From: Flavobacteriales bacterium
GTDB lineage: Bacteria > Bacteroidota > Bacteroidia > Flavobacteriales > Flavobacteriaceae
Direction of reading: 5' to 3'
DNA length: 64,000 bases
NCBI GenBank assembly: GCA_026993355.1
Contig: JALWTX010000008.1
Location: 62,001 to 126,000 of the forward strand
In this document: positions 1-64,000 of the stretch, piece after piece
Layout: every line of letters begins with the position of its first letter
Numbering within the stretch: position 1 is the first letter of the stretch
The notes under the pieces: model-generated
The model's input: the letters and a program-made list of their open reading frames with translations, nothing else
Databases searched by the model: none
What the model was told of the DNA's origin: nothing
Made by a program: the position numbers and the translations under genes

Positions 1-620
1 CCTCGGATAATTTCTATTTTCTTTAAAGCCGAATGATTGATTTCAATCAACGCATTGTGGTTGAAAACACCGGTTGTACGAATGGGAATCCCGTCTTCCA
101 AATATAAGAACACGCTTTTGTAACTAATTGGTTGCCGAATGGACATAGAATGTTGTTCGTTGCCCAAATCGACCATCATTACGCCGGGAGTTTTGTTTAA
201 GACTTCTTCTAAAGTAATGGGTTTGGTTTCTTCCAATTCTTTGGCGGAAATCTGTGTAATGGAAATCAGGACATCTTTACGGCGCTGACGTTCGCCGCCC
301 GCCGTAATCACGACTTTATCCAATTGGTCGGGCTTGCTTGTCATTTTTACAATTTTTGGCACTTTATTTGCCGGAAATTGTTTGGTTTTATAGCCGGTGT
401 AGTCAAATACAACTATACTGTTAACAGGTACATTTTTTAACAAATATTTACCTGTAATATCTGTGGTAGTTCCTTTATTAGTTCCGTTTATATAGACATT
501 TACGCCCATTAAGGCTTCATTTGTTTGTGCATCGATTACTTTACCTTTCAAATCGATTTGCTGAGCCGTGATATTTAAGCTATAAATAATCAGACTTAAT
601 ATGAGATATATTTGTTTCAT
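1..620 (-). CDS. TonB-dependent receptor, N-terminal part (cut by window edge)
   Basis: The first about 206 residues of an outer-membrane receptor are visible; the rest lies beyond base 1. The start ATG is at 620 and is followed by a signal peptide ending near NITAQ. Next comes a carboxypeptidase-regulatory-like domain (KGKVIDAQTNEALMGVNVYI) and then the start of a TonB plug (GGERRQRRKDVLISITQIS, later EEVLNKTPGVMMVDLG and VFLYLEDGIPIRTTG). By family, such proteins import substrates across the outer membrane using TonB energy. The gene lies downstream of the OprC-like receptor gene on the same strand, separated by 176 bases of structured spacer, so it may belong to the same metal-related locus. 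The substrate cannot be read from this fragment. Confidence 0.9.
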   Translation of the reverse strand, partial: MKQIYLILSLIIYSLNITAQQIDLKGKVIDAQTNEALMGVNVYINGTNKGTTTDITGKYLLKNVPVNSIVVFDYTGYKTKQFPANKVPKIVKMTSKPDQLDKVVITAGGERQRRKDVLISITQISAKELEETKPITLEEVLNKTPGVMMVDLGNEQHSMSIRQPISYKSVFLYLEDGIPIRTTGVFNHNALIEINHSALKKIEIIR

Positions 621-796
621 TTTTTATGACTTTAATATTTTTTTAATGATTTAAGTCAAAAAGGACCTGTTCAATTGTTCGATTTACAATTGAGAAGATT
701 GAGAATAATACCGGAAGCATTAGAACATGAGAACTTTTCAAAACCTCCTTTTAACGGCGTCCGGTATTGTATTTAATTAACCAAAATCAAATTATG
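621..796 (-). promoter_or_regulatory. structured spacer/leader with two inverted repeats
   Basis: Between the two receptor genes are two perfect inverted repeats. AATACCGGA (707-715) pairs with TCCGGTATT (760-768) across a 44-base loop, and TCAATTGT (671-678) pairs with ACAATTGA (686-693) across 7 bases. Read on the minus strand, the large hairpin comes first, then the small one, then about 50 AT-rich bases before the ATG at 620. It could be a 5' leader, an intergenic processing site, or a weak terminator of the upstream gene. I do not recognise a known riboswitch core in it. Confidence 0.45.
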
Positions 797-3073
797 TTAA
801 AATTTATATTTAAGATATAGACTAAAACTTCTTCCAGGTTCATAAATACGCTGTCCATTTAGACTACCGGCATTTACAAAACTGAAATTTAAATGGTTAT
901 AATAGGTCTCATTGGTCAGATTTGTTATGGCTCCCCCAAGAGATAAGTCCTTAGTTGGTCGCCAACCGGCTCTAAAATCGTAACTTTGATGACCCGGTGT
1001 TGCTGTTTCTAAGAAACTTGGTGCATAATCTGTTTGCGTTGCGACAAATTCACCTCGTAAGTCTAACCAATATTTATTTGTTTCATACTTGACTTCAAGA
1101 TGACCATTGGGTGGAGCAATTTGCGCCAAAGGCTCTTTTAAAGTCAAATTGTAAGCTTTGGTAAAGTTTATATCAGCTTTGATCAGCCAAAAATCGTTTA
1201 TTTGATATTGGCCATAAGTGTCAAAACCATATTGATACGCTTCTACATTTTTAAATACTTTGGGTACAATTGTGTGTCCGTTTTGTGTGATAGCCAAGTC
1301 AGGCGCAATAACCGGTGTAATGTAATTTTGAAAATAAGAATAGAAAATATCGCCGCCGGCTTTAAAACTGTGCCATTTTTTTTGAATGGATAGTTCGATT
1401 TGATTATTGATTTCCGGTAGTAAGTCCGGATTTCCAATGTATTGATGGCCGTCATTGCCGACTTGGAACCGATAAATATAACGCTCAGTCATGGAAGGTG
1501 TACGTGTTCCACGTCCGAAGGCTATTTGCAATTGGTATACCGGTTTTTTATATTTTAAAGCAATATTTCCACCAAGTACTAACTGATCTTTTTGTTTAAT
1601 ATTACCATAGATAGCTGTAAAACCGGCAGCCGGATTTTGGGCTTTGGCAGTTACATAATCTGTTCTTAAACCGAAATTTAAGTAATAAAAATTATTTAAT
1701 TTTTTATGGGCTTCAGCAAATAAACCTAAATCATTGATAAAGGCATTTTGCCAAATTTTCATTTTTTTGATCATTGGCGGGTTCATGATCATTCCTGTAT
1801 TAGGATTTCTATTCATAATGACGGTTTTTGTACCATCTCTATGGACATAATCTTCATCAATGCCGGTATAAATTAGCCAGTCCTTTTTGGGGCTTAAAGC
1901 AACTTCAATTTTTCCACCTTTTGTATCGGAAGTTACGGGCGCACGGGCATCCATAGCCGGATAATTAGGCCGTGGATTTTCTAACAGATAACCATTGGTC
2001 ATTAAATGATCAACATATGAAACGTAAGTTTTGAACTGAAGATATTTAACTTTTGGTGCTATTTTATTTATTTTATAATCCAAACCGGCTATATAACTAT
2101 TATCTTTGGGAGAATCCATTGGTAATCCGGCATGTTTAATATCTTTACCGAATTTTTGATGCCAATTGAGCAATAAGCGTTGATTATCGGCCGGATTCAT
2201 TCCTAATTTAACAGAATAACTGTCCGTTTTAAAGCCGGCTGGAACCAGGTCCCCCTTTCCGTCTTTATAATCGCCAAAATCACGATGTTCAGCATCTATT
2301 CCCACATCCCATTTTTTTGTGGCATAGGTGATATCGCCTCGGGCGACAAAATTTTGTCCATTTGTTTCATAACCGGTTTGAAAATTTCCGTGTAAGCCAT
2401 GACGATCAGGCAAAGATTGATGTGTAATCATATTGACCATTCCGCCAAAAATCTGTCCAAAACGGACTGTAAAAGGTCCTTTGACCACTTCTATTTTTCG
2501 GACAGATTCGGGTATGACATGGGCTGTAATCGGATCCATACGGTTTGGGCAGGCATTGACCATTTTATCACCGCCATCATACTTAATGTTCATTTCCTCA
2601 TATTTAAAAGCCCGTAAAGAAGGTTCTATGGCCGTAGCGCTGCGTTTTTGAAGGCTAAATCCCGGAATATCCTTGAATAAATCTGCTACATTTCGCGGTT
2701 GACTCCCTTTTTTGACTCCATCTACAATGACGACGGAGTGGGTTATATCTTCCAACGGATCAGCTTTTATAACAACCTCTCCCAAAGAGACGGCTTTTTT
2801 ACTCAAAGTAATTGTCATACCATCTTTTGCCAGTAGTTTAACTATATTGTAATTTGGGTAACTAAATACCAATAGTGTTCCGGTCGGAACGACAATTCTA
2901 AATTTACCATTGATGTCAGTGATTGCATGAGTTTTGGAATTTTCAGCTTGGACAACCACCCCAGACAATGGTTCATGGTCAGTTGCGTCATAAACGTTTC
3001 CTGTAATATTCTTAGTTTGTGCAACCAAGATACTTGTAGATAAATACAATATTGTTATAATTATTTGCTTCAT
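797..3073 (-). CDS. TonB-dependent outer-membrane receptor, OprC-like (candidate copper uptake)
   Basis: A complete 758-residue receptor. It has a signal peptide (residues 1-19, ending LVAQ), a carboxypeptidase-regulatory domain (about 22-95), a plug domain (about 105-220) and a C-terminal beta-barrel ending in aromatic LKYKF. The plug carries NACPNRMDP, placing C175 and M179 as a CxxxM pair; the Pseudomonas copper receptor OprC uses a CxxxM/HxM site. H314 and M319 (HAGLPM) are a plausible second half in the barrel. Copper as substrate is therefore an inference from family knowledge. Upstream on the same strand lie two Cys-rich small membrane proteins, which fits a metal role. It is separated from them by a repeat block, so they may not share a transcript. 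Confidence 0.85.
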   Translation of the reverse strand: MKQIIITILYLSTSILVAQTKNITGNVYDATDHEPLSGVVVQAENSKTHAITDINGKFRIVVPTGTLLVFSYPNYNIVKLLAKDGMTITLSKKAVSLGEVVIKADPLEDITHSVVIVDGVKKGSQPRNVADLFKDIPGFSLQKRSATAIEPSLRAFKYEEMNIKYDGGDKMVNACPNRMDPITAHVIPESVRKIEVVKGPFTVRFGQIFGGMVNMITHQSLPDRHGLHGNFQTGYETNGQNFVARGDITYATKKWDVGIDAEHRDFGDYKDGKGDLVPAGFKTDSYSVKLGMNPADNQRLLLNWHQKFGKDIKHAGLPMDSPKDNSYIAGLDYKINKIAPKVKYLQFKTYVSYVDHLMTNGYLLENPRPNYPAMDARAPVTSDTKGGKIEVALSPKKDWLIYTGIDEDYVHRDGTKTVIMNRNPNTGMIMNPPMIKKMKIWQNAFINDLGLFAEAHKKLNNFYYLNFGLRTDYVTAKAQNPAAGFTAIYGNIKQKDQLVLGGNIALKYKKPVYQLQIAFGRGTRTPSMTERYIYRFQVGNDGHQYIGNPDLLPEINNQIELSIQKKWHSFKAGGDIFYSYFQNYITPVIAPDLAITQNGHTIVPKVFKNVEAYQYGFDTYGQYQINDFWLIKADINFTKAYNLTLKEPLAQIAPPNGHLEVKYETNKYWLDLRGEFVATQTDYAPSFLETATPGHQSYDFRAGWRPTKDLSLGGAITNLTNETYYNHLNFSFVNAGSLNGQRIYEPGRSFSLYLKYKF

Positions 3074-3182
3074 TTTTTGTTTTTAATAGTTTGATTTTGG
3101 TAATACACTACCATTTGAAAAGTGAGTTTTCAAAAAACATTTGTGTATTAAATTTTCTGATAAATTGGTTCGATTGATTTCC

Positions 3183-3690
3183 CTATCATCTTGAATGCAG
3201 TGAGAAATCTCATTATCACTTGTCAATTTTCTATTTTTATTTAGAATAGATTCCACATCATTTTCACGCCTATGTCATAAAAGTTCTGTCTGAATGACAA
3301 TCAGCTGTCATTTCAACATTTCTGTCATTTCGAACGAGCGACGTTAGGAGCGAGGAGAAATATATGTTTATTATTGAGATTTCTCTCCGACAAAGTCGGG
3401 ACAAGCTGTCGTTCCTCCTTCGAAATGACAACTGCATCATATTTTGTTCAGTTTTACCAAACATTTCTTTGTCATCTCGATTGAGCAAGCTTAGAAGGGA
3501 CTGAGAAATCTCTAATTTTTCAATTTTTTGAGACTCCTCTTCATTCTATCAGAATGACAATCAGATGTCATTTGGAACACTTCTGTCATTTCGAACGCAG
3601 TGAGAAATCTAATTTCCATTAATATAGATTTCTCAGTCGTTCTTCCTTCGAAATGACAACGTATCTAATGTCGTTCTGTCGGAATGACGT
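3183..3690. repeat. cluster of interspersed repeats, GTCATTTCGAACG...TGAGAAATCT family
   Basis: The 650-base gap between the receptor and the first small Cys-rich gene holds no credible gene but is filled with repeat units in both orientations. Forward units are GTCATTTCGAACG...GAGAAAT (3324-3361), GTCATCTCGATTGAGC...TGAGAAATCT (3471-3511) and GTCATTTCGAACGCAGTGAGAAATCT-like (3585-3610), with a partial unit at 3186-3210. Reverse units ending TTCGAAATGAC are at 3379-3429 and 3626-3657. Paired units form long hairpins (3324-3429, 3585-3657). Shorter GAATGACAATCAG(C/A)TGTCATTT copies occur at 3291-3312 and 3552-3573. Similar dispersed repeats are familiar in flavobacterial intergenic DNA. It may act as a bidirectional terminator or mRNA stabiliser. 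Confidence 0.85.
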
Positions 3691-3722
3691 ACAATATGAT
3701 AAGGGAAAACATCGAGCCTTGA

Positions 3723-4118
3723 TTAAACAAATTGAAGAACAGGCGGGGGTTTAATCATATCGGGCAAGTATCCTTTAAAGGTTTTTTGGATGATTAAAAT
3801 TTGTTTTTTGGGTTGGAAAGCCCATTTTAAATAATATTTTTTAAGTAATCCTATACGATAATAATCGGTATATTCCTTGAGTTTAAGCGTGGGTAAAGTT
3901 GTTTTTTTCTTACCGGGATTTTCATTTCCCAAAACTTTTTTAATTTCTTTTTTCAGATGACATTTCCCATTACAGTGCATCCACGGCTTATCTTTGTTTT
4001 CGCATAAGTCTTGTGAAATATGTTTGTAATTGATGATATAGTCAGCGATGGGTATAGCCGGACTAAGTATAATCAACGTATAGACAAAAAGCAATATGTA
4101 AGCAAATTTTTGCTTCAA
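3723..4118 (-). CDS. small membrane-anchored Cys/His-rich protein (metal-locus paralogue 1)
   Basis: A 131-residue protein with one N-terminal membrane segment or signal anchor (residues 5-29, containing SPAIP) followed by a Cys/His/Met cluster: C39, M47, H48, C49, C53 and H54 in LCENKDKPWMHCNGKCH. The rest is basic, and it ends in a Pro-rich tail (IKPPPVLQFV). Small proteins of this shape occur next to metal-related TonB receptors in Bacteroidota; metal binding is inferred from the residues only. No ATG is available: the codon preceded in frame by a stop is TTG at 4118. It is a paralogue of the next gene upstream (4317-4718): both share the anchor, the PAIP motif, a Cys cluster and a Pro-containing tail. 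Function unknown. Confidence 0.7.
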   Translation of the reverse strand: MKQKFAYILLFVYTLIILSPAIPIADYIINYKHISQDLCENKDKPWMHCNGKCHLKKEIKKVLGNENPGKKKTTLPTLKLKEYTDYYRIGLLKKYYLKWAFQPKKQILIIQKTFKGYLPDMIKPPPVLQFV

Positions 4119-4316
4119 AAGATATTAATTTATAGCGGTTAAATGGATGAAGTTTATTTGACCGTATTTTAATTTAAGATAAAAATTTATAAGAGGGATT
4201 TGTAATAATATACAAAGTTGCCTTATGTCTTTTATACAAAGAGACATTTGAATTAAAAGCTAAAATAATGTTTGTAAAAAATTATTACAAATCCCCTAAG
4301 CTAAAATAACTCAAGC

Positions 4317-4718
4317 TTAGGCCTGTGGTGGACGAAAAAGCTCTTCTGTGTAAGAACTTAAAGGAGGTTGGATTATGAAATCTGAAATTTTGGTATAATT
4401 TTGTTCCGGACATGTATAAACCGGTGATTTAGGAGAGAATAAAGTTTTGACAAAAACAGAAATACTAACTACCGGTAATTTAGGATTATCTTTTTTCTTG
4501 TCCTTACAAACACGTTTAAGCAAGGCTTTTAAATAGGCATTAGCTATTGGCGGGTGCGTGGTGTCATGTGTTTGTTCACAAGAGCAATTACAATTGGTAT
4601 TTTGGATGTTTGTTTGGCTTTTCTGATATAAGAAATATTGCACAAAGGGAATTGCCGGCTGAAAAATAGCCGTTGTAAAAGCAATAAGCAATAATATGAC
4701 ATAGATTTTATCTTTCAA
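4317..4718 (-). CDS. small membrane-anchored Cys-rich protein (metal-locus paralogue 2)
   Basis: A 133-residue protein with an N-terminal membrane segment (residues 4-30, ending in QPAIPF) and then a compact Cys motif, C43, C45 and C47 with H51 (CNCSCEQTH). C73-type and C103-type cysteines follow further along, and the tail is Pro-rich (FRPPQA). Its layout matches the 131-residue protein at 3723-4118 and the two probably arose by duplication. The start is TTG at 4718; no ATG is available nearby, and a TATCTTTG promoter box ends 17 bases upstream of it, which supports this short leader. A role in binding or handing over a metal ion taken in by the OprC-like receptor is an inference. Exact function unknown. 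Confidence 0.65.
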   Translation of the reverse strand: MKDKIYVILLLIAFTTAIFQPAIPFVQYFLYQKSQTNIQNTNCNCSCEQTHDTTHPPIANAYLKALLKRVCKDKKKDNPKLPVVSISVFVKTLFSPKSPVYTCPEQNYTKISDFIIQPPLSSYTEELFRPPQA

Positions 4719-4735
4719 GCAAAATTTCTTTGCAA

Positions 4736-4743
4736 CAAAGATA
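4736..4743 (-). promoter_or_regulatory. promoter -7 box TATCTTTG for the Cys-rich small protein
   Basis: The Bacteroidota -7 consensus is TAnnTTTG. TATCTTTG reads on the minus strand 17 bases before the TTG start at 4718. No good -33 TTG is seen at the usual distance. Confidence 0.5.
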
Positions 4744-4779
4744 ACAATTTTTTGAATAAAATACTTATCGAACTTTTAT

Positions 4780-7212
4780 TTATAACCATTTGTTTTTCAA
4801 AGTATTATAGTCTATATAGTAAGTCATTTTTAATATAAATGTATGTTTAAAGGCTTGATTGGTTAAGTTATGGATGTTTTCTTCAAAACTGATTTGAGAC
4901 ATTTGATCAAAATTACTCAATGTATTGCGGTAAAGCAATGAGAGATTACTTCCGGGAGCAAATTCCCATGAATAGCCCAAATCCATATTCCAAACATTGT
5001 AATTAATATCTTTATTCTTTTGATAGTTGTTAATTGGTGTCAATGTACCGTCTTGTTCCAGTTTATAAAAAGAAGTGTAATGAACCGGTGCCCAGTAATA
5101 CCGCAGGTTTAGGTTTATAGCAGATTTTGAATTAAAGAAATAGTTGGCACTCAAGCTGTTGGTTAAAGTTTTTTGTTGTCTGTTTCCAAAAATTATTTGT
5201 TTGTCATTTTTGTCCACATACCCTTTACCGTTACGCATTTTACTTATATTAAAGTTGTACTGCATATTAAAATGGTTTGAAAATCTAAACCGTGGTGCTA
5301 TGCCGAAACTATAATAATTTTGAGGGTCGTTAAATTTGGTGAACCGCGCTACATTAACATCAAAGGCAAATTTTTTACGGTAATCCGACGAAACAAAGGC
5401 AAAGAAACCCCCATGAGCTTTATCCAAATAGAATCGCCCCGTTGTTCGTGGTTCATAAAAATCAAAGGCATCCGATACATATTCCATATTAATGCCATAA
5501 CTCAAATATTTTTTATTGGTAAAAAATGCACCTAAGCTATAATCGGTTTGCACCTTTTGTAAATGAACAAAACGGTGGTCAAATCCGGCATCGAAACTGA
5601 TATGTAAGGAATTAAAATGTTTGGTCGGTTTAAGAATACTATAACCATAGGATATGTCAAAATTTGCATAATTATTCCGGCGGTTAAAGCCTAAATCATT
5701 ATTGTCAAAATGGTCATCTTGGGCCCTTATTTGTGCCGAAAATCCATGTTCTTTAATACGTTTATTGGCTCTTAAGTAATATTTAAATCCATGATTATAA
5801 TTTTCTTGTTCATTTATCAAGCTCATTGCTGTATTGCCATGCACATTCAGGGTGTTGTTTTGTCCATACAAATTAAAGGACAGCCCGGTTACATTGGCAT
5901 CTCTAAAACTTCCTTGTCTGATCACATTGGTATTGATAAAACTGACAGAGGAGTTGCCTTTGAAATTATAATCCATGACAAAAATATTATAATTGGCATA
6001 AGGCTCTGTTACAATTTCGCGTTCTTCACCGGTTTTATTATTTTTAACGGTTGCGACGGTTTTATTGGTAATGGCGTTAAAAAAGCCAATACCGAGTCCT
6101 TTTTTATTTCTTCCGGATATTTTAAGGGCGTTAATCAATTGTACTTTATCGGGATTTTCTAAGATAGTTTCATCCGGTTTTATTTCGTTATACACATTGT
6201 AGTAATTGGTAGGGGTGCCGCCTATGCGACGGGAATAAAATAGACGTCCCTTATTAAACAAATCAAAACCTTCGGTAAAAAATTGTCTTTTTTCTTGATA
6301 ATATTGCTCAAATGGTCCCAGATTTAAAGTAAGTTCGTCATAGGGGGTATCGCTAAAATCGGGAATTAAGGTAGCGTCTAAGGTATAGCTTTCGCTAAGG
6401 CCATATTTTAAATCCATTCCAAATCCAAAGTTTGTGTGAATATCATTTTTGAATCTGCTGTGTACAACAGAGGTATATGGATACAAACTTAATCTGACAG
6501 GTGGTTTTAGATTTTTTAAATTGGTCAGCTTGCCCAAAAACTGCACAATATCTCCTGTTTTGGTTTTATCGATATAAGTCCATGAATAATCTTCTCGCCG
6601 GCGATCTATATGACGAAAAAAGCCTACGGACCATGTTTGATTTTCATCGTTTTGAAAACGTAGTGCAGAATAGGGGATGGCCAATTCGACTACCCAACCG
6701 CTACTGGTTATTTGGGTGGCCGATTTCCACACGGCATTCCATGACACATCGCCCCCTCTGGGTTGGGTGCCATCGACTTGTGAACCGGAGGCATAAACCA
6801 TAAAAAAATAATTGTTATTAGGCGTTGAAAAAGGATTAAGGACCACCGAGAAGTTGTCAGCTTGGATAAACTGGTCTCTTAAACCAAAAATACGGGAAAT
6901 TTGATCAGGGTGCGGATCTTTCATAACAGCCAAGATATACAGGGCTGCATCGTCATAAACGACTTTAACTTTGGTATCAAAATCCGCCGGAAGCGGATCG
7001 CCATCACCGGGGGAATACATATAAAAACCACTGGCCGGTTGGGCTTTTTGCCATTGCGGATCATTAGGATTTGCATCAATTTTAGGCGCTTTATTAACTC
7101 TGGTTGCTTCTATTATTTTAATATCTTTTTTTTGCGCATGTAAGGAAAAAGAAGAAAAGAGAATAAAAATGGCAAAAATCCTTAATGACAAATAATCGAA
7201 CGATGCTTTCAT
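4780..7212 (-). CDS. DUF5916 outer-membrane protein with N-terminal CBM9-like domain
   Basis: An 810-residue protein with a signal peptide (1-26, ending SLHAQ). Residues about 35-230 form a carbohydrate-family-9-like sandwich (KAPKIDANPNDPQWQKA, ALYILAVMKDPHPDQI, GWVVELAIPYSALRF). A long C-terminal domain has alternating beta-strands ending in YYIDYNTLKNKWL, as expected of the DUF5916 family, whose C-terminal part is predicted to be an outer-membrane barrel. The family is widespread in Bacteroidota and has no agreed function; a surface polysaccharide or hydrolase-associated role has been suggested by its domains. It stands alone, 61 bases upstream (in transcription order) of the small Cys-rich gene region and running the same way, so a link to the metal locus is possible but unproven. 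Confidence 0.85.
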   Translation of the reverse strand: MKASFDYLSLRIFAIFILFSSFSLHAQKKDIKIIEATRVNKAPKIDANPNDPQWQKAQPASGFYMYSPGDGDPLPADFDTKVKVVYDDAALYILAVMKDPHPDQISRIFGLRDQFIQADNFSVVLNPFSTPNNNYFFMVYASGSQVDGTQPRGGDVSWNAVWKSATQITSSGWVVELAIPYSALRFQNDENQTWSVGFFRHIDRRREDYSWTYIDKTKTGDIVQFLGKLTNLKNLKPPVRLSLYPYTSVVHSRFKNDIHTNFGFGMDLKYGLSESYTLDATLIPDFSDTPYDELTLNLGPFEQYYQEKRQFFTEGFDLFNKGRLFYSRRIGGTPTNYYNVYNEIKPDETILENPDKVQLINALKISGRNKKGLGIGFFNAITNKTVATVKNNKTGEEREIVTEPYANYNIFVMDYNFKGNSSVSFINTNVIRQGSFRDANVTGLSFNLYGQNNTLNVHGNTAMSLINEQENYNHGFKYYLRANKRIKEHGFSAQIRAQDDHFDNNDLGFNRRNNYANFDISYGYSILKPTKHFNSLHISFDAGFDHRFVHLQKVQTDYSLGAFFTNKKYLSYGINMEYVSDAFDFYEPRTTGRFYLDKAHGGFFAFVSSDYRKKFAFDVNVARFTKFNDPQNYYSFGIAPRFRFSNHFNMQYNFNISKMRNGKGYVDKNDKQIIFGNRQQKTLTNSLSANYFFNSKSAINLNLRYYWAPVHYTSFYKLEQDGTLTPINNYQKNKDINYNVWNMDLGYSWEFAPGSNLSLLYRNTLSNFDQMSQISFEENIHNLTNQAFKHTFILKMTYYIDYNTLKNKWL

Positions 7213-7303
7213 TATAAACCGGTATTTTAGTGTGAAAATATAGGTGCAAAGGTTAAAATAATTGCGCTTAAAGCCGTAAACATTAAGAAAAATTTAGTAT
7301 TTT

Positions 7304-7744
7304 TCAGCTAATTTGTTTCCTCATTTTATAATGCGGCAATCCTACTTCTGTAAATTCGGAAGATATTATTTGATACCCTATTTTTTTATAGAAATCTACG
7401 GCTGATTTACGGGCATGTAGTTCAATTGTTTCAATATCTTGCTTTAGTAAATATTCTTCTACTTTGTTCAGGAGTGTTTTTCCCCACCCTTGTTTTTGGA
7501 AAGCCGAATCAACAGCCATTTGTCTTAATTTGACTTTTTCAGTCGTTAGCGTACGAGCTTGAACACAGGCAATAGGTGTATGGTCTAAAATTAAAGCAAA
7601 AATTTGTTCATCTTGGTCTATGATTAAGTCGTTTTCAGAAAATTTTAAACCCAAAGGAATCCGCAGCACTTTTTCGCGTAGACGAACTATTTGTTCATAT
7701 AAAGGGCTTTGATAGACTATTTTTTGAAACTTGATTTTTTGCAT
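7304..7744 (-). CDS. GNAT family N-acetyltransferase
   Basis: A 146-residue single-domain GNAT acyltransferase, the usual length for the family. The acetyl-CoA binding strand and loop are visible as RQMAVDSAFQKQGWGKTLL (QxxGxG-type motif A, about residues 72-90). The C-terminal motif B region reads IELHARKSAVDFYKKIGYQI. This arrangement, with IACVQARTL in the preceding strand, resembles ElaA/YitI-like GNATs that acetylate small amines, but the substrate is not predictable. The start is ATG at 7744. The gene is flanked upstream by a terminator hairpin (7779-7804), so it is probably transcribed on its own. Confidence 0.88.
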   Translation of the reverse strand: MQKIKFQKIVYQSPLYEQIVRLREKVLRIPLGLKFSENDLIIDQDEQIFALILDHTPIACVQARTLTTEKVKLRQMAVDSAFQKQGWGKTLLNKVEEYLLKQDIETIELHARKSAVDFYKKIGYQIISSEFTEVGLPHYKMRKQIS

Positions 7745-7778
7745 CCCTCAAAGTTACCTAATTTATACAAATAAATAC

Positions 7779-7804
7779 AAAATGCAGCTTTGTGGCTGCA
7801 TTTT
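7779..7804 (-). terminator. hairpin terminator downstream of the 7824-8480 lipoprotein gene
   Basis: AAAATGCAGC (7779-7788) and GCTGCATTTT (7795-7804) form a perfect 10-bp stem with a 6-base loop. It lies 20 bases after the stop of the minus-strand lipoprotein gene. Confidence 0.75.
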
Positions 7805-7823
7805 ATGTTGAAGTATGTTAATT

Positions 7824-8480
7824 TTAATTGACAAATACACCGATCGTACCTTCATAGTGCCCTGTAATGGTATCACCGGAGCCGGCTATAAACGTGTAAT
7901 CTATATTGACAGTAGCGGTCTGGTTGTTAGCATCATAGCTATAACTATTGAACGTAATAAAAGGACCGGTGGTACCTACTTTATGTAAGGAAAAATTAGG
8001 ATCATTAGGTGGAAATTCTTCTTGGTCTTGTCCATATTCCACATTGTTGACAAAATAAGGGGTGCTCAAAGATTCGATGGTGCCATTGTGTACTACTTCA
8101 CTCCAACGTGGTCCGCCAACATATTGCACGCCTGTTTGAATATTCGGGTATTGTGGGGACGCAATCGATGGATTTTGACTGGCTTTGATGTTTAAGAAAA
8201 CCCAATTGGTGGTATTGACTGAAAACAGATATTCAAAAGTGGTATTGGGTATAGCATTGGTTACATTGTTTAACATTCGACCATTTAAAAAAAATAGTTT
8301 TATTTTATCTTGATTTGTATTATCAAATTCGATATAGCAATTGGGCGTTTGGTAAAATGTGCCCTGTAAGGTGTAACCATCAGTTGGGGTCTGCGGGGTT
8401 GTTTGTGCATCGTCATTTTGATCGCAACCGGTGAAAGTAAAGACGAACAAAAGCAAAATAAGCGTCCATAGATTTTTCAT
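7824..8480 (-). CDS. secreted lipoprotein of unknown function
   Basis: A 218-residue protein with a lipoprotein signal: residues 1-19 are hydrophobic and end in FTGC, making C19 the lipidation site. The DQNDD after the cysteine is typical of surface-exported Bacteroidota lipoproteins. The mature part is rich in Asn, Thr and aromatic residues in short beta-strands (TDGYTLQGTFYQTPNCYIEF, TATVNIDYTFIAGSG, ITGHYEGTIGVFVN), suggesting a small beta-sandwich or lipocalin-like fold. No catalytic motif is visible. I do not recognise the family. It has its own terminator and no operon partner. Confidence 0.75.
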   Translation of the reverse strand: MKNLWTLILLLFVFTFTGCDQNDDAQTTPQTPTDGYTLQGTFYQTPNCYIEFDNTNQDKIKLFFLNGRMLNNVTNAIPNTTFEYLFSVNTTNWVFLNIKASQNPSIASPQYPNIQTGVQYVGGPRWSEVVHNGTIESLSTPYFVNNVEYGQDQEEFPPNDPNFSLHKVGTTGPFITFNSYSYDANNQTATVNIDYTFIAGSGDTITGHYEGTIGVFVN

Positions 8481-8606
8481 ATTTATAATTTTTTAATTTA
8501 TACAAATGACGGTAAAATAAGCAGGCTGTCCTATGTTCAATCGATAAAAGGGGTGTTTCATTTGACAAAAAAGCCTTTTCGCGCAATTAAGCCTTTGGCA
8601 TATTTA

Positions 8607-8640
8607 TTGAAGTGTTTTTTGTAAAAAATACCTATCTTTG
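8607..8640 (+). promoter_or_regulatory. panD promoter, -7 box TATCTTTG (near-leaderless)
   Basis: TATCTTTG at 8633-8640 ends only 6 bases before the panD ATG at 8647. A TTG at 8607-8609 could be the -33 element, though the spacer (23) is slightly long. Transcription would begin at or within a few bases of the start codon. Confidence 0.6.
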
Positions 8641-8646
8641 CAGCCT

Positions 8647-8997
8647 ATGTTAGTAGAAGTTTTTAAATCGAAAATACACCGTGTTAAGGTTACCGGTGCC
8701 GAATTGGATTATATTGGTAGTATTACTATTGATGCCGATTTGGTTGAAGCTGCCAATATGGTCGAGGGAGAAAAGGTTCAGATTGTAAATGTTAATAATG
8801 GCGAGCGCATTGAGACTTATATTATAAAAGGGAAGCCGGGTAGTGGTGAAATTACGCTTAATGGACCGGCAGCGCGCCGGGTGCAAAAAGGTGACATCAT
8901 TATTATTATTACCTATACCTGGATGGAAATGGAAGAGGCTAAGAAGTTTAAACCCACTATTATTTTCCCTGATACTGAAACTAATTTGTTAAAATAA
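8647..8997 (+). CDS. panD: aspartate 1-decarboxylase (pantothenate synthesis)
   Basis: PanD is a pyruvoyl enzyme that converts L-aspartate to beta-alanine for pantothenate and coenzyme A. The 116-residue product has the family's opening [19 protein letters not shown], and self-cleavage falls at G24-S25 when translation starts at the ATG at 8647. This is the standard numbering and is why I prefer that ATG over the TTG at 8638. The 8638 codon also lies inside the -7 promoter box. The NGPAARR segment, which lies near the active site in the family, is present (about residues 72-78). The downstream YbhN-type gene starts directly after the stop codon, so the two are co-transcribed. Confidence 0.95.
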
Positions 8998-9957
8998 TTG
9001 AAAAAGGCACTTAAAATTATATTACCATTACTGATTGGTGCCGGCATATTGTATTATTATTTATCCGGTTTTACACCGGCGCAATTAAATGCCATTTTCC
9101 AAAATATTCAAAAGGCCGATTATAAATGGTTATTGGTTTCTTTATTTTTGGGTTTGCTTAGTCATATTATAAGAGCTTACAGGTGGAATTATCTTTTGGA
9201 AACCTTAGATTATCATCCCAAGAGACTTAATTTAATTTTTACGGTTGGTTTATCTTACTTATTAAATTTAGTGGTGCCACGCGCCGGTGAAGTGGGACGG
9301 GCAGCCAGTTTAGCCAAATATGAGCCGGATATTCAATTTGAGAAAGCTTTTGGTACCATTGTCGCCGAACGTATGGCAGATATGGTATTTTTACTGTTAT
9401 TTATTTTATTAGCACTTTTTTTACAATTTGATTTAATCTATGGTCTTTTAGCGCCCAAACTACCCAAAACACCTTTTTGGCTTATAACTGAAATAGGTGT
9501 GTTTATGCTTTTTTCCGGGCTTTTTTTTAAATGGCTAAAAAAATCGACTCATCCGGTTGTGTTAAAAATTAAAAATTTCTTTACCGGTTTATTTCTTGGG
9601 ATTCGCAGTATATTAAAAATGCCGTATAAATGGTGGTTTATTGTGCAAACCATCATTATCTGGCTTTTATATGTAGCCATGTTTTGGGTAGTCTTGCTTG
9701 CTTTTCCTGAGACGAAACATTTAGGGATTAATGGCGTAATTGTCAGTTTTATAGCTGGTAGTATTGCCATGGTCATTTCCAATGGCGGTTTTGGGGTTTA
9801 TCCGGTTTTTGTTGCAGAAGCTTTATTGTTATATGGTATTTCAAAAGAAACCGGTACGGCTTTTGGCCTGTTGATGTGGACTGCACAAACTTTGTTAGTT
9901 ATTTTCTTTGGCTTGTTAAGTATGGTTTCTTTACCGCTTATAAATGTAAAACAGTAA
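8998..9957 (+). CDS. YbhN/UPF0104 (LPG synthase TM-like) integral membrane protein
   Basis: A 319-residue polytopic membrane protein with seven or eight hydrophobic segments. It has the family pattern of the lysylphosphatidylglycerol-synthase transmembrane region (UPF0104/YbhN): SHIIRAYRWNYLLE near residue 60, NLVVPRAGEVGRAASLAKYE near 95-115, and a late glycine-rich segment NGGFGVYPVFVAEAL. It lacks the soluble aminoacyl-transferase half found in MprF, so lipid flipping or another membrane role is more likely than lysyl transfer. Translation starts at TTG, immediately after the panD stop, and an in-frame stop leaves no earlier option. The function of the panD pairing is unknown. Confidence 0.85.
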   Translation: MKKALKIILPLLIGAGILYYYLSGFTPAQLNAIFQNIQKADYKWLLVSLFLGLLSHIIRAYRWNYLLETLDYHPKRLNLIFTVGLSYLLNLVVPRAGEVGRAASLAKYEPDIQFEKAFGTIVAERMADMVFLLLFILLALFLQFDLIYGLLAPKLPKTPFWLITEIGVFMLFSGLFFKWLKKSTHPVVLKIKNFFTGLFLGIRSILKMPYKWWFIVQTIIIWLLYVAMFWVVLLAFPETKHLGINGVIVSFIAGSIAMVISNGGFGVYPVFVAEALLLYGISKETGTAFGLLMWTAQTLLVIFFGLLSMVSLPLINVKQ

Positions 9958-10016
9958 GCTTTATTGCTTAAAACAATAGTTTCATGAAATGAAATAAGCA
10001 TTTCGTCAAATCTAAA

Positions 10017-10048
10017 TTGAATTAGGCTTATTGTGTGTTATAATTTTG
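10017..10048 (+). promoter_or_regulatory. promoter of the T9SS repeat protein gene
   Basis: TTG (10017-10019), a 21-base spacer and TAATTTTG (10041-10048) match the Bacteroidota -33/-7 consensus, giving a leader of about 20 bases before the ATG at 10076. Confidence 0.65.
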
Positions 10049-10075
10049 TTTTATAAAATTTTAAAATCGTAATTT

Positions 10076-11599
10076 ATGAAAACAAAATTATTCTTTTTAT
10101 TCAGCTTTATTTTATGGGCCGGACAGAGCATCGCTCAAATCGATCCGGTTCTTGATCGTGTCCTTCACTTTGAGCAGTTTGTTAACCGACTTCAGTACCG
10201 TCAGCCTAATGCGGCTACCATTCGTTTGGACAGTGTAAGCTATAAATATTTTAATGATACAAATAATGCTTATGACCTTAATTCTATCAATACATTTATA
10301 TATGATAATAATAATTTTAATATAGAAAATATAAATAAAACTTGGTCATCTAATACGAACAGCCTTTATGTAAGTGGTAAATCTTTGCACACTTATACAA
10401 GTTCAGGACAAATAGCAAGTAGTACTTTTTATGATTTTGATTCTAATTCTAATTTAATTTATCCAACTATTAAAAATATATATAATTATAATAATTCTGG
10501 TCAATTAATAGAGTATATTACCCAAACTTATGATGTAAATACTTCTCAATTTATAAATTATACGAAAGAAGTTTATACTTATGCTCAATCATCAGATCCA
10601 AAACCTAATAATATAGTTATTTACCAGTGGGATGCAGTGTCTGCAACATGGATTGAAGATCATCGTGCAAGTATAGTTTATAATAGTAATTTTCAATTTA
10701 CCAATATTTTAGTTGAAGTAAAGGATTCTTCTACAAATACATGGGTTAATATACGGAAATTTATCAGATATTACGATTCGTCCATGCATTTGACTGAACA
10801 AATTGAACAAACGTGGCAAAATAATACTTGGCAAAATGATAAAAAAATTGCTTTTTCTTATTTGTCATTTGGAAATTATGATGAAGTAATTAGAGATAGT
10901 TTTAACTGGGATGATACGAATAATGTTTGGGCGCTTGTTAAGAAGAAAAAATTGAGAGTTGATGCAAACAATCATATTTTACAGACTGAAACATTTTATT
11001 GGGATACAATAAATAATGTTCTTACTGGGGGCAGAAAGACTGTCTATGTATATAATACAAATTTTATTGAATTAGATTATTATGATTGGGATACCCAAGC
11101 ACAAGATTGGATGAATGATTTTTTTTCAAAAGAAATTTTAACATATAACATGAATGTTACTAAAAATGATTTGATTCTACCTCTTTCATATAGTTATAAT
11201 AGTATGGTTAATGATTTGTTTAATACTGAAATACGTTCTTTAGATATATTTGAGCATCAATTATTGCAGGTAGAAAGATTTTCACGTATTTTAGTTTCCG
11301 ATCCGTGGGTGCCGTTTTATAAAGAAACCTATTTATATACCGATACAACAGCAGCTATAGATAATGAACAGCAAATAATGGCCAAGGTATTTCCCAATCC
11401 TTTTAAAGATTACCTACAATTTGAATTAGATACTGATGACTATAACTTAAATATCTATCATTTAGACGGAAGGCTTTTGTATCAAAAAAATCATAATGTC
11501 AAAGACCAAATCAACCTCTCATCTTTGCCTAAGGGTGTTTATATTTATAAGCTAACGACCGCTAAAGGTTTGTCAACAGGGCAAATTATTAAAAAATAA
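10076..11599 (+). CDS. T9SS-exported protein with YD-like repeats
   Basis: A 507-residue secreted protein. The signal peptide covers residues 1-21 (ending SIAQ). The middle, about residues 45-400, is a series of loosely repeated 35-45-residue units with the pattern Y-x-Y, NxxG or NxxN, then WD...W. Examples are VYTYAQSSDPKPNNIVIYQWD, FSYLSFGNYDEVIRDSFNWDD and VYVYNTNFIELDYYDWDTQ. The C-terminal about 75 residues are a type A T9SS sorting domain (VFPNPFKDYLQFEL, YHLDGRLLY, LPKGVYIYKL, final IIKK). It should be moved across the outer membrane and anchored or released at the surface. It is a paralogue of the protein at 35589-36998. The coding sequence is almost free of CCGG, unlike its neighbours. 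No enzymatic motif is visible. Confidence 0.85.
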   Translation: MKTKLFFLFSFILWAGQSIAQIDPVLDRVLHFEQFVNRLQYRQPNAATIRLDSVSYKYFNDTNNAYDLNSINTFIYDNNNFNIENINKTWSSNTNSLYVSGKSLHTYTSSGQIASSTFYDFDSNSNLIYPTIKNIYNYNNSGQLIEYITQTYDVNTSQFINYTKEVYTYAQSSDPKPNNIVIYQWDAVSATWIEDHRASIVYNSNFQFTNILVEVKDSSTNTWVNIRKFIRYYDSSMHLTEQIEQTWQNNTWQNDKKIAFSYLSFGNYDEVIRDSFNWDDTNNVWALVKKKKLRVDANNHILQTETFYWDTINNVLTGGRKTVYVYNTNFIELDYYDWDTQAQDWMNDFFSKEILTYNMNVTKNDLILPLSYSYNSMVNDLFNTEIRSLDIFEHQLLQVERFSRILVSDPWVPFYKETYLYTDTTAAIDNEQQIMAKVFPNPFKDYLQFELDTDDYNLNIYHLDGRLLYQKNHNVKDQINLSSLPKGVYIYKLTTAKGLSTGQIIKK

Positions 11600-11625
11600 T
11601 TTTAAAAAACTTTAAAAGCCTTGCA

Positions 11626-11664
11626 TTTAAAAGCCGGTTTCAGATTTTTGGACCGGCTTTTAAA
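11626..11664 (+). terminator. terminator after the T9SS repeat protein gene
   Basis: TTTAAAAGCCGGT (11626-11638) pairs perfectly with ACCGGCTTTTAAA (11652-11664), a 13-bp stem with a 13-base loop, 27 bases after the stop codon. Confidence 0.8.
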
Positions 11665-11717
11665 TAATCCTTAAGAAAGTTTTTTGTAAATTTGATAGCA
11701 ATAAAAAACATAAAACA

Positions 11718-12509
11718 ATGAAATATACTTATAAGAAAACTGATATCGCTTATGATAAACATGGCGATGGCAAAACGCTTATTTTGGTTCATGGGTTTTT
11801 AGAAAACCAAAAGATGTGGCAAGATGTGGTTCGTCTTTTAAAACAAGATCATCAAGTTTTGACTTTAGATTTGCTGGGGCATGGCCATAGTGACGGCTTA
11901 TGTGACATTCACACCATGGAGCAACAAGCAATGGTGATTAAAAATTTGATGGACAAGCACAAGATTTTAAAAGCAACGCTTATAGGGCATAGCATGGGAG
12001 GGTATATTAGTTTGGCTTTTGCCGAAATGTTTCCGGAAAAATTAGCCGGATTAGGCTTGCTCAATTCACATCCGTTTGCAGACAATGCAGAAAAAAAAGA
12101 AGCGCGTGAACGTGCTATTAAAACGGTGCAACTTAATTATGAAGCATATGTTAAAGCGGCAATACCCAGTTTTTTTGCCCCTGATAATCGGGAAAAATAT
12201 AAAAAGGAAATCCAAACTTTGATAGCAGAGGCCTTAAAAATGACCCCTGAAAATATTATTGCGGCCCTTAAAGGAATGAAATTAAGACCAGACCGGTCGG
12301 AATTATTTTGTAAGCGACAAACATATCCCAAACTTTGGGTAGTAGGGAAGAAAGATCCTTTGATTGATATTGAAAAAATTCATGATTTGGCGGCTAATTG
12401 TAAAGGGACAGACTATATTGAATTAAGTGAAGGTCATATGTCATATATTGAAAACAGAGAAGAAATGCCGGCTGTTTTGAAACGTTTTTTGCAACGCAAT
12501 GATTTATAA
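11718..12509 (+). CDS. alpha/beta-fold hydrolase
   Basis: A 263-residue single-domain alpha/beta hydrolase. The oxyanion motif is LVHGF (about 23-27). The nucleophile elbow is GHSMGG with S92, the acid is D213 in VVGKKDPLID, and the histidine is H240 in SEGHMSYIEN, giving a complete Ser-Asp-His triad. The helical cap (about 115-190) is charged. The sequence resembles the MenH/BioH-like and esterase branch of the superfamily, but the substrate cannot be assigned. A TAAATTTG box at 11687-11694 lies 23 bases before the ATG and is a likely -7 element. The gene converges on the LuxR-type regulator with only two bases between their ends. Confidence 0.88.
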   Translation: MKYTYKKTDIAYDKHGDGKTLILVHGFLENQKMWQDVVRLLKQDHQVLTLDLLGHGHSDGLCDIHTMEQQAMVIKNLMDKHKILKATLIGHSMGGYISLAFAEMFPEKLAGLGLLNSHPFADNAEKKEARERAIKTVQLNYEAYVKAAIPSFFAPDNREKYKKEIQTLIAEALKMTPENIIAALKGMKLRPDRSELFCKRQTYPKLWVVGKKDPLIDIEKIHDLAANCKGTDYIELSEGHMSYIENREEMPAVLKRFLQRNDL

Positions 12510-12511
12510 GC

Positions 12512-14095
12512 TCAAATGCTTTGTAATTTTCTTACAACCTGAATGCGGTTTTTTACATCCAATTTCATATATATATTTTTAATGTGACTCTTAACCGTAT
12601 TTTTAGAAATAAACATTTTCTCGGCAATTTGATCATTGGTATAACCTTCTGTAATCAATTTTAAAACATCTTTTTCTCGTTTAGTCAGGTCCATTGTTTT
12701 TAATTTGGTATTTAAATCAATTTTATCAAGCCCTTTTTCTTTCATTTTTTTCTCCAACTCTTTAATTTTTAAAATATAAGATTGAATTGCCGAATTTTTT
12801 TGTTCTAATTCCAAATCTTTATTTTTACGTCGAAGACTAAAAAAGAGATACAAAAAAATGATGATAGCAGAGCTGATGACCAGGATGGCAATCATAAGCC
12901 AGAAATTACGGCGGGAGTTTAATTTTTGATACGCTTTTTCTTTGGCTAATTTTTTGATTTTTTCATCTTTTTCTTTTGTTTCATACAAAATCTGTGTACT
13001 GATGATGTTGTTTTTGGCGGTTACATTTACGATACTATCATGAAATTTTTCTGCTAAAATATGAGCCTCTAAAGCTTTTTTATAATTTTTTTGCTTGGCA
13101 TAATATTGAACCATCGCATTATAAGCCAATGAAATATTTTCTTTTGACTTAATTTTTTTGGCAATAACAAGTCCCTTTTGGATATCTTTCCATGATGCAT
13201 TAAATTCATTTAATCCTAATTTGGCTAAGCCGCGGTTAATATAAGTATTGGCAACATAGCGTTTAATTTTTTGTTTTTTTAAAACGGGTAGAGCTAAATT
13301 ATAATAATAAATGGCCTTTTTATCATCCCCCTTGTTTTTGTATAAAAAACCCATTAAATTATATTCGATAGCCGGCGGGACCGGTTTATAAAGAAGCTTG
13401 GCCAGTTGTAAAGATTTTTTTAAATAATATTCAGCTGAGTCAAATTGTTTGGTATAAATAAAGCTTTCGCCAATATTGGCAAAATTGTATTCTTGTCCTT
13501 TTAAATTTTGGTTTTCGTATTCTAAGGCCAAAGATTTTTTAAAATAAAACAAGGCTTTTTTGTATTCTTCCGTATTTACAAATACATTACCAATTCCGTT
13601 TAAAACACGTGCCATTAATATTTTGTCTTGTTTCTTTTTGGCCAAATTATAAGCCTCCATATAATATTTATAAGCAGATTTTTCATCATTTATTTTGCGT
13701 AAAGAGACGCCCAAATTATTTAAACAATTAATTTTCAAAACCGTATCTTTACTTTTATCCAAAAAGACTAATGCCCGCTTATAATATTCAATAGATTTTA
13801 AAAAATTATTGTTCTGTTTGGCGACCAAGCCTTTGGCATTGTAAGCCCTTGCAATACCGTTTATATCATATATATTTTTGGCCGTTTCAAGCGCTTCTTC
13901 TATAAAATCCGGTCTGTCGTAATGGGCTTTTTCATTTAAGGCGATTAGTTTTTTTACTTTGGCAGGCGATGCCGGCATTTTTAAAATTTGTTGATGTAGG
14001 CTGTCAACGGGGGACAACGGGGGTTGAGCTGTTGAAAAAAAGCTCCATGTAAGTGCTAAAAATATAATAAACTTTCTTATAAAAAGCATTAGCAT
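12512..14095 (-). CDS. TPR-repeat membrane regulator with C-terminal LuxR HTH
   Basis: About 527 residues. A signal peptide (ending STAQ) is followed by eight or so tetratricopeptide repeats (about residues 40-375, such as ARAYNAKGLVAKQNNNFLKSIEYYKRAL). Next are one membrane span (FWLMIAILVISSAIIIFLYLF), a coiled-coil stretch and a C-terminal LuxR/GerE helix-turn-helix (LTKREKDVLKLITEGYTNDQ, then IAEKMFISKNTVKSHIKNIY). The TPR part should be periplasmic and the DNA-binding part cytoplasmic, so it probably couples an envelope signal to transcription. The longest frame begins with a TTG at 14110, but that codon lies inside a TAATTTTG promoter box. I therefore start at the ATG at 14095; the ATG at 14089 is also possible. 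The target is unknown. Confidence 0.85.
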   Translation of the reverse strand: MLMLFIRKFIIFLALTWSFFSTAQPPLSPVDSLHQQILKMPASPAKVKKLIALNEKAHYDRPDFIEEALETAKNIYDINGIARAYNAKGLVAKQNNNFLKSIEYYKRALVFLDKSKDTVLKINCLNNLGVSLRKINDEKSAYKYYMEAYNLAKKKQDKILMARVLNGIGNVFVNTEEYKKALFYFKKSLALEYENQNLKGQEYNFANIGESFIYTKQFDSAEYYLKKSLQLAKLLYKPVPPAIEYNLMGFLYKNKGDDKKAIYYYNLALPVLKKQKIKRYVANTYINRGLAKLGLNEFNASWKDIQKGLVIAKKIKSKENISLAYNAMVQYYAKQKNYKKALEAHILAEKFHDSIVNVTAKNNIISTQILYETKEKDEKIKKLAKEKAYQKLNSRRNFWLMIAILVISSAIIIFLYLFFSLRRKNKDLELEQKNSAIQSYILKIKELEKKMKEKGLDKIDLNTKLKTMDLTKREKDVLKLITEGYTNDQIAEKMFISKNTVKSHIKNIYMKLDVKNRIQVVRKLQSI

Positions 14096-14107
14096 GTGTT
14101 GTTTGAC

Positions 14108-14115
14108 CAAAATTA
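14108..14115 (-). promoter_or_regulatory. promoter -7 box TAATTTTG of the TPR-LuxR gene
   Basis: TAATTTTG on the minus strand ends 12 bases before the ATG at 14095. It overlaps the upstream TTG codon that would otherwise extend the gene, which decides the start. Confidence 0.55.
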
Positions 14116-14313
14116 AGCAAAATGACTGATTTTAGAAAGTATAATTCCTACATTTTTTAGCATCTTTTAAATTGCGGGCTGTCATTTGGGACAATAATAA
14201 TTTTTTTTTAAAAAAGACAGTTGTGTATGAACTGTCTAAATAATACATTATCAAACAGATAAAATTAGTCAGGAAGAAAATTGTTTTTTTAGGCAAAATT
14301 TGTTGAATTATTT

Positions 14314-14346
14314 TTTGCAAATAAGAAAAAAATATTCGTATATTTG
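14314..14346 (+). promoter_or_regulatory. tRNA-Phe promoter (-33 TTTG, -7 TATATTTG)
   Basis: TTTG at 14314-14317, a 21-base spacer, and TATATTTG at 14339-14346 match the Bacteroidota consensus exactly. The mature tRNA begins at 14364, leaving a leader of about 10 bases. Confidence 0.8.
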
Positions 14347-14363
14347 CAACCACAAAACAACGG

Positions 14364-14439
14364 GGTACCTTAGCTCAGTTGGTAGAGCAAAGGACTGAAA
14401 ATCCTTGTGTCCGCAGTTCGATTCTGCGAGGTACCACCA
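14364..14439 (+). tRNA. tRNA-Phe (anticodon GAA)
   Basis: A 76-base tRNA with encoded CCA. The acceptor GGTACCT pairs with AGGTACC. The D arm is GCTC...GAGC. The anticodon stem AAGGA/TCCTT encloses CTGAAAA with anticodon GAA. The T arm CGCAG-TTCGATT-CTGCG is intact, and the discriminator base is A. Confidence 0.98.
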
Positions 14440-14440
14440 A

Positions 14441-14474
14441 AAAACCGCAAGCTTATGTTTGCGGTTTTTTTTTG
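14441..14474 (+). terminator. terminator after tRNA-Phe
   Basis: AAAACCGCAA and TTTGCGGTTTT form a GC-containing stem followed by a run of nine or more T, starting 2 bases after the tRNA CCA end. Confidence 0.9.
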
Positions 14475-14659
14475 TTATTGGTATTTCTTTAATTAATACT
14501 TATATTTTATTATAGAGAACTAAATGGGTTAGATGCTGTAAAGTGATATCCTATAGAATTTTTTAGCCAATAATAATTTTGTTGTAAAAAACATTATTTC
14601 AAAAAGTGTGTATGGCACTTGTACATGATCTTGCGATCCATATTTTATAATTGGTGTTT

Positions 14660-15589
14660 TTACCAATAGCCTAATTCTTTTCCCTTCTGATATCGTAACC
14701 TACCTAACAATTCATAGCCGATAGCATTAAAGTGAATGCCATCATATAATAATGATGTTGGCGCTTTGTTATTTTTCATATCGTTTAAATCTTTAGCCGT
14801 TGGATATTGGCCATTGTTAGGTAATAGACCAAATTTTATGGCATCATAAATTGCCTTCGTAGTCATATATTTTTTTAGGTCAATGTGTTTCCGTCCATAT
14901 TTTTTTCTAACCATTTCTCTTAATTCTTTCGACGCTTTACCATGTGAGGTAATAATAATTATGTTTTCGTCTCCTTTATGTTTTACTATAAGATCTAATT
15001 GCTTCATAAAATCTTCAGGGGAATCGTACCCGCCGTTTTGACCGATAAAAATTGTGGCGATACCTTTGGTTTGTTTAGATAAGGCGGTTATTATTTTCGA
15101 TTTTGGCCGGGTTATATAATCTTTGTCCAAACTAGTCATACTATTAATATAATATTTATTTTGTTCCCTTGTCAAATTACATTTAATTGTATCAATGTAA
15201 CAGGGATTTATACCTGCTGCCCCTTGTAGAAGCGGATAAACTTTTTTATCATTATAACTGCTATATAATCCGGAAGGTATTGCCACCTTTGAGCCATCTT
15301 TTGGTATTCGGATTGATTCTTTTATATACATTGGTAAGCCTCCCTGTCTTGCGCCTATTGTCAAGGTGTTTTCTCCACCTACTCCCATGTTTTTTACGGT
15401 CCAATCCGGCCCTAATAATTTGGCTGTTACGTTTGACATGGTGGTACCGTCTCCACCGGCACCGGCTGTTAAAGAGTCGCCGATATCTATTAATATTTTT
15501 TCTGTCTTGGTAGAATCATTATGTGTACAACTTATATTTAATAAAATTAGGTAAGTAAGAATGTGGATTTTTGTTAATTTTAGATTCAT
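14660..15589 (-). CDS. SGNH/GDSL-type esterase lipoprotein
   Basis: About 309 residues. I start at the ATG at 15589 because it gives a clean lipoprotein signal: a hydrophobic stretch ends in LLNISC with C21 lipidated. A longer frame to 15685 adds 32 residues that spoil it. The SGNH hydrolase blocks are present: IDIGDSLTAG with nucleophile S39, IFIGQNGGYDS as the Asn block, and YDGIHFNAIGY with D283 and H286. Such enzymes remove acyl groups from glycans or lipids. It lies downstream of the surface-polysaccharide genes, which suggests a glycan O-acetyl esterase, but a hairpin at 15739-15767 separates them. The real substrate is unknown. Confidence 0.82.
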   Translation of the reverse strand: MNLKLTKIHILTYLILLNISCTHNDSTKTEKILIDIGDSLTAGAGGDGTTMSNVTAKLLGPDWTVKNMGVGGENTLTIGARQGGLPMYIKESIRIPKDGSKVAIPSGLYSSYNDKKVYPLLQGAAGINPCYIDTIKCNLTREQNKYYINSMTSLDKDYITRPKSKIITALSKQTKGIATIFIGQNGGYDSPEDFMKQLDLIVKHKGDENIIIITSHGKASKELREMVRKKYGRKHIDLKKYMTTKAIYDAIKFGLLPNNGQYPTAKDLNDMKNNKAPTSLLYDGIHFNAIGYELLGRLRYQKGKELGYW

Positions 15590-15738
15590 TTTTTTATATT
15601 TTGGGATAATAAAACAATTGCTTACAGGTAAACCGGTTAACAGTTCATAAGGCAATTTAACTAAAAAAATATTAAGATCAAGCACCTAATTAGCCTGATC
15701 AATAGTATCTGTAAAAAAATAAAAGATTTACAAAAAAT

Positions 15739-15767
15739 AAGACTAAAACTTGTATTGTTTTAATCTT
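15739..15767 (-). terminator. terminator at the end of the polysaccharide operon
   Basis: On the minus strand AAGATTAAAAC and GTTTTAGTCTT (arms 15757-15767 and 15739-15749, one G-T pair) form an 11-bp stem followed by TTATTTTTTG. It overlaps the stop codon of the WcaI-type gene. Confidence 0.7.
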
Positions 15768-16974
15768 AATTTATTAGTTTTTCTAATTTAGTTTTAAATT
15801 GGTTTAGGACTTTACCGAAAGAAAAATGCTCTTTTACATATTTTCTTGCATTTTCTCCCATGTTTTTTGGATCGTTTTTTAAAGTTAAAATAGCTTGAAT
15901 TACTTCATTATAACTACCGGGTTGCAAGTATATTCCGCCATTAGATTTTTTGATAATATCAGCTACTTCCGATTGTTGGTTCCCGGTTATTAATGAAGGT
16001 TTGGCACTTGCCATCATCCCAAGTATTTTGGAAGGCATCACCGTATCGATTACATTATTTTTTTGAAATAGGATATGCAAATCAGCACTGCACAATAAAT
16101 CATTTAGTTCGGCATAAGGAACGGGTGGATAATAACTTACGTTTTTTAAATTTTTTACTTGTTGTTGCAACCAATCTTTTTTGGCGCCGCTACCTACTAT
16201 GACAAATTCTATATCTTTATTTCTGATGTTTTTTACAACATCCAAAAATAAATTCCAATCTTGTTTTTCACCTATGTTGCCGGAATATAAAATTTTAAAT
16301 TTACCTGAATTTAAATAAGGATGAACACTTGCTTTTACAGGATTTATATTGTCAACATCTACCCAATTTGGCAACAAATAGGTAGGTTTTTTATGCTTGG
16401 TTTTATCGTTTAGTTTTCTTAACATGGCATTACTTATGGTGCTAAGCGCATGTGGTTTGGATAATAATTTTTTTTCTATCCAAAATAAAAATTGGAATAA
16501 AAATTTTTTGTTCCCTACTAAATTGGTTTCGGCCGCTGCATCAAACTCAAAATCTTGAATATGCACCCAATGTTTGGCTTTGGTTTTCTTAGCTATTCTA
16601 TCTCCAACAATGATTGAACTGGTAAATGGGACAACAGTAAACACTAAGTCTGTTTTTTTAATTTTAAAACTATTTTTATAAGCGCCAAAAGTAAAGTCCA
16701 GTAATAGGAATATGCGCTTTAAAAACGTGGGATTTCCAGGAATGTATTGCTTGTATCTGATTATTTTTATTCCGTTGTGATATTCTATATAATTTTTTGG
16801 CTTGTCTTTATACTTTTCTGCTATTTTCCATGTCGGATAATATGGAAATCCGGTTATCACTTGTACTTCAAAGTTGTTTTTTACTAAATATTCTGCCAAT
16901 TGAGTGGAATATAAACCTATGGCTGTATCTTCCGGGTAGAAATTTAATCCTACTATGGTAATTTTCTTTTTCAA
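15766..16974 (-). CDS. WcaI-type GT4 glycosyltransferase
   Basis: A 402-residue GT-B fold transferase of the colanic-acid WcaI type. The N-terminal half begins ITIVGLNFYPEDTAIGLYS, a hallmark of WcaI-like proteins, followed by VQVITGFPYYPTWKI. The C-terminal donor-binding half has ILYSGNIGEKQDW, VPYAELNDLLCSADLHILF and the E-containing region PSKILGMMASAKPSLI. By analogy it adds a sugar (WcaI is a predicted fucosyltransferase) to a lipid-linked repeat unit at the inner membrane. It overlaps the WcaF-type acetyltransferase gene by 4 bases, so the two are translationally coupled. It is the last gene of the polysaccharide operon. Confidence 0.85.
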   Translation of the reverse strand: MKKKITIVGLNFYPEDTAIGLYSTQLAEYLVKNNFEVQVITGFPYYPTWKIAEKYKDKPKNYIEYHNGIKIIRYKQYIPGNPTFLKRIFLLLDFTFGAYKNSFKIKKTDLVFTVVPFTSSIIVGDRIAKKTKAKHWVHIQDFEFDAAAETNLVGNKKFLFQFLFWIEKKLLSKPHALSTISNAMLRKLNDKTKHKKPTYLLPNWVDVDNINPVKASVHPYLNSGKFKILYSGNIGEKQDWNLFLDVVKNIRNKDIEFVIVGSGAKKDWLQQQVKNLKNVSYYPPVPYAELNDLLCSADLHILFQKNNVIDTVMPSKILGMMASAKPSLITGNQQSEVADIIKKSNGGIYLQPGSYNEVIQAILTLKNDPKNMGENARKYVKEHFSFGKVLNQFKTKLEKLIN

Positions 16975-17510
16975 AATCTATCTTTTATGGGTTTTGCCGG
17001 CGAACCGATACATACTTTATTCTCGGGTAAAGAGTGGAATACACTACTTCTTGCGCCAACAACTACGTTTTTTTCTATAGTAATGCCCGGTGCTACAAAA
17101 ACATCAGTGGCTATCCAACAGCCGTCTTTTATGACTATTTTTTTTGCAAAAATATCAAATTTTGGACTGTGCATATCATGTGTACCTGTACAAATATAGG
17201 ATTTTTGGGAGATGACGGTATTTTTACCAATTTCAATTTCGCCTAAGCTATATAGAGTCACCTCATCACCTATCCAGCAATAATCACCAATTTTAATTTT
17301 CCAAGGGTAAGTAATTTTAGTACTTGGCCGGATAATTACTTTTTTACCTATTTCGGCCCCAAATAATCGCAATAGAAATCTGCGCCAAGTATAGGCAAAT
17401 TGTGGTGAAAGCCGGAATAATGTGGCTTGCACAAACCACCACAGTTGAACGATTATAGCGTTTTTTCCTCTGAAATTTTCGGGTAATTTAAATTGTTTTA
17501 GATCTTGCAT
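16971..17510 (-). CDS. WcaF-type colanic-acid-like acetyltransferase (hexapeptide repeat)
   Basis: A 179-residue left-handed beta-helix acyltransferase. The hexapeptide repeats run from about residue 55 to 165 (IGKKVIIRPSTKITYPWKIK, IGDYCWIGDEVTLY, IEIGKNTVISQKSYICTGTH, VVVGARSSVF, IGSPAKPI). The catalytic His is expected in CTGTHDMHSP. The N-terminal about 45 residues carry a hydrophobic stretch (IVQLWWFVQATLFRLSPQFA) typical of WcaF. It probably O-acetylates a sugar of the exported repeat unit using acetyl-CoA. It sits 8 bases after the GT4 gene and overlaps the WcaI-type gene, so it forms part of one transcript. Confidence 0.88.
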   Translation of the reverse strand: MQDLKQFKLPENFRGKNAIIVQLWWFVQATLFRLSPQFAYTWRRFLLRLFGAEIGKKVIIRPSTKITYPWKIKIGDYCWIGDEVTLYSLGEIEIGKNTVISQKSYICTGTHDMHSPKFDIFAKKIVIKDGCWIATDVFVAPGITIEKNVVVGARSSVFHSLPENKVCIGSPAKPIKDRF

Positions 17511-17518
17511 TTTAAGGA

Positions 17519-18601
17519 CTATTTTTTAAGAATATTTTCATATAGGGCTTTCCAGTCTTTTAGTCTATTTTGCCATGAATAATTATTAATAACAAAGTTA
17601 TGCAGTTTAATACCATTATGGATTCTTTCTTCTATGGACCAATTTGTTACTTTATTTAGCGCATTTATTAATTCTTCTATTTTCGGATTGATCAAGATAC
17701 CACCATTGTCATTCCACTTTGGATTAAGACCGGTTTGATAGGTTGTGATAACCGGTGTCTTAAAAATAGCCGCTTCGAGATTTACCATTCCCACCACCTC
17801 AGAATGTGATGGTGCTACAAAAACAAAAGCATTGGCATATAATTGATTTTTTACCTCTCCCGTCACAAGTCCTAAAAATTCCACTTTATCGGCGAGATTA
17901 TATTCTTCAACTAATTTTTCTAATTCTTTTTTATAGGGAGTAAAACCACCTGCTATTTTTAATTTCCATCCGGTATTATTTATCTTCGAAAAAGATTTTA
18001 TTAAAAGATCAATCCCTTTTTTTGGATCCAATCTTCCTAAAAATAAAATATATTTTTCGTTTAAGTTAGGGGGGATCTCTTTAAAATTATTTTGGTCAAT
18101 TAAATTTGGAATTTCAATAATATTAGAGTTTTGAAACAATTTTTTTAAATTATTTTTTTCATTAAAGGTAATAGCATGAATTGCATCAGCTTTTGAAAAA
18201 ACAGGTTTTGACAGTAAATTAAAATAAATCTTTTTCTTTAATTTACTTTTGTTCCATAAAAAAGGTTCATACATCCCATGTGGGGTCAATAGGAAAGGAA
18301 TTTGGTGCTGAATTGCAAATTTGGCAGCTATGTATTGTGGATACATCCAGACCCCATGGATATGAATTATATCGATATTGTTTTTTATATAAATTTCATT
18401 CAATTCTTCTGCCCATTGTTTTGAATATAGCCATGGTTTACCGGTTTCTACTAAAAAAATTTCATCATCTTTTTCCTTTTTGGAAGAGAGGATATAAGAG
18501 TCTATATTAGCTTGATTTAGCTTTTGGTTCAATTCTTTTAAAACTGTGCGGATACCTCCACTATGGACTGAATAATCTTCCAAAACATGTAATATTTTCA
18601 T
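17519..18601 (-). CDS. GT4 family glycosyltransferase
   Basis: A 360-residue GT-B transferase. The N-terminal domain starts KILHVLEDYSVHSGGIRTVL with the glycine-rich acceptor loop. The inter-domain region has DIIHIHGVWMYPQYIAAKFA and LTPHGMYEPFLW. The C-terminal domain carries ILFLGRLDPKKGIDLLIKSF and the donor-site EX7E-like segment FVAPSHSEVVGMVNLEAAIF. It should transfer a sugar from a nucleotide donor to the growing repeat unit; donor and linkage are not predictable. A TATCTTTG box at 18634-18641 lies 33 bases upstream, so this gene may begin a second transcript within the polysaccharide cluster. Confidence 0.88.
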   Translation of the reverse strand: MKILHVLEDYSVHSGGIRTVLKELNQKLNQANIDSYILSSKKEKDDEIFLVETGKPWLYSKQWAEELNEIYIKNNIDIIHIHGVWMYPQYIAAKFAIQHQIPFLLTPHGMYEPFLWNKSKLKKKIYFNLLSKPVFSKADAIHAITFNEKNNLKKLFQNSNIIEIPNLIDQNNFKEIPPNLNEKYILFLGRLDPKKGIDLLIKSFSKINNTGWKLKIAGGFTPYKKELEKLVEEYNLADKVEFLGLVTGEVKNQLYANAFVFVAPSHSEVVGMVNLEAAIFKTPVITTYQTGLNPKWNDNGGILINPKIEELINALNKVTNWSIEERIHNGIKLHNFVINNYSWQNRLKDWKALYENILKK

Positions 18602-18633
18602 AGCTGTCGTTCAAAATTATTTTGGTTGAATTA

Positions 18634-18641
18634 CAAAGATA
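18634..18641 (-). promoter_or_regulatory. internal promoter -7 box TATCTTTG in the polysaccharide cluster
   Basis: In the 136-base gap between the ligase-like gene and the GT4 gene, TATCTTTG reads on the minus strand. A TTG lies 14 bases further upstream, shorter than the usual spacer, so only the -7 element is convincing. Confidence 0.5.
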
Positions 18642-18737
18642 AGATTTAAACAAAACAAAAGTTACATTTTTATTAAATGTTGTATTTTTACACCTGTTTA
18701 ATTTACTATAAATAGGTAGAAAAAAACATCAAACTAG

Positions 18738-19937
18738 TCAATTTAAAACTTTGGTTACCGGTTTAGTGTTGGCCATTAAAAAAATAATCAAAAAATAAAA
18801 CAATATAACGCCTGATTGCCTGTCGAGAATATTTTCAAATAGAAAATTAATAGAAAATAATAAAATTATGGCCGTAAGCAAATAATTTTTATTTTTATAG
18901 CTGATATATGTAATATAGGCGATGAAAAATAAAAAATATATTAAACCTAAGATGCCTGTTTTTAACCATATGTCAAAATATTGGTTATGTGAATTGTAAG
19001 TTTTTTGCAGTAGAAATTTACTTTTATTTATATAACAAGCATTTAAAATGTCTTGTGCATCACCGACACCATATCCAATTAACCAATTTTTTTTAATGGC
19101 TTTAATTGAACAATCTATTATGGCAATTCTATAACTATTGGAATAATTTGTGTTTACTTTATTATAGGTTTCGGGTTTTAATAATTCTTTCATTCGTCTG
19201 TTTGACATAAAAATCAGACTAATCATTATAAAAAAAGAAGCTAAGAGGAAGATTTTTTTCTTCCGCTGAATGTTGTTCCTGAAAAATATATAGACAAAAA
19301 ACAGAATCATTAAGGAAATAATCACACCTTTACTTGATAACATCAATAAGAAAATAGAATTTATGCCTAATAAAATTAATTGATAAGTTTTTTTTTCTTT
19401 GTTGTATAGATACAAGGTGAATAATATGGCAATAGCTAAAAATAACGAAGCATAAATCGGATGTTGTCCAATTAAGGGTAGTTTTTCAACAACAATTCTA
19501 TATTTGTTAGAATAAAAATTTTTGTAATAGGCCGTTTTATGGTCAAGGACAATGGCCAGCATTGAAAGCATAGAAAAAATAGTGGTAGAAAAAACAAATA
19601 ATCTTATAAATAATAGTTTTAACTTATTTTTTATTTGGTAATCAGGAGCCAATATAAAGAAAATTAAAGGGAGAACCAAAATAGATAAGCCTGTTTCAAG
19701 TTTTTTTAATGCAAATGGGATATTTGAAGTATAGCATAATGACATGAGATATAAAAAATATAAAAATGAATAAATGATGAATAATTTAAAATTGATCTTT
19801 TTCTTATCAAAAAAAGGAAGAGCTGCCAATAATAAAAGGATGACGGGAAGTCCTTTGATAGAATTGGGTATAATCGGGAAAAAGGCAAAAAATAACAATG
19901 CCCATTCAATAAACTTTCTTTTTAATCGTGTTGTCAT
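18738..19937 (-). CDS. O-antigen ligase/polymerase family membrane protein
   Basis: About 399 residues and ten or more transmembrane segments. Its large periplasmic loop before the C-terminal spans contains NWLIGYGVGDAQDILNACY and YNSHNQYFDIWLKTGILGLI. The NxWxGxGxG and SHNxY...TGxxG pattern is that of the Wzy_C/WaaL O-antigen ligase family. It probably joins or polymerises lipid-linked glycan in the periplasm. The longest frame starts at 19973 and overlaps the upstream Wzy gene by 68 bases; the ATG at 19937 (MTTRLKRK) gives the positive-inside first segment and a smaller overlap, so I chose it. Wzy and a ligase side by side suggest O-antigen or a surface-anchored polysaccharide. Confidence 0.82.
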   Translation of the reverse strand: MTTRLKRKFIEWALLFFAFFPIIPNSIKGLPVILLLLAALPFFDKKKINFKLFIIYSFLYFLYLMSLCYTSNIPFALKKLETGLSILVLPLIFFILAPDYQIKNKLKLLFIRLFVFSTTIFSMLSMLAIVLDHKTAYYKNFYSNKYRIVVEKLPLIGQHPIYASLFLAIAILFTLYLYNKEKKTYQLILLGINSIFLLMLSSKGVIISLMILFFVYIFFRNNIQRKKKIFLLASFFIMISLIFMSNRRMKELLKPETYNKVNTNYSNSYRIAIIDCSIKAIKKNWLIGYGVGDAQDILNACYINKSKFLLQKTYNSHNQYFDIWLKTGILGLIYFLFFIAYITYISYKNKNYLLTAIILLFSINFLFENILDRQSGVILFYFLIIFLMANTKPVTKVLN

Positions 19938-21219
19938 AAGCTTTTTTAAAAACAAATTTAACATTGAAGACATACACCATAAATACTAAAATTAAATAGG
20001 TGAGCAGTTCATCTGAAAATGGCATTCTGAAAAATAATAAGCCCATTATAAAAAGTATATAGTTAAAAACCGGACTATTATATTTAAAATATGATAGGAG
20101 GGATTCTGTCAGATAAAGAATTAAGGGTAATAAAAAAATACCCAAATAAGAAAAGTTCATATGCAGCTCGCCAAATATAGTTGTTACCAATGAAGCTGAA
20201 CCAAAAAAATCGGCTGTTATTTTGGTGATACTTTCCGGCTTATGTGCCCAAATCGAGCGAGGGACAAAATATACAAAAATTTTGAAATATGTGGCACCGT
20301 AAAGGCTTTTATCATAATGATTTATAATATTATATATTACGTTAAAATTTACAGATTCGGAAATGTTTAAAAAGAATGACGTGAGATTGGGGGGGTCTAA
20401 TCGTACAGCTCTGGCAAAGGTGTTTTTAAAAACCTCAAAAGTAGGTATTCCTTTTGCAAAAAGTGGTACCCTCATATGTCTGAATAGAGAGGCAAAATAA
20501 CCTATATAATAAATGAGTGGTACCAGAAAGGGTAAGCTAATCAAAATTTTTAAGGGATATCTTTTTAAAAAAATTAAACCTATAATTACAAAGGTAGAAA
20601 ATAGATATATTCTGTTTCCTGACACAATCATATCAAACAAAGTAAAACTAATGATATATAATAAGAATAGTTTAAAATTTAGTTTACCACTGGTCCATAA
20701 ATAAATAATACTTGAAATAATTAAAATTTTTGCTGCATTTATAACAAATAAAAGTAAGATTGCCAAGGCGCCGTTTTTAACCATAAATGAATATCGTGCT
20801 TCATACCAATTGCCCCCTTTTAAAAGTCCCGAACCAACTAAAATAATGAATAAGGAAGCAAAATATACAATGAAATATTGTTTTAACTTTGGGGTAAATG
20901 CTTTATTTTTTTTGTAGTCTCTTACCTTAAAAAAATACAGATAAAAAATTAAAGAAAAGATATATGAAATTAGGATTAATGAGGCTTTGGTGTCTTTTTT
21001 TAAAAAAACATCTGTCAATGTAGTAATGCCAAAATCTGTTTTGACTAGATTGACTTTTCCCGTCAAAAGCAAAATGCCAACCGGAATAAAAATAAAATAT
21101 AACACCCCAAATGCCAAGCCTAATTTAAAAGTAAAGCCTTTATGAAAAAGCGTTTTGAATAAAAAATTTAGCAATAAGAAAAATGCCATTGTGAATAATA
21201 TGTAGATCGTAATAATCAT
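19906..21219 (-). CDS. wzy: oligosaccharide repeat-unit polymerase (Wzy-like)
   Basis: A 437-residue polytopic inner-membrane protein with about twelve hydrophobic segments and few conserved residues, as is normal for Wzy polymerases. The central periplasmic loop contains RHMRVPLFAKGIPTFEVFK and a late YFVPRSIWAHKPESITK motif. The PRxxWxxKP pattern is common in the O-antigen/oligosaccharide polymerase (OAPol-like) group. It should link undecaprenyl-bound repeat units into a chain. It overlaps the GT4 gene upstream by 4 bases and the ligase-like gene downstream, so it is tightly coupled. Codon and word composition is more AT-rich than the flanking gmd/fcl genes, typical of the variable centre of such loci. 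Confidence 0.8.
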   Translation of the reverse strand: MIITIYILFTMAFFLLLNFLFKTLFHKGFTFKLGLAFGVLYFIFIPVGILLLTGKVNLVKTDFGITTLTDVFLKKDTKASLILISYIFSLIFYLYFFKVRDYKKNKAFTPKLKQYFIVYFASLFIILVGSGLLKGGNWYEARYSFMVKNGALAILLLFVINAAKILIISSIIYLWTSGKLNFKLFLLYIISFTLFDMIVSGNRIYLFSTFVIIGLIFLKRYPLKILISLPFLVPLIYYIGYFASLFRHMRVPLFAKGIPTFEVFKNTFARAVRLDPPNLTSFFLNISESVNFNVIYNIINHYDKSLYGATYFKIFVYFVPRSIWAHKPESITKITADFFGSASLVTTIFGELHMNFSYLGIFLLPLILYLTESLLSYFKYNSPVFNYILFIMGLLFFRMPFSDELLTYLILVFMVYVFNVKFVFKKAYDNTIKKKVY

Positions 21220-22274
21220 TTTATTAAATCAATAAAAGTTTCAGCCATTGCCTCTACCGAATAGTTTTTTTGGCAAAAATCGACAATTTTTTCCCGTTTT
21301 TTCAGCCACTCTTCTCTCGATTGGTATATCGATTGTAATTTTTGAGCAAAGTCATCCATATCATCCGTCTTAAAAAACAGCGCATTTTCGCCTTCTCTCA
21401 CCGCTTCAATTTCGGGGGAATGATTTTCATCTTTTGATATAAGCATCGGTACACCAAATCCCAAACTTTGGATGATAGATAATCCCACATAACCCGGTGA
21501 AACACTAAATAATGCCTCATGATAGAGTTCTTTTAAGGTGTTATAATAACTGATATGGCCCAATAATTGAATGCGTTTGGCCAAATTATGCTTATTTATA
21601 TATTGCTGTATGTTTTCTTTTTCTTCGCCATCGCCTACTATAATGAGTTTGGCATCTTCCGGAATCAGATCTAAAGCATGATGGAAAGCCTTGACCAAAA
21701 AAAACACTTTTTTAGCCGCCACTAATCTGCCTATATAAATCAAATTTTTGGCGGATGTATTAGGTTTGCTTACCATGCTTTCACTTTTTAACAAAGCATT
21801 GGGTGCTGCCACAATATTTTTGTCCGGCATTTTTTCTTGCAATTCTTTTTTTTGCCGGTGCGTGTAAACAATGATTTTGTCCCCCAATTTACGCATCCAA
21901 TGCCGCAAAATATCACTTTTAGCCTGTTTGCCGTTCCGGGGCCATGCATGTCCCCACAATACAGTTGGTTTAGATAGTATTTTTCTGATGATTAAAAATA
22001 ACCAATTTGACAAAATTCTCGGATTCATTTCTAAAACAACCACATCATTTTTAAAAAGCAAATGCCAAATTTTAGTTTGAAATAAGAATTTACGCTTCAA
22101 TAAAAAGTGATTATTTACTTCTTTATAAAGTTTTGATTGGGTTTTGATGCTTGCTTCAAAACTTTCATTGCCGGCATATAATTCAAACCGGTCTTTTAAA
22201 ATATCTTTTAATCTTTCATAAAATAGATTTCTATAATCCGGTGCAGCCGTTTGTATGATAATTAATTTTTTCAT
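21216..22274 (-). CDS. GT4 family glycosyltransferase
   Basis: A 352-residue GT-B glycosyltransferase. The N-terminal domain begins LIIIQTAAPDYRNLFYERL, and PTVLWGHAWPRNGKQAKSDI marks the acceptor side. The C-terminal half has LIYIGRLVAAKKVFFLVKAF, AKLIIVGDGEEKENIQQYI and the donor-site segment FSVSPGYVGLSIIQSLGFGV. It transfers a sugar during assembly of the repeat unit on the cytoplasmic face; the sugar is not predictable, though GDP-fucose is made by the two genes at the head of the operon. It overlaps wzy by 4 bases and lies 12 bases after the flippase gene. Confidence 0.85.
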   Translation of the reverse strand: MKKLIIIQTAAPDYRNLFYERLKDILKDRFELYAGNESFEASIKTQSKLYKEVNNHFLLKRKFLFQTKIWHLLFKNDVVVLEMNPRILSNWLFLIIRKILSKPTVLWGHAWPRNGKQAKSDILRHWMRKLGDKIIVYTHRQKKELQEKMPDKNIVAAPNALLKSESMVSKPNTSAKNLIYIGRLVAAKKVFFLVKAFHHALDLIPEDAKLIIVGDGEEKENIQQYINKHNLAKRIQLLGHISYYNTLKELYHEALFSVSPGYVGLSIIQSLGFGVPMLISKDENHSPEIEAVREGENALFFKTDDMDDFAQKLQSIYQSREEWLKKREKIVDFCQKNYSVEAMAETFIDLIK

Positions 22275-22286
22275 TCTCCGGATTTT

Positions 22287-23525
22287 TTAAAGTTTTTTAA
22301 AATAATAATTTGCCATCAACAAGATGGACAATTCTGCCAAAACAACTGCAACAGCCACTCCGTAAATACCAAACAAATAAGCACCTGCCACAGCTAAAAT
22401 AAAATTGATAACACCACCGGTTACCATGGGGATCATTCGATAATTATATTTTTTTAAAGCCGGGAAAGCAAGTGAGACATACATCATATTTAAAGCAGCA
22501 AAAAAGGCGATTAATCCCAATATTCTAAAAACATTACTATAGCTTGTAATTACTTTGTTGTTATAGACTATGTTTAAAATAAGATTGGCAAATATAAAAA
22601 TCAAAAGGAAAATCAGCAAACCTGATAAAGCCACCGGTTTTTTGAGGTATTCTATAAATTGTATGATTTTTTCTTTGGGTTTTGATGCCAACCAAGGAAA
22701 CATAGCTTGATACAAAGGGGTGTAAAGTGTTTTGAATGCCATTACCAGTTTTTCCATGCTCGAATAGATACCGGCCATTTCATCTCCGCCGATTAAACCT
22801 AAAATAAAAGTATTGCCGGACGTATAAATACTGGTCGCAAAGTTTGAGGCAATTAAACTTTTATTTTCACCAAAAAAACTTTTCATAACGGACTTTTGCG
22901 GCTTAATGTAATGGATATATCGCAAACTTATCAAAAATCCCAAAGTGCCGGCAATCAAAAAACCAAGACTATTTAAAACCGGAACAAAAATATATTGCGC
23001 CGGCGATTTGATGAATAGAAATATGGCAATGGCAAATATGATCTTTGCCAAAACATTCATTAAGGTGATAACTTTCATTTTTTCAATACCTTGGAAAAAC
23101 CAAGCCGGAAAAATATTTTGACCTATGACCACACCAAAGCTTAAAAGAAAAACCTGCCTTTCAGATTGCAATTTAGGCACTATGAGTGTCAATAGGTACA
23201 AAATGATAAAACTGATAAATAATAAGATAAGTTTGGTGTAAAAAACATTCCAATAAAAAGCTGACAATTTTTTTTTGTCGTTTCGTATAATGGACACTTC
23301 TCTTGTGGCACTGATATTAAAGCCAAAATCGACAAAAATATTCATAAAAACCATAAGCGAACCCGCCATCATCACCACCCCGTATTTTTCAAGATGAAGC
23401 GTTCTAACCAAATAAGGAAAGGTAATAAGCGGCAAAATAAAATTAGTGCCTTGTATTAAAAGTAAGTAAATATAATTACTCAATACTTTATTGTCCTTTC
23501 TGCTTTCCTTTATTTTTTTTATCAA
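22287..23525 (-). CDS. wzx: oligosaccharide flippase (Wzx-like, MATE/MVF fold)
   Basis: A 412-residue membrane protein with twelve predicted transmembrane segments. It opens with the family's typical LSNYIYLLLIQGTNFILPLI and PYLVRTLHLEKYGVVMMAGS, the PST/Wzx signature in the first two helices. It should flip undecaprenyl-pyrophosphate-linked repeat units to the periplasmic face. It starts 3 bases after fcl and is followed by a glycosyltransferase and the polymerase, the standard Wzx/Wzy order. Substrate specificity cannot be read from sequence. Confidence 0.88.
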   Translation of the reverse strand: MIKKIKESRKDNKVLSNYIYLLLIQGTNFILPLITFPYLVRTLHLEKYGVVMMAGSLMVFMNIFVDFGFNISATREVSIIRNDKKKLSAFYWNVFYTKLILLFISFIILYLLTLIVPKLQSERQVFLLSFGVVIGQNIFPAWFFQGIEKMKVITLMNVLAKIIFAIAIFLFIKSPAQYIFVPVLNSLGFLIAGTLGFLISLRYIHYIKPQKSVMKSFFGENKSLIASNFATSIYTSGNTFILGLIGGDEMAGIYSSMEKLVMAFKTLYTPLYQAMFPWLASKPKEKIIQFIEYLKKPVALSGLLIFLLIFIFANLILNIVYNNKVITSYSNVFRILGLIAFFAALNMMYVSLAFPALKKYNYRMIPMVTGGVINFILAVAGAYLFGIYGVAVAVVLAELSILLMANYYFKKL

Positions 23526-23528
23526 AAC

Positions 23529-24647
23529 TTATTGTTTTAAATACCACTCGTAAATTTTGGCTATACCTTCTTCCAGTTCAATACGATGTTTCCAACCCAA
23601 TTGGTTCAATTTTGATGGATCGGTCAGTTTGACCAATGTACCATCGGGTTTTTGGGTATTAAAATAAAAATCGCCTTTAAATCCGAGAATATCCTTAATT
23701 AAATAAGCCACATCTTTTATGGAAATGTCTTTACCCGTGCCGATATTGATATGTGTATTGCGTATTTCGGGTGTAAATCGTTTAGGATCAATATTATCTA
23801 TACCAAATTGTTGTTTGACCACATCTTTAAAATCGATATTTTCCATTAAAAATACACAGGCATCCGCCATATCTTCCGACCATAAAAATTCTCTTCTGGG
23901 TGTGCCGCTACCCCATATTTCAATGGCGACTTTATCTTGTTTTTTTTCAATACCGTATTTAGACAGGACAGCCAAAATTTCTGCTTCACTTGCTTGCTCA
24001 CCAATCGATTCGACCGGCAATTTTTTCAAATCTTTTCTAATGGCTTTCCAGTCATTGTTTTCCAGTGCTTTTCCCAAGTGTATTTTACGAATCAAAGCCG
24101 GCAATACATGCGATTTTTCCAAATCGAAATTATCATTCGGCCCATATAAATTGGTCGGCATGACCGATAAAAAATTGGTATTATATTGCAAATTATAACT
24201 TTCAACCATTTTTATACCGGCAATTTTGGCAATGGCATAAGGTTCATTGGTATATTCCAACGGACCGGTCAGCAAGCTGTCTTCGGGCATAGGTTGCGGC
24301 GCTTCCTTCGGATAGATACAAGTGCTGCCTAAGAACAATAATTTTTTCACCTTGTGCCGGTAGCTTTGATGAATGACATTATTTTGAATCATCAAATTTT
24401 GATAGATAAAATCGGCGCGTTGCAAATGATTGGCCATAATCCCGCCCACTTTGGCTGCTGCCAAAAAAACATATTCCGGTTGTTCGGTTTTAAAAAACTG
24501 TTCTACCGCAATACTGTCCGTTAAATCCAGTTCTTTATGCGTTTTTAAAATAAGATTTTTGTAGCCTTTTTGTTTCAAGGTTTTAACCAAGGCACTACCG
24601 ACCAATCCGGTATGTCCGGCTACGTATATGCGCGCTTTCTTTTCCAT
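23529..24647 (-). CDS. fcl: GDP-L-fucose synthase
   Basis: Fcl (WcaG) converts GDP-4-keto-6-deoxymannose to GDP-L-fucose with NADPH. The 372-residue protein has the Rossmann start [17 protein letters not shown], the catalytic serine in LGSTCIYP, and the catalytic YxxxK in [11 protein letters not shown]. It is about 50 residues longer than the E. coli enzyme because of a charged insert around residues 185-235 ([20 protein letters not shown] and onward). This insert also occurs in other Bacteroidota fucose synthases as I recall. It follows gmd, sharing one base (the A of the gmd stop), and so works directly downstream in the same pathway. Confidence 0.94.
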
Positions 24648-25765
24648 TATTCAAAATTTCGAGGGATCTTATAACCGTTGTCTTTTAGCAATTTTTCCTT
24701 TTTTATCAATTCTAAATCGGAAAAAGTCATTTCTTTTATTAAGTCATCTAAACTATATTCCGGCTCCCAACCGAGTTTTTCTCTGGCTTTGCTATAATCC
24801 CCAATTAACAAATCTACTTCTGTTGGTCTAAAATAGCGTTCATCCACTTTGATGACGGTTTTGCCTTCCGGTAGTTGATATTCGGGCTGATGGCATTTTT
24901 TCACTCTCCCGACTTCATCAATACCTTCGCCTTTAAATTCGAGTTCAATTCCTAAATTTTCAAAAACTTTACGGGCGAAATCTCTGACGGTTGTAGTCAT
25001 GCCCGTTGCAATTACCCAATCATCGGGTTGGTCATGTTGCAAAATCATCCACATCATCCGCACATAATCTTTGGCATGTCCCCAGTCTCTTTTGGCATCT
25101 AAGTTGCCAAGGTATAGTGTATCTTGCAGCCCTAATATAATTTTTGCGGCGGCTCTGGTTATTTTACGGCTGACAAATGTCTCTCCCCGCAAAGGCGATT
25201 CATGATTAAATAAGATGCCGTTAGAAGCAAACATGTTATAGGCTTCGCGATAGTTAACGGTAATCCAATAAGCATAGAGTTTGGCTACGGCATAAGGACT
25301 GCGCGGGTAAAAAGGGGTTTTCTCCGACTGTGGCATCTCTTGCACTTTGCCAAAAAGTTCTGAGGTAGAAGCTTGATAAATTTTGGTTTTACCGGTCAGT
25401 CCTAAAATTCTGACGGCTTCTAAAATCCGTAAAGTGCCAAGCGCATCCGTATCAGCTGTATATTCCGGCATTTCAAAAGAAACTTGCACATGACTCATCG
25501 CCCCCAAATTGTAAATTTCATCGGGTTGCACTTCTTGAATAATTCTGATAAGATTAGTGCTGTCGGTTAAATCACCATAATGTAAAATAAAATTTCTGTC
25601 CGGCTGATGCGGATCTTCGTATAAATGGTCTATCCGGTCGGTATTAAATAAAGAGGAGCGTCTTTTAATCCCATGAACTTCATAGCCTTTTTTGAGCAAA
25701 AATTCACTCAAATAGGCGCCGTCTTGTCCGGTAACGCCCGTAATCAGTGCTTTCTTTTTTTTCAC
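24647..25765 (-). CDS. gmd: GDP-mannose 4,6-dehydratase
   Basis: Gmd converts GDP-D-mannose to GDP-4-keto-6-deoxy-D-mannose, the first step to GDP-L-fucose. The 372-residue product has the NADP-binding [19 protein letters not shown], the catalytic Thr/Ser-Glu region [18 protein letters not shown], YxxxK in [12 protein letters not shown], and the substrate-binding [19 protein letters not shown]. Length and motifs are canonical. The start codon is GTG at 25765, directly before [18 protein letters not shown] box lies 25 bases upstream. It is the first gene of the polysaccharide operon, so fucose or a derived 6-deoxyhexose is very likely part of the glycan. Confidence 0.96.
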
Positions 25766-25790
25766 TTATGCGTAGTTTTAAACTAAAGGT

Positions 25791-25798
25791 CAAATTTA
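25791..25798 (-). promoter_or_regulatory. promoter -7 box TAAATTTG of the polysaccharide operon
   Basis: TAAATTTG on the minus strand lies 25 bases before the GTG start of gmd, the first gene of the operon. No clear -33 element is seen. Confidence 0.5.
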
Positions 25799-25941
25799 GT
25801 TAAATAAACTGATTTATTTATCTAATATTGTTCAACTTAAAAAGTTATTTATAATAGGAGTCAGTTTTTGTGCAAAATAACAAATCTTTAACACACTAAA
25901 AATTAATTTCGATGTATTTTTGTTTAATAAAAGTAAATTCT

Positions 25942-28008
25942 ATGAAAAAAATATCTATTTTATTAGGGGGAATTTTATTGATTTCGGTTAGTTGCCGGCA
26001 AAAATCAAGCCCCAAGCATCAAAAAGAAGAAACAAAAGAGGAAACGGGATTAAATTTAAAAAATATGGATACGACAGTCAGACCGCAAGATGATTTTTAT
26101 AATTTCGTGAATGGAACCTGGATGAAAAAGACCAAAATACCGGCAGATCGCAGCCGGTGGGGTAGTTTTGATGAGTTGCGCAAAAAAACCGATCGGAATA
26201 CATTGGCCGTGCTAAATGAAGCACAAAAAAATGCGTCTTATCCCAAGGGGACTGACGAACGCAGGGCGCTTGATTATTTTGCTTCTATTATGGATACCAC
26301 AGGGCGCAATGCTGCCGGGGTCAAACCGGTAATGCCTTATATCAAGCAAATAGATCAGATTAAAAACAAAGCCGAAGTAGCCGGGTTTATGCAAAAAGCC
26401 GAGCCAATTTTGTCTTCAGCTTTTTTTGGCATAAGTGTGCATGCCGATATGAAAGACAGTAATAAAAATGTCTTATATATGTATCCGGCAGGGGCAGGTT
26501 TGCCCGAAAGAGATTATTATGTCTCACAAGATAACGATGCCAAAAAAATACGGGAACAATATAAAGCGCATATTGGTAAAATGTTACAATTTTTGGGCAA
26601 GACCCCAGGAGAAATTGCAAGGGCACAAGATAATATCATGCGGATTGAAACGAAATTGGCCAAAGCTAAATTGACCAAAGAAGAACGACGCAAACCCGAA
26701 AATACATACAATCCAATGTCAGTTGACGAATTGCAAAAGTTGACACCTGATTTTAATATGAAAGCCTATTTAAAAGGCTTGAATATAAATGTAGATAGTT
26801 TGGTTGTGAGCCAACCGGATTATATGAAAACCTTTAACGAAGTATTTAAAAACGAACCCGTACAAGCCATAAAAGATTATTTGACGTGGAATACTTTTAG
26901 AGGTGCAGCGGGGACTTTGTCTACGCAAGTTTCTAATGCCAATTGGGACTTTTACGGAAAAACCCTAAGTGGTCAGAAAGAACGTAAACCTTTAGATGAA
27001 CGTGCTTTATCGACTGTAAATTGGTCTATAGGCGAAGCGGTTGGCAAATTGTATGTGAACAAATATTTTCCCCCCGAAGCCAAAAAGAAAGCGCGTGAAA
27101 TGATTACCTATTTGCAAAAAGCATACAAAGAACGGATCAGTCAGTTGCCCTGGATGAGTGACGAAACCAAGAAAAAAGCCATTGATAAAGTCAATAAATT
27201 ACAAATTAAAATCGGATATCCGGATAAGTGGAAAGATTATAGTCAATTAAACATCGAATCACCTAAAGAAGGCGGGACTTATTTTGACAATAGTTTGGCT
27301 GTTTCCAAATGGAATTTTGATGAAAATATAGCCAAATTAAAAAAACCGGTAGATAAAACCGAATGGGGTATGCCACCGCAAATAGTTAATGCCTATTACA
27401 ACCCTTCTTATAACGAAATAGTTTTTCCGGCAGCCATTTTACAAGCGCCGTTTTATGATTATAAAGCAGATGAAGCCGTCAATTATGGTGGTATGGGGGC
27501 GGTTATCGGTCATGAAATTTCACATGGCTTCGATGATCAAGGAGCAAAATTTAATGCTGAAGGTAATTTTGAAAACTGGTGGACTAAAGAGGATTTTCAA
27601 AAATTTAATAAATTGGTCAAAAAATTGGCAGATCAGTACAGTAAAATTGAAGTTTTACCGGGTGTTTTCGTCAATGGTGAATTTACCTCGGGTGAAAATA
27701 TTGGCGATTTGGGTGGTGTCAACGCTGCTTATACGGCATTACAAGATTATTATAAAGACCATGGCAAGCCGGTAAAAATTCAAGGTTTTACCCCCGAACA
27801 ACGATTTTTTTTGTCTTGGGCAACCGTTTGGCGGACTAAATCGAGAGAAGAAGCTTTGAAAAAACAGATCAAAACCGATCCGCATAGTCCCGGGCAGGTA
27901 CGTGCGGTACAACCTTTAAAAAATGTAGAGGCATTTTACAAAGCATTTGATGTTAAAAAAGGGGACAAAATGTACATAGCTCCGGAAGAACGTGTTAAAA
28001 TTTGGTAA
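25942..28008 (+). CDS. M13 family zinc metallopeptidase lipoprotein (PepO/neprilysin-like)
   Basis: About 688 residues from the ATG at 25942, chosen because it gives a lipoprotein signal ending in VSC (ISVSCRQKS); a longer frame adds ten residues. The M13 N-terminal domain follows (VRPQDDFYNFVNGTWMKKTK). The catalytic domain has INAYYNPSYNEIVFPAAIL-like NAYY, the zinc motif HEISH at about residue 524 (VIGHEISHGFDDQGAKF), and GENIGDLGG carrying the third zinc ligand Glu. C-terminal VRAVQPLKNVEAFYKAFDVK is also typical. It should be an envelope-anchored endopeptidase that digests peptides. A TATTTTTG box at 25915-25922 is a candidate -7 element. It is a single-gene unit with its own terminator. 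Confidence 0.93.
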   Translation: MKKISILLGGILLISVSCRQKSSPKHQKEETKEETGLNLKNMDTTVRPQDDFYNFVNGTWMKKTKIPADRSRWGSFDELRKKTDRNTLAVLNEAQKNASYPKGTDERRALDYFASIMDTTGRNAAGVKPVMPYIKQIDQIKNKAEVAGFMQKAEPILSSAFFGISVHADMKDSNKNVLYMYPAGAGLPERDYYVSQDNDAKKIREQYKAHIGKMLQFLGKTPGEIARAQDNIMRIETKLAKAKLTKEERRKPENTYNPMSVDELQKLTPDFNMKAYLKGLNINVDSLVVSQPDYMKTFNEVFKNEPVQAIKDYLTWNTFRGAAGTLSTQVSNANWDFYGKTLSGQKERKPLDERALSTVNWSIGEAVGKLYVNKYFPPEAKKKAREMITYLQKAYKERISQLPWMSDETKKKAIDKVNKLQIKIGYPDKWKDYSQLNIESPKEGGTYFDNSLAVSKWNFDENIAKLKKPVDKTEWGMPPQIVNAYYNPSYNEIVFPAAILQAPFYDYKADEAVNYGGMGAVIGHEISHGFDDQGAKFNAEGNFENWWTKEDFQKFNKLVKKLADQYSKIEVLPGVFVNGEFTSGENIGDLGGVNAAYTALQDYYKDHGKPVKIQGFTPEQRFFLSWATVWRTKSREEALKKQIKTDPHSPGQVRAVQPLKNVEAFYKAFDVKKGDKMYIAPEERVKIW

Positions 28009-28015
28009 GGCATAA

Positions 28016-28052
28016 TAAAAGACTGTTTCATAAAAAAATGAAGCAGTTTTTT
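28016..28052 (+). terminator. terminator after the M13 peptidase gene
   Basis: ACTGTTTCAT (28022-28031) pairs with ATGAAGCAGT (28038-28047, one G-T pair), with A-rich sequence before and a T run after. Confidence 0.75.
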
Positions 28053-28127
28053 CATTTCTATAATGTTTCTTTATTTAAAAATAAAATACATTTATAACAT
28101 TAAAGGGATTTAGTAACATTCATTACG

Positions 28128-28135
28128 TAATTTTG
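28128..28135 (+). promoter_or_regulatory. promoter -7 box TAATTTTG of the peroxiredoxin gene
   Basis: TAATTTTG lies 26 bases before the ATG at 28162. The -33 region is not a clear match. Confidence 0.5.
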
Positions 28136-28161
28136 CGTTATAAAATTAAAAAATAAAAATT

Positions 28162-28791
28162 ATGAGTTTAGTAGGAAAAAAAGCACCCGATTTTAAAGCA
28201 GTAGCTGTTGTAAATGGGGGTGAATTTCAAGAAAATTTTTCGTTGGAACAATTTAAAGGGCAAAAAGTCGTTTTCTTTTTCTATCCTTTGGATTTTACCT
28301 TTGTTTGTCCCACAGAGATTATTGCTTTTCAAGAGCAAATAGAAGAGTTTAAGAAAAGAAATACCGCCGTTGTCGGTTGTTCTATCGATTCTCAATTTTC
28401 ACATTGGGCATGGTTAAATACCCCGCAGGAAAAAGGAGGTATTCAAGGTGTTAAATACCCTTTGGTAGCTGATTTGGACAAAACCATTTCAATGAAATAT
28501 AATGTTCTGGGGGGGGAGTATGTGATAGATGAAAATGGTGAAATGGCTTTTGAAGGTGAACCGGTTGCTTTTCGCGGATTATTCTTAATTGATGAAGATG
28601 GCGTTGTACAACACGAACTGGTTAATAATTTAGGTTTAGGTCGTAGTGTCAAAGAAGTTTTACGTTTAATAGATGCTTTAACACATTTGCAAAAATATGG
28701 TGAAGTTTGTCCTGCTAATTGGGAAGAAGGACAAGAAGCTTTAGCACCTACGTTTGAAGGTGTGGCTGATTATTTAGCCCATAAAAAATAA
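28162..28791 (+). CDS. typical 2-Cys peroxiredoxin (AhpC/Prx1 group)
   Basis: A 209-residue thiol peroxidase that reduces hydrogen peroxide and organic hydroperoxides. The peroxidatic cysteine is C49 in DFTFVCPTE, and the resolving cysteine is C183 in VCPANW. The GGxG-like (GGIQGVKYP) and C-terminal helix segments associated with sensitive Prx are present. Length is slightly above E. coli AhpC (187). No ahpF lies next to it, so the electron donor, possibly thioredoxin, is elsewhere. It is a single-gene unit between a promoter box and a strong hairpin. Confidence 0.94.
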   Translation: MSLVGKKAPDFKAVAVVNGGEFQENFSLEQFKGQKVVFFFYPLDFTFVCPTEIIAFQEQIEEFKKRNTAVVGCSIDSQFSHWAWLNTPQEKGGIQGVKYPLVADLDKTISMKYNVLGGEYVIDENGEMAFEGEPVAFRGLFLIDEDGVVQHELVNNLGLGRSVKEVLRLIDALTHLQKYGEVCPANWEEGQEALAPTFEGVADYLAHKK

Positions 28792-28813
28792 CGATTGCAT
28801 AAAATAAATCATT

Positions 28814-28840
28814 AAAAAGCTGCCAAAAAGGCAGCTTTTT
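28814..28840. terminator. bidirectional terminator between peroxiredoxin and yqgE
   Basis: AAAAAGCTGCC (28814-28824) and GGCAGCTTTTT (28830-28840) form a perfect 11-bp stem with a 5-base loop. A and T runs on either side let it serve both convergent genes. Confidence 0.88.
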
Positions 28841-29391
28841 TAGTTTAAATGGGGATTTAAAGGGGCGTTTTTCCAAATAATGTTATTCGGATTGACTGAT
28901 ACTATTTTTTCTTTCCAAACATCTTTAGGGTTTACACGGAACAAATCAATATCATTTGGCGTGACAAACCAGGCTTTTTCTTTTATTTCTCTTGCTAATT
29001 GGCCCGGCGCCCAACCACTGTAACCCAGAAAAAATTTTATATGACGGTCATCGATAATTTTATCCTGTAAAAGTTTTTTTATGACTTCAAAATCGCCGCC
29101 AATATGTAAGTTTTTTTTCGCATCAAAAGGGATGGAAAAAGGGATTAAATCGGGTTTATTATGTATGTAAAACATATTTCCGGTTTCGACCGGCCCACCA
29201 TTCCACAGTTGTATATTGGCCGGAATATCTTCAAAAATATCGTTTAATCTTAGAGCCAAAGGTTTATTAACCGTAAAAGCCATACTTCCTTTATCATTAT
29301 GTTCTGTCAGTAACAGAACAGACTGATTAAAAATATGATCCATCAATAGTTCCGGTGTTGCAATTAATAATTTTCCGCTTGAAATTTCCAT
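28840..29391 (-). CDS. YqgE/AlgH family protein
   Basis: A 183-residue protein of the UPF0301/YqgE family. I start at the ATG at 29391 (MEISSGKLLIATPELL), which is where family members begin; a longer frame to 29481 adds 30 residues overlapping the HU terminator. Family motifs are visible: FNQSVLLLTEHNDKGSMAFT, VNKPLALRL, WNGGPVETGNMFYIH, and FLGYSGWAPGQLAREI. AlgH has been linked to alginate regulation in Pseudomonas, but the molecular function remains unknown. The gene lies downstream of HU on the same strand, separated by a terminator. Confidence 0.92.
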   Translation of the reverse strand: MEISSGKLLIATPELLMDHIFNQSVLLLTEHNDKGSMAFTVNKPLALRLNDIFEDIPANIQLWNGGPVETGNMFYIHNKPDLIPFSIPFDAKKNLHIGGDFEVIKKLLQDKIIDDRHIKFFLGYSGWAPGQLAREIKEKAWFVTPNDIDLFRVNPKDVWKEKIVSVNPNNIIWKNAPLNPHLN

Positions 29392-29456
29392 GTTTGTTTG
29401 TTTATAATATGTTTGTCTCAAAAATGATACCAATTTTAAATTTTTAATCATAAAAA

Positions 29457-29478
29457 AAGCCGTTCTAAAAAACGGCTT
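29457..29478 (-). terminator. terminator after the HU gene
   Basis: AAGCCGTT (29457-29464) and AACGGCTT (29471-29478) form an 8-bp stem. On the minus strand it is followed by a run of T. Confidence 0.8.
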
Positions 29479-29503
29479 CAAATTTTTTAAATTTAAAAAT
29501 TTT

Positions 29504-29776
29504 TTAGTTCACAGAATTGGCTAATTCTGAACCGGCTTTAAACTTAACAACGTTTTTAGCAGGTATGGAAATAGGTTTTCCGGTTGCAGGATTTCGACCT
29601 TCACGGGCTTTACGGGTTTGGACAGAAAAAGTGCCAAAGCCTATAAGTGAGACTTTATCACCGTCTTTTAAAGCTTTTTCAACATTTTCTAAAAATGATT
29701 CCAAAGCTTTTTTTGCAGCGGCTTTAGAAATACCGGCATCTTGTGCCATGGCATCAACTAATTGAGATTTGTTCAT
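29504..29776 (-). CDS. HU family DNA-binding protein
   Basis: A 90-residue histone-like protein that bends and compacts DNA as a dimer. It begins MNKSQLVDAMAQDAGISKAA, has the family helix-turn LESFLENVEKALKDGDKVSL, the GFGTFSV strand, the RxGRNPATGKPI beta-arm (about 53-65) with the DNA-intercalating proline, and the C-terminal VKFKAGSELANSVN. Length is exactly standard. A TATATTTG box lies 37 bases upstream on the minus strand. Confidence 0.96.
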   Translation of the reverse strand: MNKSQLVDAMAQDAGISKAAAKKALESFLENVEKALKDGDKVSLIGFGTFSVQTRKAREGRNPATGKPISIPAKNVVKFKAGSELANSVN

Positions 29777-30124
29777 AATCGTGAAATTTTATAAATTACT
29801 ATATTAACATTGCAAATATAATATTTTTTTTTAAAAATTTTTAAAATGTGCTGAAAAGCTTGTATTTATAAGGTATGAACACAAATAGATTTATGTCATT
29901 ATAATTTTAAGTTGTCTTTATGGAAGATTTCGAGTGTTTTATACTGTGCTGAAATACAGCATTTTACAATTAAGTTGCCTGCGTTTTTTAGTTTTTTTAA
30001 CTTCAATTTGATTGTTTCTAAATTTCTGTCGAATTTCAATTTTTCTTAAAGAAAATGTTAAATATGTACTGAGTTTTAATCTGAATTTTAATTTTGACTA
30101 TTTTTAAGCGATAGAAAATTGCTT
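29777..30124. promoter_or_regulatory. 348-base AT-rich divergent intergenic region
   Basis: This gap separates the divergent HU and DUF5686 genes. On the minus strand TATATTTG (29820 down to 29813) is a good -7 box for HU. On the plus strand TATTTTTA near 30099 is a weak -7 candidate for the DUF5686 gene. I see no coding frame, RNA gene or repeat in the rest. Confidence 0.5.
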
Positions 30125-32638
30125 ATGAAATACTCATTATTCCTACTATCTTTGCTTTGTTTTTCTTATTTAAATGCACAACATTTTATTAAAGGACAAG
30201 TTATGGATGCACAAACCGGTGCACCTTTAGCATTTGCCAACATTGTTATAAGTAAGCATGTTGGAACTGTTTCTAACTTTGATGGACAATTTGAAATATC
30301 GATACCTAAAGATTGTAAATATTTTTCTGTAAGTTATATCGGTTATCACTTCAAAAGCGTCAATATAAATACTCAAACCAACTTTTATAAAATTTATTTA
30401 CAAGCCTCTTCTGAGCAGTTGCGTTCAGTTGTTATCAATGGAAAATATATTAATCCTGCCATTAAATTGATGAAAAAAGCCATAAAGCTAAAACCACAAA
30501 ATAATTATCAATACAAACTTCATAAATATGCTTTTACTAAATATTTGAAATTTGTTGTGGCAGGCGAAGCAGATAAAATTCCGGGCAAATTGGATACGGT
30601 TTATAAAAATAGTCAATTTTTTAAAATAGATTCCACTTTAATAAAGTTTAAAAAAGAAACTACCGGTAAATATTTATGGCTTCTTGAAAGTATTGCTAAG
30701 GTTAACGGACAAAAGGGGGGGGAAAAAACCAACGTTATAGCTACCAGAACGGCAGGACTTAAAAAACCTTTGTATGAATTGATAGCCTTACAAATGTCGG
30801 GGCAAAATATTTACAATGACCGCTACAATTTTTTATTTAACTCGTATATTGGTCCTTTAGCTAAAGCCTCTTTTAAAACTTATAAGTATGAGATTGAAGA
30901 TACTATTCATCTGCAAAACCGGCCGGTAATAGTAGTCAATTATAGAAATACCCAAAAACCATTAATTTCCGGCAGAATTTATTTGGATAAGCAATCCTTG
31001 GCTATTGCAAAATTTAGTTTAAACACTTATAAAGCCTATCAATTTCGCGTCATTTATGATTTTAAATATTACCCAATTCAAAATATTTGGTTCCCTGCCG
31101 ATATTACTATGACTATTAAAAAAGCCGACCAAAAAAATATGCTTAATATCGGCAATCAAATTCAGATAATGGAACAGCAAACAGATTCCATCCTTGTGGA
31201 TAAGCATGGTGATTCTTTACATTATACCCGGCAGAAAAATGCTTTAGATTATACTTATGCTCATACAAGCATACATTTTTTTGATATTTTAATAGGGAAA
31301 AATTATCCTGATAAATTTAACTACAATTTACAGGTATCGCCTTTAGCAACCCGGCGCAGCCGGCAATTTTGGGAAAGAATGCGCCAAAAAAAATATACGC
31401 CCAAGGAATTGCAGACTTATCGTTTTATCGATTCAATAGGCGAAAAAGAAAAAATAGATTATCATATTCATAAATATAAACGTTTGGCCTATGGCTATTT
31501 TCCCCTAACCGACCATTTGGATTTAGATCTAATCGATTTGATAGATTATAACCGGTACGAAGGCATACGTTTAAAAATAAATGTGCAAACCAATGAACAA
31601 TTTTCTGATAAATGGCAGATTGCTGCTTATACGGCATACGGTTTTAAAGATAAACAACTGAAATACAGCGGTAGTTTAAGGTATAAATTATGGCACTTGA
31701 CACAAACGTACATTAAGGTTTCTTACACAGATGATTTGGAAAAGTCTGCTGCCTTTAGATCCTATAAGGGACGTTATATCTTCAGTAAAATGCATCATTA
31801 TGCCGATGATAAATTTTATCATCACCGAACAGCCGGTTTAAGTGTCACCCATTTGTTAAATCCGAATTTTAAACTGAACACAGGCTTGTCTAAGACTTAT
31901 ATAAAAACAAAATATCCTATTCCTTTCCACCGTGGACGAATAGAATTCCCTCAAAAAGATTTGATTTTTTATAGAGTAGGCTTAGAAATCACTCCATTTA
32001 GCCAATACTATTTAGCGCCAGAAGGACGTAAATTGCTGAAAGACGGCTATCCTAAATTCTATATCAATTTTGAAAAAAATATCCCGCAATGGCAAACGAA
32101 CCATGTCGATTATTATCGTATCGATTTTCAAAGTTATATCAAAAAAAAATATGTTAATCTGGATTATACCGAATTGTATTTGCGCTTGGGTTTAGCTTCT
32201 CAAGGTGCCGGTATCGATAAATTATTTATGCCGGTTACCAATGACTATGACGCTGCCAATCCGTTGCAACGATTCAATTTAAGTAAGGCTTTTGCATTCG
32301 AAACCATGAAAGATTTAGAATTTGTCGACAATTTTGTCACAAGTATTCACCTGCAACATACATTTACACAACTTAAAATATCGGACAAAAAAAATATAGA
32401 TGTGAGGTTGCTGGGGGCAGCTGCTTTTGGGTTAAGCTATGATGATAATAAATATACCGGCATAAAGTCTTTGGACAAAATTTATTATGAGGCCGGTGTG
32501 GAATTTAGACAATTATGGGCCAATTTAGGCTTAGGTTTTTATTGCCGTTTAGGAGCATATGCTTATCCTCATTTTGGGGATAATCTATCTGTCCGTTTGA
32601 CAGTAAATCCTTTTTCAATCATTAAACGCATGAAATAA
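30125..32638 (+). CDS. DUF5686 outer-membrane protein with carboxypeptidase-regulatory domain
   Basis: A protein of about 837 residues. I start at the ATG at 30125 (MKYSLFLL), which gives a clean signal peptide ending LNAQ. Residues about 20-95 form a carboxypeptidase-regulatory-like domain (IKGQVMDAQTGAPLAFANIV), followed by the DUF5686 region (INPAIKLMKKAIKLKPQNNY and onward) and a C-terminal beta-barrel-like stretch ending SVRLTVNPFSIIKRMK. The family is conserved in Bacteroidota and resembles TonB-receptor-like barrels without a plug. Its function is unknown. It stands alone between HU and clpB. Confidence 0.85.
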   Translation: MKYSLFLLSLLCFSYLNAQHFIKGQVMDAQTGAPLAFANIVISKHVGTVSNFDGQFEISIPKDCKYFSVSYIGYHFKSVNINTQTNFYKIYLQASSEQLRSVVINGKYINPAIKLMKKAIKLKPQNNYQYKLHKYAFTKYLKFVVAGEADKIPGKLDTVYKNSQFFKIDSTLIKFKKETTGKYLWLLESIAKVNGQKGGEKTNVIATRTAGLKKPLYELIALQMSGQNIYNDRYNFLFNSYIGPLAKASFKTYKYEIEDTIHLQNRPVIVVNYRNTQKPLISGRIYLDKQSLAIAKFSLNTYKAYQFRVIYDFKYYPIQNIWFPADITMTIKKADQKNMLNIGNQIQIMEQQTDSILVDKHGDSLHYTRQKNALDYTYAHTSIHFFDILIGKNYPDKFNYNLQVSPLATRRSRQFWERMRQKKYTPKELQTYRFIDSIGEKEKIDYHIHKYKRLAYGYFPLTDHLDLDLIDLIDYNRYEGIRLKINVQTNEQFSDKWQIAAYTAYGFKDKQLKYSGSLRYKLWHLTQTYIKVSYTDDLEKSAAFRSYKGRYIFSKMHHYADDKFYHHRTAGLSVTHLLNPNFKLNTGLSKTYIKTKYPIPFHRGRIEFPQKDLIFYRVGLEITPFSQYYLAPEGRKLLKDGYPKFYINFEKNIPQWQTNHVDYYRIDFQSYIKKKYVNLDYTELYLRLGLASQGAGIDKLFMPVTNDYDAANPLQRFNLSKAFAFETMKDLEFVDNFVTSIHLQHTFTQLKISDKKNIDVRLLGAAAFGLSYDDNKYTGIKSLDKIYYEAGVEFRQLWANLGLGFYCRLGAYAYPHFGDNLSVRLTVNPFSIIKRMK

Positions 32639-32825
32639 GATGGCTATTAAAATAAAAAATATTAAAAAATCACAATAAAACACGTCTTTTTGACAGCAAA
32701 CCAGACAAAAAATCAGTAAAATAGCGTTTTTTATGCTTTTTTGTCATTTTTGTAAATTGGGAATAAATTTTGTAACTTGTAGGACGAACAAAAATAATTT
32801 ATTAACCTATAAAAAAATAATAACT

Positions 32826-35426
32826 ATGAATTTTGACAAATTTACCATAAAATCCCAAGAGGCAGTGCAGAAGGCTTTGCAGATTGCTCAAGGATTAGGT
32901 AATCCGCAAATTGAAAATGCACATTTAATGAAAGCCATCCTCGAAGTGGATGAAAATGTCACACCCCATATTTTGAAAAAAGTTGGTGTTGATGTTAATT
33001 TATTTAAACAAAAATTAGATCAATATATAAACTCATTGCCCAAGCAACATGGTGGGGCACAACCGCAATTGTCCAGAACAGCATCGAAAACTTTGACCGA
33101 TGCACTCAATTTGGCAGAGAAAATGAACGATGATTATGTATCTATTGAACATTTATTACTTGCCATTTTTGACAGCGGTGATGATGTCTCTCGCATGTTA
33201 AAAGAAATGGGTGTAACCCGTAAAGCTTTGGAAGCGGCTATTCAAGAAATCCGAAAAGGAAACAGAGTAACCTCACAAAGCCAAGAAGATACTTATCAAG
33301 CTTTAGAAAAATACGCTATTAATTTGACCAAATTAGCCCGCGAAGGTAAGTTGGATCCGGTTATTGGTCGTGACCAAGAAATACGTCGTGTCTTACAAAT
33401 TTTGTCACGTCGTACTAAAAACAACCCGATTTTAGTCGGTGAACCCGGAACCGGTAAAACCGCTATCGTCGAAGGTTTGGCACACCGTATAGCCAAGGGT
33501 GATGTCCCTGATAATTTAAAAGATAAACAAATTTATTCATTAGACATGGGTGCCTTAATGGCAGGGGCTAAATACAAAGGCGAATTTGAAGAACGTTTGA
33601 AATCGGTCGTTAATGAAGTAAAAAAATCTGACGGTAATATTATATTATTTATCGACGAAATTCATACATTAGTTGGTGCCGGTGGTGGTCAGGGCGCGAT
33701 GGATGCCGCTAATATTTTAAAACCCGCCTTAGCGCGTGGTGAACTCCGAACCATTGGAGCTACGACTTTGGACGAATACCAAAAACACTTTGAGAAAGAC
33801 AAAGCTTTGGAACGCCGTTTCCAAAAAGTTATGGTCGATGAGCCTGATCAAGAGTCAGCTATTTCTATTTTGCGTGGTATCAAGGATAAATACGAACAAC
33901 ACCACAAAGTGCGTATTAAGGATGATGCCATTATTAATGCGGTAGAATTATCAAGTCGTTATATTTCGGATCGTTTTTTACCCGATAAAGCTATTGACTT
34001 GATGGACGAAGCAGCCAGTAAATTGCGTATGGAAATCAATTCCAAACCGGAAGAACTCGATAAATTGGATCGTAAAATTATGCAATTGGAAATTGAGTTG
34101 GCTGCTATCAAACGTGAGAAAGATGAAGAAAAAATTAAAGAACTTGAGAAAGAATTAGCCGAACTGAAGGAACAACGTAACCAAATCTACACCAAATGGA
34201 AAGAAGAAAAAGATTTGGTAGATAATATCCAAAACATCAAAAAAGAAATTGATCAAACCAAATTTGAAGCTGAGCAAGCCGAACGAGAAGGTGATTACGG
34301 TAAAGTAGCCGAAATTCGTTACGGTAAACTCAAAGAATTAGAAGACAAATTGGCTAAAGCTCAACAAGAGTTGAACGAAAAACAATCTAAATCATCGTTG
34401 ATTAAAGAGGAAGTTACCGGTGAAGATGTTGCTGAAGTAGTTGCTAAATGGACGGGCATTCCGGTTCAAAAAATGTTGCAAAGTGACAAAGAAAAACTCT
34501 TGAAATTAGAAGATGAGTTGCATACCCAAGTTGTCGGCCAAGAAGACGCTATTAAAGCTGTTGCCGATGCGGTACGTCGTAGCCGTGCCGGATTGAAAGA
34601 TCCGAATAAACCAATTGGTTCGTTCTTGTTCTTAGGTACAACCGGAGTGGGTAAAACCGAATTGGCCAAAGCATTGGCTAACTATTTGTTTAACGATGAA
34701 AAAGCGATGACCCGTATCGATATGAGTGAATATCAAGAGAAACACGCGGTTAGTCGCTTGGTCGGTGCGCCTCCGGGATATGTCGGCTATGATGAAGGTG
34801 GTCAGTTGACCGAAGCAGTACGTCGCAAACCTTATCAAGTTATTTTGCTCGATGAGATCGAAAAAGCACATCCCGATACGTTTAACATCTTGTTGCAAAT
34901 GCTTGATGAAGGACGTTTGACCGATAACAAAGGTCGTACAGCAGACTTTAAAAACACCATCATTATTATGACCTCTAATATGGGCGCTGACAAAATTCAA
35001 CAAGAATTTGAAAATGCTAAAACCCCTGAAGAGCGTGAAAAAGCTGCCGAAAAAGCCAAAGAAGAGGTCTTGCAAGAATTGAAAAGACGTGTCCGTCCCG
35101 AATTCTTGAACCGTATTGATGAAATATTGATGTTTAAACCGCTTTCTAAAAATGAAGTGAAAGATATTGTCCGCATTCAGCTTAATAAAGTTGCTAAAAT
35201 GCTGAAGGAACAAAATATCAACATCGAATTTACCGATAGAGCAGTTGATTATTTGGCCGATAAAGGATTTGATCCTGAATTTGGTGCCCGTCCGATTAAG
35301 CGGGTTATCCAACGAGATATTTTAAATAATTTATCCAAAGAGATATTGGCCGGTAATATTAATTCTAATTCGACTATTGTGGTCGATTATGATAATGGTC
35401 AATTGGTCTTTAAAAACAAGCAATAG
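32826..35426 (+). CDS. clpB: ATP-dependent disaggregase ClpB
   Basis: ClpB is a hexameric AAA+ chaperone that pulls proteins out of aggregates with DnaK. The 866-residue product starts [20 protein letters not shown] at the ATG at 32826; the longer frame adds 31 unrelated residues. The N-domain repeats (Clp_N) are followed by AAA-1 with Walker A GEPGTGKT (about residue 205) and Walker [10 protein letters not shown]. The ClpB-specific coiled-coil M-domain lies at about 400-530, and AAA-2 has GTTGVGKT (about 604), [11 protein letters not shown] and sensor 2 [10 protein letters not shown]. The [15 protein letters not shown] pore loop is present. No CIRCE-like operator was seen upstream. A terminator follows. 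Confidence 0.97.
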
Positions 35427-35458
35427 CTTAACACAAACAAATACAACACAAACAAGAG

Positions 35459-35494
35459 AATCTGCCCGGACTGATGTCGGGGCAGATTTTTTTA
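35459..35494 (+). terminator. terminator after clpB
   Basis: AATCTGCCC and GGGCAGATT form a 9-bp GC-containing stem starting at 35459, followed by a T run. Confidence 0.85.
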
Positions 35495-35588
35495 TTTTAT
35501 CGACTTTGTGAAGTTTGAAATGTTAAAATTTTGGTAAATAAAGTATAATTTTCGTTCTTTGAAAAAGTAACAACACAAATAAACTTTT

Positions 35589-36998
35589 ATGAAAATAAAA
35601 CTAACAATTTTTTTGTTGGTTATTTTTGTAGCTAATTTTTACGGGCAAAATTCATTGATTTTGCATCCGGAAAGTCGGCTCGGTAATAATCAAAATCTTC
35701 CTTTTACCCAAAAAAATAATGTGACGAGACAAGTTTTAAATAATCTACAGAAGCTCGATAGTACTGTTTATGCTGTTTGGGATTCGGCTACACAAAATTA
35801 TACGGAGACAAACAAAGATGTGTTCGTTTATAATGCTTTTCTTCAAGTGGCTGACCACATTAGCTTACAACGACTTAATAATGTTTGGAAAAATGAAACC
35901 CGGAGATTAAATACGTATGATCAAAATCAATTTTTATCAGAGGTGGTATATAAAGAATGGCAGCAAAACACTTGGTTAAATCAAACTAAAATTAATTTTA
36001 CTTACAATCAGCAAGGGGATATTTTATCTATAAAATATGCTGAATGGCAAAACCGTACGTGGGCAGATACTGCCATGAAAGAATTCGCTTATAATGCAGA
36101 TGGTACCTTATTATCGGAAACCTATTATATCATGAATAATGATGGCGTTTCAGCCACTTGGCAACCAGATTTCAAAGCCGAATATAGTTACGATACTTTT
36201 AATCAATTAGCCTCAAAAAAATCTTATGTTTGGGATAATTTGTCAAGAAGTTGGCAAAATAATGAAAATTTCACCTTTATATTTGACAATCAAGTTTTGC
36301 AACAAATTATTTCGAAGGTTTGGGATCCTAATATAGCTTCATGGTTAAATTCCACACAAACTTTGTACACTTATGACAATAGTGGTTATTTGACCCAAAT
36401 TTTGTCAAAAACCTGGGATGTGGCGACTAATTTATGGCTAAATAGTAACCGGACCGTATTAGTCCGGGATGCTTGGCATAATATTTTGCGTTCTACTGAT
36501 CAGTTTTGGGAGAGCGAAGCATGGGTTAATGAATATGAGATTGAAAATGTTTATGATAATGCTTATGCCTTAAATGATTTAATCTTACCGGAAAACGCCA
36601 ATGACTGGCAGTTTTTGGAAGAGATCAATGAATTTTTTAGCCATATGTTGAAAAAACAGACGGCTTACAGATGGGATGCCACTGGCAACCAATGGGAAAA
36701 TAATGAATTAAAAACCTTTTATTATACGTCAGGTGACAATGTGACGGCCTTAGCAAAACAAAATAATGATGAGTTAAAAATTTATCCTAATCCCTTTAAC
36801 CGGATTATTAATATACGCTTACCCGTGAGGGGAGCCGGTGTTAGATTTTCTTTATTTGATATTACAGGTAAAATTATCTATCAAAATAACAATTTTAGCA
36901 ATAATCAATTGTTACTCCCTAATTTGTCCGCCGGTATTTATTTTTATCAAATCAATGACGACAGACATGTTTATAAAGGACAATTAATTAAAAGGTAA
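35589..36998 (+). CDS. T9SS-exported protein with YD-like repeats (second paralogue)
   Basis: A 469-residue secreted protein. The signal peptide covers residues 1-19 (ending NFYGQ). About residues 55-385 contain repeats of roughly 35-40 residues with a fixed pattern: aromatic-x-Tyr, NxxG or DxxN, L, then K-x-W and W-x-N. Examples are INFTYNQQGDILSIKYAEWQ, AEYSYDTFNQLASKKSYVWD and TLYTYDNSGYLTQILSKTWD. The C-terminal about 75 residues are a type A T9SS sorting domain (KIYPNPFNRIINIRL, FDITGKIIYQN, LSAGIYFYQI, ending LIKR). The protein should be exported to the cell surface. Repeats are more regular than in its paralogue at 10076-11599, and both share the ALNDLILP-like segment after the repeats. 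No enzymatic motif is seen; adhesion or a matrix role is a guess. Confidence 0.85.
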   Translation: MKIKLTIFLLVIFVANFYGQNSLILHPESRLGNNQNLPFTQKNNVTRQVLNNLQKLDSTVYAVWDSATQNYTETNKDVFVYNAFLQVADHISLQRLNNVWKNETRRLNTYDQNQFLSEVVYKEWQQNTWLNQTKINFTYNQQGDILSIKYAEWQNRTWADTAMKEFAYNADGTLLSETYYIMNNDGVSATWQPDFKAEYSYDTFNQLASKKSYVWDNLSRSWQNNENFTFIFDNQVLQQIISKVWDPNIASWLNSTQTLYTYDNSGYLTQILSKTWDVATNLWLNSNRTVLVRDAWHNILRSTDQFWESEAWVNEYEIENVYDNAYALNDLILPENANDWQFLEEINEFFSHMLKKQTAYRWDATGNQWENNELKTFYYTSGDNVTALAKQNNDELKIYPNPFNRIINIRLPVRGAGVRFSLFDITGKIIYQNNNFSNNQLLLPNLSAGIYFYQINDDRHVYKGQLIKR

Positions 36999-37037
36999 TT
37001 GGCTTTTGCCTATAAACTTATTTAAATAAGCACAGAA

Positions 37038-37064
37038 TTTTGTCAGTAAATTTTACTGACAAAA
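37038..37064. terminator. bidirectional terminator between T9SS and beta-helix genes
   Basis: TTTTGTCAGTAAA (37038-37050) and TTTACTGACAAAA (37052-37064) are perfect inverted arms. The stop codon of the minus-strand gene lies inside the hairpin. Confidence 0.7.
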
Positions 37065-38792
37065 CCGTCCATGATAACCATGTTTAAAGATTAAATTGAA
37101 ATTATTTCCGGGTAAATTATTTTTTTTAACAAAAGATTTGGGCAGGTTTTCAAGGACAATTTTTATTTGTTTTTGGTTGCTCCGAATGCATTTCAGGTGA
37201 ATGCCGGGAAATTTTTGTAGGGCTACTGCGATAATTTGATCCGCCATTTTTTCAATTTCTTGTTTAGTAAGCGTTTTTTTTAATGGTTTAGGCTGTAGCG
37301 CATACAAATTTACCAATTGGCCAATTGGCACCCAGCTTTCGGTAGAAGGTCCTGCTTTTTTTTTTCTTACCATGTTGACAGGTTGATGCCAGTTATCAAA
37401 AACTTTTTCTAAAGCTATGTTTTTAGTGAGGTAGATATCCTTATTGGCACTGTATTTAACAGTAGCTCCTTTGGTATAAAAATTATTCATTACTTTTACC
37501 CCTGTTGTTTTTTGATGACTAATTGACAACCAAGGGGTGCCTTTGGAGACTTCAACGGCATTTTGTGAAATGAGTACATCCTGACTGATACTACCGACGC
37601 GAAAATATTTTGAATAATACATGGCATTGTGCTGTATCCGGACATGGCTTGCTTTATTCACAGTAATACCTTTACCATTATAAGCCAGGTAATTATCATA
37701 CACTTCATAAGGTTTTTGATAGTCATAGCCAAAACCATTGTCTTTGTATTCTTGTACCAGCAGCGCTTCTCCTTCATCTACAACCATAGACGCAAATCCT
37801 TTGGAGAATACACGGGAAATAACACGACTTTCGATATTAAAAAAGAGATTGCCGGCTATTTCAGATTTATTTTCAGACAAATTTTTACTGCCATTCAGAA
37901 TGGCACCGCCTGTGCCGGAAATACTCCACCACGCATTGTTGTAAAGAATATTACGGTTGATTTTAATGGCATCGCTGTTATGTACCGCTATTCCGGCACC
38001 GGGAAAGTTATGAATCACGCAACCGGAAATCAATATGTCATGACAATCATGATTTAAAGACAAACCGCTGCCTTTATAAAATTTAGGTGTTGTCCACCAA
38101 TTATTGATTACCTCTTTTAATTTGATTTTTTGTGCCACACCTTCAAACTCAAGGTTTTTTATAATCATATTATCGCTTTTATGGATGGTAAAAGCTGACT
38201 GGCTATCACTTTTAATGGTCACATGTTCATTTCCCCACGCGGTAATAGTTAGGGGACGATTTGCTTTGCCATGATAGTTTTTTATAAAAATGAAACTTCT
38301 GTTATTTAGGTTTTGTCCATAGTTTTTTTGATGGTAACTTCCACCGCGAATGTAAATAATAGGGGTAGATGAATTTTGTTTTTTAAGAAATTTAATAGCA
38401 TTTTTAATGGTGCTAAAGGGCTCTTTTGGCGTGCCGTTTTCATGGCCTTCATATATGAAATCGACAAAAATCCCGTTATAAACAATATCTTGGCCTTTGA
38501 CTAAAATATCTAATGCTTTAAGCTTTTTACTTTGTAAATCTTCCATCTCAATATGCCATTTACCGCCCTGATTATTGGTCGGTGTCCAAGTTAGTAAGCC
38601 ATTCGGATAAAAACGCATACCTTTAGGGGCATTTATCAACTTATATTTCGCTTGTGGAAATTTAATTGAAAATGCTTGTCCTTTGTAACAAATATAAGAT
38701 TTGTTATCCTGTTGTTTTTGGTAGATAGCTTGCGAGTTGGTTTTACATTGTAAGAATAAAAAAAACGAGATAAGTAGCCATGTTTTGTACAT
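37053..38792 (-). CDS. right-handed parallel beta-helix protein
   Basis: A 579-residue exported protein. The N-terminus (MYKTWLLISFFLFLQCKTNSQ) is a signal peptide, with C16 after Leu-Gln as an unusual possible lipobox. About residues 30-110 form an immunoglobulin-like linker (KGMRFYPNGLLTWTPT). Residues 110-450 hold PbH1-type repeats: EPFSTIKNAIKFLKKQ, IYIRGGSYHQ, DNMIIKNLEFEG, HDILISGCVIHN and INRNILYNNAWW. This is the fold of pectate lyases and polysaccharide-binding or degrading proteins, but the catalytic Asp/Lys/Arg set cannot be confirmed by eye. It is the last gene of a minus-strand run, 12 bases after the transporter gene. Confidence 0.82.
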   Translation of the reverse strand: MYKTWLLISFFLFLQCKTNSQAIYQKQQDNKSYICYKGQAFSIKFPQAKYKLINAPKGMRFYPNGLLTWTPTNNQGGKWHIEMEDLQSKKLKALDILVKGQDIVYNGIFVDFIYEGHENGTPKEPFSTIKNAIKFLKKQNSSTPIIYIRGGSYHQKNYGQNLNNRSFIFIKNYHGKANRPLTITAWGNEHVTIKSDSQSAFTIHKSDNMIIKNLEFEGVAQKIKLKEVINNWWTTPKFYKGSGLSLNHDCHDILISGCVIHNFPGAGIAVHNSDAIKINRNILYNNAWWSISGTGGAILNGSKNLSENKSEIAGNLFFNIESRVISRVFSKGFASMVVDEGEALLVQEYKDNGFGYDYQKPYEVYDNYLAYNGKGITVNKASHVRIQHNAMYYSKYFRVGSISQDVLISQNAVEVSKGTPWLSISHQKTTGVKVMNNFYTKGATVKYSANKDIYLTKNIALEKVFDNWHQPVNMVRKKKAGPSTESWVPIGQLVNLYALQPKPLKKTLTKQEIEKMADQIIAVALQKFPGIHLKCIRSNQKQIKIVLENLPKSFVKKNNLPGNNFNLIFKHGYHGRFCQ

Positions 38793-38804
38793 AATTTTGT
38801 GATT

Positions 38805-39674
38805 TTAACGATTTGTAATATAGACACCTAAAAGAATAATAGCCCCTGCAACGATTTGCCATAGCGAAATATGTTCTCCATCCATTATTCCCCAAAAAAG
38901 GGCGACAATGGGGATGGTATAAGTAACGGAAGAAGCAAAAACGGGGCTAGAAATTTTAATCAATTTATTAAAGTATATCATGGCTATAGCGGTTCCTAAA
39001 ATAGCCAGTATGGCCACATATAACAGCGAACCGGAAATAGGTAAATGGGTAAAATCTGTTTGAAAAAAGCCGGTATAATATAACACTACAATTGCCGGCA
39101 GTAAAACCCAAGCGAAATTGCCGACCGCAATACTCATGGTATCAAGATCTGCCAAATATAATTTGATGATATTGACATTAATGGCATAACCAATGGTAGC
39201 AGCCAATACTAACAAAGCATACCAGTAATTGGCATCAGTTTGATCGCTTAGGCCACTGCCTACAAGAAAAATGGTCCCTAAAATACCGATAATTATACCG
39301 GCAATTTGCCATTTAGTAAAAATATAATGGAAAAAGAAGTAACCAATCAACAGGGTATTTAGTGGCGTAAACGAATTTAGTATAGCGACAATTCCACTGT
39401 CTATATGCTGAATGGCAAAAGTGAATAGAAACGTTGGTATAAAAGTGCCGGCAAGCGCAATAAAGAATAGAATACGCCATTGTCTTTTGGTAATTTTACT
39501 AAGTTTTTTGCCACCTATCAGCAGTAAAAAAAGTGCGGAGATAACCATTCTTAAAGCACCTACTTGTGTAGGTGTCAGGTGTTGCATGGCCAGTTTCATC
39601 AATATAAACGAACTGCCCCAAACAAGTGACAAACCGGCAAAAATGAGCCATTTAAGTTTTTGATTACTGATCAT
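38805..39674 (-). CDS. EamA/DMT family transporter
   Basis: A 289-residue inner-membrane protein with ten predicted transmembrane helices in two EamA halves. The first begins LKWLIFAGLSLVWGSSFILM with the family's WGSSF motif; the second half contains YAINVNIIKL and ASSVTYTIPIVALFWGIMDG with the conserved TYxxPxxA pattern. DMT proteins export metabolites such as amino acids; the substrate is unknown. It begins directly next to the stop of the M1 peptidase gene and lies 12 bases before the beta-helix gene, suggesting a shared transcript. Confidence 0.9.
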   Translation of the reverse strand: MISNQKLKWLIFAGLSLVWGSSFILMKLAMQHLTPTQVGALRMVISALFLLLIGGKKLSKITKRQWRILFFIALAGTFIPTFLFTFAIQHIDSGIVAILNSFTPLNTLLIGYFFFHYIFTKWQIAGIIIGILGTIFLVGSGLSDQTDANYWYALLVLAATIGYAINVNIIKLYLADLDTMSIAVGNFAWVLLPAIVVLYYTGFFQTDFTHLPISGSLLYVAILAILGTAIAMIYFNKLIKISSPVFASSVTYTIPIVALFWGIMDGEHISLWQIVAGAIILLGVYITNR

Positions 39675-41288
39675 TTAGTTTTCATTTTCAAATAACAAAG
39701 TTGCATTTGGGTCAATGATTAATTTAAGATTCTTTAATGTCATATTTTCAGGCAGTTTAAAGTGAAAAGATTGTGTTTTTTTCTTTAGTAAGACGGTCTT
39801 TTTTACTTTCATCTTCCCATCTGATAAGTGGATGGGAATTTTTAGTTGATAAACTTGTCCTGTTTGCGAAATTTTTAAGATGAGTTGATGGTTGTTTGTA
39901 GCAAATTTTTTATCAAATTTTAACTTTGGAATACCTGGTCTATAAATCCATTGGTCAAAAAACCAATCCAATTTTTGTCCGGAGATTTGCTCAGCTAATT
40001 GTATAAAATCTTCTGTGCCGGCATTTTTTAAATAATATTGCCGGTAAAATTGATGTAATATTTTAAAAAAAACAGGATCGCCAACCTGCTGTCTGAGCAT
40101 ATGCAGTACCCAAGCAGCTTTTTCATATGAATTGGGGTTAAGTAGCTTAAATAAATTTTTCTGTTCTTGATAAACAATTGGCAGCTTGGAAAAGCGATTG
40201 TATCTTATAATTTTTTGGCGTTCTTGTTTTAAACGTTTGTTTGCTTTTTCTTGCCCATAGTTCTTTTCGATGTACACATCTGTTAAATAGGTCGCAAAAC
40301 CTTCGCTAAGCCAAATATCTCGCCAGTTTTTTTCGCTGACAGCATTGCCAAACCACTGATGTGCTACTTCATGCGCTACTAAATTTTCTGCAGATTTAGT
40401 GCCGTCCACGGTATTTTCGTCATAAAAAATATTGCCGGCATTTTCCATCCCGCCAAAGCGTGTGTTAGATTGTACATTAGCTAATTTTTCAAAAGCATAA
40501 GGGCCAATCAAACTATCATAAAACTTTAATATTTTTAAGGAGCATTTATAATCATCAAAGCCTGTTAAAGGACTATTTTGATAGAGCCAACTACTGACAG
40601 GGACACATTTATTGGTCAAATATAAGGGGTCAAAAAATTTGATATTAAAATCTGCTGCCCCAAATACCATTACTTTGGTAGGCAATGGTACTTTGGTGGC
40701 GAAGTCATATCGATTATAATGTGTTTGACTGATCACACGTTTTAAAATCCCTGAAGCTATAATCTTATAATGTTTGGGGGCTAAAATATGCCAGGAAACG
40801 AGTGCTTTGTCTGAAGGGTGGTCAATAACAGGAAGCCAATATTGTGCCCTGTTGGGCCAATTGTCACCAAAAAATGTCCGGTTGCCATATTTGTTGGTTT
40901 TAATATATAAACCATCTTCCGGAATGCCGGCATATTTTATACTTATTTTAAACGTGTCTTGTTTGGTTGATAAGTCCTCTACATTGATAGTTAGAAGATT
41001 GTTTTTATGATGATAAATTAAGTCTTCTCCTTTACTATCCAAGACTTTGAGCACCTGCATACCTTTGCCTTGGGGGTTTTTATTTTTGAAATTCAAAACC
41101 AATTGTTTAACCGGTTTTTTTAATACAAAAAAGATATTGGCTTGTCCTTGAATCGTGTCGGTGCGATCATGAATATGGATTTTAAAATCATATTTAATGA
41201 TATCGACTTTTTCCGCTTGTTTATTGTCAAATTGGCCTTGACTTAAAAAGGGAAGGTATAATAAAAAGAGAAATAAAAATTTGATCAT
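39675..41288 (-). CDS. M1 family zinc metallopeptidase (aminopeptidase N-like)
   Basis: About 537 residues. I start at the ATG at 41288 (MIKFLFLFLLYLPFLSQGQ), which gives a signal peptide and removes the overlap with the upstream gene. The exopeptidase motif is GGMENAG in place of the usual GAMEN. The zinc motif is HEVAH at about residue 306, with the third ligand Glu 19 residues downstream (IWLSEGFATYL). The protein ends after the catalytic domain and a short helical part, so it is shorter than E. coli PepN (870) and lacks its C-terminal array. It should be a periplasmic or exported aminopeptidase. It is co-directional with the transporter and DUF115-like genes with almost no spacing. Confidence 0.92.
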   Translation of the reverse strand: MIKFLFLFLLYLPFLSQGQFDNKQAEKVDIIKYDFKIHIHDRTDTIQGQANIFFVLKKPVKQLVLNFKNKNPQGKGMQVLKVLDSKGEDLIYHHKNNLLTINVEDLSTKQDTFKISIKYAGIPEDGLYIKTNKYGNRTFFGDNWPNRAQYWLPVIDHPSDKALVSWHILAPKHYKIIASGILKRVISQTHYNRYDFATKVPLPTKVMVFGAADFNIKFFDPLYLTNKCVPVSSWLYQNSPLTGFDDYKCSLKILKFYDSLIGPYAFEKLANVQSNTRFGGMENAGNIFYDENTVDGTKSAENLVAHEVAHQWFGNAVSEKNWRDIWLSEGFATYLTDVYIEKNYGQEKANKRLKQERQKIIRYNRFSKLPIVYQEQKNLFKLLNPNSYEKAAWVLHMLRQQVGDPVFFKILHQFYRQYYLKNAGTEDFIQLAEQISGQKLDWFFDQWIYRPGIPKLKFDKKFATNNHQLILKISQTGQVYQLKIPIHLSDGKMKVKKTVLLKKKTQSFHFKLPENMTLKNLKLIIDPNATLLFENEN

Positions 41289-41292
41289 TTTA

Positions 41293-42159
41293 TTAGCGGT
41301 TTTGTCGTTCAAAAGCATCAATGTATGAATTGGGGGTCAAATTAATAATGTGGCTACCTTGTGTTTTGGCGTAATCGTCAATGTCAAAATAGGCTTTAAA
41401 ACTTAACATAAATTTATGCAAAATTTCGTGGAGTCGCCGTTGGTTTTTTCCCATTTTTTTCATGACTTCGGGGCGGGCCGTTTGGCTGTCATAAAAATGC
41501 TTTTGGGTCAAAAACACACGGTTGTCGGGTGCCACGTACAAGTCTTTTAGCCAAGAATGATCAGCACCTAATAAATAAATTTTATGATATCCCATATTAA
41601 TGGCTGTCATCAGTGAAGGAATTAGAACATTGTGAGGTCGTGGCATCCCGCACAGGTGCTTGTAACAGAAAAACCTAAATGCTTTGAATCCTTCTACCGG
41701 TGTCGGGTTGATGTAATAAAGCTTAATATGGGTATTTTTTTCAGGTATATTGCGCCAAAGCTTTGATTTTTTAGCGCCGCTTCCTAAGAATAAGTGAAGT
41801 GGAAAATCGGTTTTTTCTATTAAATTTTGAATCAACCGATGCTTTTTTTGGCGGACATCTTCATCCACATCATCGGTCCAAAATTCAGGCACATTTATCA
41901 TATAATAGGCCGGCTTGAGCTGCCGGTAAGCATCTGTGTCGGCAAAATGATTGACGGCCATCAGGTCTTTGTCTTGTAAAAAATTAAATTGGGTAGATAA
42001 AAATTCTTTTAATGAAGGGCCATTGCCCAATATTACTATTTCTTGATGTTGTGGATTGGGCAATTTTACCGGACGACTCCATAAAATAACTTTAAGTAAA
42101 CTGGCCAAACTTTGAGTGCTCTTGATGATAAAATCTTGAAAAAATAGAAGAATTTTCAT
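41293..42159 (-). CDS. DUF115/MptE-like protein (glycan-linked, function unknown)
   Basis: A 288-residue cytoplasmic protein. EIVILGNGPSLKEFLS (about residues 44-60) is the nucleotide-binding-like loop of the DUF115/6-hydroxymethylpterin diphosphokinase MptE-like group, and IYLLGADHSWLKDLYV (about 190-205) is its second hallmark. In bacteria, members often occur in surface-glycan or flagellin-glycosylation loci, and the substrate is generally unknown. The gene lies one base after the GT2 glycosyltransferase stop, which points to a role in the same glycan pathway. The name rests on two motifs only, so confidence is moderate. Confidence 0.7.
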   Translation of the reverse strand: MKILLFFQDFIIKSTQSLASLLKVILWSRPVKLPNPQHQEIVILGNGPSLKEFLSTQFNFLQDKDLMAVNHFADTDAYRQLKPAYYMINVPEFWTDDVDEDVRQKKHRLIQNLIEKTDFPLHLFLGSGAKKSKLWRNIPEKNTHIKLYYINPTPVEGFKAFRFFCYKHLCGMPRPHNVLIPSLMTAINMGYHKIYLLGADHSWLKDLYVAPDNRVFLTQKHFYDSQTARPEVMKKMGKNQRRLHEILHKFMLSFKAYFDIDDYAKTQGSHIINLTPNSYIDAFERQNR

Positions 42160-42160
42160 T

Positions 42161-43069
42161 TTAATTAAATCTTTTAAAGCAAGTTAAAAAGCCTTTTAAT
42201 GAATGCCACATAGATAAAAATAAGGCTTTGCCTTTTATACTTTGGCCTTTTAAAAGGAAATAAAGCCATAAAATAAAAGCAGCCATTAATTTGAGTAGAT
42301 AATCTGTCAAACGTTTGAAATAATTATTTACCCGTTTTTTTGACAAAGTTTTAATTCGTACACATTCGGCCTGACCATTGAGAAAACTAATTTTTTTGAC
42401 ATAATTTAAACTGTTCCTAAAGTCATCGATAAAGTGCCATACTGCGACTTCGGGTAAATATAAAATACGAAAACCGGCGGCACGAATTTTAAGGAAAATA
42501 TATTTATCATCAGACCTTAATTTTAATGCAGTATTAAAACCGCCAATTTGATCAAAAAGGCTTTTTTTAAAAAACATATTACAGCCGACGGGATAAGTTT
42601 TGTTGAGGATTTTGACTTTGTCACCCAAATCAACCACGGAAATAATACGTTCAATATAAGGAGACATCCAATCCGGTGCTTGTCCTTTCTCATAGATGGG
42701 CAATACTTTTCCGCCAAAAGCAATATCATCCGGATATTTGAGGGTATAAGCTTTTATTTGTTTTATATAATCTTCGCGGGCTATACCGTCGTCGTCTATA
42801 TAAGAGACATATTTGCCTTTGGCCAGTTCTAAACCTTTATTGCGCGCATAAGATAAACCTTGTTTCTCTTCCTTTGCAATAGTGATGTTAAAATCAGGGT
42901 GTGATTTTTTAAAATTATGTATAATATCAGCTGTTTGATCGGTCGAATTATTGTCAACAACAATTATTTCATAGTCCCGGCGGTCAAAATCTTGATTGAC
43001 CAAACTTTTTAAAGCCCGTCCAATATGTTTATCACGATTGTAAGTACAGATAATAACGGATAAGAACAT
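42161..43069 (-). CDS. GT2 family glycosyltransferase
   Basis: A 302-residue GT-A transferase. The nucleotide-sugar site starts LSVIICTYNRDKHIGRALKS, the metal-binding DxD region is YVSYIDDDGIAREDYI, and the acceptor segment has FNTALKLRSDDKYIFLKIRA. The C-terminal about 40 residues contain a hydrophobic segment (LMAAFILWLYFLLKG), so it is probably membrane-associated. Donor sugar is unknown. It is 10 bases downstream of a small membrane-protein gene and 1 base upstream of the DUF115-like gene, forming a small glycan module separate from the main polysaccharide cluster. Confidence 0.9.
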   Translation of the reverse strand: MFLSVIICTYNRDKHIGRALKSLVNQDFDRRDYEIIVVDNNSTDQTADIIHNFKKSHPDFNITIAKEEKQGLSYARNKGLELAKGKYVSYIDDDGIAREDYIKQIKAYTLKYPDDIAFGGKVLPIYEKGQAPDWMSPYIERIISVVDLGDKVKILNKTYPVGCNMFFKKSLFDQIGGFNTALKLRSDDKYIFLKIRAAGFRILYLPEVAVWHFIDDFRNSLNYVKKISFLNGQAECVRIKTLSKKRVNNYFKRLTDYLLKLMAAFILWLYFLLKGQSIKGKALFLSMWHSLKGFLTCFKRFN

Positions 43070-43078
43070 ACAATTTTT

Positions 43079-43510
43079 TTATAGCCAATTAGACCAAGGA
43101 ATACGCGATAAAATCAACAAAAATGCCAAACCGTACCATAAAATAATAGAAGCATATTTTTTTCTGCTGGCGGCAATTTTTTTCAATCGCAAAAAACCAA
43201 TCAATGTTAAAACCCAAGCAAAAATCATCATTAAGGGATGTTCTACTACAAGCAGACGGTCGTGTGCATTGTGCATATATTCGGGCATATGGCCTTGTTT
43301 TAATCCGGCAAAAAAGGGCGATGAAAACCATGTAAGTAAGCCCAAAATTATTTGAATACTTAGGACGATAAATGTAAAGCTGGCGATACGAAAATCGGTT
43401 CTGAAATCAAATAGTTTATTTTTGGCATAGGCCGAAAAATAAGTTGACAAGGTAAGTATAAACATTAGTAAGACTAAAAAAGCCCAACTGCTATGTAAAA
43501 ATTTTAGCAT
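43079..43510 (-). CDS. four-helix membrane protein, cytochrome-b-like
   Basis: A 143-residue protein with four hydrophobic segments (about residues 8-27, 45-65, 92-112, 122-140). Histidines H6, H74, H82 and H91 lie near the membrane, with HDRLLVVEHPLMMIFAW the most striking part. Homologues in flavobacteria are often called cytochrome B-like; heme binding is plausible from the histidines but not shown. The gene heads the run that includes the GT2 and DUF115-like genes, with a 10-base gap. I do not know its function. Confidence 0.65.
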   Translation of the reverse strand: MLKFLHSSWAFLVLLMFILTLSTYFSAYAKNKLFDFRTDFRIASFTFIVLSIQIILGLLTWFSSPFFAGLKQGHMPEYMHNAHDRLLVVEHPLMMIFAWVLTLIGFLRLKKIAASRKKYASIILWYGLAFLLILSRIPWSNWL

Positions 43511-43577
43511 CGGTGTAAGTTTTAAAGCAAATTTACAATTAATTTAATGAACAAGAGCAACCACATCCTGCCGTTTT

Positions 43578-45938
43578 TTATAATTTATATACCAATAGGT
43601 TATTGGCACTGTCCAAAACCAATAAATACTTGCCGGTTTGATCATATTTAAAATCTAAAATTTCTTGTCCTATAATGGGGAAATTTTTCAAAGGCACGCC
43701 TTTTTTATTAAAACCGTAAATTTTGTTATTATCTTTATTAGCAATTAATATATAGGTTTGTCCGGGTGTTTTATAAATGTGTGGTTTGCCGTAGGTACCC
43801 AAATCCAATTCTTGTGTTTTTTTATTGATTAACAACTTGTTACCGGCAATGGCGGCCAAGGTATTATCTTTTATTTCTGATAAAATATTTTTACCCAGGT
43901 TTAATTTTGCTTTCTTTATTTTTCCGGATAAATCTATAGAAATCAAGTTGTTATCGTCATCAATATTGACGAATTTTTTTTGATAAACACCCCAGTCATT
44001 TCGTTTGGTGTTAAATTTTTGATTGGTTTTAATACGAATTTGGCCACGGCGATTTAATAAATATAATTGTTCTTGACGATCTTGTACAGCTATAAAATCT
44101 TTACTGCCGATTCTGAAATGTTGCGGTAATTTATCGATAGGAGCTTTGGCTTTAAATTTAAAACCTTTAATTTTTTTACCATTATTGTCATATAAATTTA
44201 AAAATTTACTTTGTACAATCCCAAACCGGTATTTCCGGTTATGATCATAGTCAAAGACTTTCAGCCCGCCTGTGATTTCTGTTTTGAACTCTATTGGAAA
44301 ATTGTCCACATTTCTTCCTAACCGATCCAAAATATACCATTTATGAGACGTTACAAAAGCATATTGAATCTTTTGGTTCCGGTACAAATCTACCGGTGTA
44401 ATTGTACCGGATATTTTATTTTTTAAGGGGACTTGCCATAAAGTGCGACCTTTAAAATTAACAAGATTTAGTTGGTTTTGATCATCTTGATAAATTATAT
44501 TATAGGCTTTGCTTTTATGGTTAAAAACCAATTGGGGACTGCTCGTAGGACGCTGGGTCATTGGGTAAGTCATAACTTGTTCTATAAGCCCTTGACTGTC
44601 ATCTCCTTTGTTTTTTTGTAAAACCAAGTTGGAAAAACATAATTGGTTGTCCACTTTAAAAGTTAGCGCTTTCATAAATACCTGTTGACCAATTTTAGTT
44701 TTGTTTTTAAATAAAACAAGGTGGTAATCATCCGGAATTTCATTTTGTAACGAACGATAAGTTTGGCTGTGGCCTAAAGTTGAATGATTTGCATAGTCAT
44801 TTAAAATTTTCTCTAAATAGGCTTGTGTTTCAGTCAAAATTAATTTTCCTTCGACCACACTAAAAAATTCAGGCTTTACTTGTGGTAAAATCCCTTGAAA
44901 TTGGGCATTAATTAAGTCTCCGGACTCAAACTTAAAAATATCATAATTATTGAATTCCCTTATTTTTTTGGGTTCTTCTCCTATTAAAGATGAAAGATCC
45001 GTCAGGTAAAGCATATAAGCTCTATTGTTATTTTCATTAAAATAACAAATAGCTTTTAAACTATTTAGTTTTTGCTTGTTTATAATAGGTGAAATTGGGG
45101 CATAGAGTTTTAAACGGCTGAGTTGCTTCGAAAATTTTTCAAAATCATCAAAAGTTACAAGGATACTTTCATCTATGGCATAGGGGAGTAGTTGGGCGAA
45201 ATTTTCTTTAACGCTCCCAATATTTTCAAATACTTTGTTTAATATACCGGCATTACCTGGACTGAGACAGAGGCCTGTTGCAATGGGTTGTTGACTTTCA
45301 ACCACGTCATAAAAATACCAATGTCCAATGGCCGTCCATTTAATTTTCAGGGCTGAGTTGAAATAAACATCCGGTTTTAAATTTGGGGTAAGTACAATAA
45401 GATTGAAATCAGCATTTTCATCTAAACTTTTTATACCTTTTACGAAAGAGGGTTTTTGATATAGTTGACCTAATAAATTTTTATCTCTTATGGTATTTTC
45501 AAGCAAAAGTCGCCGGTTAGACACCAGCATAATCCCATTGAGTTGGGTCGCAAAATAACTCTGTTGGTGAAATTTTTCTTCATAAACGGGCAGACTTTCA
45601 TATTCCCCATTTTTGTGGATGAAATTTGCCTTGAAGTTATCCGGTTTCCCTGCTGCTACAAAACCTTTTATTTTACTATTATTTTGTAAAATATTGATAA
45701 TATAAGGCAATTTAAAGTTTAATTTGGCCAAAAAATCTTTATCGACTTGATTTAAGTAAGTTGCTGTGACAATTGGATTAGTTTGCCGGATAACCTTCTT
45801 TTTATTTATTTTTATGACGTATGAGGCTTGCGGAACAATATATTTAAAGACAGAAATTGTCGTTTTTTTTTGAGGAGATTGGCATGATAAAAAATTGAAA
45901 ATGACAATTAAAAATAAGAATTTTGTAAAATTGTGCAT
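43578..45938 (-). CDS. large lipoprotein with propeller-like C-terminal half
   Basis: A 786-residue protein. The signal ends in LSC (NFLSCQSPQKK), giving a lipidated C19. The N-terminal half (about 30-430) is mixed alpha/beta, with repeats of the type QASYVIKINKKK, ADFNLIVLTPNL and PDDYHLVLFKNK, reminiscent of DUF3352-like proteins. From about 450 on, short beta repeats of the type LYLLNRRGQIRIKTNQ, LNLYDNNGKKIKGF and IYGFNKKGVPLKNFP suggest a beta-propeller. No catalytic residues are obvious. I do not recognise a characterised family. A TATCTTTG promoter box lies 29 bases upstream. Confidence 0.75.
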   Translation of the reverse strand: MHNFTKFLFLIVIFNFLSCQSPQKKTTISVFKYIVPQASYVIKINKKKVIRQTNPIVTATYLNQVDKDFLAKLNFKLPYIINILQNNSKIKGFVAAGKPDNFKANFIHKNGEYESLPVYEEKFHQQSYFATQLNGIMLVSNRRLLLENTIRDKNLLGQLYQKPSFVKGIKSLDENADFNLIVLTPNLKPDVYFNSALKIKWTAIGHWYFYDVVESQQPIATGLCLSPGNAGILNKVFENIGSVKENFAQLLPYAIDESILVTFDDFEKFSKQLSRLKLYAPISPIINKQKLNSLKAICYFNENNNRAYMLYLTDLSSLIGEEPKKIREFNNYDIFKFESGDLINAQFQGILPQVKPEFFSVVEGKLILTETQAYLEKILNDYANHSTLGHSQTYRSLQNEIPDDYHLVLFKNKTKIGQQVFMKALTFKVDNQLCFSNLVLQKNKGDDSQGLIEQVMTYPMTQRPTSSPQLVFNHKSKAYNIIYQDDQNQLNLVNFKGRTLWQVPLKNKISGTITPVDLYRNQKIQYAFVTSHKWYILDRLGRNVDNFPIEFKTEITGGLKVFDYDHNRKYRFGIVQSKFLNLYDNNGKKIKGFKFKAKAPIDKLPQHFRIGSKDFIAVQDRQEQLYLLNRRGQIRIKTNQKFNTKRNDWGVYQKKFVNIDDDNNLISIDLSGKIKKAKLNLGKNILSEIKDNTLAAIAGNKLLINKKTQELDLGTYGKPHIYKTPGQTYILIANKDNNKIYGFNKKGVPLKNFPIIGQEILDFKYDQTGKYLLVLDSANNLLVYKL

Positions 45939-45967
45939 AAATAATATGTTTTAACTTTTTAATATGA

Positions 45968-45975
45968 CAAAGATA
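45968..45975 (-). promoter_or_regulatory. promoter -7 box TATCTTTG of the large lipoprotein gene
   Basis: TATCTTTG on the minus strand, 29 bases before the ATG at 45938. No clear -33 element. Confidence 0.5.
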
Positions 45976-46090
45976 CGTAAACCCATAAGTTCTTAAAAAT
46001 CTTTTGATAAATAAATAAAGATAAAAGTTTGGTCAAGGCAGCTTCAAAATTGGTAAATATTTGTATATTTATCTCCCTAAAATAAATAAT

Positions 46091-46960
46091 TTGAGCAGCC
46101 ATCTAAAACTTATCGAATGTCCGCGTGATGCCATGCAAGGTTTGAAAGATTTTATCCCGACGCAAGATAAAATCCGTTATATCCAGAGTTTGCTCAATGT
46201 AGGGTTTGATACCATTGATTTCGGCAGTTTTGTGTCACCCAAAGCTATTCCGCAAATGCGTGATACAGCGCAAGTCGTTGAGGCTTTAGATTTATCTGGT
46301 ACTGCAACAAAATTATTAGCTATTGTGGCAAATTTACGAGGGGCTAATGATGCCGTTAAATTTGATAAGATAACCTATTTGGGTTATCCATTTTCATTAT
46401 CTGAGATTTTTCAAATGCGAAATACGGCCAAAACCATTGCCGAGTCTTGTGATTTGTTGAAACAAATCATGAATTTGGCAGCCAAGCACGACAAAAAGGT
46501 CAATGTTTATTTTTCAATGGGGTTTGGCAACCCTTATGGCGATCCTTGGAATGAAGAAATTGTTGAACAATGGGTGGTAAAGGTTCGTGATTTAGGCGTT
46601 AATTTAATTTCGTTGTCAGATACAGTCGGTACGGCTGATCCGCAAAGTATCCGGAGAATTTTTTCGTATTTAATTCCCAAATATCCGGATATTGAGTTTG
46701 GTGCACACCTGCATACCCATCCCGATACTTGGTATACAAAAGTAGATGCCGCTTATCGTGCCGGTTGCCGCCGTTTTGACAGTGCCATTAAAGGTTTTGG
46801 CGGTTGTCCTATGGCCAAAGATGAGTTGGTTGGCAATTTGCCTACTGAAAAATTATTAACCTATTTTGCCCAAAATAAAATAGAAACAGGTTTGCACATG
46901 ACAGCCTTTGAAAATGCTTATAATGAAGCACAGCGGGTTTTTGATGGGAATAATTTATAA
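46091..46960 (+). CDS. hydroxymethylglutaryl-CoA lyase
   Basis: A DRE-TIM-like lyase of about 289 residues that cleaves HMG-CoA to acetoacetate and acetyl-CoA in leucine breakdown. Family motifs are KLIECPRDAMQGLKDFIPTQ at the N-terminus, FGSFVSPKAIPQM, LSDTVGTADPQ, HLHTHPDTWYTKVDAAYRAG and the lyase signature FGGCPMAKDELVGN with the active-site cysteine. I start at the TTG at 46091, because residues before it do not fit the family and no ATG lies nearer. No other leucine-degradation gene is adjacent. A hairpin follows and serves also the convergent leuS gene. Confidence 0.9.
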   Translation: MSSHLKLIECPRDAMQGLKDFIPTQDKIRYIQSLLNVGFDTIDFGSFVSPKAIPQMRDTAQVVEALDLSGTATKLLAIVANLRGANDAVKFDKITYLGYPFSLSEIFQMRNTAKTIAESCDLLKQIMNLAAKHDKKVNVYFSMGFGNPYGDPWNEEIVEQWVVKVRDLGVNLISLSDTVGTADPQSIRRIFSYLIPKYPDIEFGAHLHTHPDTWYTKVDAAYRAGCRRFDSAIKGFGGCPMAKDELVGNLPTEKLLTYFAQNKIETGLHMTAFENAYNEAQRVFDGNNL

Positions 46961-46963
46961 AAA

Positions 46964-46991
46964 AGTGGTGCCAATAAACTTTAGCACCACT
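46964..46991. terminator. bidirectional terminator between HMG-CoA lyase gene and leuS
   Basis: AGTGGTGC (46964-46971) and GCACCACT (46984-46991) form an 8-bp stem with a 12-base loop between convergent genes. Confidence 0.7.
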
Positions 46992-47019
46992 GATTAATCT
47001 TTATAAGTTTACCGTCAAA

Positions 47020-49830
47020 TTAAACCACCAAATTCACAATTTTGCCCGGTACCACAATCACTTTTTTCAATTGTTTGTCTGCCAAAATGCTTTGCACTTT
47101 TTCATCGGCAAGCACGGCTTTTTCGATGCTTTCTTTATCCATATTTGCCGGTAAATCTATTTTATGCCGCATTTTACCATTAACCATTATCGGATAAGTT
47201 TTGGTGCTTTCTTTGAGGTATCGGGCTTCATATTTCGGATAAGGTTCAAAGGCAATACTTTGATCGTGTCCCAGCTCTTCCCACAATTCTTCGGCTAAGT
47301 GGGGCGCAAAAGGCGCCAATAAAACCACTAGCGGCGATAAAATTTGCTGTTTGTTGGTTTTAAGTTTGCCCAATTCGTTAACCGCAATCATAAATTGACT
47401 GACTGCTGTGTTAAATGAGAAATTCTCGATATCTTCGGTAACTTTTTTAATGGTTTTGTGTAAAATGCGTAATTCTTGTTCGGTTGGTTGTTCTAACGAA
47501 ACATCAAAAACACCGTTATTGTGAAACAAAGACCAGAATTTTCGTAAGAAATTATGCACGCCTTTGAGTCCGGCGGTATTCCAAGGTTTGGCTATTTCTA
47601 TCGGTCCCAAAAACATTTCATACATGCGCAAGGTGTCAGCACCATATTGTTCGATAATATCATCCGGATTGACGACATTGAATTTGGATTTGGACATTTT
47701 CTCCACTTCACGCCCTACTTTATATTTGCCGTCTTCCAAAATAAATTCGGCATTGGCTAAGTCGGGGCGCCAAGCTTTAAATTTTTCGATATCCAAATAA
47801 TCATAATCATCAACCATATTGACATCTACATGAACCGGCGTGGTTTCATATTGGTCTTTTAACCCCAATGATACAAATGTATTGGTGCCCTTGATACGAT
47901 AAGCAAAAGCCGAATAACCTAAAATCATGCCTTGATTAATCAATTTAACACTGTATTCGGGTTCGGGCACTTTGTTGATATCATACAAAAATTTTTGCCA
48001 AAAACGGCTGTAAAGTAAATGTCCGGTGGCATGTTCGCTCCCGCCGAGGTATAGATCGACTTTTTGCCAATAATTAATTGCATCTTGACTAAATGGTTCT
48101 GTGTCATTATGCGGATCCATATAGCGGTTAAAATACCACGAGCTACCGGCCCAGCCCGGCATGGTATTCAATTCGATAGGGAAAACTGTTTTTTGATCGA
48201 TTAAATCATTGGACACAACTTTTTCATTTTGTTCGTCCCAAGCCCAGTTTTTGGCATTGCCCAAGGGCGGTTTGCCGTCTTTGGGGAAATAATTTTCGAC
48301 TTCAGGCAGTTCCAAAGGCAGATATTTTTCGGGTATTGGCATAGCCACACCGTTTTTGTAATAAATTGGCACCGGCTCGCCCCAGTAACGTTGCCGGGCA
48401 AAAACCGCATCGCGCAGGCGGTAATTGACTTCCGCCTTACCAACACCGCGTTTTTCCAATTCGGCAATCATTTTAGGAATAGCCTCTTTGGCTGGCAAGC
48501 CGTTTAAAAAACCGGAATTGGTCAATACGGCATTTTTGTCTTCATTGGCTTTTTCGCTGATGTCATTCCCTTCAAAAATATTGATAATCGGGATGTCAAA
48601 TTGTCGGGCAAATTCGTAATCGCGCTGGTCACCTGACGGAACTGCCATAATGGCTCCGGTTCCGTAGCCTGCAAGCACATAGTCGCTAATCCAAATAGGA
48701 ATTTTGTCACCGGTCAAAGGATGAACGGCATAAGCCCCCGTAAATACACCGGTTTTGTTTTTAACTTCGGTCATGCGTTCACGTTCGGTTTTTCGGGCGG
48801 CTTGTGCTTTGTAGGCTTGCACTTTTTCACGCTGTTCGTTTGTGGTGATTTCATCGACCAATTCATGTTCGGGCGCCATTACCATAAAGGTGGCACCATA
48901 AAGCGTATCGGCACGTGTGGTAAAGACGTCAAACGATTGGTCGCTACCGGCAACTTTAAAATTGATGCGGGCGCCAACGGATTTACCTATCCAGTTTCGC
49001 TGTATTTCTTTGAGAGATGATGGCCAGTCAATAGTATCTAAATCGTTGAGTAAACGCTCGGCATAGGCAGTGATGCGCATCATCCATTGACGCATTTTTT
49101 TACGTTCAACCGGATGACCGCCGCGTTCGGAAACGCCGTTAACTACTTCGTCATTGGCTAACACGGTTCCCAAAGCAGGACACCAATTGACTTCGGCTTC
49201 TGCCAAATAAGTCAAACGGTATTTGTGTAAAATCGTATCTTTTTGTTGAGGCGTCATGGCTTGCCATTCGGCAGCAGTAAAATTGGGTGTGTCGGCACTG
49301 CAAGCAGCATTGATATTGCTGTTGCCTTCTTTTTCAAATATTTTAATTAATTCAGCAATGGGTTCAGCCTTGCCGGTATCGTTGTTATACCAAGATTTGA
49401 ACAATTGCAAAAATATCCATTGGGTCCACTTATAAAATTTAGGGTCGGATGTGCGCACCTCACGTGACCAATCAAACGAAAAACCTATTTTATCCATTTG
49501 TTCGCGGTAGCGCTTGATATTTTGCTCGGTTGTAACTGCCGGATGTTGACCGGTTAAAATAGCATACTGTTCAGCCGGTAAACCGAAAGAATCATAGCCC
49601 ATAGGATGCAATACGTTATAACCTTGATGCCGTTTGTAGCGGGCGTAAATGTCCGAGGCAATGTAACCGAGTGGATGACCTACGTGTAGTCCGGCGCCAG
49701 AAGGATACGGAAACATATCCAAAACGTAATATTTGGGTTTGTCGGAATTGTTTTCGGCTTTAAAAGTTTGGTTTTCAGCCCAGTGTTTTTGCCATTTGTG
49801 GTCTATTCGATTAAAATCGTAGGTCTTCAT
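47020..49830 (-). CDS. leuS: leucyl-tRNA synthetase
   Basis: LeuRS charges tRNA-Leu and proofreads it. The 936-residue protein has HVGH (the HIGH motif) at 49-52 within [25 protein letters not shown] at 711-715, and the CP1 editing domain between them, including the editing Thr-rich segment [15 protein letters not shown]. It is longer than the E. coli enzyme (860), largely through an extra segment around residues 150-205 ([20 protein letters not shown]), which as I recall is usual in Bacteroidota. The start ATG is at 49830 and a TATCTTTG box lies 24 bases upstream. Confidence 0.97.
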
Positions 49831-49853
49831 TTTTACTATTTTTTAAGTAGATG

Positions 49854-49861
49854 CAAAGATA
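49854..49861 (-). promoter_or_regulatory. promoter -7 box TATCTTTG of leuS
   Basis: TATCTTTG on the minus strand, 24 bases before the leuS ATG. No clear -33 element. Confidence 0.5.
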
Positions 49862-49949
49862 AAAAAATATGTCTCATAATGATGACCGATTAAAATGGAA
49901 TTTTATGGCCAAAAATTTTTACATTAAAAAAACTGATGCGATGCTTATT

Positions 49950-51569
49950 TTAATTTGTATTTGTTAATGCCTTATTCATTTTTAGGAATAAAATGGTGCC
50001 TTTTTGCGCTTTTAGTATTTGTTCTAAAATTTTTGGATAGTTTTTTGAAAGTAAGAGGAATTCGTCGATAATTAAGATAGGTTTATCTTGAAGTAAACCT
50101 CTGGCTAAGGCCAAAAATTCTTTTTGGAATTGCGTTAATTGTAACCCATTTTCACCTATACTGTCATCTAAATTTAAATTCAAATTAAATGCAGCTTTTA
50201 AGCCTTGGTATTTTTGTTCTAAAGTAGAACGGATTTTGTTTGAACGGGCTTTAGTAATAGCTTCATAAACGGTTTTACCGGTAAAGGGCAAGTGCGTTGA
50301 GGCGATGGCAATATTTTGCCGCACGGAATAAGGCGAAAAGTCTTTGATATCTGTTTTGTTAATTAAAATCTTTCCTGAATAATTTTCCTGGATACGAAGT
50401 AAAGGCAGAATAAGATCCAAAGAGGATACTTTGGCAGATAATGCCAAAGTGTTAAGTTGTTGTTTATAGGCTTTAAAATTGATAGCGGTTTGGGCATTTG
50501 GAAATTTGACTTTTTCAAATTGTATTACCGGATTTTTTACTTTTAATTTTTTTCCTTCGTATATTGCTTCGGGTGATAAAGATAAAATGTGCTTGAGTTT
50601 GCGCAATGAAATATGCCCTAATTTGTAAACAGTTTCAATCATAAACATGCGTCGAATGACAGGTAAAATAGTGATATATAAAAGGATGAAACTTATTAGA
50701 TTGCTTTGAGCATTGTTTGTTGTTTGTTTAGTAACAAAAAAAAGATACAAAACAACACTTAAAATAAAATACTGCACAAATGAGATAAAAGCTTTGTTAA
50801 TCACAAACCACTTATTGTATTTTATACTGGCTTGTTTCACATACTCAGATCTTTTACGGTATTTTTTGTGTTCAATCTTTTGTTTATTAAGGGCGATAAT
50901 ATTAAGGATACTTTGCAGGGTTCTGCTGACAAAAGCCAGTTGTCCGGATGTTTTATTACGTTTTTTTAAGGAATAATATTCTACTTTTTTATTTATAAGC
51001 CGTAAAACACCGTAAAAAAATAATGATAAGACTAATATGGCAATGGCGCCGGCATGATTTAATTTGTATAGCCACCATAAGGCAATTAAAATCATTAAGC
51101 TGTCAATGACAATACGTATAGTTCCTTTAACATACAGGTTTTTTAAACTATTGATGTCGCCGGAATATCGTAACAAGTATTTTCCTGTTCCTTGGTCTTT
51201 GTATATTTGTGGATGGATATATAGTTGATGCCGGAATAAATAATCTTTGATCTCTTTGATAAAAATGGCTGCTTCTCGACGCAAGTGATATTCATAAAGA
51301 AAATAAAACCAAAATCGTAAACTTATCAAACCCAAAAAAAACAATAAAAATTTTGGCACTGTATTCCACCAACTATCCGGTATAATTTTTAAAAAACGGA
51401 CTCTATGCGGATGCAAATGAAAAACCAATTGATAATATTTGCCAATACTAACCGGTATTAAAATGGTCAGAATATTGGCAAGAATTCCTATGCCAACAAT
51501 AAATAAAGTAATTTTTTTACGTTGCTTAATGTATTGAAAAATAAGATTTTTGTCCGATTTAAAAATCAT
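49950..51569 (-). CDS. ABC-exporter-like protein with degenerate nucleotide-binding domain
   Basis: A 539-residue half-transporter. Residues 1-310 contain six hydrophobic segments in an ABC exporter type I layout (such as QRKKITLFIVGIGILANILT). Residues 345-539 align with an ABC ATPase but lack key residues. The Walker A loop is LSAKVSSLDL (377-386), with no GxxGxGK(S/T). The signature LSGGQ is LTQFQ (478-482), and the H-loop His is absent (FLKMNK, about 528-533). Walker B ILIIDE (498-503) survives. The frame is continuous, so this is not a recent pseudogene. ATP hydrolysis at this domain is unlikely. The start ATG overlaps the end of the P-loop NTPase gene by 11 bases, implying translational coupling. 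Substrate and role are unknown. Confidence 0.8.
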   Translation of the reverse strand: MIFKSDKNLIFQYIKQRKKITLFIVGIGILANILTILIPVSIGKYYQLVFHLHPHRVRFLKIIPDSWWNTVPKFLLFFLGLISLRFWFYFLYEYHLRREAAIFIKEIKDYLFRHQLYIHPQIYKDQGTGKYLLRYSGDINSLKNLYVKGTIRIVIDSLMILIALWWLYKLNHAGAIAILVLSLFFYGVLRLINKKVEYYSLKKRNKTSGQLAFVSRTLQSILNIIALNKQKIEHKKYRKRSEYVKQASIKYNKWFVINKAFISFVQYFILSVVLYLFFVTKQTTNNAQSNLISFILLYITILPVIRRMFMIETVYKLGHISLRKLKHILSLSPEAIYEGKKLKVKNPVIQFEKVKFPNAQTAINFKAYKQQLNTLALSAKVSSLDLILPLLRIQENYSGKILINKTDIKDFSPYSVRQNIAIASTHLPFTGKTVYEAITKARSNKIRSTLEQKYQGLKAAFNLNLNLDDSIGENGLQLTQFQKEFLALARGLLQDKPILIIDEFLLLSKNYPKILEQILKAQKGTILFLKMNKALTNTN

Positions 51570-52617
51570 TTACAGTTAGTTTTTCTTCAGGTTTGACGGG
51601 CAAAAATACTTGGCTGAATTTGGTTTTATCCATAAAATCTTCTATCGTAAATACCGGAATATCCGTTATGGCTTGAACTTCTTTTACCATTAAGGGACTG
51701 GTAGTAAATAAACCGGACAACAAAACAGGTTTTTTACCTATTTTTTCTAAAATTTCGATGCCACTTTTAACGGATAGGCTATCACCGCAAGATAAAAATG
51801 TCTGATCGATCAGTTGCATAAATGGTTTATAATTTATTAAGGCTTTGGTTTCGCGCTGTAACAAACCGTCAGCTATTTCCACAATAACTGCATCGGGATT
51901 GTCAGGCGCAATTTTTTGAAGCAAGTTTTCAAACAAATCCAAAATTTCTTCTGTCTGACATAAGTAAGTGGAAGGATAACCGCAATAGGAAAAATCGATG
52001 GCTTTGTCGGCGCCGCAATCTCTGACAAAACTACAATCTTTGGCATATACCGTGCCGGTGAGTTTTAGGTAAGCTACTTTCTTTTTTTGTTGCATAAGGG
52101 CACGGCTGACAAATGCTGCTGTCGTGGTTTTGCCACTATCCATTCCGGCGCCTAATGAAAGATAAATAGGAAAAGACCATTTTTTAAAAGGATTGAAATT
52201 TACAGGGGTTTCATCATAATATTTGGTGTTTATAACTTGGTTGTTTTCATCCACAGCATAGCCCATCAATCTGACTTGGGTAGCGCCAATATCTTTAAAT
52301 TTTTCATGCATGGATTTTAAAATACCAACCACACCACCTTGTCCCAAAATTTGATAACGACTGTAATATTTGTCCGGAACATAACCTTCAAATTGGTTTG
52401 AAGCATAGCGTGTGCCAAAAGTTGCCATAATTAAATCGCCGGGGAAAATATAAGTATTATTACCATTGATCCCTTGTATAGCTTTATGTTTTCCAATGGA
52501 CAATATTTTGAATATAGCTACATCACCCGCTTTAGGTTGGTAAGTTCTTTTAATTTTCCTGTTTATTTTATAGTTCTTTATTTTTTTGGTAATAATACTT
52601 TTCTTGATCTTTTCCAT
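51559..52617 (-). CDS. P-loop NTPase of unknown function with a four-Cys cluster
   Basis: A 352-residue cytoplasmic protein. Residues 28-90 look like a small beta domain (AGDVAIFKILSIGKHKAIQG, YIFPGDLIMATFGTR). Residues 150-345 form a P-loop domain: Walker A GAGMDSGKTT (156-165), then TGTVYAKDCSFVRDCGADKA, YCGYPSTYLC and a Walker B-like AVIVEIADG (243-251). The layout GxxxxSGKTT resembles dethiobiotin-synthase or MobB-like SIMIBI proteins, but I do not recognise the family. C195, C201, C212 and C220 could bind a metal or cluster. It is coupled to the degenerate ABC gene by an 11-base overlap and lies 11 bases after the DUF2490 gene. It could energise or sense for that partner (inference). Confidence 0.78.
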   Translation of the reverse strand: MEKIKKSIITKKIKNYKINRKIKRTYQPKAGDVAIFKILSIGKHKAIQGINGNNTYIFPGDLIMATFGTRYASNQFEGYVPDKYYSRYQILGQGGVVGILKSMHEKFKDIGATQVRLMGYAVDENNQVINTKYYDETPVNFNPFKKWSFPIYLSLGAGMDSGKTTTAAFVSRALMQQKKKVAYLKLTGTVYAKDCSFVRDCGADKAIDFSYCGYPSTYLCQTEEILDLFENLLQKIAPDNPDAVIVEIADGLLQRETKALINYKPFMQLIDQTFLSCGDSLSVKSGIEILEKIGKKPVLLSGLFTTSPLMVKEVQAITDIPVFTIEDFMDKTKFSQVFLPVKPEEKLTVNDF

Positions 52618-52628
52618 GTTAATTTTTA

Positions 52629-53414
52629 TTAAAGTTTATAACCTATTGATATGCCCCAGACTTTAAAGTTGTAAAAGCTTCTTCTAATGCTTCCTGAATT
52701 AGGATTTAAATTATTGATGTCTTTGCTGCCAAACAATTTGGTATTAAATTCTTTTTGTTTTAAAAAGTAAAAATTAAATGACCATTTTTCTGACGGATAA
52801 AGCTTAAAACCGGTTTTAAGCCGGTAAGCATGTAAGCCGTTGGGCGAAGCTAACAGAGTTTTGTCACCATTAGGGTTGTAATATTGCAACAATCGGCCAT
52901 TTTGATACCAATATAATTTCTGTGAAATGTAGGGTTTTAATTTCCAAGGCATTTTGTGTTTGTTTTTATATTCTAAATCGAAACGGAAGTAAAAACGCTC
53001 TTGCCATTTGGCCCGTTGTGTAAAATGATATTCGGCAACAAGATAATTTTTCATATACAAATGACGGACAATTTTATGCCTGAATTTTAATTTTGCACTC
53101 AATCGATGATAAACCAGTTGATTGCCGGCAATATTATCTATTGAGAATGTAGGGGTGTAATTAATGCCGGTTGACCAATGATTGGCCAGTTTTAAATTCA
53201 ATCCAATATCAGATTGGATAAAATTGATTTGTCCGGTATTTAAGTTAAAAGAATTAATTTGATAATAGTTCAAACTTACGTCTTTACTCAGTTTTTTATG
53301 CAATCCGAATGACCCCCAAAACATTTGATGGTCTGTTTCTGTAATTTGACTGTTGATGCTAAAACTAAAGCCCAGTAAAATGAATAATGTCCAGTATTTT
53401 TTTCGTCGTATCAT
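52629..53414 (-). CDS. DUF2490 outer-membrane beta-barrel protein
   Basis: A protein of about 261 residues. I start at the ATG at 53414 (MIRRKKYWTLFILLGFSFSI), which gives a signal peptide ending INSQ. The body consists of amphipathic beta-strands typical of DUF2490 (MFWGSFGLHKKLSKDVSLNY, HWSTGINYTPTFSI, YMKNYLVAEYHFTQRAKWQE, ISIGYKL at the end with a terminal aromatic/hydrophobic residue). The family is predicted to be outer-membrane porin-like barrels of unknown substrate. It lies 11 bases before the P-loop NTPase gene. A hairpin between it and the upstream lipoprotein gene may lower but need not abolish read-through. Confidence 0.82.
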   Translation of the reverse strand: MIRRKKYWTLFILLGFSFSINSQITETDHQMFWGSFGLHKKLSKDVSLNYYQINSFNLNTGQINFIQSDIGLNLKLANHWSTGINYTPTFSIDNIAGNQLVYHRLSAKLKFRHKIVRHLYMKNYLVAEYHFTQRAKWQERFYFRFDLEYKNKHKMPWKLKPYISQKLYWYQNGRLLQYYNPNGDKTLLASPNGLHAYRLKTGFKLYPSEKWSFNFYFLKQKEFNTKLFGSKDINNLNPNSGSIRRSFYNFKVWGISIGYKL

Positions 53415-53434
53415 TTTTAAATTAAAATTTATCA

Positions 53435-53465
53435 CCCCTCTATTTTTTTAATTTTAATAGAGGGG
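53435..53465 (-). terminator. hairpin after the DUF4382-like lipoprotein gene
   Basis: CCCCTCTATT (53435-53444) and AATAGAGGGG (53456-53465) form a perfect 10-bp stem with an 11-base loop. No long T run follows on the minus strand, so it may act as an attenuator or mRNA stabiliser within the operon. Confidence 0.65.
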
Positions 53466-53488
53466 CGAGTTTAAAATTATATATAAAA

Positions 53489-54148
53489 TTAGTGTTTGCA
53501 AAAATCCATTACATCTTCAAAATTACTTTCAACAATGTCTTGTAAATCAGCATTAGAATTGGCATTAATTCTTATTACACCATCAGCATCAACAGTAGCT
53601 GTAGAGAAATCAACTCCACTGAATAAACTTGGCAGGTCAATTTGTAAAGCAAAAGTTACAATATCGCCAGGATCTACAGATACGCCATCAGGATTTTCAA
53701 TTTTGAATTCGGCATCAACTTTTGAGGTGAATTCAAATTGAAAATCAACCCCGGCGACAGTTGCTGTTCCGTTAATTTCTAAGGAATTGCCGGTGGGCAA
53801 GACATTGTCAAACTTTACTTTGAGTTTGTGGTAAACACCGGGTTCAATTTCGACCGTTGGTAAGGGCGGCGTACTGGTGCCGGTTAAGATATCAAAACTA
53901 TAGTTACCTTTGTATTTATAATCCTGATCATCTCCATTCATTTCTCTTTCAAATTTTACTTTTTTAACACCGACCACGGCTTTGCTAAAGGTAAAACTTA
54001 CGGGAGCAGGCACTCTGCTAAAACTTCTAGCTGCCGTACTTTGGTCGGTAATCGTAAAATTAGCTTCGGCTGTTTGCGGGTCTTTTTTACAACTTGACAA
54101 AGCAGTTAAGACCAATAGGACAGTTAATAATTTAAGTGTTGTTTTCAT
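53489..54148 (-). CDS. DUF4382-like lipoprotein
   Basis: A 219-residue lipoprotein. The signal peptide ends in LSSC, with C20 followed by KKDPQ. The mature protein has a beta-rich domain in the style of DUF4382: VVGVKKVKFEREMNGDDQDY, SFDILTG and VEIEPGVYHKLKVKFDNV. A second beta-rich part follows (VDPGDIVTFALQIDLPSLF). The function is unknown; such proteins are usually surface or periplasmic. It lies 44 bases after the repeat lipoprotein gene and both may respond to the ECF-type element upstream. It ends in a CKH tail (DFCKH). Confidence 0.75.
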   Translation of the reverse strand: MKTTLKLLTVLLVLTALSSCKKDPQTAEANFTITDQSTAARSFSRVPAPVSFTFSKAVVGVKKVKFEREMNGDDQDYKYKGNYSFDILTGTSTPPLPTVEIEPGVYHKLKVKFDNVLPTGNSLEINGTATVAGVDFQFEFTSKVDAEFKIENPDGVSVDPGDIVTFALQIDLPSLFSGVDFSTATVDADGVIRINANSNADLQDIVESNFEDVMDFCKH

Positions 54149-54192
54149 GGTATTTAATTTTTAGGGTTTATATTTAATTTTTATGTTTTTAA

Positions 54193-55266
54193 TTAGGGAC
54201 AATTGCTTTTTAATTTCATTTTATTATGATCGTCTATACTTAATTTCAGTTTTTTCTCTTGCGTGTCATTTTCTATTTTTTCGACCTGCCAATTGCCTGA
54301 TAGATCCGCAAGACCGGTTATATTTATTTGCAAGACAATTTGATTGCCGGATTGTTGGGCTTGCCATTGGCCAATATATGTTTGACTGTTGTAAGTTACA
54401 TTTAAGGTGCCATTGCTTAAAAAGTGTAAATAATAATTTTCATAATTGTCGCTTAAGTCTGTATTGTTTCTATCCAACTCGTCAATCCACCAATTAGGGC
54501 AAGCGGTTAATATACCCGTTATTAATTGCGTCGTACAACCTGTACAGTCGTCATCATGATAATCGTTATCGTCATCTTCATCACAGTCATCTTGGTGTTG
54601 TTCGATAGCTTGTGATAATTCTTGTAGGTTGTGAAGGCTTATTTCACTGCCATCGGCAAGTTTTAAGGCAATTGGAAACTGAAAATTTAATACATCATGA
54701 TCGTCTAAATGTGCTAAAACATGATGCAGTTCTTCATCGTTATTAACCGTTATTTCACGTGTTTGTTCCGTAATAGTATTAAAAATTTGGAGGCTTAACG
54801 GATAGACAAAATCAACACATTCAATATCATCATCCGGTTCATTTTCATCGGTAGATTGAGCTACATAGGCGTCAAATTCTGCTTGATTATGCACAACGAC
54901 CTCTGTGTAATCAGGTAAAATTAAAGTAACGGGAAAAACAATTTGAATAGTATCCACATCAAAATCTGATTGGTCTAATATATTTTCAACTTGTGCCAAA
55001 TCATCTTTGGTGTGAATGGTAATGGTTTGCCCGTTTACAATAACTGTATAGGGCATTTTAATACTTATATTATTGGCTTTGTCAATGATATTGTCAAATG
55101 AACCATCATGTAAAGTGACCTCTTTAATCAGTTGAGCTGTTTTACTACCGGCTGTAATTCCTTGATTATTTTCACTTGTCTCATTTATAACCACTTCTTT
55201 ACGGCAAGAAATGGTGATCAAGCTTAAAATCAAAAGAGCCATAAGTATTTTGATTGTTTTGTTCAT
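54193..55266 (-). CDS. repeat lipoprotein with acidic linker and lipocalin-like C-terminus
   Basis: About 357 residues. The start ATG at 55266 gives a lipoprotein signal ending in TISC (C21). Four related units follow at about 67-98, 107-138, 151-188 and 193-225. Each has an (F/Y/M)P-x-(T/S/A)-hydrophobic start and a (T/N)xx(D/E)L-type helix (such as MPYTVIVNGQTITIHTKDDL and FPIALKLADGSEISLHNLQE). An acidic linker at 226-240 (DDCDEDDDNDYHDDDC) could bind calcium or another metal. The C-terminal 110 residues look lipocalin-like (YLHFLSNGTLNVTYNSQTYI, QIVLQINITGLAD). Two Cys pairs lie after the linker (CTGC). It is the gene directly downstream of the minus-strand copy of the 30-nt element, divergent from the sigma gene. 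Function unknown. Confidence 0.8.
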   Translation of the reverse strand: MNKTIKILMALLILSLITISCRKEVVINETSENNQGITAGSKTAQLIKEVTLHDGSFDNIIDKANNISIKMPYTVIVNGQTITIHTKDDLAQVENILDQSDFDVDTIQIVFPVTLILPDYTEVVVHNQAEFDAYVAQSTDENEPDDDIECVDFVYPLSLQIFNTITEQTREITVNNDEELHHVLAHLDDHDVLNFQFPIALKLADGSEISLHNLQELSQAIEQHQDDCDEDDDNDYHDDDCTGCTTQLITGILTACPNWWIDELDRNNTDLSDNYENYYLHFLSNGTLNVTYNSQTYIGQWQAQQSGNQIVLQINITGLADLSGNWQVEKIENDTQEKKLKLSIDDHNKMKLKSNCP

Positions 55267-55293
55267 AGCAGCATTTTTGGGCGTTTTATTATA

Positions 55294-55323
55294 AAACAAC
55301 TCAAACGCAAAAACTCCTGAAAA
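55294..55323 (-). promoter_or_regulatory. 30-nt ECF-type element, copy upstream of the repeat lipoprotein gene
   Basis: Read on the minus strand, TTTTCAGGAGTTTT (55323-55310), 8 bases, then AGTTGTTT (55301-55294), followed by TATAATA. The same bases and spacing occur at 55927-55956 on the plus strand before fecR. It is followed by 27 bases to the ATG at 55266. I read GGAGTTTT as a -35-like and TATAATA as a -10-like region (inference). Confidence 0.7.
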
Positions 55324-55351
55324 AAATTATTTTATTTTGAAATTATTTTAA

Positions 55352-55394
55352 AACTTACTTTAACTTACTTCAAGTTAAAAAGTTTTTATCTTTG
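55352..55394 (+). promoter_or_regulatory. direct repeats and promoter of the ECF sigma gene
   Basis: AACTTACTT occurs twice (55352-55360 and 55362-55370) with exact 10-base periodicity, then CAAGTT, then TATCTTTG at 55387-55394 as a -7 box, 28 bases before the sigma ATG. Repeats on one helix face just upstream of a promoter suggest an operator, or a -35 region read by an ECF factor. Confidence 0.55.
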
Positions 55395-55422
55395 TAAAGT
55401 AATTTATACATTATATTATATA

Positions 55423-55926
55423 ATGAAAAACCTTTGTGTCGAAAGAATCTTTGAAGCTGTCTATAAAAAATTGTCCGGTGATTTGTATAATTTTCTGTAT
55501 TATAAGTATGGTAATCATGACGAAATAGCCGATGTGGTCCAAGAATCTTTTGTGAAGTTGTGGCAAAATTGTAAAAAGGTACTCCCCGAAAAAGCCCGTG
55601 GATTTTTATTTAAGGTTGCCAAAAATCAAATGCTTAATAAGTTTAAACACGACAAAGTGGTGTTAAATTATCAACAAAAGCTGACTGATAAAGTTGAGCA
55701 TAGAAACCCAGAATATCTTTTGGAAGAAGCCCAATTTTATCAAAAATATCAGCAGGCTTTGGGTAAATTAACCGATGAACAACGGGTCGCTTTTTTGTTG
55801 AATAAAGTGGAAGGAAAAAAACATAAAGAAATTGCCGAAATGCTCAATGTTACTCAAAAAGTAGTAGAATATAGAATTTACAGTGCTTTTAAAATTATTA
55901 AGAAAGAAATACAAGAATTGAAATAA
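55423..55926 (+). CDS. ECF-type RNA polymerase sigma factor
   Basis: A 167-residue sigma-70 family factor with only regions 2 and 4. Region 2 runs from about residue 8 to 75, with core-binding YKYGNHDEIADVVQESFVKL and the -10-reading KLWQNCKKVLPEKARGFLFK. Region 4 is about 110-160, with LTDEQRVAFLLNKVEGKKHK and the helix-turn-helix EIAEMLNVTQKVVEYRIYSA. Position upstream of a FecR anti-sigma and a TonB receptor with STN domain makes it a FecI-type factor driven from the cell surface. The two 30-nt elements flanking it suggest that it activates fecR and the divergent lipoprotein gene. The gene ends 52 bases before fecR. Confidence 0.93.
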   Translation: MKNLCVERIFEAVYKKLSGDLYNFLYYKYGNHDEIADVVQESFVKLWQNCKKVLPEKARGFLFKVAKNQMLNKFKHDKVVLNYQQKLTDKVEHRNPEYLLEEAQFYQKYQQALGKLTDEQRVAFLLNKVEGKKHKEIAEMLNVTQKVVEYRIYSAFKIIKKEIQELK

Positions 55927-55956
55927 TTTTCAGGAGTTTTGTAACTTAAGTTGTTT
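55927..55956 (+). promoter_or_regulatory. 30-nt ECF-type element, copy upstream of fecR
   Basis: TTTTCAGGAGTTTT (55927-55940), 8 bases, AGTTGTTT (55949-55956), then AGTATATAA. It begins one base after the sigma stop codon and lies 22 bases before the fecR ATG. Its 8-base spacer overlaps a palindrome, AACTTAAGTT (55943-55952). The match to 55294-55323 is 22 fixed bases plus 2 spacer bases in 30. Confidence 0.7.
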
Positions 55957-55978
55957 AGTATATAAGAATATCTGTCAA

Positions 55979-56881
55979 ATGGACAAAGAAAATTTAATTT
56001 ATAAATGGCTTAATGGTCAGTTAACCGGAGAGGAAAAGAAGGCTTTTGAACAATTGCCGGATTACGATTTGAATGTGAAAATTATAGAGGGGGCTAAACG
56101 TTTTAAAGCGCCCGAATTTCCAGTTGAAAAAAAATATACGGAATTAAAATCCCGTTTAAAACACTATAAGAATGAAAGTCAATATTTTAACCCGGTTTGG
56201 CTTTATCGTATGGCAGCTATTTTTATAATTGCTTTAACGGCTTACTTTTATATCCAATCCAATACAGTTGAAATAAAAACCTTAGCTTTTGAAAAAAAAC
56301 AAGTAGTGCTACCCGATGCTTCCATAGTTTGGCTTAATGCTCATTCAAAATTAACATACAATAAATTTTTATGGCACCTAAAACGACAATTAAAAATGTC
56401 CGGCGATGCTTTTTTTAAAGTGACCAAAGGCTCACGCTTTGATGTACATACCCCATCCGGTATCGTTAGCGTGGTAGGGACTGAATTTGAAGTAAAAGCA
56501 GGGACTGAAATTTTTGAAGTGCGATGTTTTGAAGGGGTTGTAAAAGTTAAAATTCATAAAAAAACAGTCGTGTTAACCCATGGTGAAGCTTTGCAGGCCA
56601 CTCATAAGCAAATTCAAAAAATACCGGTTTTACAACCCAAACCTGAATGGCTTGACAACGATGATCAATTTAAAAGTGTTCCTTTGTCAACAGTGCTGCA
56701 AGCAATAGAAAAACAATATAAGGTGAAAATCAAAACACAAGATATTGATACCAATCAATTATATACGGGTGCTTTTGCGCGTCATGATTTAAAATTGGCA
56801 CTTAAAGCCCTTGTAGAAGCCTTCGGATTGACCTATCGTTATGATGAAACACATAAAATTGTGCTGATCAGTGCCAATTAA
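55979..56881 (+). CDS. FecR-type anti-sigma/transducer protein
   Basis: A 300-residue inner-membrane protein that holds and releases the ECF sigma factor. The N-terminal cytoplasmic part (about 1-65) is followed by one membrane span (YRMAAIFIIALTAYFYI, about 77-95). Next is the FecR core (QVVLPDASIVWLNAHSKLTY, GDAFFKVTKGSRFDVHTPSG, VVGTEFEVKAGTEIFEV, EGVVKVKIHKKTVVLTHGEA). The C-terminal domain (about 225-300, VPLSTVLQAIEKQYKVKIKT) is of the DUF4974 type found in Bacteroidota. It overlaps the TonB receptor gene by 11 bases, so the two are coupled. Confidence 0.93.
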   Translation: MDKENLIYKWLNGQLTGEEKKAFEQLPDYDLNVKIIEGAKRFKAPEFPVEKKYTELKSRLKHYKNESQYFNPVWLYRMAAIFIIALTAYFYIQSNTVEIKTLAFEKKQVVLPDASIVWLNAHSKLTYNKFLWHLKRQLKMSGDAFFKVTKGSRFDVHTPSGIVSVVGTEFEVKAGTEIFEVRCFEGVVKVKIHKKTVVLTHGEALQATHKQIQKIPVLQPKPEWLDNDDQFKSVPLSTVLQAIEKQYKVKIKTQDIDTNQLYTGAFARHDLKLALKALVEAFGLTYRYDETHKIVLISAN

Positions 56882-59396
56882 GCGGGAATATTATTTATTA
56901 TGGGTCTTATTTTTATATTTGGCTTATGCGGGGCATGCACAGTCAAAGCAATTAGATTTACTGCCATTAAAAACGGTTTTATCACAATTAGAGCAAAAAT
57001 TCAATTGTCGCTTTACTTATGCCGATGCCGTAGTCGACCCTATTTATGTGCCCTCTATTCCTCAAACTTTGTCTTTAAAATTAAGTCTGCAATTTTTGCA
57101 TAAATACAGTGGTTTAGATTTTAAGCCTTTATCGGACAATCAAATTGTAATTGCCTTGCCAAAATCCACTTTTATATTTTGTGGTTATATTTTAGAAGAA
57201 CAAACTAAAATACCGGTAGCTTCAGCCCTTGTTGACATAAACGGAAAATTTGTTAAAACAGATAACCATGGCTATTTTATTATCCGCTTACATCAAAAAA
57301 ATGCAGAATTGAAGGTGCGTCATCCTGCCTTTTACCGGATTTCCAAGCATATAGTAGCTAAGCAAAATAAAAAATGTCTAACCCTATATTTAACGCCAAA
57401 GTTAAATCTTCTTTCGACTGTTTTTTTGCATAATCTGATGGCCAAAGGTATTTATAAGGAGACAAATGGTGCCACGAGTATCAATCTTCATAAATTCGGC
57501 ATTTTACCGGGCTTAATAGAACCTGATGTATTACAAACCTTACAAGCCTTACCGGCTGTAGAAAGCGTTTACGAAAAGGTGTCAAATATCAATATAAGAG
57601 GTGGTACAAATGACCAAAATCTAATTCTTTGGGATGGGATTCGTCTTTATCAAACAGGACATTTTTTTGGATTAATTACAGCCATAAATCCACTTATGGT
57701 CCATAAAGTATCTTTAATAGAAAATGCAACGCCTGCCATATATACCAATGCCGTTTCAGGTACCATATTAATGAATTCGAAAAAACAAATGCCACAAAAA
57801 ATGAGGGCGAAAGCCGGCGTAAATTTTATTAATACAGATATATGGTTCAGCCTGCCGGTAGGTAAAACTTCTGCACTGGAAATAAGCGGACGCAAAGCTA
57901 TCAGTCCTTGGGTGCAAACGCCTGCTTATGCACAATATTACCGTCGCATTTTACAAAATACCGAAGTAACCAATCAGAGTTTGTCTAATGGCGAAGCGCA
58001 TATCAATTTTGATTTTTATGATTTCTCTCTTAAATACCAATTCAGGCCTTCCCACAAAAATTTTTGGCGCCTTAACTTCATGTATATAGCTGATAATTTT
58101 CAATTTAATAAACAAGCGGTTTTGGCCGGAATCAATCAAAATAAAGAAGGCGAATTGTTACAAAAAAATATGGCCGAAGGCCTTTTTTGGCAACATAAAT
58201 GGCGAGCAAAACTTACAAGCTATTTTCAAATTTATGAAACCGACTACCAACTAAAAGCACTTCATAATGATTTAGCATCCGGTAAAATTTTGCAACAAGC
58301 CAATGCCGTTTCAGAAACCTCCGTTAAGGCTTGGACAACTTACGATCTAAAGCCGCATTTGTTATGGACCAATGGCTACCATTTTATTGAAAATGGCACG
58401 AGTAATTTGACACAACTCAATCAGCCGAGGATTTTGAGTTACAGACGTGAAGTAATGCGGATGCATAGTTTATTTTCTCAAATGGATGCGGGATTAATAG
58501 GCCAAAAAATCAAATTATCATTGGCACTGCGTTATAATTACTTAGAAAAATTTAAGCAATTCTTTTGGTCTCCGCGTTTTCATTTAAATTATAAATTTAA
58601 TTCATCATGGCATTTTACTTTTTCTGCTGAATTGAAACAGCAATTTATATCGCAGATCATCAATTTTCAAACAGACTTTTTAGGGATTGAAAAAAGGAGA
58701 TGGCGTTTATCCAATGGCCGGAATGTTCCGGTTATAAGAAGTGAAAATATTTCTGCCGGACTGGCTTATAAACACCATGGCTGGCTGTTTAATGCCGAAA
58801 TTTATCATAAAAAAGTAAAGAATATTACGACCCAAAGTCAAGGTTTTGTTAATCAATATATCTATACCCAAGTTATTGGCGATTACGACGTGTCCGGTTT
58901 TGAAGTTTTGTTAAATAAACGAACCAAACAATTTAGTGTTTGGGCTGCTTATGCATATATGCACAATTATTATTTTTTTCCGGATTTGACAGAGAAACAT
59001 TTTCCTAATAATTGGGCCTTAAAACACCGGTTGACATCGGGAATTAGTTATCAAAACCGAAATTTTCAAACCAGTATCGGACTAAATTGGCACACCGGCA
59101 AACCAACAACGCTACCCATACCTGCACAAGCCGTTATAGCAAACCAAATAAATTTTGACAGGGCTAATGCTGCGCTTCTCCCTGATTATTTACGGATTGA
59201 TTGGTCAGCAAATTATCATTTTAATATGACTAAAAATGTTAAAATGGAACTTGGAGCTTCTATTTGGAATTTGACTAATCGTAAAAATATTTTGAGCAAA
59301 TATTATGTTTTGGACAGCAATCAAACCTTAATTGAATATCAACAAAAATCTTTAAGATTGACTCCTAATTTAAGTATTCGTTTGGTTTTAAATTAA
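56871..59396 (+). CDS. TonB-dependent receptor with STN signalling domain
   Basis: An 841-residue outer-membrane receptor. A signal peptide (about 1-24, ending GHAQ) leads to an STN domain (about 28-90: LPLKTVLSQLEQKFNCRFTY, QTLSLKLSLQFLHKYSGLDF), which transmits ligand binding to FecR. A carboxypeptidase-regulatory-like domain (about 95-175), a plug (ALPAVESVYEKVSNINIRGG, AIYTNAVSGTILMNSKKQ) and a C-terminal barrel ending SIRLVLN follow. The start codon is GTG, inside the end of fecR. No SusD partner is adjacent, so this is not a standard glycan utilisation pair. The ligand is unknown; siderophore-like or other chelate uptake fits the FecIRA type. Confidence 0.92.
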   Translation: MPIKREYYLLWVLFLYLAYAGHAQSKQLDLLPLKTVLSQLEQKFNCRFTYADAVVDPIYVPSIPQTLSLKLSLQFLHKYSGLDFKPLSDNQIVIALPKSTFIFCGYILEEQTKIPVASALVDINGKFVKTDNHGYFIIRLHQKNAELKVRHPAFYRISKHIVAKQNKKCLTLYLTPKLNLLSTVFLHNLMAKGIYKETNGATSINLHKFGILPGLIEPDVLQTLQALPAVESVYEKVSNINIRGGTNDQNLILWDGIRLYQTGHFFGLITAINPLMVHKVSLIENATPAIYTNAVSGTILMNSKKQMPQKMRAKAGVNFINTDIWFSLPVGKTSALEISGRKAISPWVQTPAYAQYYRRILQNTEVTNQSLSNGEAHINFDFYDFSLKYQFRPSHKNFWRLNFMYIADNFQFNKQAVLAGINQNKEGELLQKNMAEGLFWQHKWRAKLTSYFQIYETDYQLKALHNDLASGKILQQANAVSETSVKAWTTYDLKPHLLWTNGYHFIENGTSNLTQLNQPRILSYRREVMRMHSLFSQMDAGLIGQKIKLSLALRYNYLEKFKQFFWSPRFHLNYKFNSSWHFTFSAELKQQFISQIINFQTDFLGIEKRRWRLSNGRNVPVIRSENISAGLAYKHHGWLFNAEIYHKKVKNITTQSQGFVNQYIYTQVIGDYDVSGFEVLLNKRTKQFSVWAAYAYMHNYYFFPDLTEKHFPNNWALKHRLTSGISYQNRNFQTSIGLNWHTGKPTTLPIPAQAVIANQINFDRANAALLPDYLRIDWSANYHFNMTKNVKMELGASIWNLTNRKNILSKYYVLDSNQTLIEYQQKSLRLTPNLSIRLVLN

Positions 59397-60187
59397 GCCT
59401 TTATTAAGGCTGAGATGCCTGAAACAAAATCTTCAAACCGGCTGTATTTTTGGCCGATATACCATGTTTTTAAACCCATTTTTTCGGCATTTTTTCCGGT
59501 GTAAGGACCAAAACAGGCAATTTTGAATTGGTTTATTTTATCCGGACCAAAATACTTTAGCATGACTGCTATTTCGGCTGTGCTGGTAAAAGTAATTATG
59601 TCAATTTCTTTATGGGCAATCAGGTTGGAAAGTTCTTTATTGGTCGACAGATTTTGTGCTTCTGTCATATATCCTTGTATTTTTATAGTTTTAAGCCTGA
59701 GAGCAGAAAGTGCTTTTATAAAATCCGGAATAACATTTGGTTCTGGTACGCCTATAACTTTAGGGGCTACCACTAAAATAGGCTTTTTAGGTTGTGTTTC
59801 AAGTTGTTTAAAATAACGGACAAGTCCATTTGGCCCGGTTTCCTCCGGCTCGGCAGCAACTTTCAGATTGTACTTATTTTTTAAATAAACTTGATCTTTA
59901 CCTAAGGCATAAAAATTAATCCTTTCTAAATTTCCAGATTGACCAGTGTCAGCACAGGCTTTGAAAAAAGCATCAATTGCTGTCCGGCTGGGAAGGATAA
60001 TATCCTCAAAATCATTTATATTTTTAAAGATAGAGTGTAATGAACTTAAATCTTTGGGCACATAAGTTTTAATGGCCGGATATTCAAGGGCTATCCCTTT
60101 GTTATTCCTGATTAATCGGGCTAAATTTTGACCGTAAATTGCCGGTGCCGTTACCAAAATTTTTTTTCCATCCAATTGATTATTCAT
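59393..60187 (-). CDS. hemD: uroporphyrinogen-III synthase
   Basis: HemD closes hydroxymethylbilane to uroporphyrinogen III in heme and siroheme synthesis. The 264-residue product has the two-lobed family layout: KKILVTAPAIYGQNLARLIR at the start, INDFEDIILPSRTAIDAFFK for the first lobe, and IDIITFTSTAEIAVMLKYFG plus KIACFGPYTGKNAEKMGLKT in the second lobe. HemD is poorly conserved, so the call rests on these short blocks. I prefer the ATG at 60187 to the GTG at 60196; both overlap the end of the arginine-deiminase-like gene. Its TAA stop shares TTAA with the stop of the convergent receptor gene. Confidence 0.85.
   Translation of the reverse strand: MNNQLDGKKILVTAPAIYGQNLARLIRNNKGIALEYPAIKTYVPKDLSSLHSIFKNINDFEDIILPSRTAIDAFFKACADTGQSGNLERINFYALGKDQVYLKNKYNLKVAAEPEETGPNGLVRYFKQLETQPKKPILVVAPKVIGVPEPNVIPDFIKALSALRLKTIKIQGYMTEAQNLSTNKELSNLIAHKEIDIITFTSTAEIAVMLKYFGPDKINQFKIACFGPYTGKNAEKMGLKTWYIGQKYSRFEDFVSGISALIKA
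59396..59411. terminator. short hairpin at the convergent receptor/hemD junction
   Basis: AGCCTT (59396-59401) and AAGGCT (59406-59411) form a 6-bp stem directly at the overlapping stop codons. It is weak and lies within the hemD coding end. Confidence 0.45.
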
Positions 60188-61106
60188 TTTTGGCACGTTG
60201 CAAAGGTAAAGTTGAACAACGAAGCAAGCCTTCTTGTTTGGCTATTTCCTTATAGGGGACTTCTTCAACCGTAAAACCTTGTTCTTTTAACCAATTGTTT
60301 AAGCGTTTATTATGTTTTTCCGATACAACTATGTTTGGTGAAATTGAAAAAACATTGGCATACATATCATACATTTCGTCTTTATTGATATGAAATAAAT
60401 TTTCTTCACCAAATAAATCCACTAAAAAACGGTATTGCGCCGGTTCTAAAAAGCCTTCTTTATGAATAATGGCTTTATCGTAGCCTACAGGCTGAAAAAC
60501 ACAGTCCAAATGCAAAGCATTTTCTCTGGGGTCGGTGTTTGATTTTTTTAAGTCAAATGGCACAACTTGTTTATGCGGAAAGGTTTTCTGTAAAAAATCA
60601 ACAGCAGCAGCATTGGTCCGGGCTGTAATATAGTCCGGATAATCAGGGCGTCTGTAAGTACCGACAAAAATATATTTTCCCCAAGGCATCACATCACCGC
60701 CTTCAATATGTACTTCTTCCGGCGGTTGTACAATTTTTTGCTGATCAAATTGTGATAAAATACCTTCAATAGCTTGAAACTCCGCTTCTCTATCAGGCAA
60801 AATATTGGATTTGATAAAGGTGTCATCTATCACAAAACCAATATCACGGGTAAAAATTTGGTTGACATTTTCTAATAATTCCGGCCGGTAAACCTGAACA
60901 CCATGTTTTTTTAAAACTTGTTCAAATGCAGCCATTTCATTGACCATATCTTTTTCTTTGGGGTAAGTGCCGGCAAGCACATGCTCCCGGGATTTAGGAT
61001 CGTAGCATTGTTCGGGTGTTGGCATGGGGCCGGGTGAGTCGGCACGCCCTAAGATGACACTTTTTAAAGGAGAAACTTCGTCTTTTATATGAAATTGTTT
61101 AGCCAT
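60180..61106 (-). CDS. arginine-deiminase/DDAH-like amidino hydrolase
   Basis: A 308-residue enzyme of the guanidino-group-modifying superfamily. Catalytic residues are E135 and D138 in VHIEGGDVMPW, H199 in ENALHLDCVF, and nucleophile C297 in GLLRCSTLPL. The N-terminus (HIKDEVSPLKSVILGRADSP) and NILPDREAEF are typical of the Bacteroidota group variously named dimethylarginine dimethylaminohydrolase, arginine deiminase or amidinotransferase. It should hydrolyse arginine or a derivative to citrulline and ammonia or an amine. Substrate choice is not readable from motifs. No ornithine or carbamate genes are adjacent. The gene overlaps hemD by 8 bases. Confidence 0.88.
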   Translation of the reverse strand: MAKQFHIKDEVSPLKSVILGRADSPGPMPTPEQCYDPKSREHVLAGTYPKEKDMVNEMAAFEQVLKKHGVQVYRPELLENVNQIFTRDIGFVIDDTFIKSNILPDREAEFQAIEGILSQFDQQKIVQPPEEVHIEGGDVMPWGKYIFVGTYRRPDYPDYITARTNAAAVDFLQKTFPHKQVVPFDLKKSNTDPRENALHLDCVFQPVGYDKAIIHKEGFLEPAQYRFLVDLFGEENLFHINKDEMYDMYANVFSISPNIVVSEKHNKRLNNWLKEQGFTVEEVPYKEIAKQEGLLRCSTLPLQRAKNE

Positions 61107-61166
61107 TTTTCTATTTTTTATTGTTAATAATAGGTGATTTATGTTTGTTCCTCAAGAATTTTTAGG

Positions 61167-62039
61167 TTATTTTACATAATATTTTAATATGATTTCAATA
61201 CTGTTTAAATAAGAAGTGCCGAATAAATTAACATGAACCAATAGAGGATATAATTGATAAATCTTTAGTCTGTTCTTCCATTCTTTTTCAAGCGGAAAAA
61301 GAGCTTGATAAATCTCATATATTTTAGGTGAGAATCCGCCGAAAAGACGCATCATAGCCAAATCCATTTCCCGGTGGCCATAATAAATAGCAGGATCAAC
61401 AAGAACAGTCTCACCGTTTAAATTGTAAAAATAATTGCCTGACCAAAGATCACCATGAAGCAAGGCGGGATTTTCCTCCGGTAAAAGTTCCGGTAATATT
61501 TTGAAAAGCGAATCGAAAGAATTGTGTATCGAAACCGGAATTTTATTTCCGGCCAATTTTAATTGTGTGCTTAAGCGTTGTGTCCGGTAAAACTCTGTCC
61601 AATTACTCTGCCAGGTATTTATTTGTGGCAAAGTTCCTATATAATTATCAAAATCCAAACCATATTTTTCTGTCGTATTTTGATGAAGTTTAACCAAGTT
61701 TAAAGCAAAATTCTCAGGGTTTTCCGTGTCAATTAAAGGTTCGATATAGTCCATTAATAAATAGGAAAATTTATCGAATATCGCTTGGTCATATACGCGA
61801 GGGACCCTAAAAGTTTGTGTTTGTTGTAAGATATTTAACGCCCGGGCTTCTTTGTCAAACATGTCATTAAACTTATGACTGTTTACTTTAATAAAATAAT
61901 CTTTATCGGTCATAGCCAACCGGTATGACTGATTTATATCCCCGCCATAAATGCGTTCATAAGCACGTAGTTTGACTGGTTTTTGTTCTAATTGACTGAT
62001 CTTTTGTTCAATATGTTGAATGAAATCCGTATGTAACAT
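61167..62039 (-). CDS. fructosamine-kinase-like phosphotransferase
   Basis: A 290-residue kinase of the fructosamine/ketosamine-3-kinase (FN3K-like) family, related to aminoglycoside phosphotransferases. The N-lobe ATP site shows RIYGGDINQSYRLAMTDKDY, and FIKVNSHKF carries the likely Lys. The catalytic loop is LLHGDLWSGNYFYN (D at the HGD) and the metal-binding segment is VLVDPAIYYGHREMDLAMMR with Asp. Such enzymes phosphorylate glycated amines to remove sugars from proteins. The start ATG is at 62039. A proS terminator hairpin lies just upstream, so it is a separate unit. Confidence 0.9.
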   Translation of the reverse strand: MLHTDFIQHIEQKISQLEQKPVKLRAYERIYGGDINQSYRLAMTDKDYFIKVNSHKFNDMFDKEARALNILQQTQTFRVPRVYDQAIFDKFSYLLMDYIEPLIDTENPENFALNLVKLHQNTTEKYGLDFDNYIGTLPQINTWQSNWTEFYRTQRLSTQLKLAGNKIPVSIHNSFDSLFKILPELLPEENPALLHGDLWSGNYFYNLNGETVLVDPAIYYGHREMDLAMMRLFGGFSPKIYEIYQALFPLEKEWKNRLKIYQLYPLLVHVNLFGTSYLNSIEIILKYYVK

Positions 62040-62055
62040 CGCGTTTTAATATCAC

Positions 62056-62077
62056 AAATGCCTCCGAAGAGGCATTT
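62056..62077 (-). terminator. terminator after proS
   Basis: AAATGCCTC (62056-62064) and GAGGCATTT (62069-62077) form a perfect 9-bp stem with a 4-base loop, 9 bases beyond the proS stop. Confidence 0.85.
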
Positions 62078-62085
62078 TAAGGTTA

Positions 62086-63561
62086 TTAATAAGCTTTGGC
62101 AAACAAAACACGTTGTTTGGAAGGTTTACCCGAAATCATATCCACCCCTTCTTCCGCAGGGTTGTCTAACGGGATACAGCGAATAGTGGCTTTGGTTAAT
62201 TCTTTAATTTTTTCTTCTGTTTCCGGTGTGCCGTCCCAGTGAGCAGCAATAAAGCCTCCTTTGTTTTCTAATATATCTTTAAATTCTTCAAAACTATCGG
62301 CTTTGGTAATATGCGCATCTCTGTAATCTGCCGCTTTTTTATAGAGATTTTCTTGAATATCAGATAATAAATTGTCAATATGTTCATCGACATTTTCAAT
62401 GGCGACAATTTCTTTGGATAGGGTGTCACGACGGGCCACTTCGACGGTGCCATTTTCCAAATCGCGGGGACCTATGGCCAAACGGACAGGAACCCCTTTT
62501 AGTTCATATTCATTAAACTTCCACCCCGGTTTATAATTATCGCTGTCATCATATTTAACACTGATGCCTCTTGCCTTCAATTTGTTGACAATTTCATCTA
62601 CTTTAGCCGAAATTTCTTGGCGTTGTTTGTCTTTTCGGTAAATAGGAATAATGACAACTTGAATAGGAGCCAATTTTGGGGGTAATACTAAACCGTTATC
62701 GTCAGAATGGGTCATGATAAGTGCCCCCATTAAGCGAGTAGAAACCCCCCAAGAGGTTGCCCAAACATATTCGAGTGTGCCTTCTTTGGAGAGGAATTTA
62801 ACATCAAAAGCTTTAGCAAAATTTTGTCCTAAAAAGTGCGAAGTTCCCGATTGTAAGGCTTTGCCATCTTGCATTAAGGCTTCAATGGTATAAGTGTCTT
62901 CAGCACCGGCAAAACGTTCGGTTTCGCTTTTTACTCCTTTAATGACCGGCATAGCCATGAAGTTTTCGGCAAAATCGCCATATACATTTATCATTTGCTG
63001 CGCTTCTTTTACCGCCTCTTCACGGGTGGCATGGGCGGTATGTCCTTCTTGCCATAAGAATTCGGCTGTGCGCAAAAATAATCTGGTTCGCATTTCCCAA
63101 CGCATGACATTGGCCCATTGATTGACCAAAATAGGCAAATCGCGATAAGATTGAATCCAACGTTTGTAGGTATCCCAAATGATTGTTTCGGATGTAGGGC
63201 GTATAATTAATTCTTCTTCGAGTTTGGCAGACGGATCAACCTCTATACCCTTTCCATCTGGTGTGGTGCGCAAGCGGTAGTGGGTTACCACGGCAGCCTC
63301 TTTGGCAAATCCATCAACATGTTTAGCTTCTTTACTAAAATATGATTTTGGAATTAATAAAGGAAAATAAGCATTTTGATGCCCCGTTTCTTTAAACATT
63401 TTATCGAGTTGAGCTTGCATTTTTTCCCAAATGGCATAACCATAAGGTTTTATAACCATCATGCCCCGGATGCCGGAATTTTCTGCTAAGCCTGCTTTTA
63501 CGACTAATTCATTGTACCATTTAGAATAATCTTCGCTGCGTTTTGTTAATTTTTTACTCAT
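62086..63561 (-). CDS. proS: prolyl-tRNA synthetase (archaeal/eukaryote-type, short form)
   Basis: ProRS joins proline to tRNA-Pro. The 491-residue product is a class II synthetase without the bacterial-type editing insert, so it is the archaeal/eukaryotic-like form common in Bacteroidota. It opens with [20 protein letters not shown]. Class II motifs appear as motif 2 [20 protein letters not shown] and motif 3 [20 protein letters not shown]. The anticodon-binding domain begins [16 protein letters not shown], and the short C-terminal zinc-like domain ends [10 protein letters not shown]. The start ATG is at 63561, divergent from the lipoprotein gene at 63677. Confidence 0.96.
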
Positions 63562-63583
63562 TTTCAGTGGTTTGGTATAATTG

Positions 63584-63615
63584 TTGCATTTAATTTAAGT
63601 GCATAATTACCTTTG
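63584..63615 (+). promoter_or_regulatory. promoter of the lipoprotein gene at the window end
   Basis: TTG (63584-63586), a 21-base spacer and TACCTTTG (63608-63615) match the Bacteroidota consensus, 61 bases before the ATG at 63677. Confidence 0.65.
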
Positions 63616-63676
63616 TAGGCAAAATATTTGCAAAGCTAATTATTTTTTATAAATTTAACTTTAAAAATTTTGTTTT

Positions 63677-64000
63677 ATGAAAACCATCTTGCCTTTTCGA
63701 TCTTATTATACCGGCCTTTTGGCTTTGGTTATTGTTTTTTTATTGAGTTCTTGTAACAGCTATTATAATGTATCGGCTGCCGATGGTATTTATGGAGAAG
63801 ACTCCGGAAATGGTTCAGTACCACAACAACAGAAAGTTATTGAAAAAGAAACGGTCATTTTAAAAGAAAATAAGAATAGCCACAAAAGAACCAAGACCGA
63901 TAATAGTGATACCTTTTATGAAGAGTACTTTAAAAATAAAGCCGGTTTGTATCAAGATTTAGACGAAGATGATATTGTAACCGATGACGCATATACAGAT
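63677..64000 (+). CDS. lipoprotein, C-terminus beyond the window
   Basis: The first 108 residues of an exported protein are visible. The signal peptide ends in LSSC (VIVFLLSSCNSYYNV), so it is probably a lipoprotein. After the cysteine the sequence is low-complexity and charged (QQQKVIEKETVILKENKNSH, then DTFYEEYFKNKAGLYQDLDE), without recognisable domains. It is divergent from proS with its own promoter. The frame stays open to the window end. Function unknown. Confidence 0.75.
   Translation, partial: MKTILPFRSYYTGLLALVIVFLLSSCNSYYNVSAADGIYGEDSGNGSVPQQQKVIEKETVILKENKNSHKRTKTDNSDTFYEEYFKNKAGLYQDLDEDDIVTDDAYTD

Follow-up and report, generated by a model that had tools for sequence, protein, structure and literature searches.

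The layout of the E. coli fec operon provides the basis for comparing the locus described here with FecI/FecR/FecA cell-surface signalling. In that system, an ECF σ factor, a FecR-type regulator and a TonB-dependent receptor are encoded side by side (PMC9249621), and the σ gene is apparently not autoregulated. Both features recur at our locus, which departs from FecI/FecR/FecA in having a predicted σ-dependent promoter between the σ gene and fecR, so that the anti-σ factor and the receptor, but not the σ factor, would be induced, and in having a second promoter of the same type that would drive a divergent lipoprotein gene of an unnamed family.

The SM6 ECF motif of Flavobacterium psychrophilum (PMC9723704) resembles the element reported here in those members of the clade whose σ factor carries D72 and whose −10 element is CGTT or CGTC; in contrast to SM6, N72 σ factors of the clade go with TGTT, and the −35 element is lineage-specific (TCAGG, GTAGG or TYGGG). 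Secretion components are among the products of SM6 genes, and the SM6 σ factor was not firmly assigned (PMC9723704). Non-canonical promoters of the −30/−10 type linked to SigW-1 and SigH-1 in B. thetaiotaomicron (PMC12596196, PMC7366714) likewise have TGTT at about −10. This TGTT was noted at two ECF-dependent promoters, the motif as a whole being not significant (PMC12596196), and the likeness concerns the −10 element. The promoters of B. thetaiotaomicron are either away from the σ gene or many, whereas those described below form a local, nearly private pair.

A code that ties −35 and −10 letters to DNA-contacting residues of ECF σ factors was put forward by Todor et al. (2020), as presented in a review (PMC8103513). 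By that review's description, the code was built on autoregulated ECF σ factors, whereas the clade studied here is mostly non-autoregulated and supplies two promoters per σ factor. Among the literature searched by title and beginning of abstract, no report of the promoter pair was found; the papers on ECF reclassification and on the residue code lay outside that scope.

Two copies of an element around an ECF σ gene

The window, i.e., the whole stretch of 64 kb that was analysed, comprises positions 62,001–126,000 of contig C8 in genome G000 (2.2 Mb, 22 contigs). Genes for a DUF2490-like protein, a DUF4382 lipoprotein and a 357-aa lipoprotein make up the minus arm of the locus, and genes for an ECF σ factor, FecR and a TonB-dependent receptor make up the plus arm:

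52629..53435, minus strand: DUF2490-like protein; weak family match, below cut-off; start uncertain
53489..54148, minus strand: DUF4382 lipoprotein, downstream of the 357-aa lipoprotein gene
54193..55266, minus strand: lipoprotein, 357 aa, of a family without a Pfam or NCBIfam model
55294..55323, minus strand: predicted ECF promoter, lipoprotein arm; −35 TCAGGA 55320-55315, −10 TGTT 55298-55295
55387-55394, plus strand: TATCTTTG, housekeeping-type −7 box (TAnnTTTG), 28 nt before the σ start codon
55423..55926, plus strand: ECF σ factor, 167 aa, regions 2 and 4; recognition-helix residue Y150, region-2 residue N72
55927..55956, plus strand: predicted ECF promoter, fecR arm; −35 TCAGGA 55930-55935, −10 TGTT 55952-55955
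55979..56881, plus strand: FecR-type anti-σ factor/transducer, 300 aa; PF04773 and PF16344 above cut-off
56871..59396, plus strand: TonB-dependent receptor; plug and barrel above cut-off

The σ factor matches PF04542 and PF08281 above cut-off and, of the promoter-binding regions, has 2 and 4 alone, which is the trait of ECF (group IV) σ factors; among NCBIfam models, TIGR02937 is above cut-off and TIGR02985 below it (114.3 vs. 126.4 bits). The FecR-type regulator adjoins the σ gene, as is characteristic of FecI/FecR/FecA cell-surface signalling. Residues 32–94 of the receptor match PF16344 (FecR_C) weakly, below the cut-off (19.1 vs. 24.4 bits), and this N-terminal FecR_C-like region is likely a signal-input domain. 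A lipoprotein export signal and an STN domain are possibilities. On the minus arm, the DUF4382 gene probably shares a transcription unit with the lipoprotein gene upstream, since the gap between them is 44 nt and no element of its own precedes the DUF4382 gene. The DUF2490-like gene is a possible third gene of this arm; the gene order with a DUF2490 homologue is kept in one congener (L083).

The first-pass annotation had described an identical 30-nt element, TTTTCAGGAGTTTT-N8-AGTTGTTT, on both sides of the σ gene. Both copies lie where they had been located, one ahead of fecR and the other ahead of the divergent lipoprotein gene, on the strands given and at the annotated distances of 22 nt from the fecR ATG (55979) and 27 nt from the lipoprotein ATG (first base 55266). 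Direct comparison of the two copies reproduced the annotated agreement at 24 of 30 bases, and “identical” is too strong a word because the remaining six bases, all inside the N8 spacer, differ. The reading as a target promoter is supported, with TGTT and not the whole of AGTTGTTT as the −10 core. Placed in the register of the Mtb SigH promoter (G−11; PMC6411747), transcription of the lipoprotein arm is predicted to start near 55286, with a leader of about 20 nt, and that of the fecR arm near 55964, with a leader of about 15 nt. The −35 AAC and CGT-type −10 elements of the first ECF classification are traits no longer considered defining (PMC8103513). The AAC is absent here, the −35 element being TCAGGA in the window and GTAGG or TYGGG elsewhere; the −10 element is TGTT in the window and in most relatives, and CGTT or CGTC in D72 members.

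The genome scan for the motif, a check named beforehand, returned two strong sites, both at the arms. Exactly two exact matches to TTTTCAGGAGTTTT-N8-AGTTGTTT are present in the 2.2 Mb genome, and the reversed-pattern control has none. With up to three mismatches allowed, the 64 kb window holds two matches, which are these arms, and 100 dinucleotide shuffles hold none. A shorter, 26-nt pattern with up to three mismatches was found at six more places in G000 (all with three mismatches) versus two control matches; five of the six overlap long reading frames on the same or the opposite strand, and the sixth, although between genes, is not positioned at a gene start. In a search of G000 with a profile built, from sequence only, of 14 related elements including the two of the window, the two arms were retrieved with E = 4.2e-5 and 1.3e-5, the next best match having 0.146. 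Since only two profile matches are strong, promoters of this type seem to number two in the genome and to form no broad set. The annotation had tied both arms into one regulon; the regulon of this genome seems to consist of just these two promoters.

Recurrence of the paired element in Flavobacteriaceae

Homologues of the σ factor were present in 33 of 60 genomes searched, its own included (E ≤ 1e-10), and a relative at 1e-30 was found in 178 of the 249 family genomes searched. The gene order, with a lipoprotein gene divergent from σ–fecR–receptor, recurs in many of 40 oriented loci; the start of a divergent lipoprotein gene could be located in 25 of them and that of fecR in 37. Loci in which the fecR or lipoprotein start was not found were excluded from the arm denominators of this first set, as well as from those of the 86 further loci and the separate collection of 80 loci considered below.

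An EM motif search of the 37 fecR upstream regions alone produced a gapless 32-nt element with majority letters aGGTAGGGtTTT..TTGTTATAT. The motif was found at p ≤ 0.01 in 35 of the 37 fecR arms on which it had been trained (an in-sample figure; L073 and L023 fail), and it was also found in 25 of 25 lipoprotein arms, at p from 0.002 to 0.016. Upstream of the window's own σ gene, the fecR-learned motif revealed no ECF element (p = 0.98). Scoring of 39 σ-gene upstream regions of the first set gave one true match (L071), while a second match (L081) was rejected as an artefact, the σ gene being cut by the contig end; four more regions had p of 0.012–0.018, with 1.5 bits or less each. L071 (G031:C4) has the only clear element before a σ gene (12.3 bits, GAGGGTTTT..ACGTTTGAT), which resembles its own fecR arm, and is apparently an autoregulated member of the clade.

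The same matrix was applied to 86 further loci. At 10 bits or more, the element was present in 77 of 80 fecR arms, 78 of 81 lipoprotein arms and none of 86 σ upstream regions, two of which reached 5 bits. As a gapless 32-mer, the element of these arms has two boxes at strict spacing, a trait of ECF promoters. In the failing fecR arms (L227, L232 and L233), GTAGGR is replaced by GTAGTA or GTAGCA, and a lipoprotein partner was found for none of them; they are possibly a further −35 type or have shifted spacing. Lipoprotein arms below 10 bits were those of L160, L173 and L222. In the separate collection, a divergent σ gene was present in 77 of 80 loci, and the element was found in 68 of 80 lipoprotein arms, 66 of 75 fecR arms and none of 77 σ upstream regions; this collection overlaps the earlier sets, 13 of its 77 σ proteins being identical to earlier ones. 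Many of its weaker arms have another −35 element, TTGGGAC. In arms scoring 5 bits or more, the element lies 4–23 nt before fecR in all but one (35 nt) and 15–87 nt before the lipoprotein gene. Comparison with the same locus in relatives, which the first-pass annotation had named as a check, showed that the paired arms recur across Flavobacteriaceae. In a set of 20 loci with distant ECF σ factors, the fecR element was present in only two of the nine loci with a found fecR, so the paired arrangement is a trait of this σ clade and not of all FecR-linked σ factors.

Presence of the element was also followed genome by genome. Seven searched genomes with a close σ homologue gave strong profile matches (their own elements helped to build the profile), and all 12 genomes outside the profile had a match at E of 0.01 or better. 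Five searched congeners without a σ match had a best E of 0.18–0.82, i.e., a weak element or none (the sixth, G010, was left out). In one congener without a σ match (G002), the 26-nt pattern occurs with a single mismatch; this site is opposite a reading frame of 232 aa. Within the genus (G001–G012), the σ factor is distributed patchily: three of 12 genomes have a close homologue (67–83% identity), three have only a distant one and six have no match at 1e-10. The genome of the window encodes a second σ factor of the clade (L078; G000:C3:10834-11322), with D72 and with GTAGGG/CGTT before its fecR; a lipoprotein partner was not found within 4.5 kb of sequence at this locus.

The annotation also held that a housekeeping-like promoter serves the σ gene and that the element is distinct from the housekeeping TAnnTTTG type, the Bacteroidota housekeeping box (PMC9723704, PMC7366714). 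Both views are supported by the distribution of TAnnTTTG within 90 nt upstream of genes: it is present at 34 of 122 σ genes, where 7.1 are expected from shuffles, and is scarce in both arms, with one of 114 fecR genes (8.0 expected) and five of 106 lipoprotein genes (8.2 expected). Because of these counts, many σ genes seem to be housekeeping-served, and the two arms do not. In the window, TATCTTTG is the probable promoter of the σ gene. As judged from sequence, the σ gene is not positively autoregulated in the further loci (0/86) and the separate collection (0/77 at 10 bits), the one exception, L071, belonging to the first set.

Promoter letters, σ residues and further targets

Among 25 loci, the mismatch between arms of the same locus at the 21 element positions was 4.52, compared with 8.04 in permuted pairs (p = 5e-5), and at the eight spacer positions it was 4.76 versus 4.96 (p = 0.22), i.e., there was no arm matching. 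Where a genome has several paralogous modules, each shows −35 letters of its own, on which its two arms agree. In 18 of 19 such paralogue pairs from 17 genomes (three pairs come from one genome), a module's own arms were closer to each other than crossed arms, the exception being G228, which does not sort; the spacer was even, with 8 vs. 8 and 3 ties. That arms match at the element but not in the spacer argues against plain DNA descent and for a shared reader in each module.

The arms also have features of their own. In 95 two-arm loci, the −35 element is followed by TTTT in 63 lipoprotein arms; in fecR arms it is followed by TTTT in 38 and by AAAA in 22. Directly after TGTT, 67 of the 95 lipoprotein arms have T, and 67 of the 95 fecR arms have A. 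Nine loci with Y150 (L189, L279, L281, L290, L298, L299, L319, L320 and L331) have TCAGTA or TCAGTG in the lipoprotein arm and, where a fecR arm was found, tCAGG or AAGG there, so that the arms are not fully matched.

Across 181 σ rows, residue 150 goes with the −35 letters of both arms: K with GTAGG (64 loci), Y with tCAGG (66) and H with tYGGG (9). No Y locus is coded GTAGG and no K locus tCAGG; the exceptions are five Y loci with tYGGG in one arm and the nine Y loci named above. Normalised mutual information with −35 positions 2–3 is highest for σ residues 144, 147, 150, 156 and 128, which are placed in region 4, and the mean of the top five is 0.77 and 0.81 (two arms) for region 4, 0.26 for region 2 and 0.37 for the linker. 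Between the DNA spacer and any σ region it is at most 0.18. For the −10 letters there is no clear partition (region 2, 0.26–0.30; region 4, 0.24–0.27). A link between −10 position 23 and residue 75 (normalised mutual information of 0.43–0.54) was dropped: the tree changes were 13 vs. 5, and the sign test was not significant. N72/D72 and T/C at −10 position 24 agree perfectly (1.0) in 33 loci, an association that rests on few lineages, since the five D loci of the larger comparison are the same ones. L081, L073 and L023 were dropped from the N72/D72, mutual-information, residue-150-code and TAnnTTTG counts, and L022, L080 and L074 also from the mutual-information and residue-150-code counts.

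In an ungapped alignment to B. subtilis SigW, residues 147 and 150 fall on T168 and T171. SigW T168 and T171 and E. coli SigE T169 and S172 contact position −34 (PMC6713349). If the invariant G of TGTT corresponds to G−11 of the Mtb SigH promoter, then −34 and −33 would be the positions of the two −35 letters that vary (PMC6411747). In Mtb SigH, S182 bonds to −33 (PMC6411747), and this residue is probably the counterpart of residue 150.

On a tree of FecR (173 rows), the 164 rows with a single clear code (nine rows being left out of this count) require three code changes, and residue 150 over all rows requires four; in the 164 rows the changes of residue 150 equal those of the code because the labels coincide there. 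A smaller tree of the first 111 rows has one change only, K-to-Y. H150 must have arisen twice or more, but the branches concerned are starred; both trees are quick ones, in which starred branches are the less reliable. The many agreeing loci are therefore few independent events, as the tree holds only three or four switches of residue 150.

Targets beyond the two arms were sought in 12 further genomes, where 15 of 17 profile matches at E of 0.01 or better are at arms (24 arms expected) and two are elsewhere, at L351, for a DUF4382 lipoprotein, and at L354, for a leucine-rich protein that is probably secreted. Earlier profile searches had also given matches at L140 (putative lipoprotein) and L147 (FG-GAP protein bearing a sorting tail). 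Of 97 loci, among which two contigs were counted twice, 12 contain a DUF4382 homologue. In the genus of the window, the DUF4382 gene follows the lipoprotein gene and has no element of its own. In relatives, a TCAGGA element of its own precedes the DUF4382 gene of L272 (12.6 bits), L277 (16.0 bits) and L295 (18.5 bits), and a weak one that of L292 (1.9 bits); the upstream region in L326 could not be judged. Before the DUF4382 gene of L094 there is a site of 16.7 bits; inspected by eye, it shows the GGGTAAA..TGTT letters typical of that gene's module, at the same distance. These own elements link the DUF4382 gene of the window to the regulon, and in some relatives, where it lies apart from the lipoprotein gene, the DUF4382 lipoprotein gene would be a third target. 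The DUF4382 lipoprotein of L351 (L351:1591-2301) matches MbnP below threshold (E = 0.002), which might point to a role in handling metals.

For the 357-aa lipoprotein, no fitting model was found in Pfam or NCBIfam; it has at least 543 relatives. Its predicted structure (mean pLDDT of 84, pTM of 0.56) consists of repeated small α/β units and a C-terminal lipocalin-like barrel. A Foldseek search of the fold gave no match under E of 0.001. Among the 50 matches listed by VIA-align with the whole protein as a query, the best had Z of 10.4 over 98 residues (rmsd of 2.9), most were lipocalin-like barrels, and the matched part was about residues 236–357. A conserved Asp-rich stretch between cysteines, CDEDDD.D..DDDC, is located at about residues 228–241 and perhaps binds metal. 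The protein may partner the receptor at the cell surface; it belongs to a common lipoprotein family that has no name and appears to be regulated together with a TonB-dependent receptor.

Proposed mechanism, alternatives and meaning

The two elements are very probably the paired target promoters of the ECF σ factor encoded between them. The annotation had put forward the same promoter assignment, and conservation in the family, matching of the arms, a weak or missing element in five searched congeners without a σ match and agreement of the −35 letters with residue 150 all point to it. We infer the following chain of events. The σ factor would be made at a basal level from its housekeeping TAnnTTTG promoter and presumably be held by FecR. 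Sensing of a ligand by the TonB-dependent receptor would free it, and the freed σ factor would direct RNA polymerase to TCAGGA (−35) and TGTT (−10) on both sides, with region 4 reading the −35 element, residue 150 being a main determinant, and region 2 reading TGTT. The rightward output would renew fecR and the receptor but not the σ factor itself; the leftward output would be the lipoprotein and probably the DUF4382 and DUF2490 proteins. Since FecR and the receptor would rise and the σ factor would not, the response should be self-limiting.

It is very improbable that the element is instead an operator at which another DNA-binding regulator, activator or repressor, controls both arms (the neighbour comparison behind this question covered six proteins of the window). 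Arm matching, taken alone, fits any shared regulator. Against an operator stand the two boxes at fixed spacing, the −35 letters that track a recognition-helix residue of the σ factor, the position of the element, 4–23 nt (in one arm 35 nt) before fecR and 15–87 nt before the lipoprotein gene, and the scarcity of TAnnTTTG in the arms (1/114 fecR, 5/106 lipoprotein).

Use of these ECF promoters by a different ECF σ factor of the cell, or by several, has a still smaller chance of being correct. G000 does encode eight proteins with σ region 2, and sharing of promoters among ECF σ factors was suggested for F. psychrophilum (PMC9723704). Against this, the related σ factor at G000:C3 has D72 and GTAGGG/CGTT before its own fecR, paralogues in the same genome keep distinct letters that match their own arms, and the five congeners with no match to this σ factor have no strong element. 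That the likeness of the arms reflects a recent local duplication or gene conversion with no function, as the agreement of 24 of 30 bases in the window might suggest, has a next to negligible probability: all six differences are in the spacer, the spacer is unmatched between arms elsewhere, and the paired element recurs across Flavobacteriaceae.

The reading of the elements as a pair of target promoters of the intervening σ factor is, at the level of sequence comparison, well supported; the locus is a variant of FecI-type signalling whose promoters are arranged unusually and whose specificity pattern can be read across a family. A 2013 study of Bacteroides considered prediction of ECF-controlled promoters a challenge needing start-site data (PMC3878776). 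In this widespread σ clade, promoters can be read without expression data, because the paired arms are an internal replicate in each genome. The kind of system is ordinary; the interest lies in its scale and testability, as a one-residue link between a σ factor and its promoter letters becomes testable. By a little better than an even call, the family holds a large series of insulated σ–promoter pairs with two or more promoters each, in which the −35 element is set mainly by residue 150 (K150 with GTAGG, Y150 with tCAGG, H150 with tYGGG), there is no cross-talk between co-resident paralogues, and the code is legible in the genome because both promoters of a pair, joined in some cases by a third one at DUF4382, change in concert. 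If this is true, paralogous surface-signalling modules would coexist in one cell without cross-talk.
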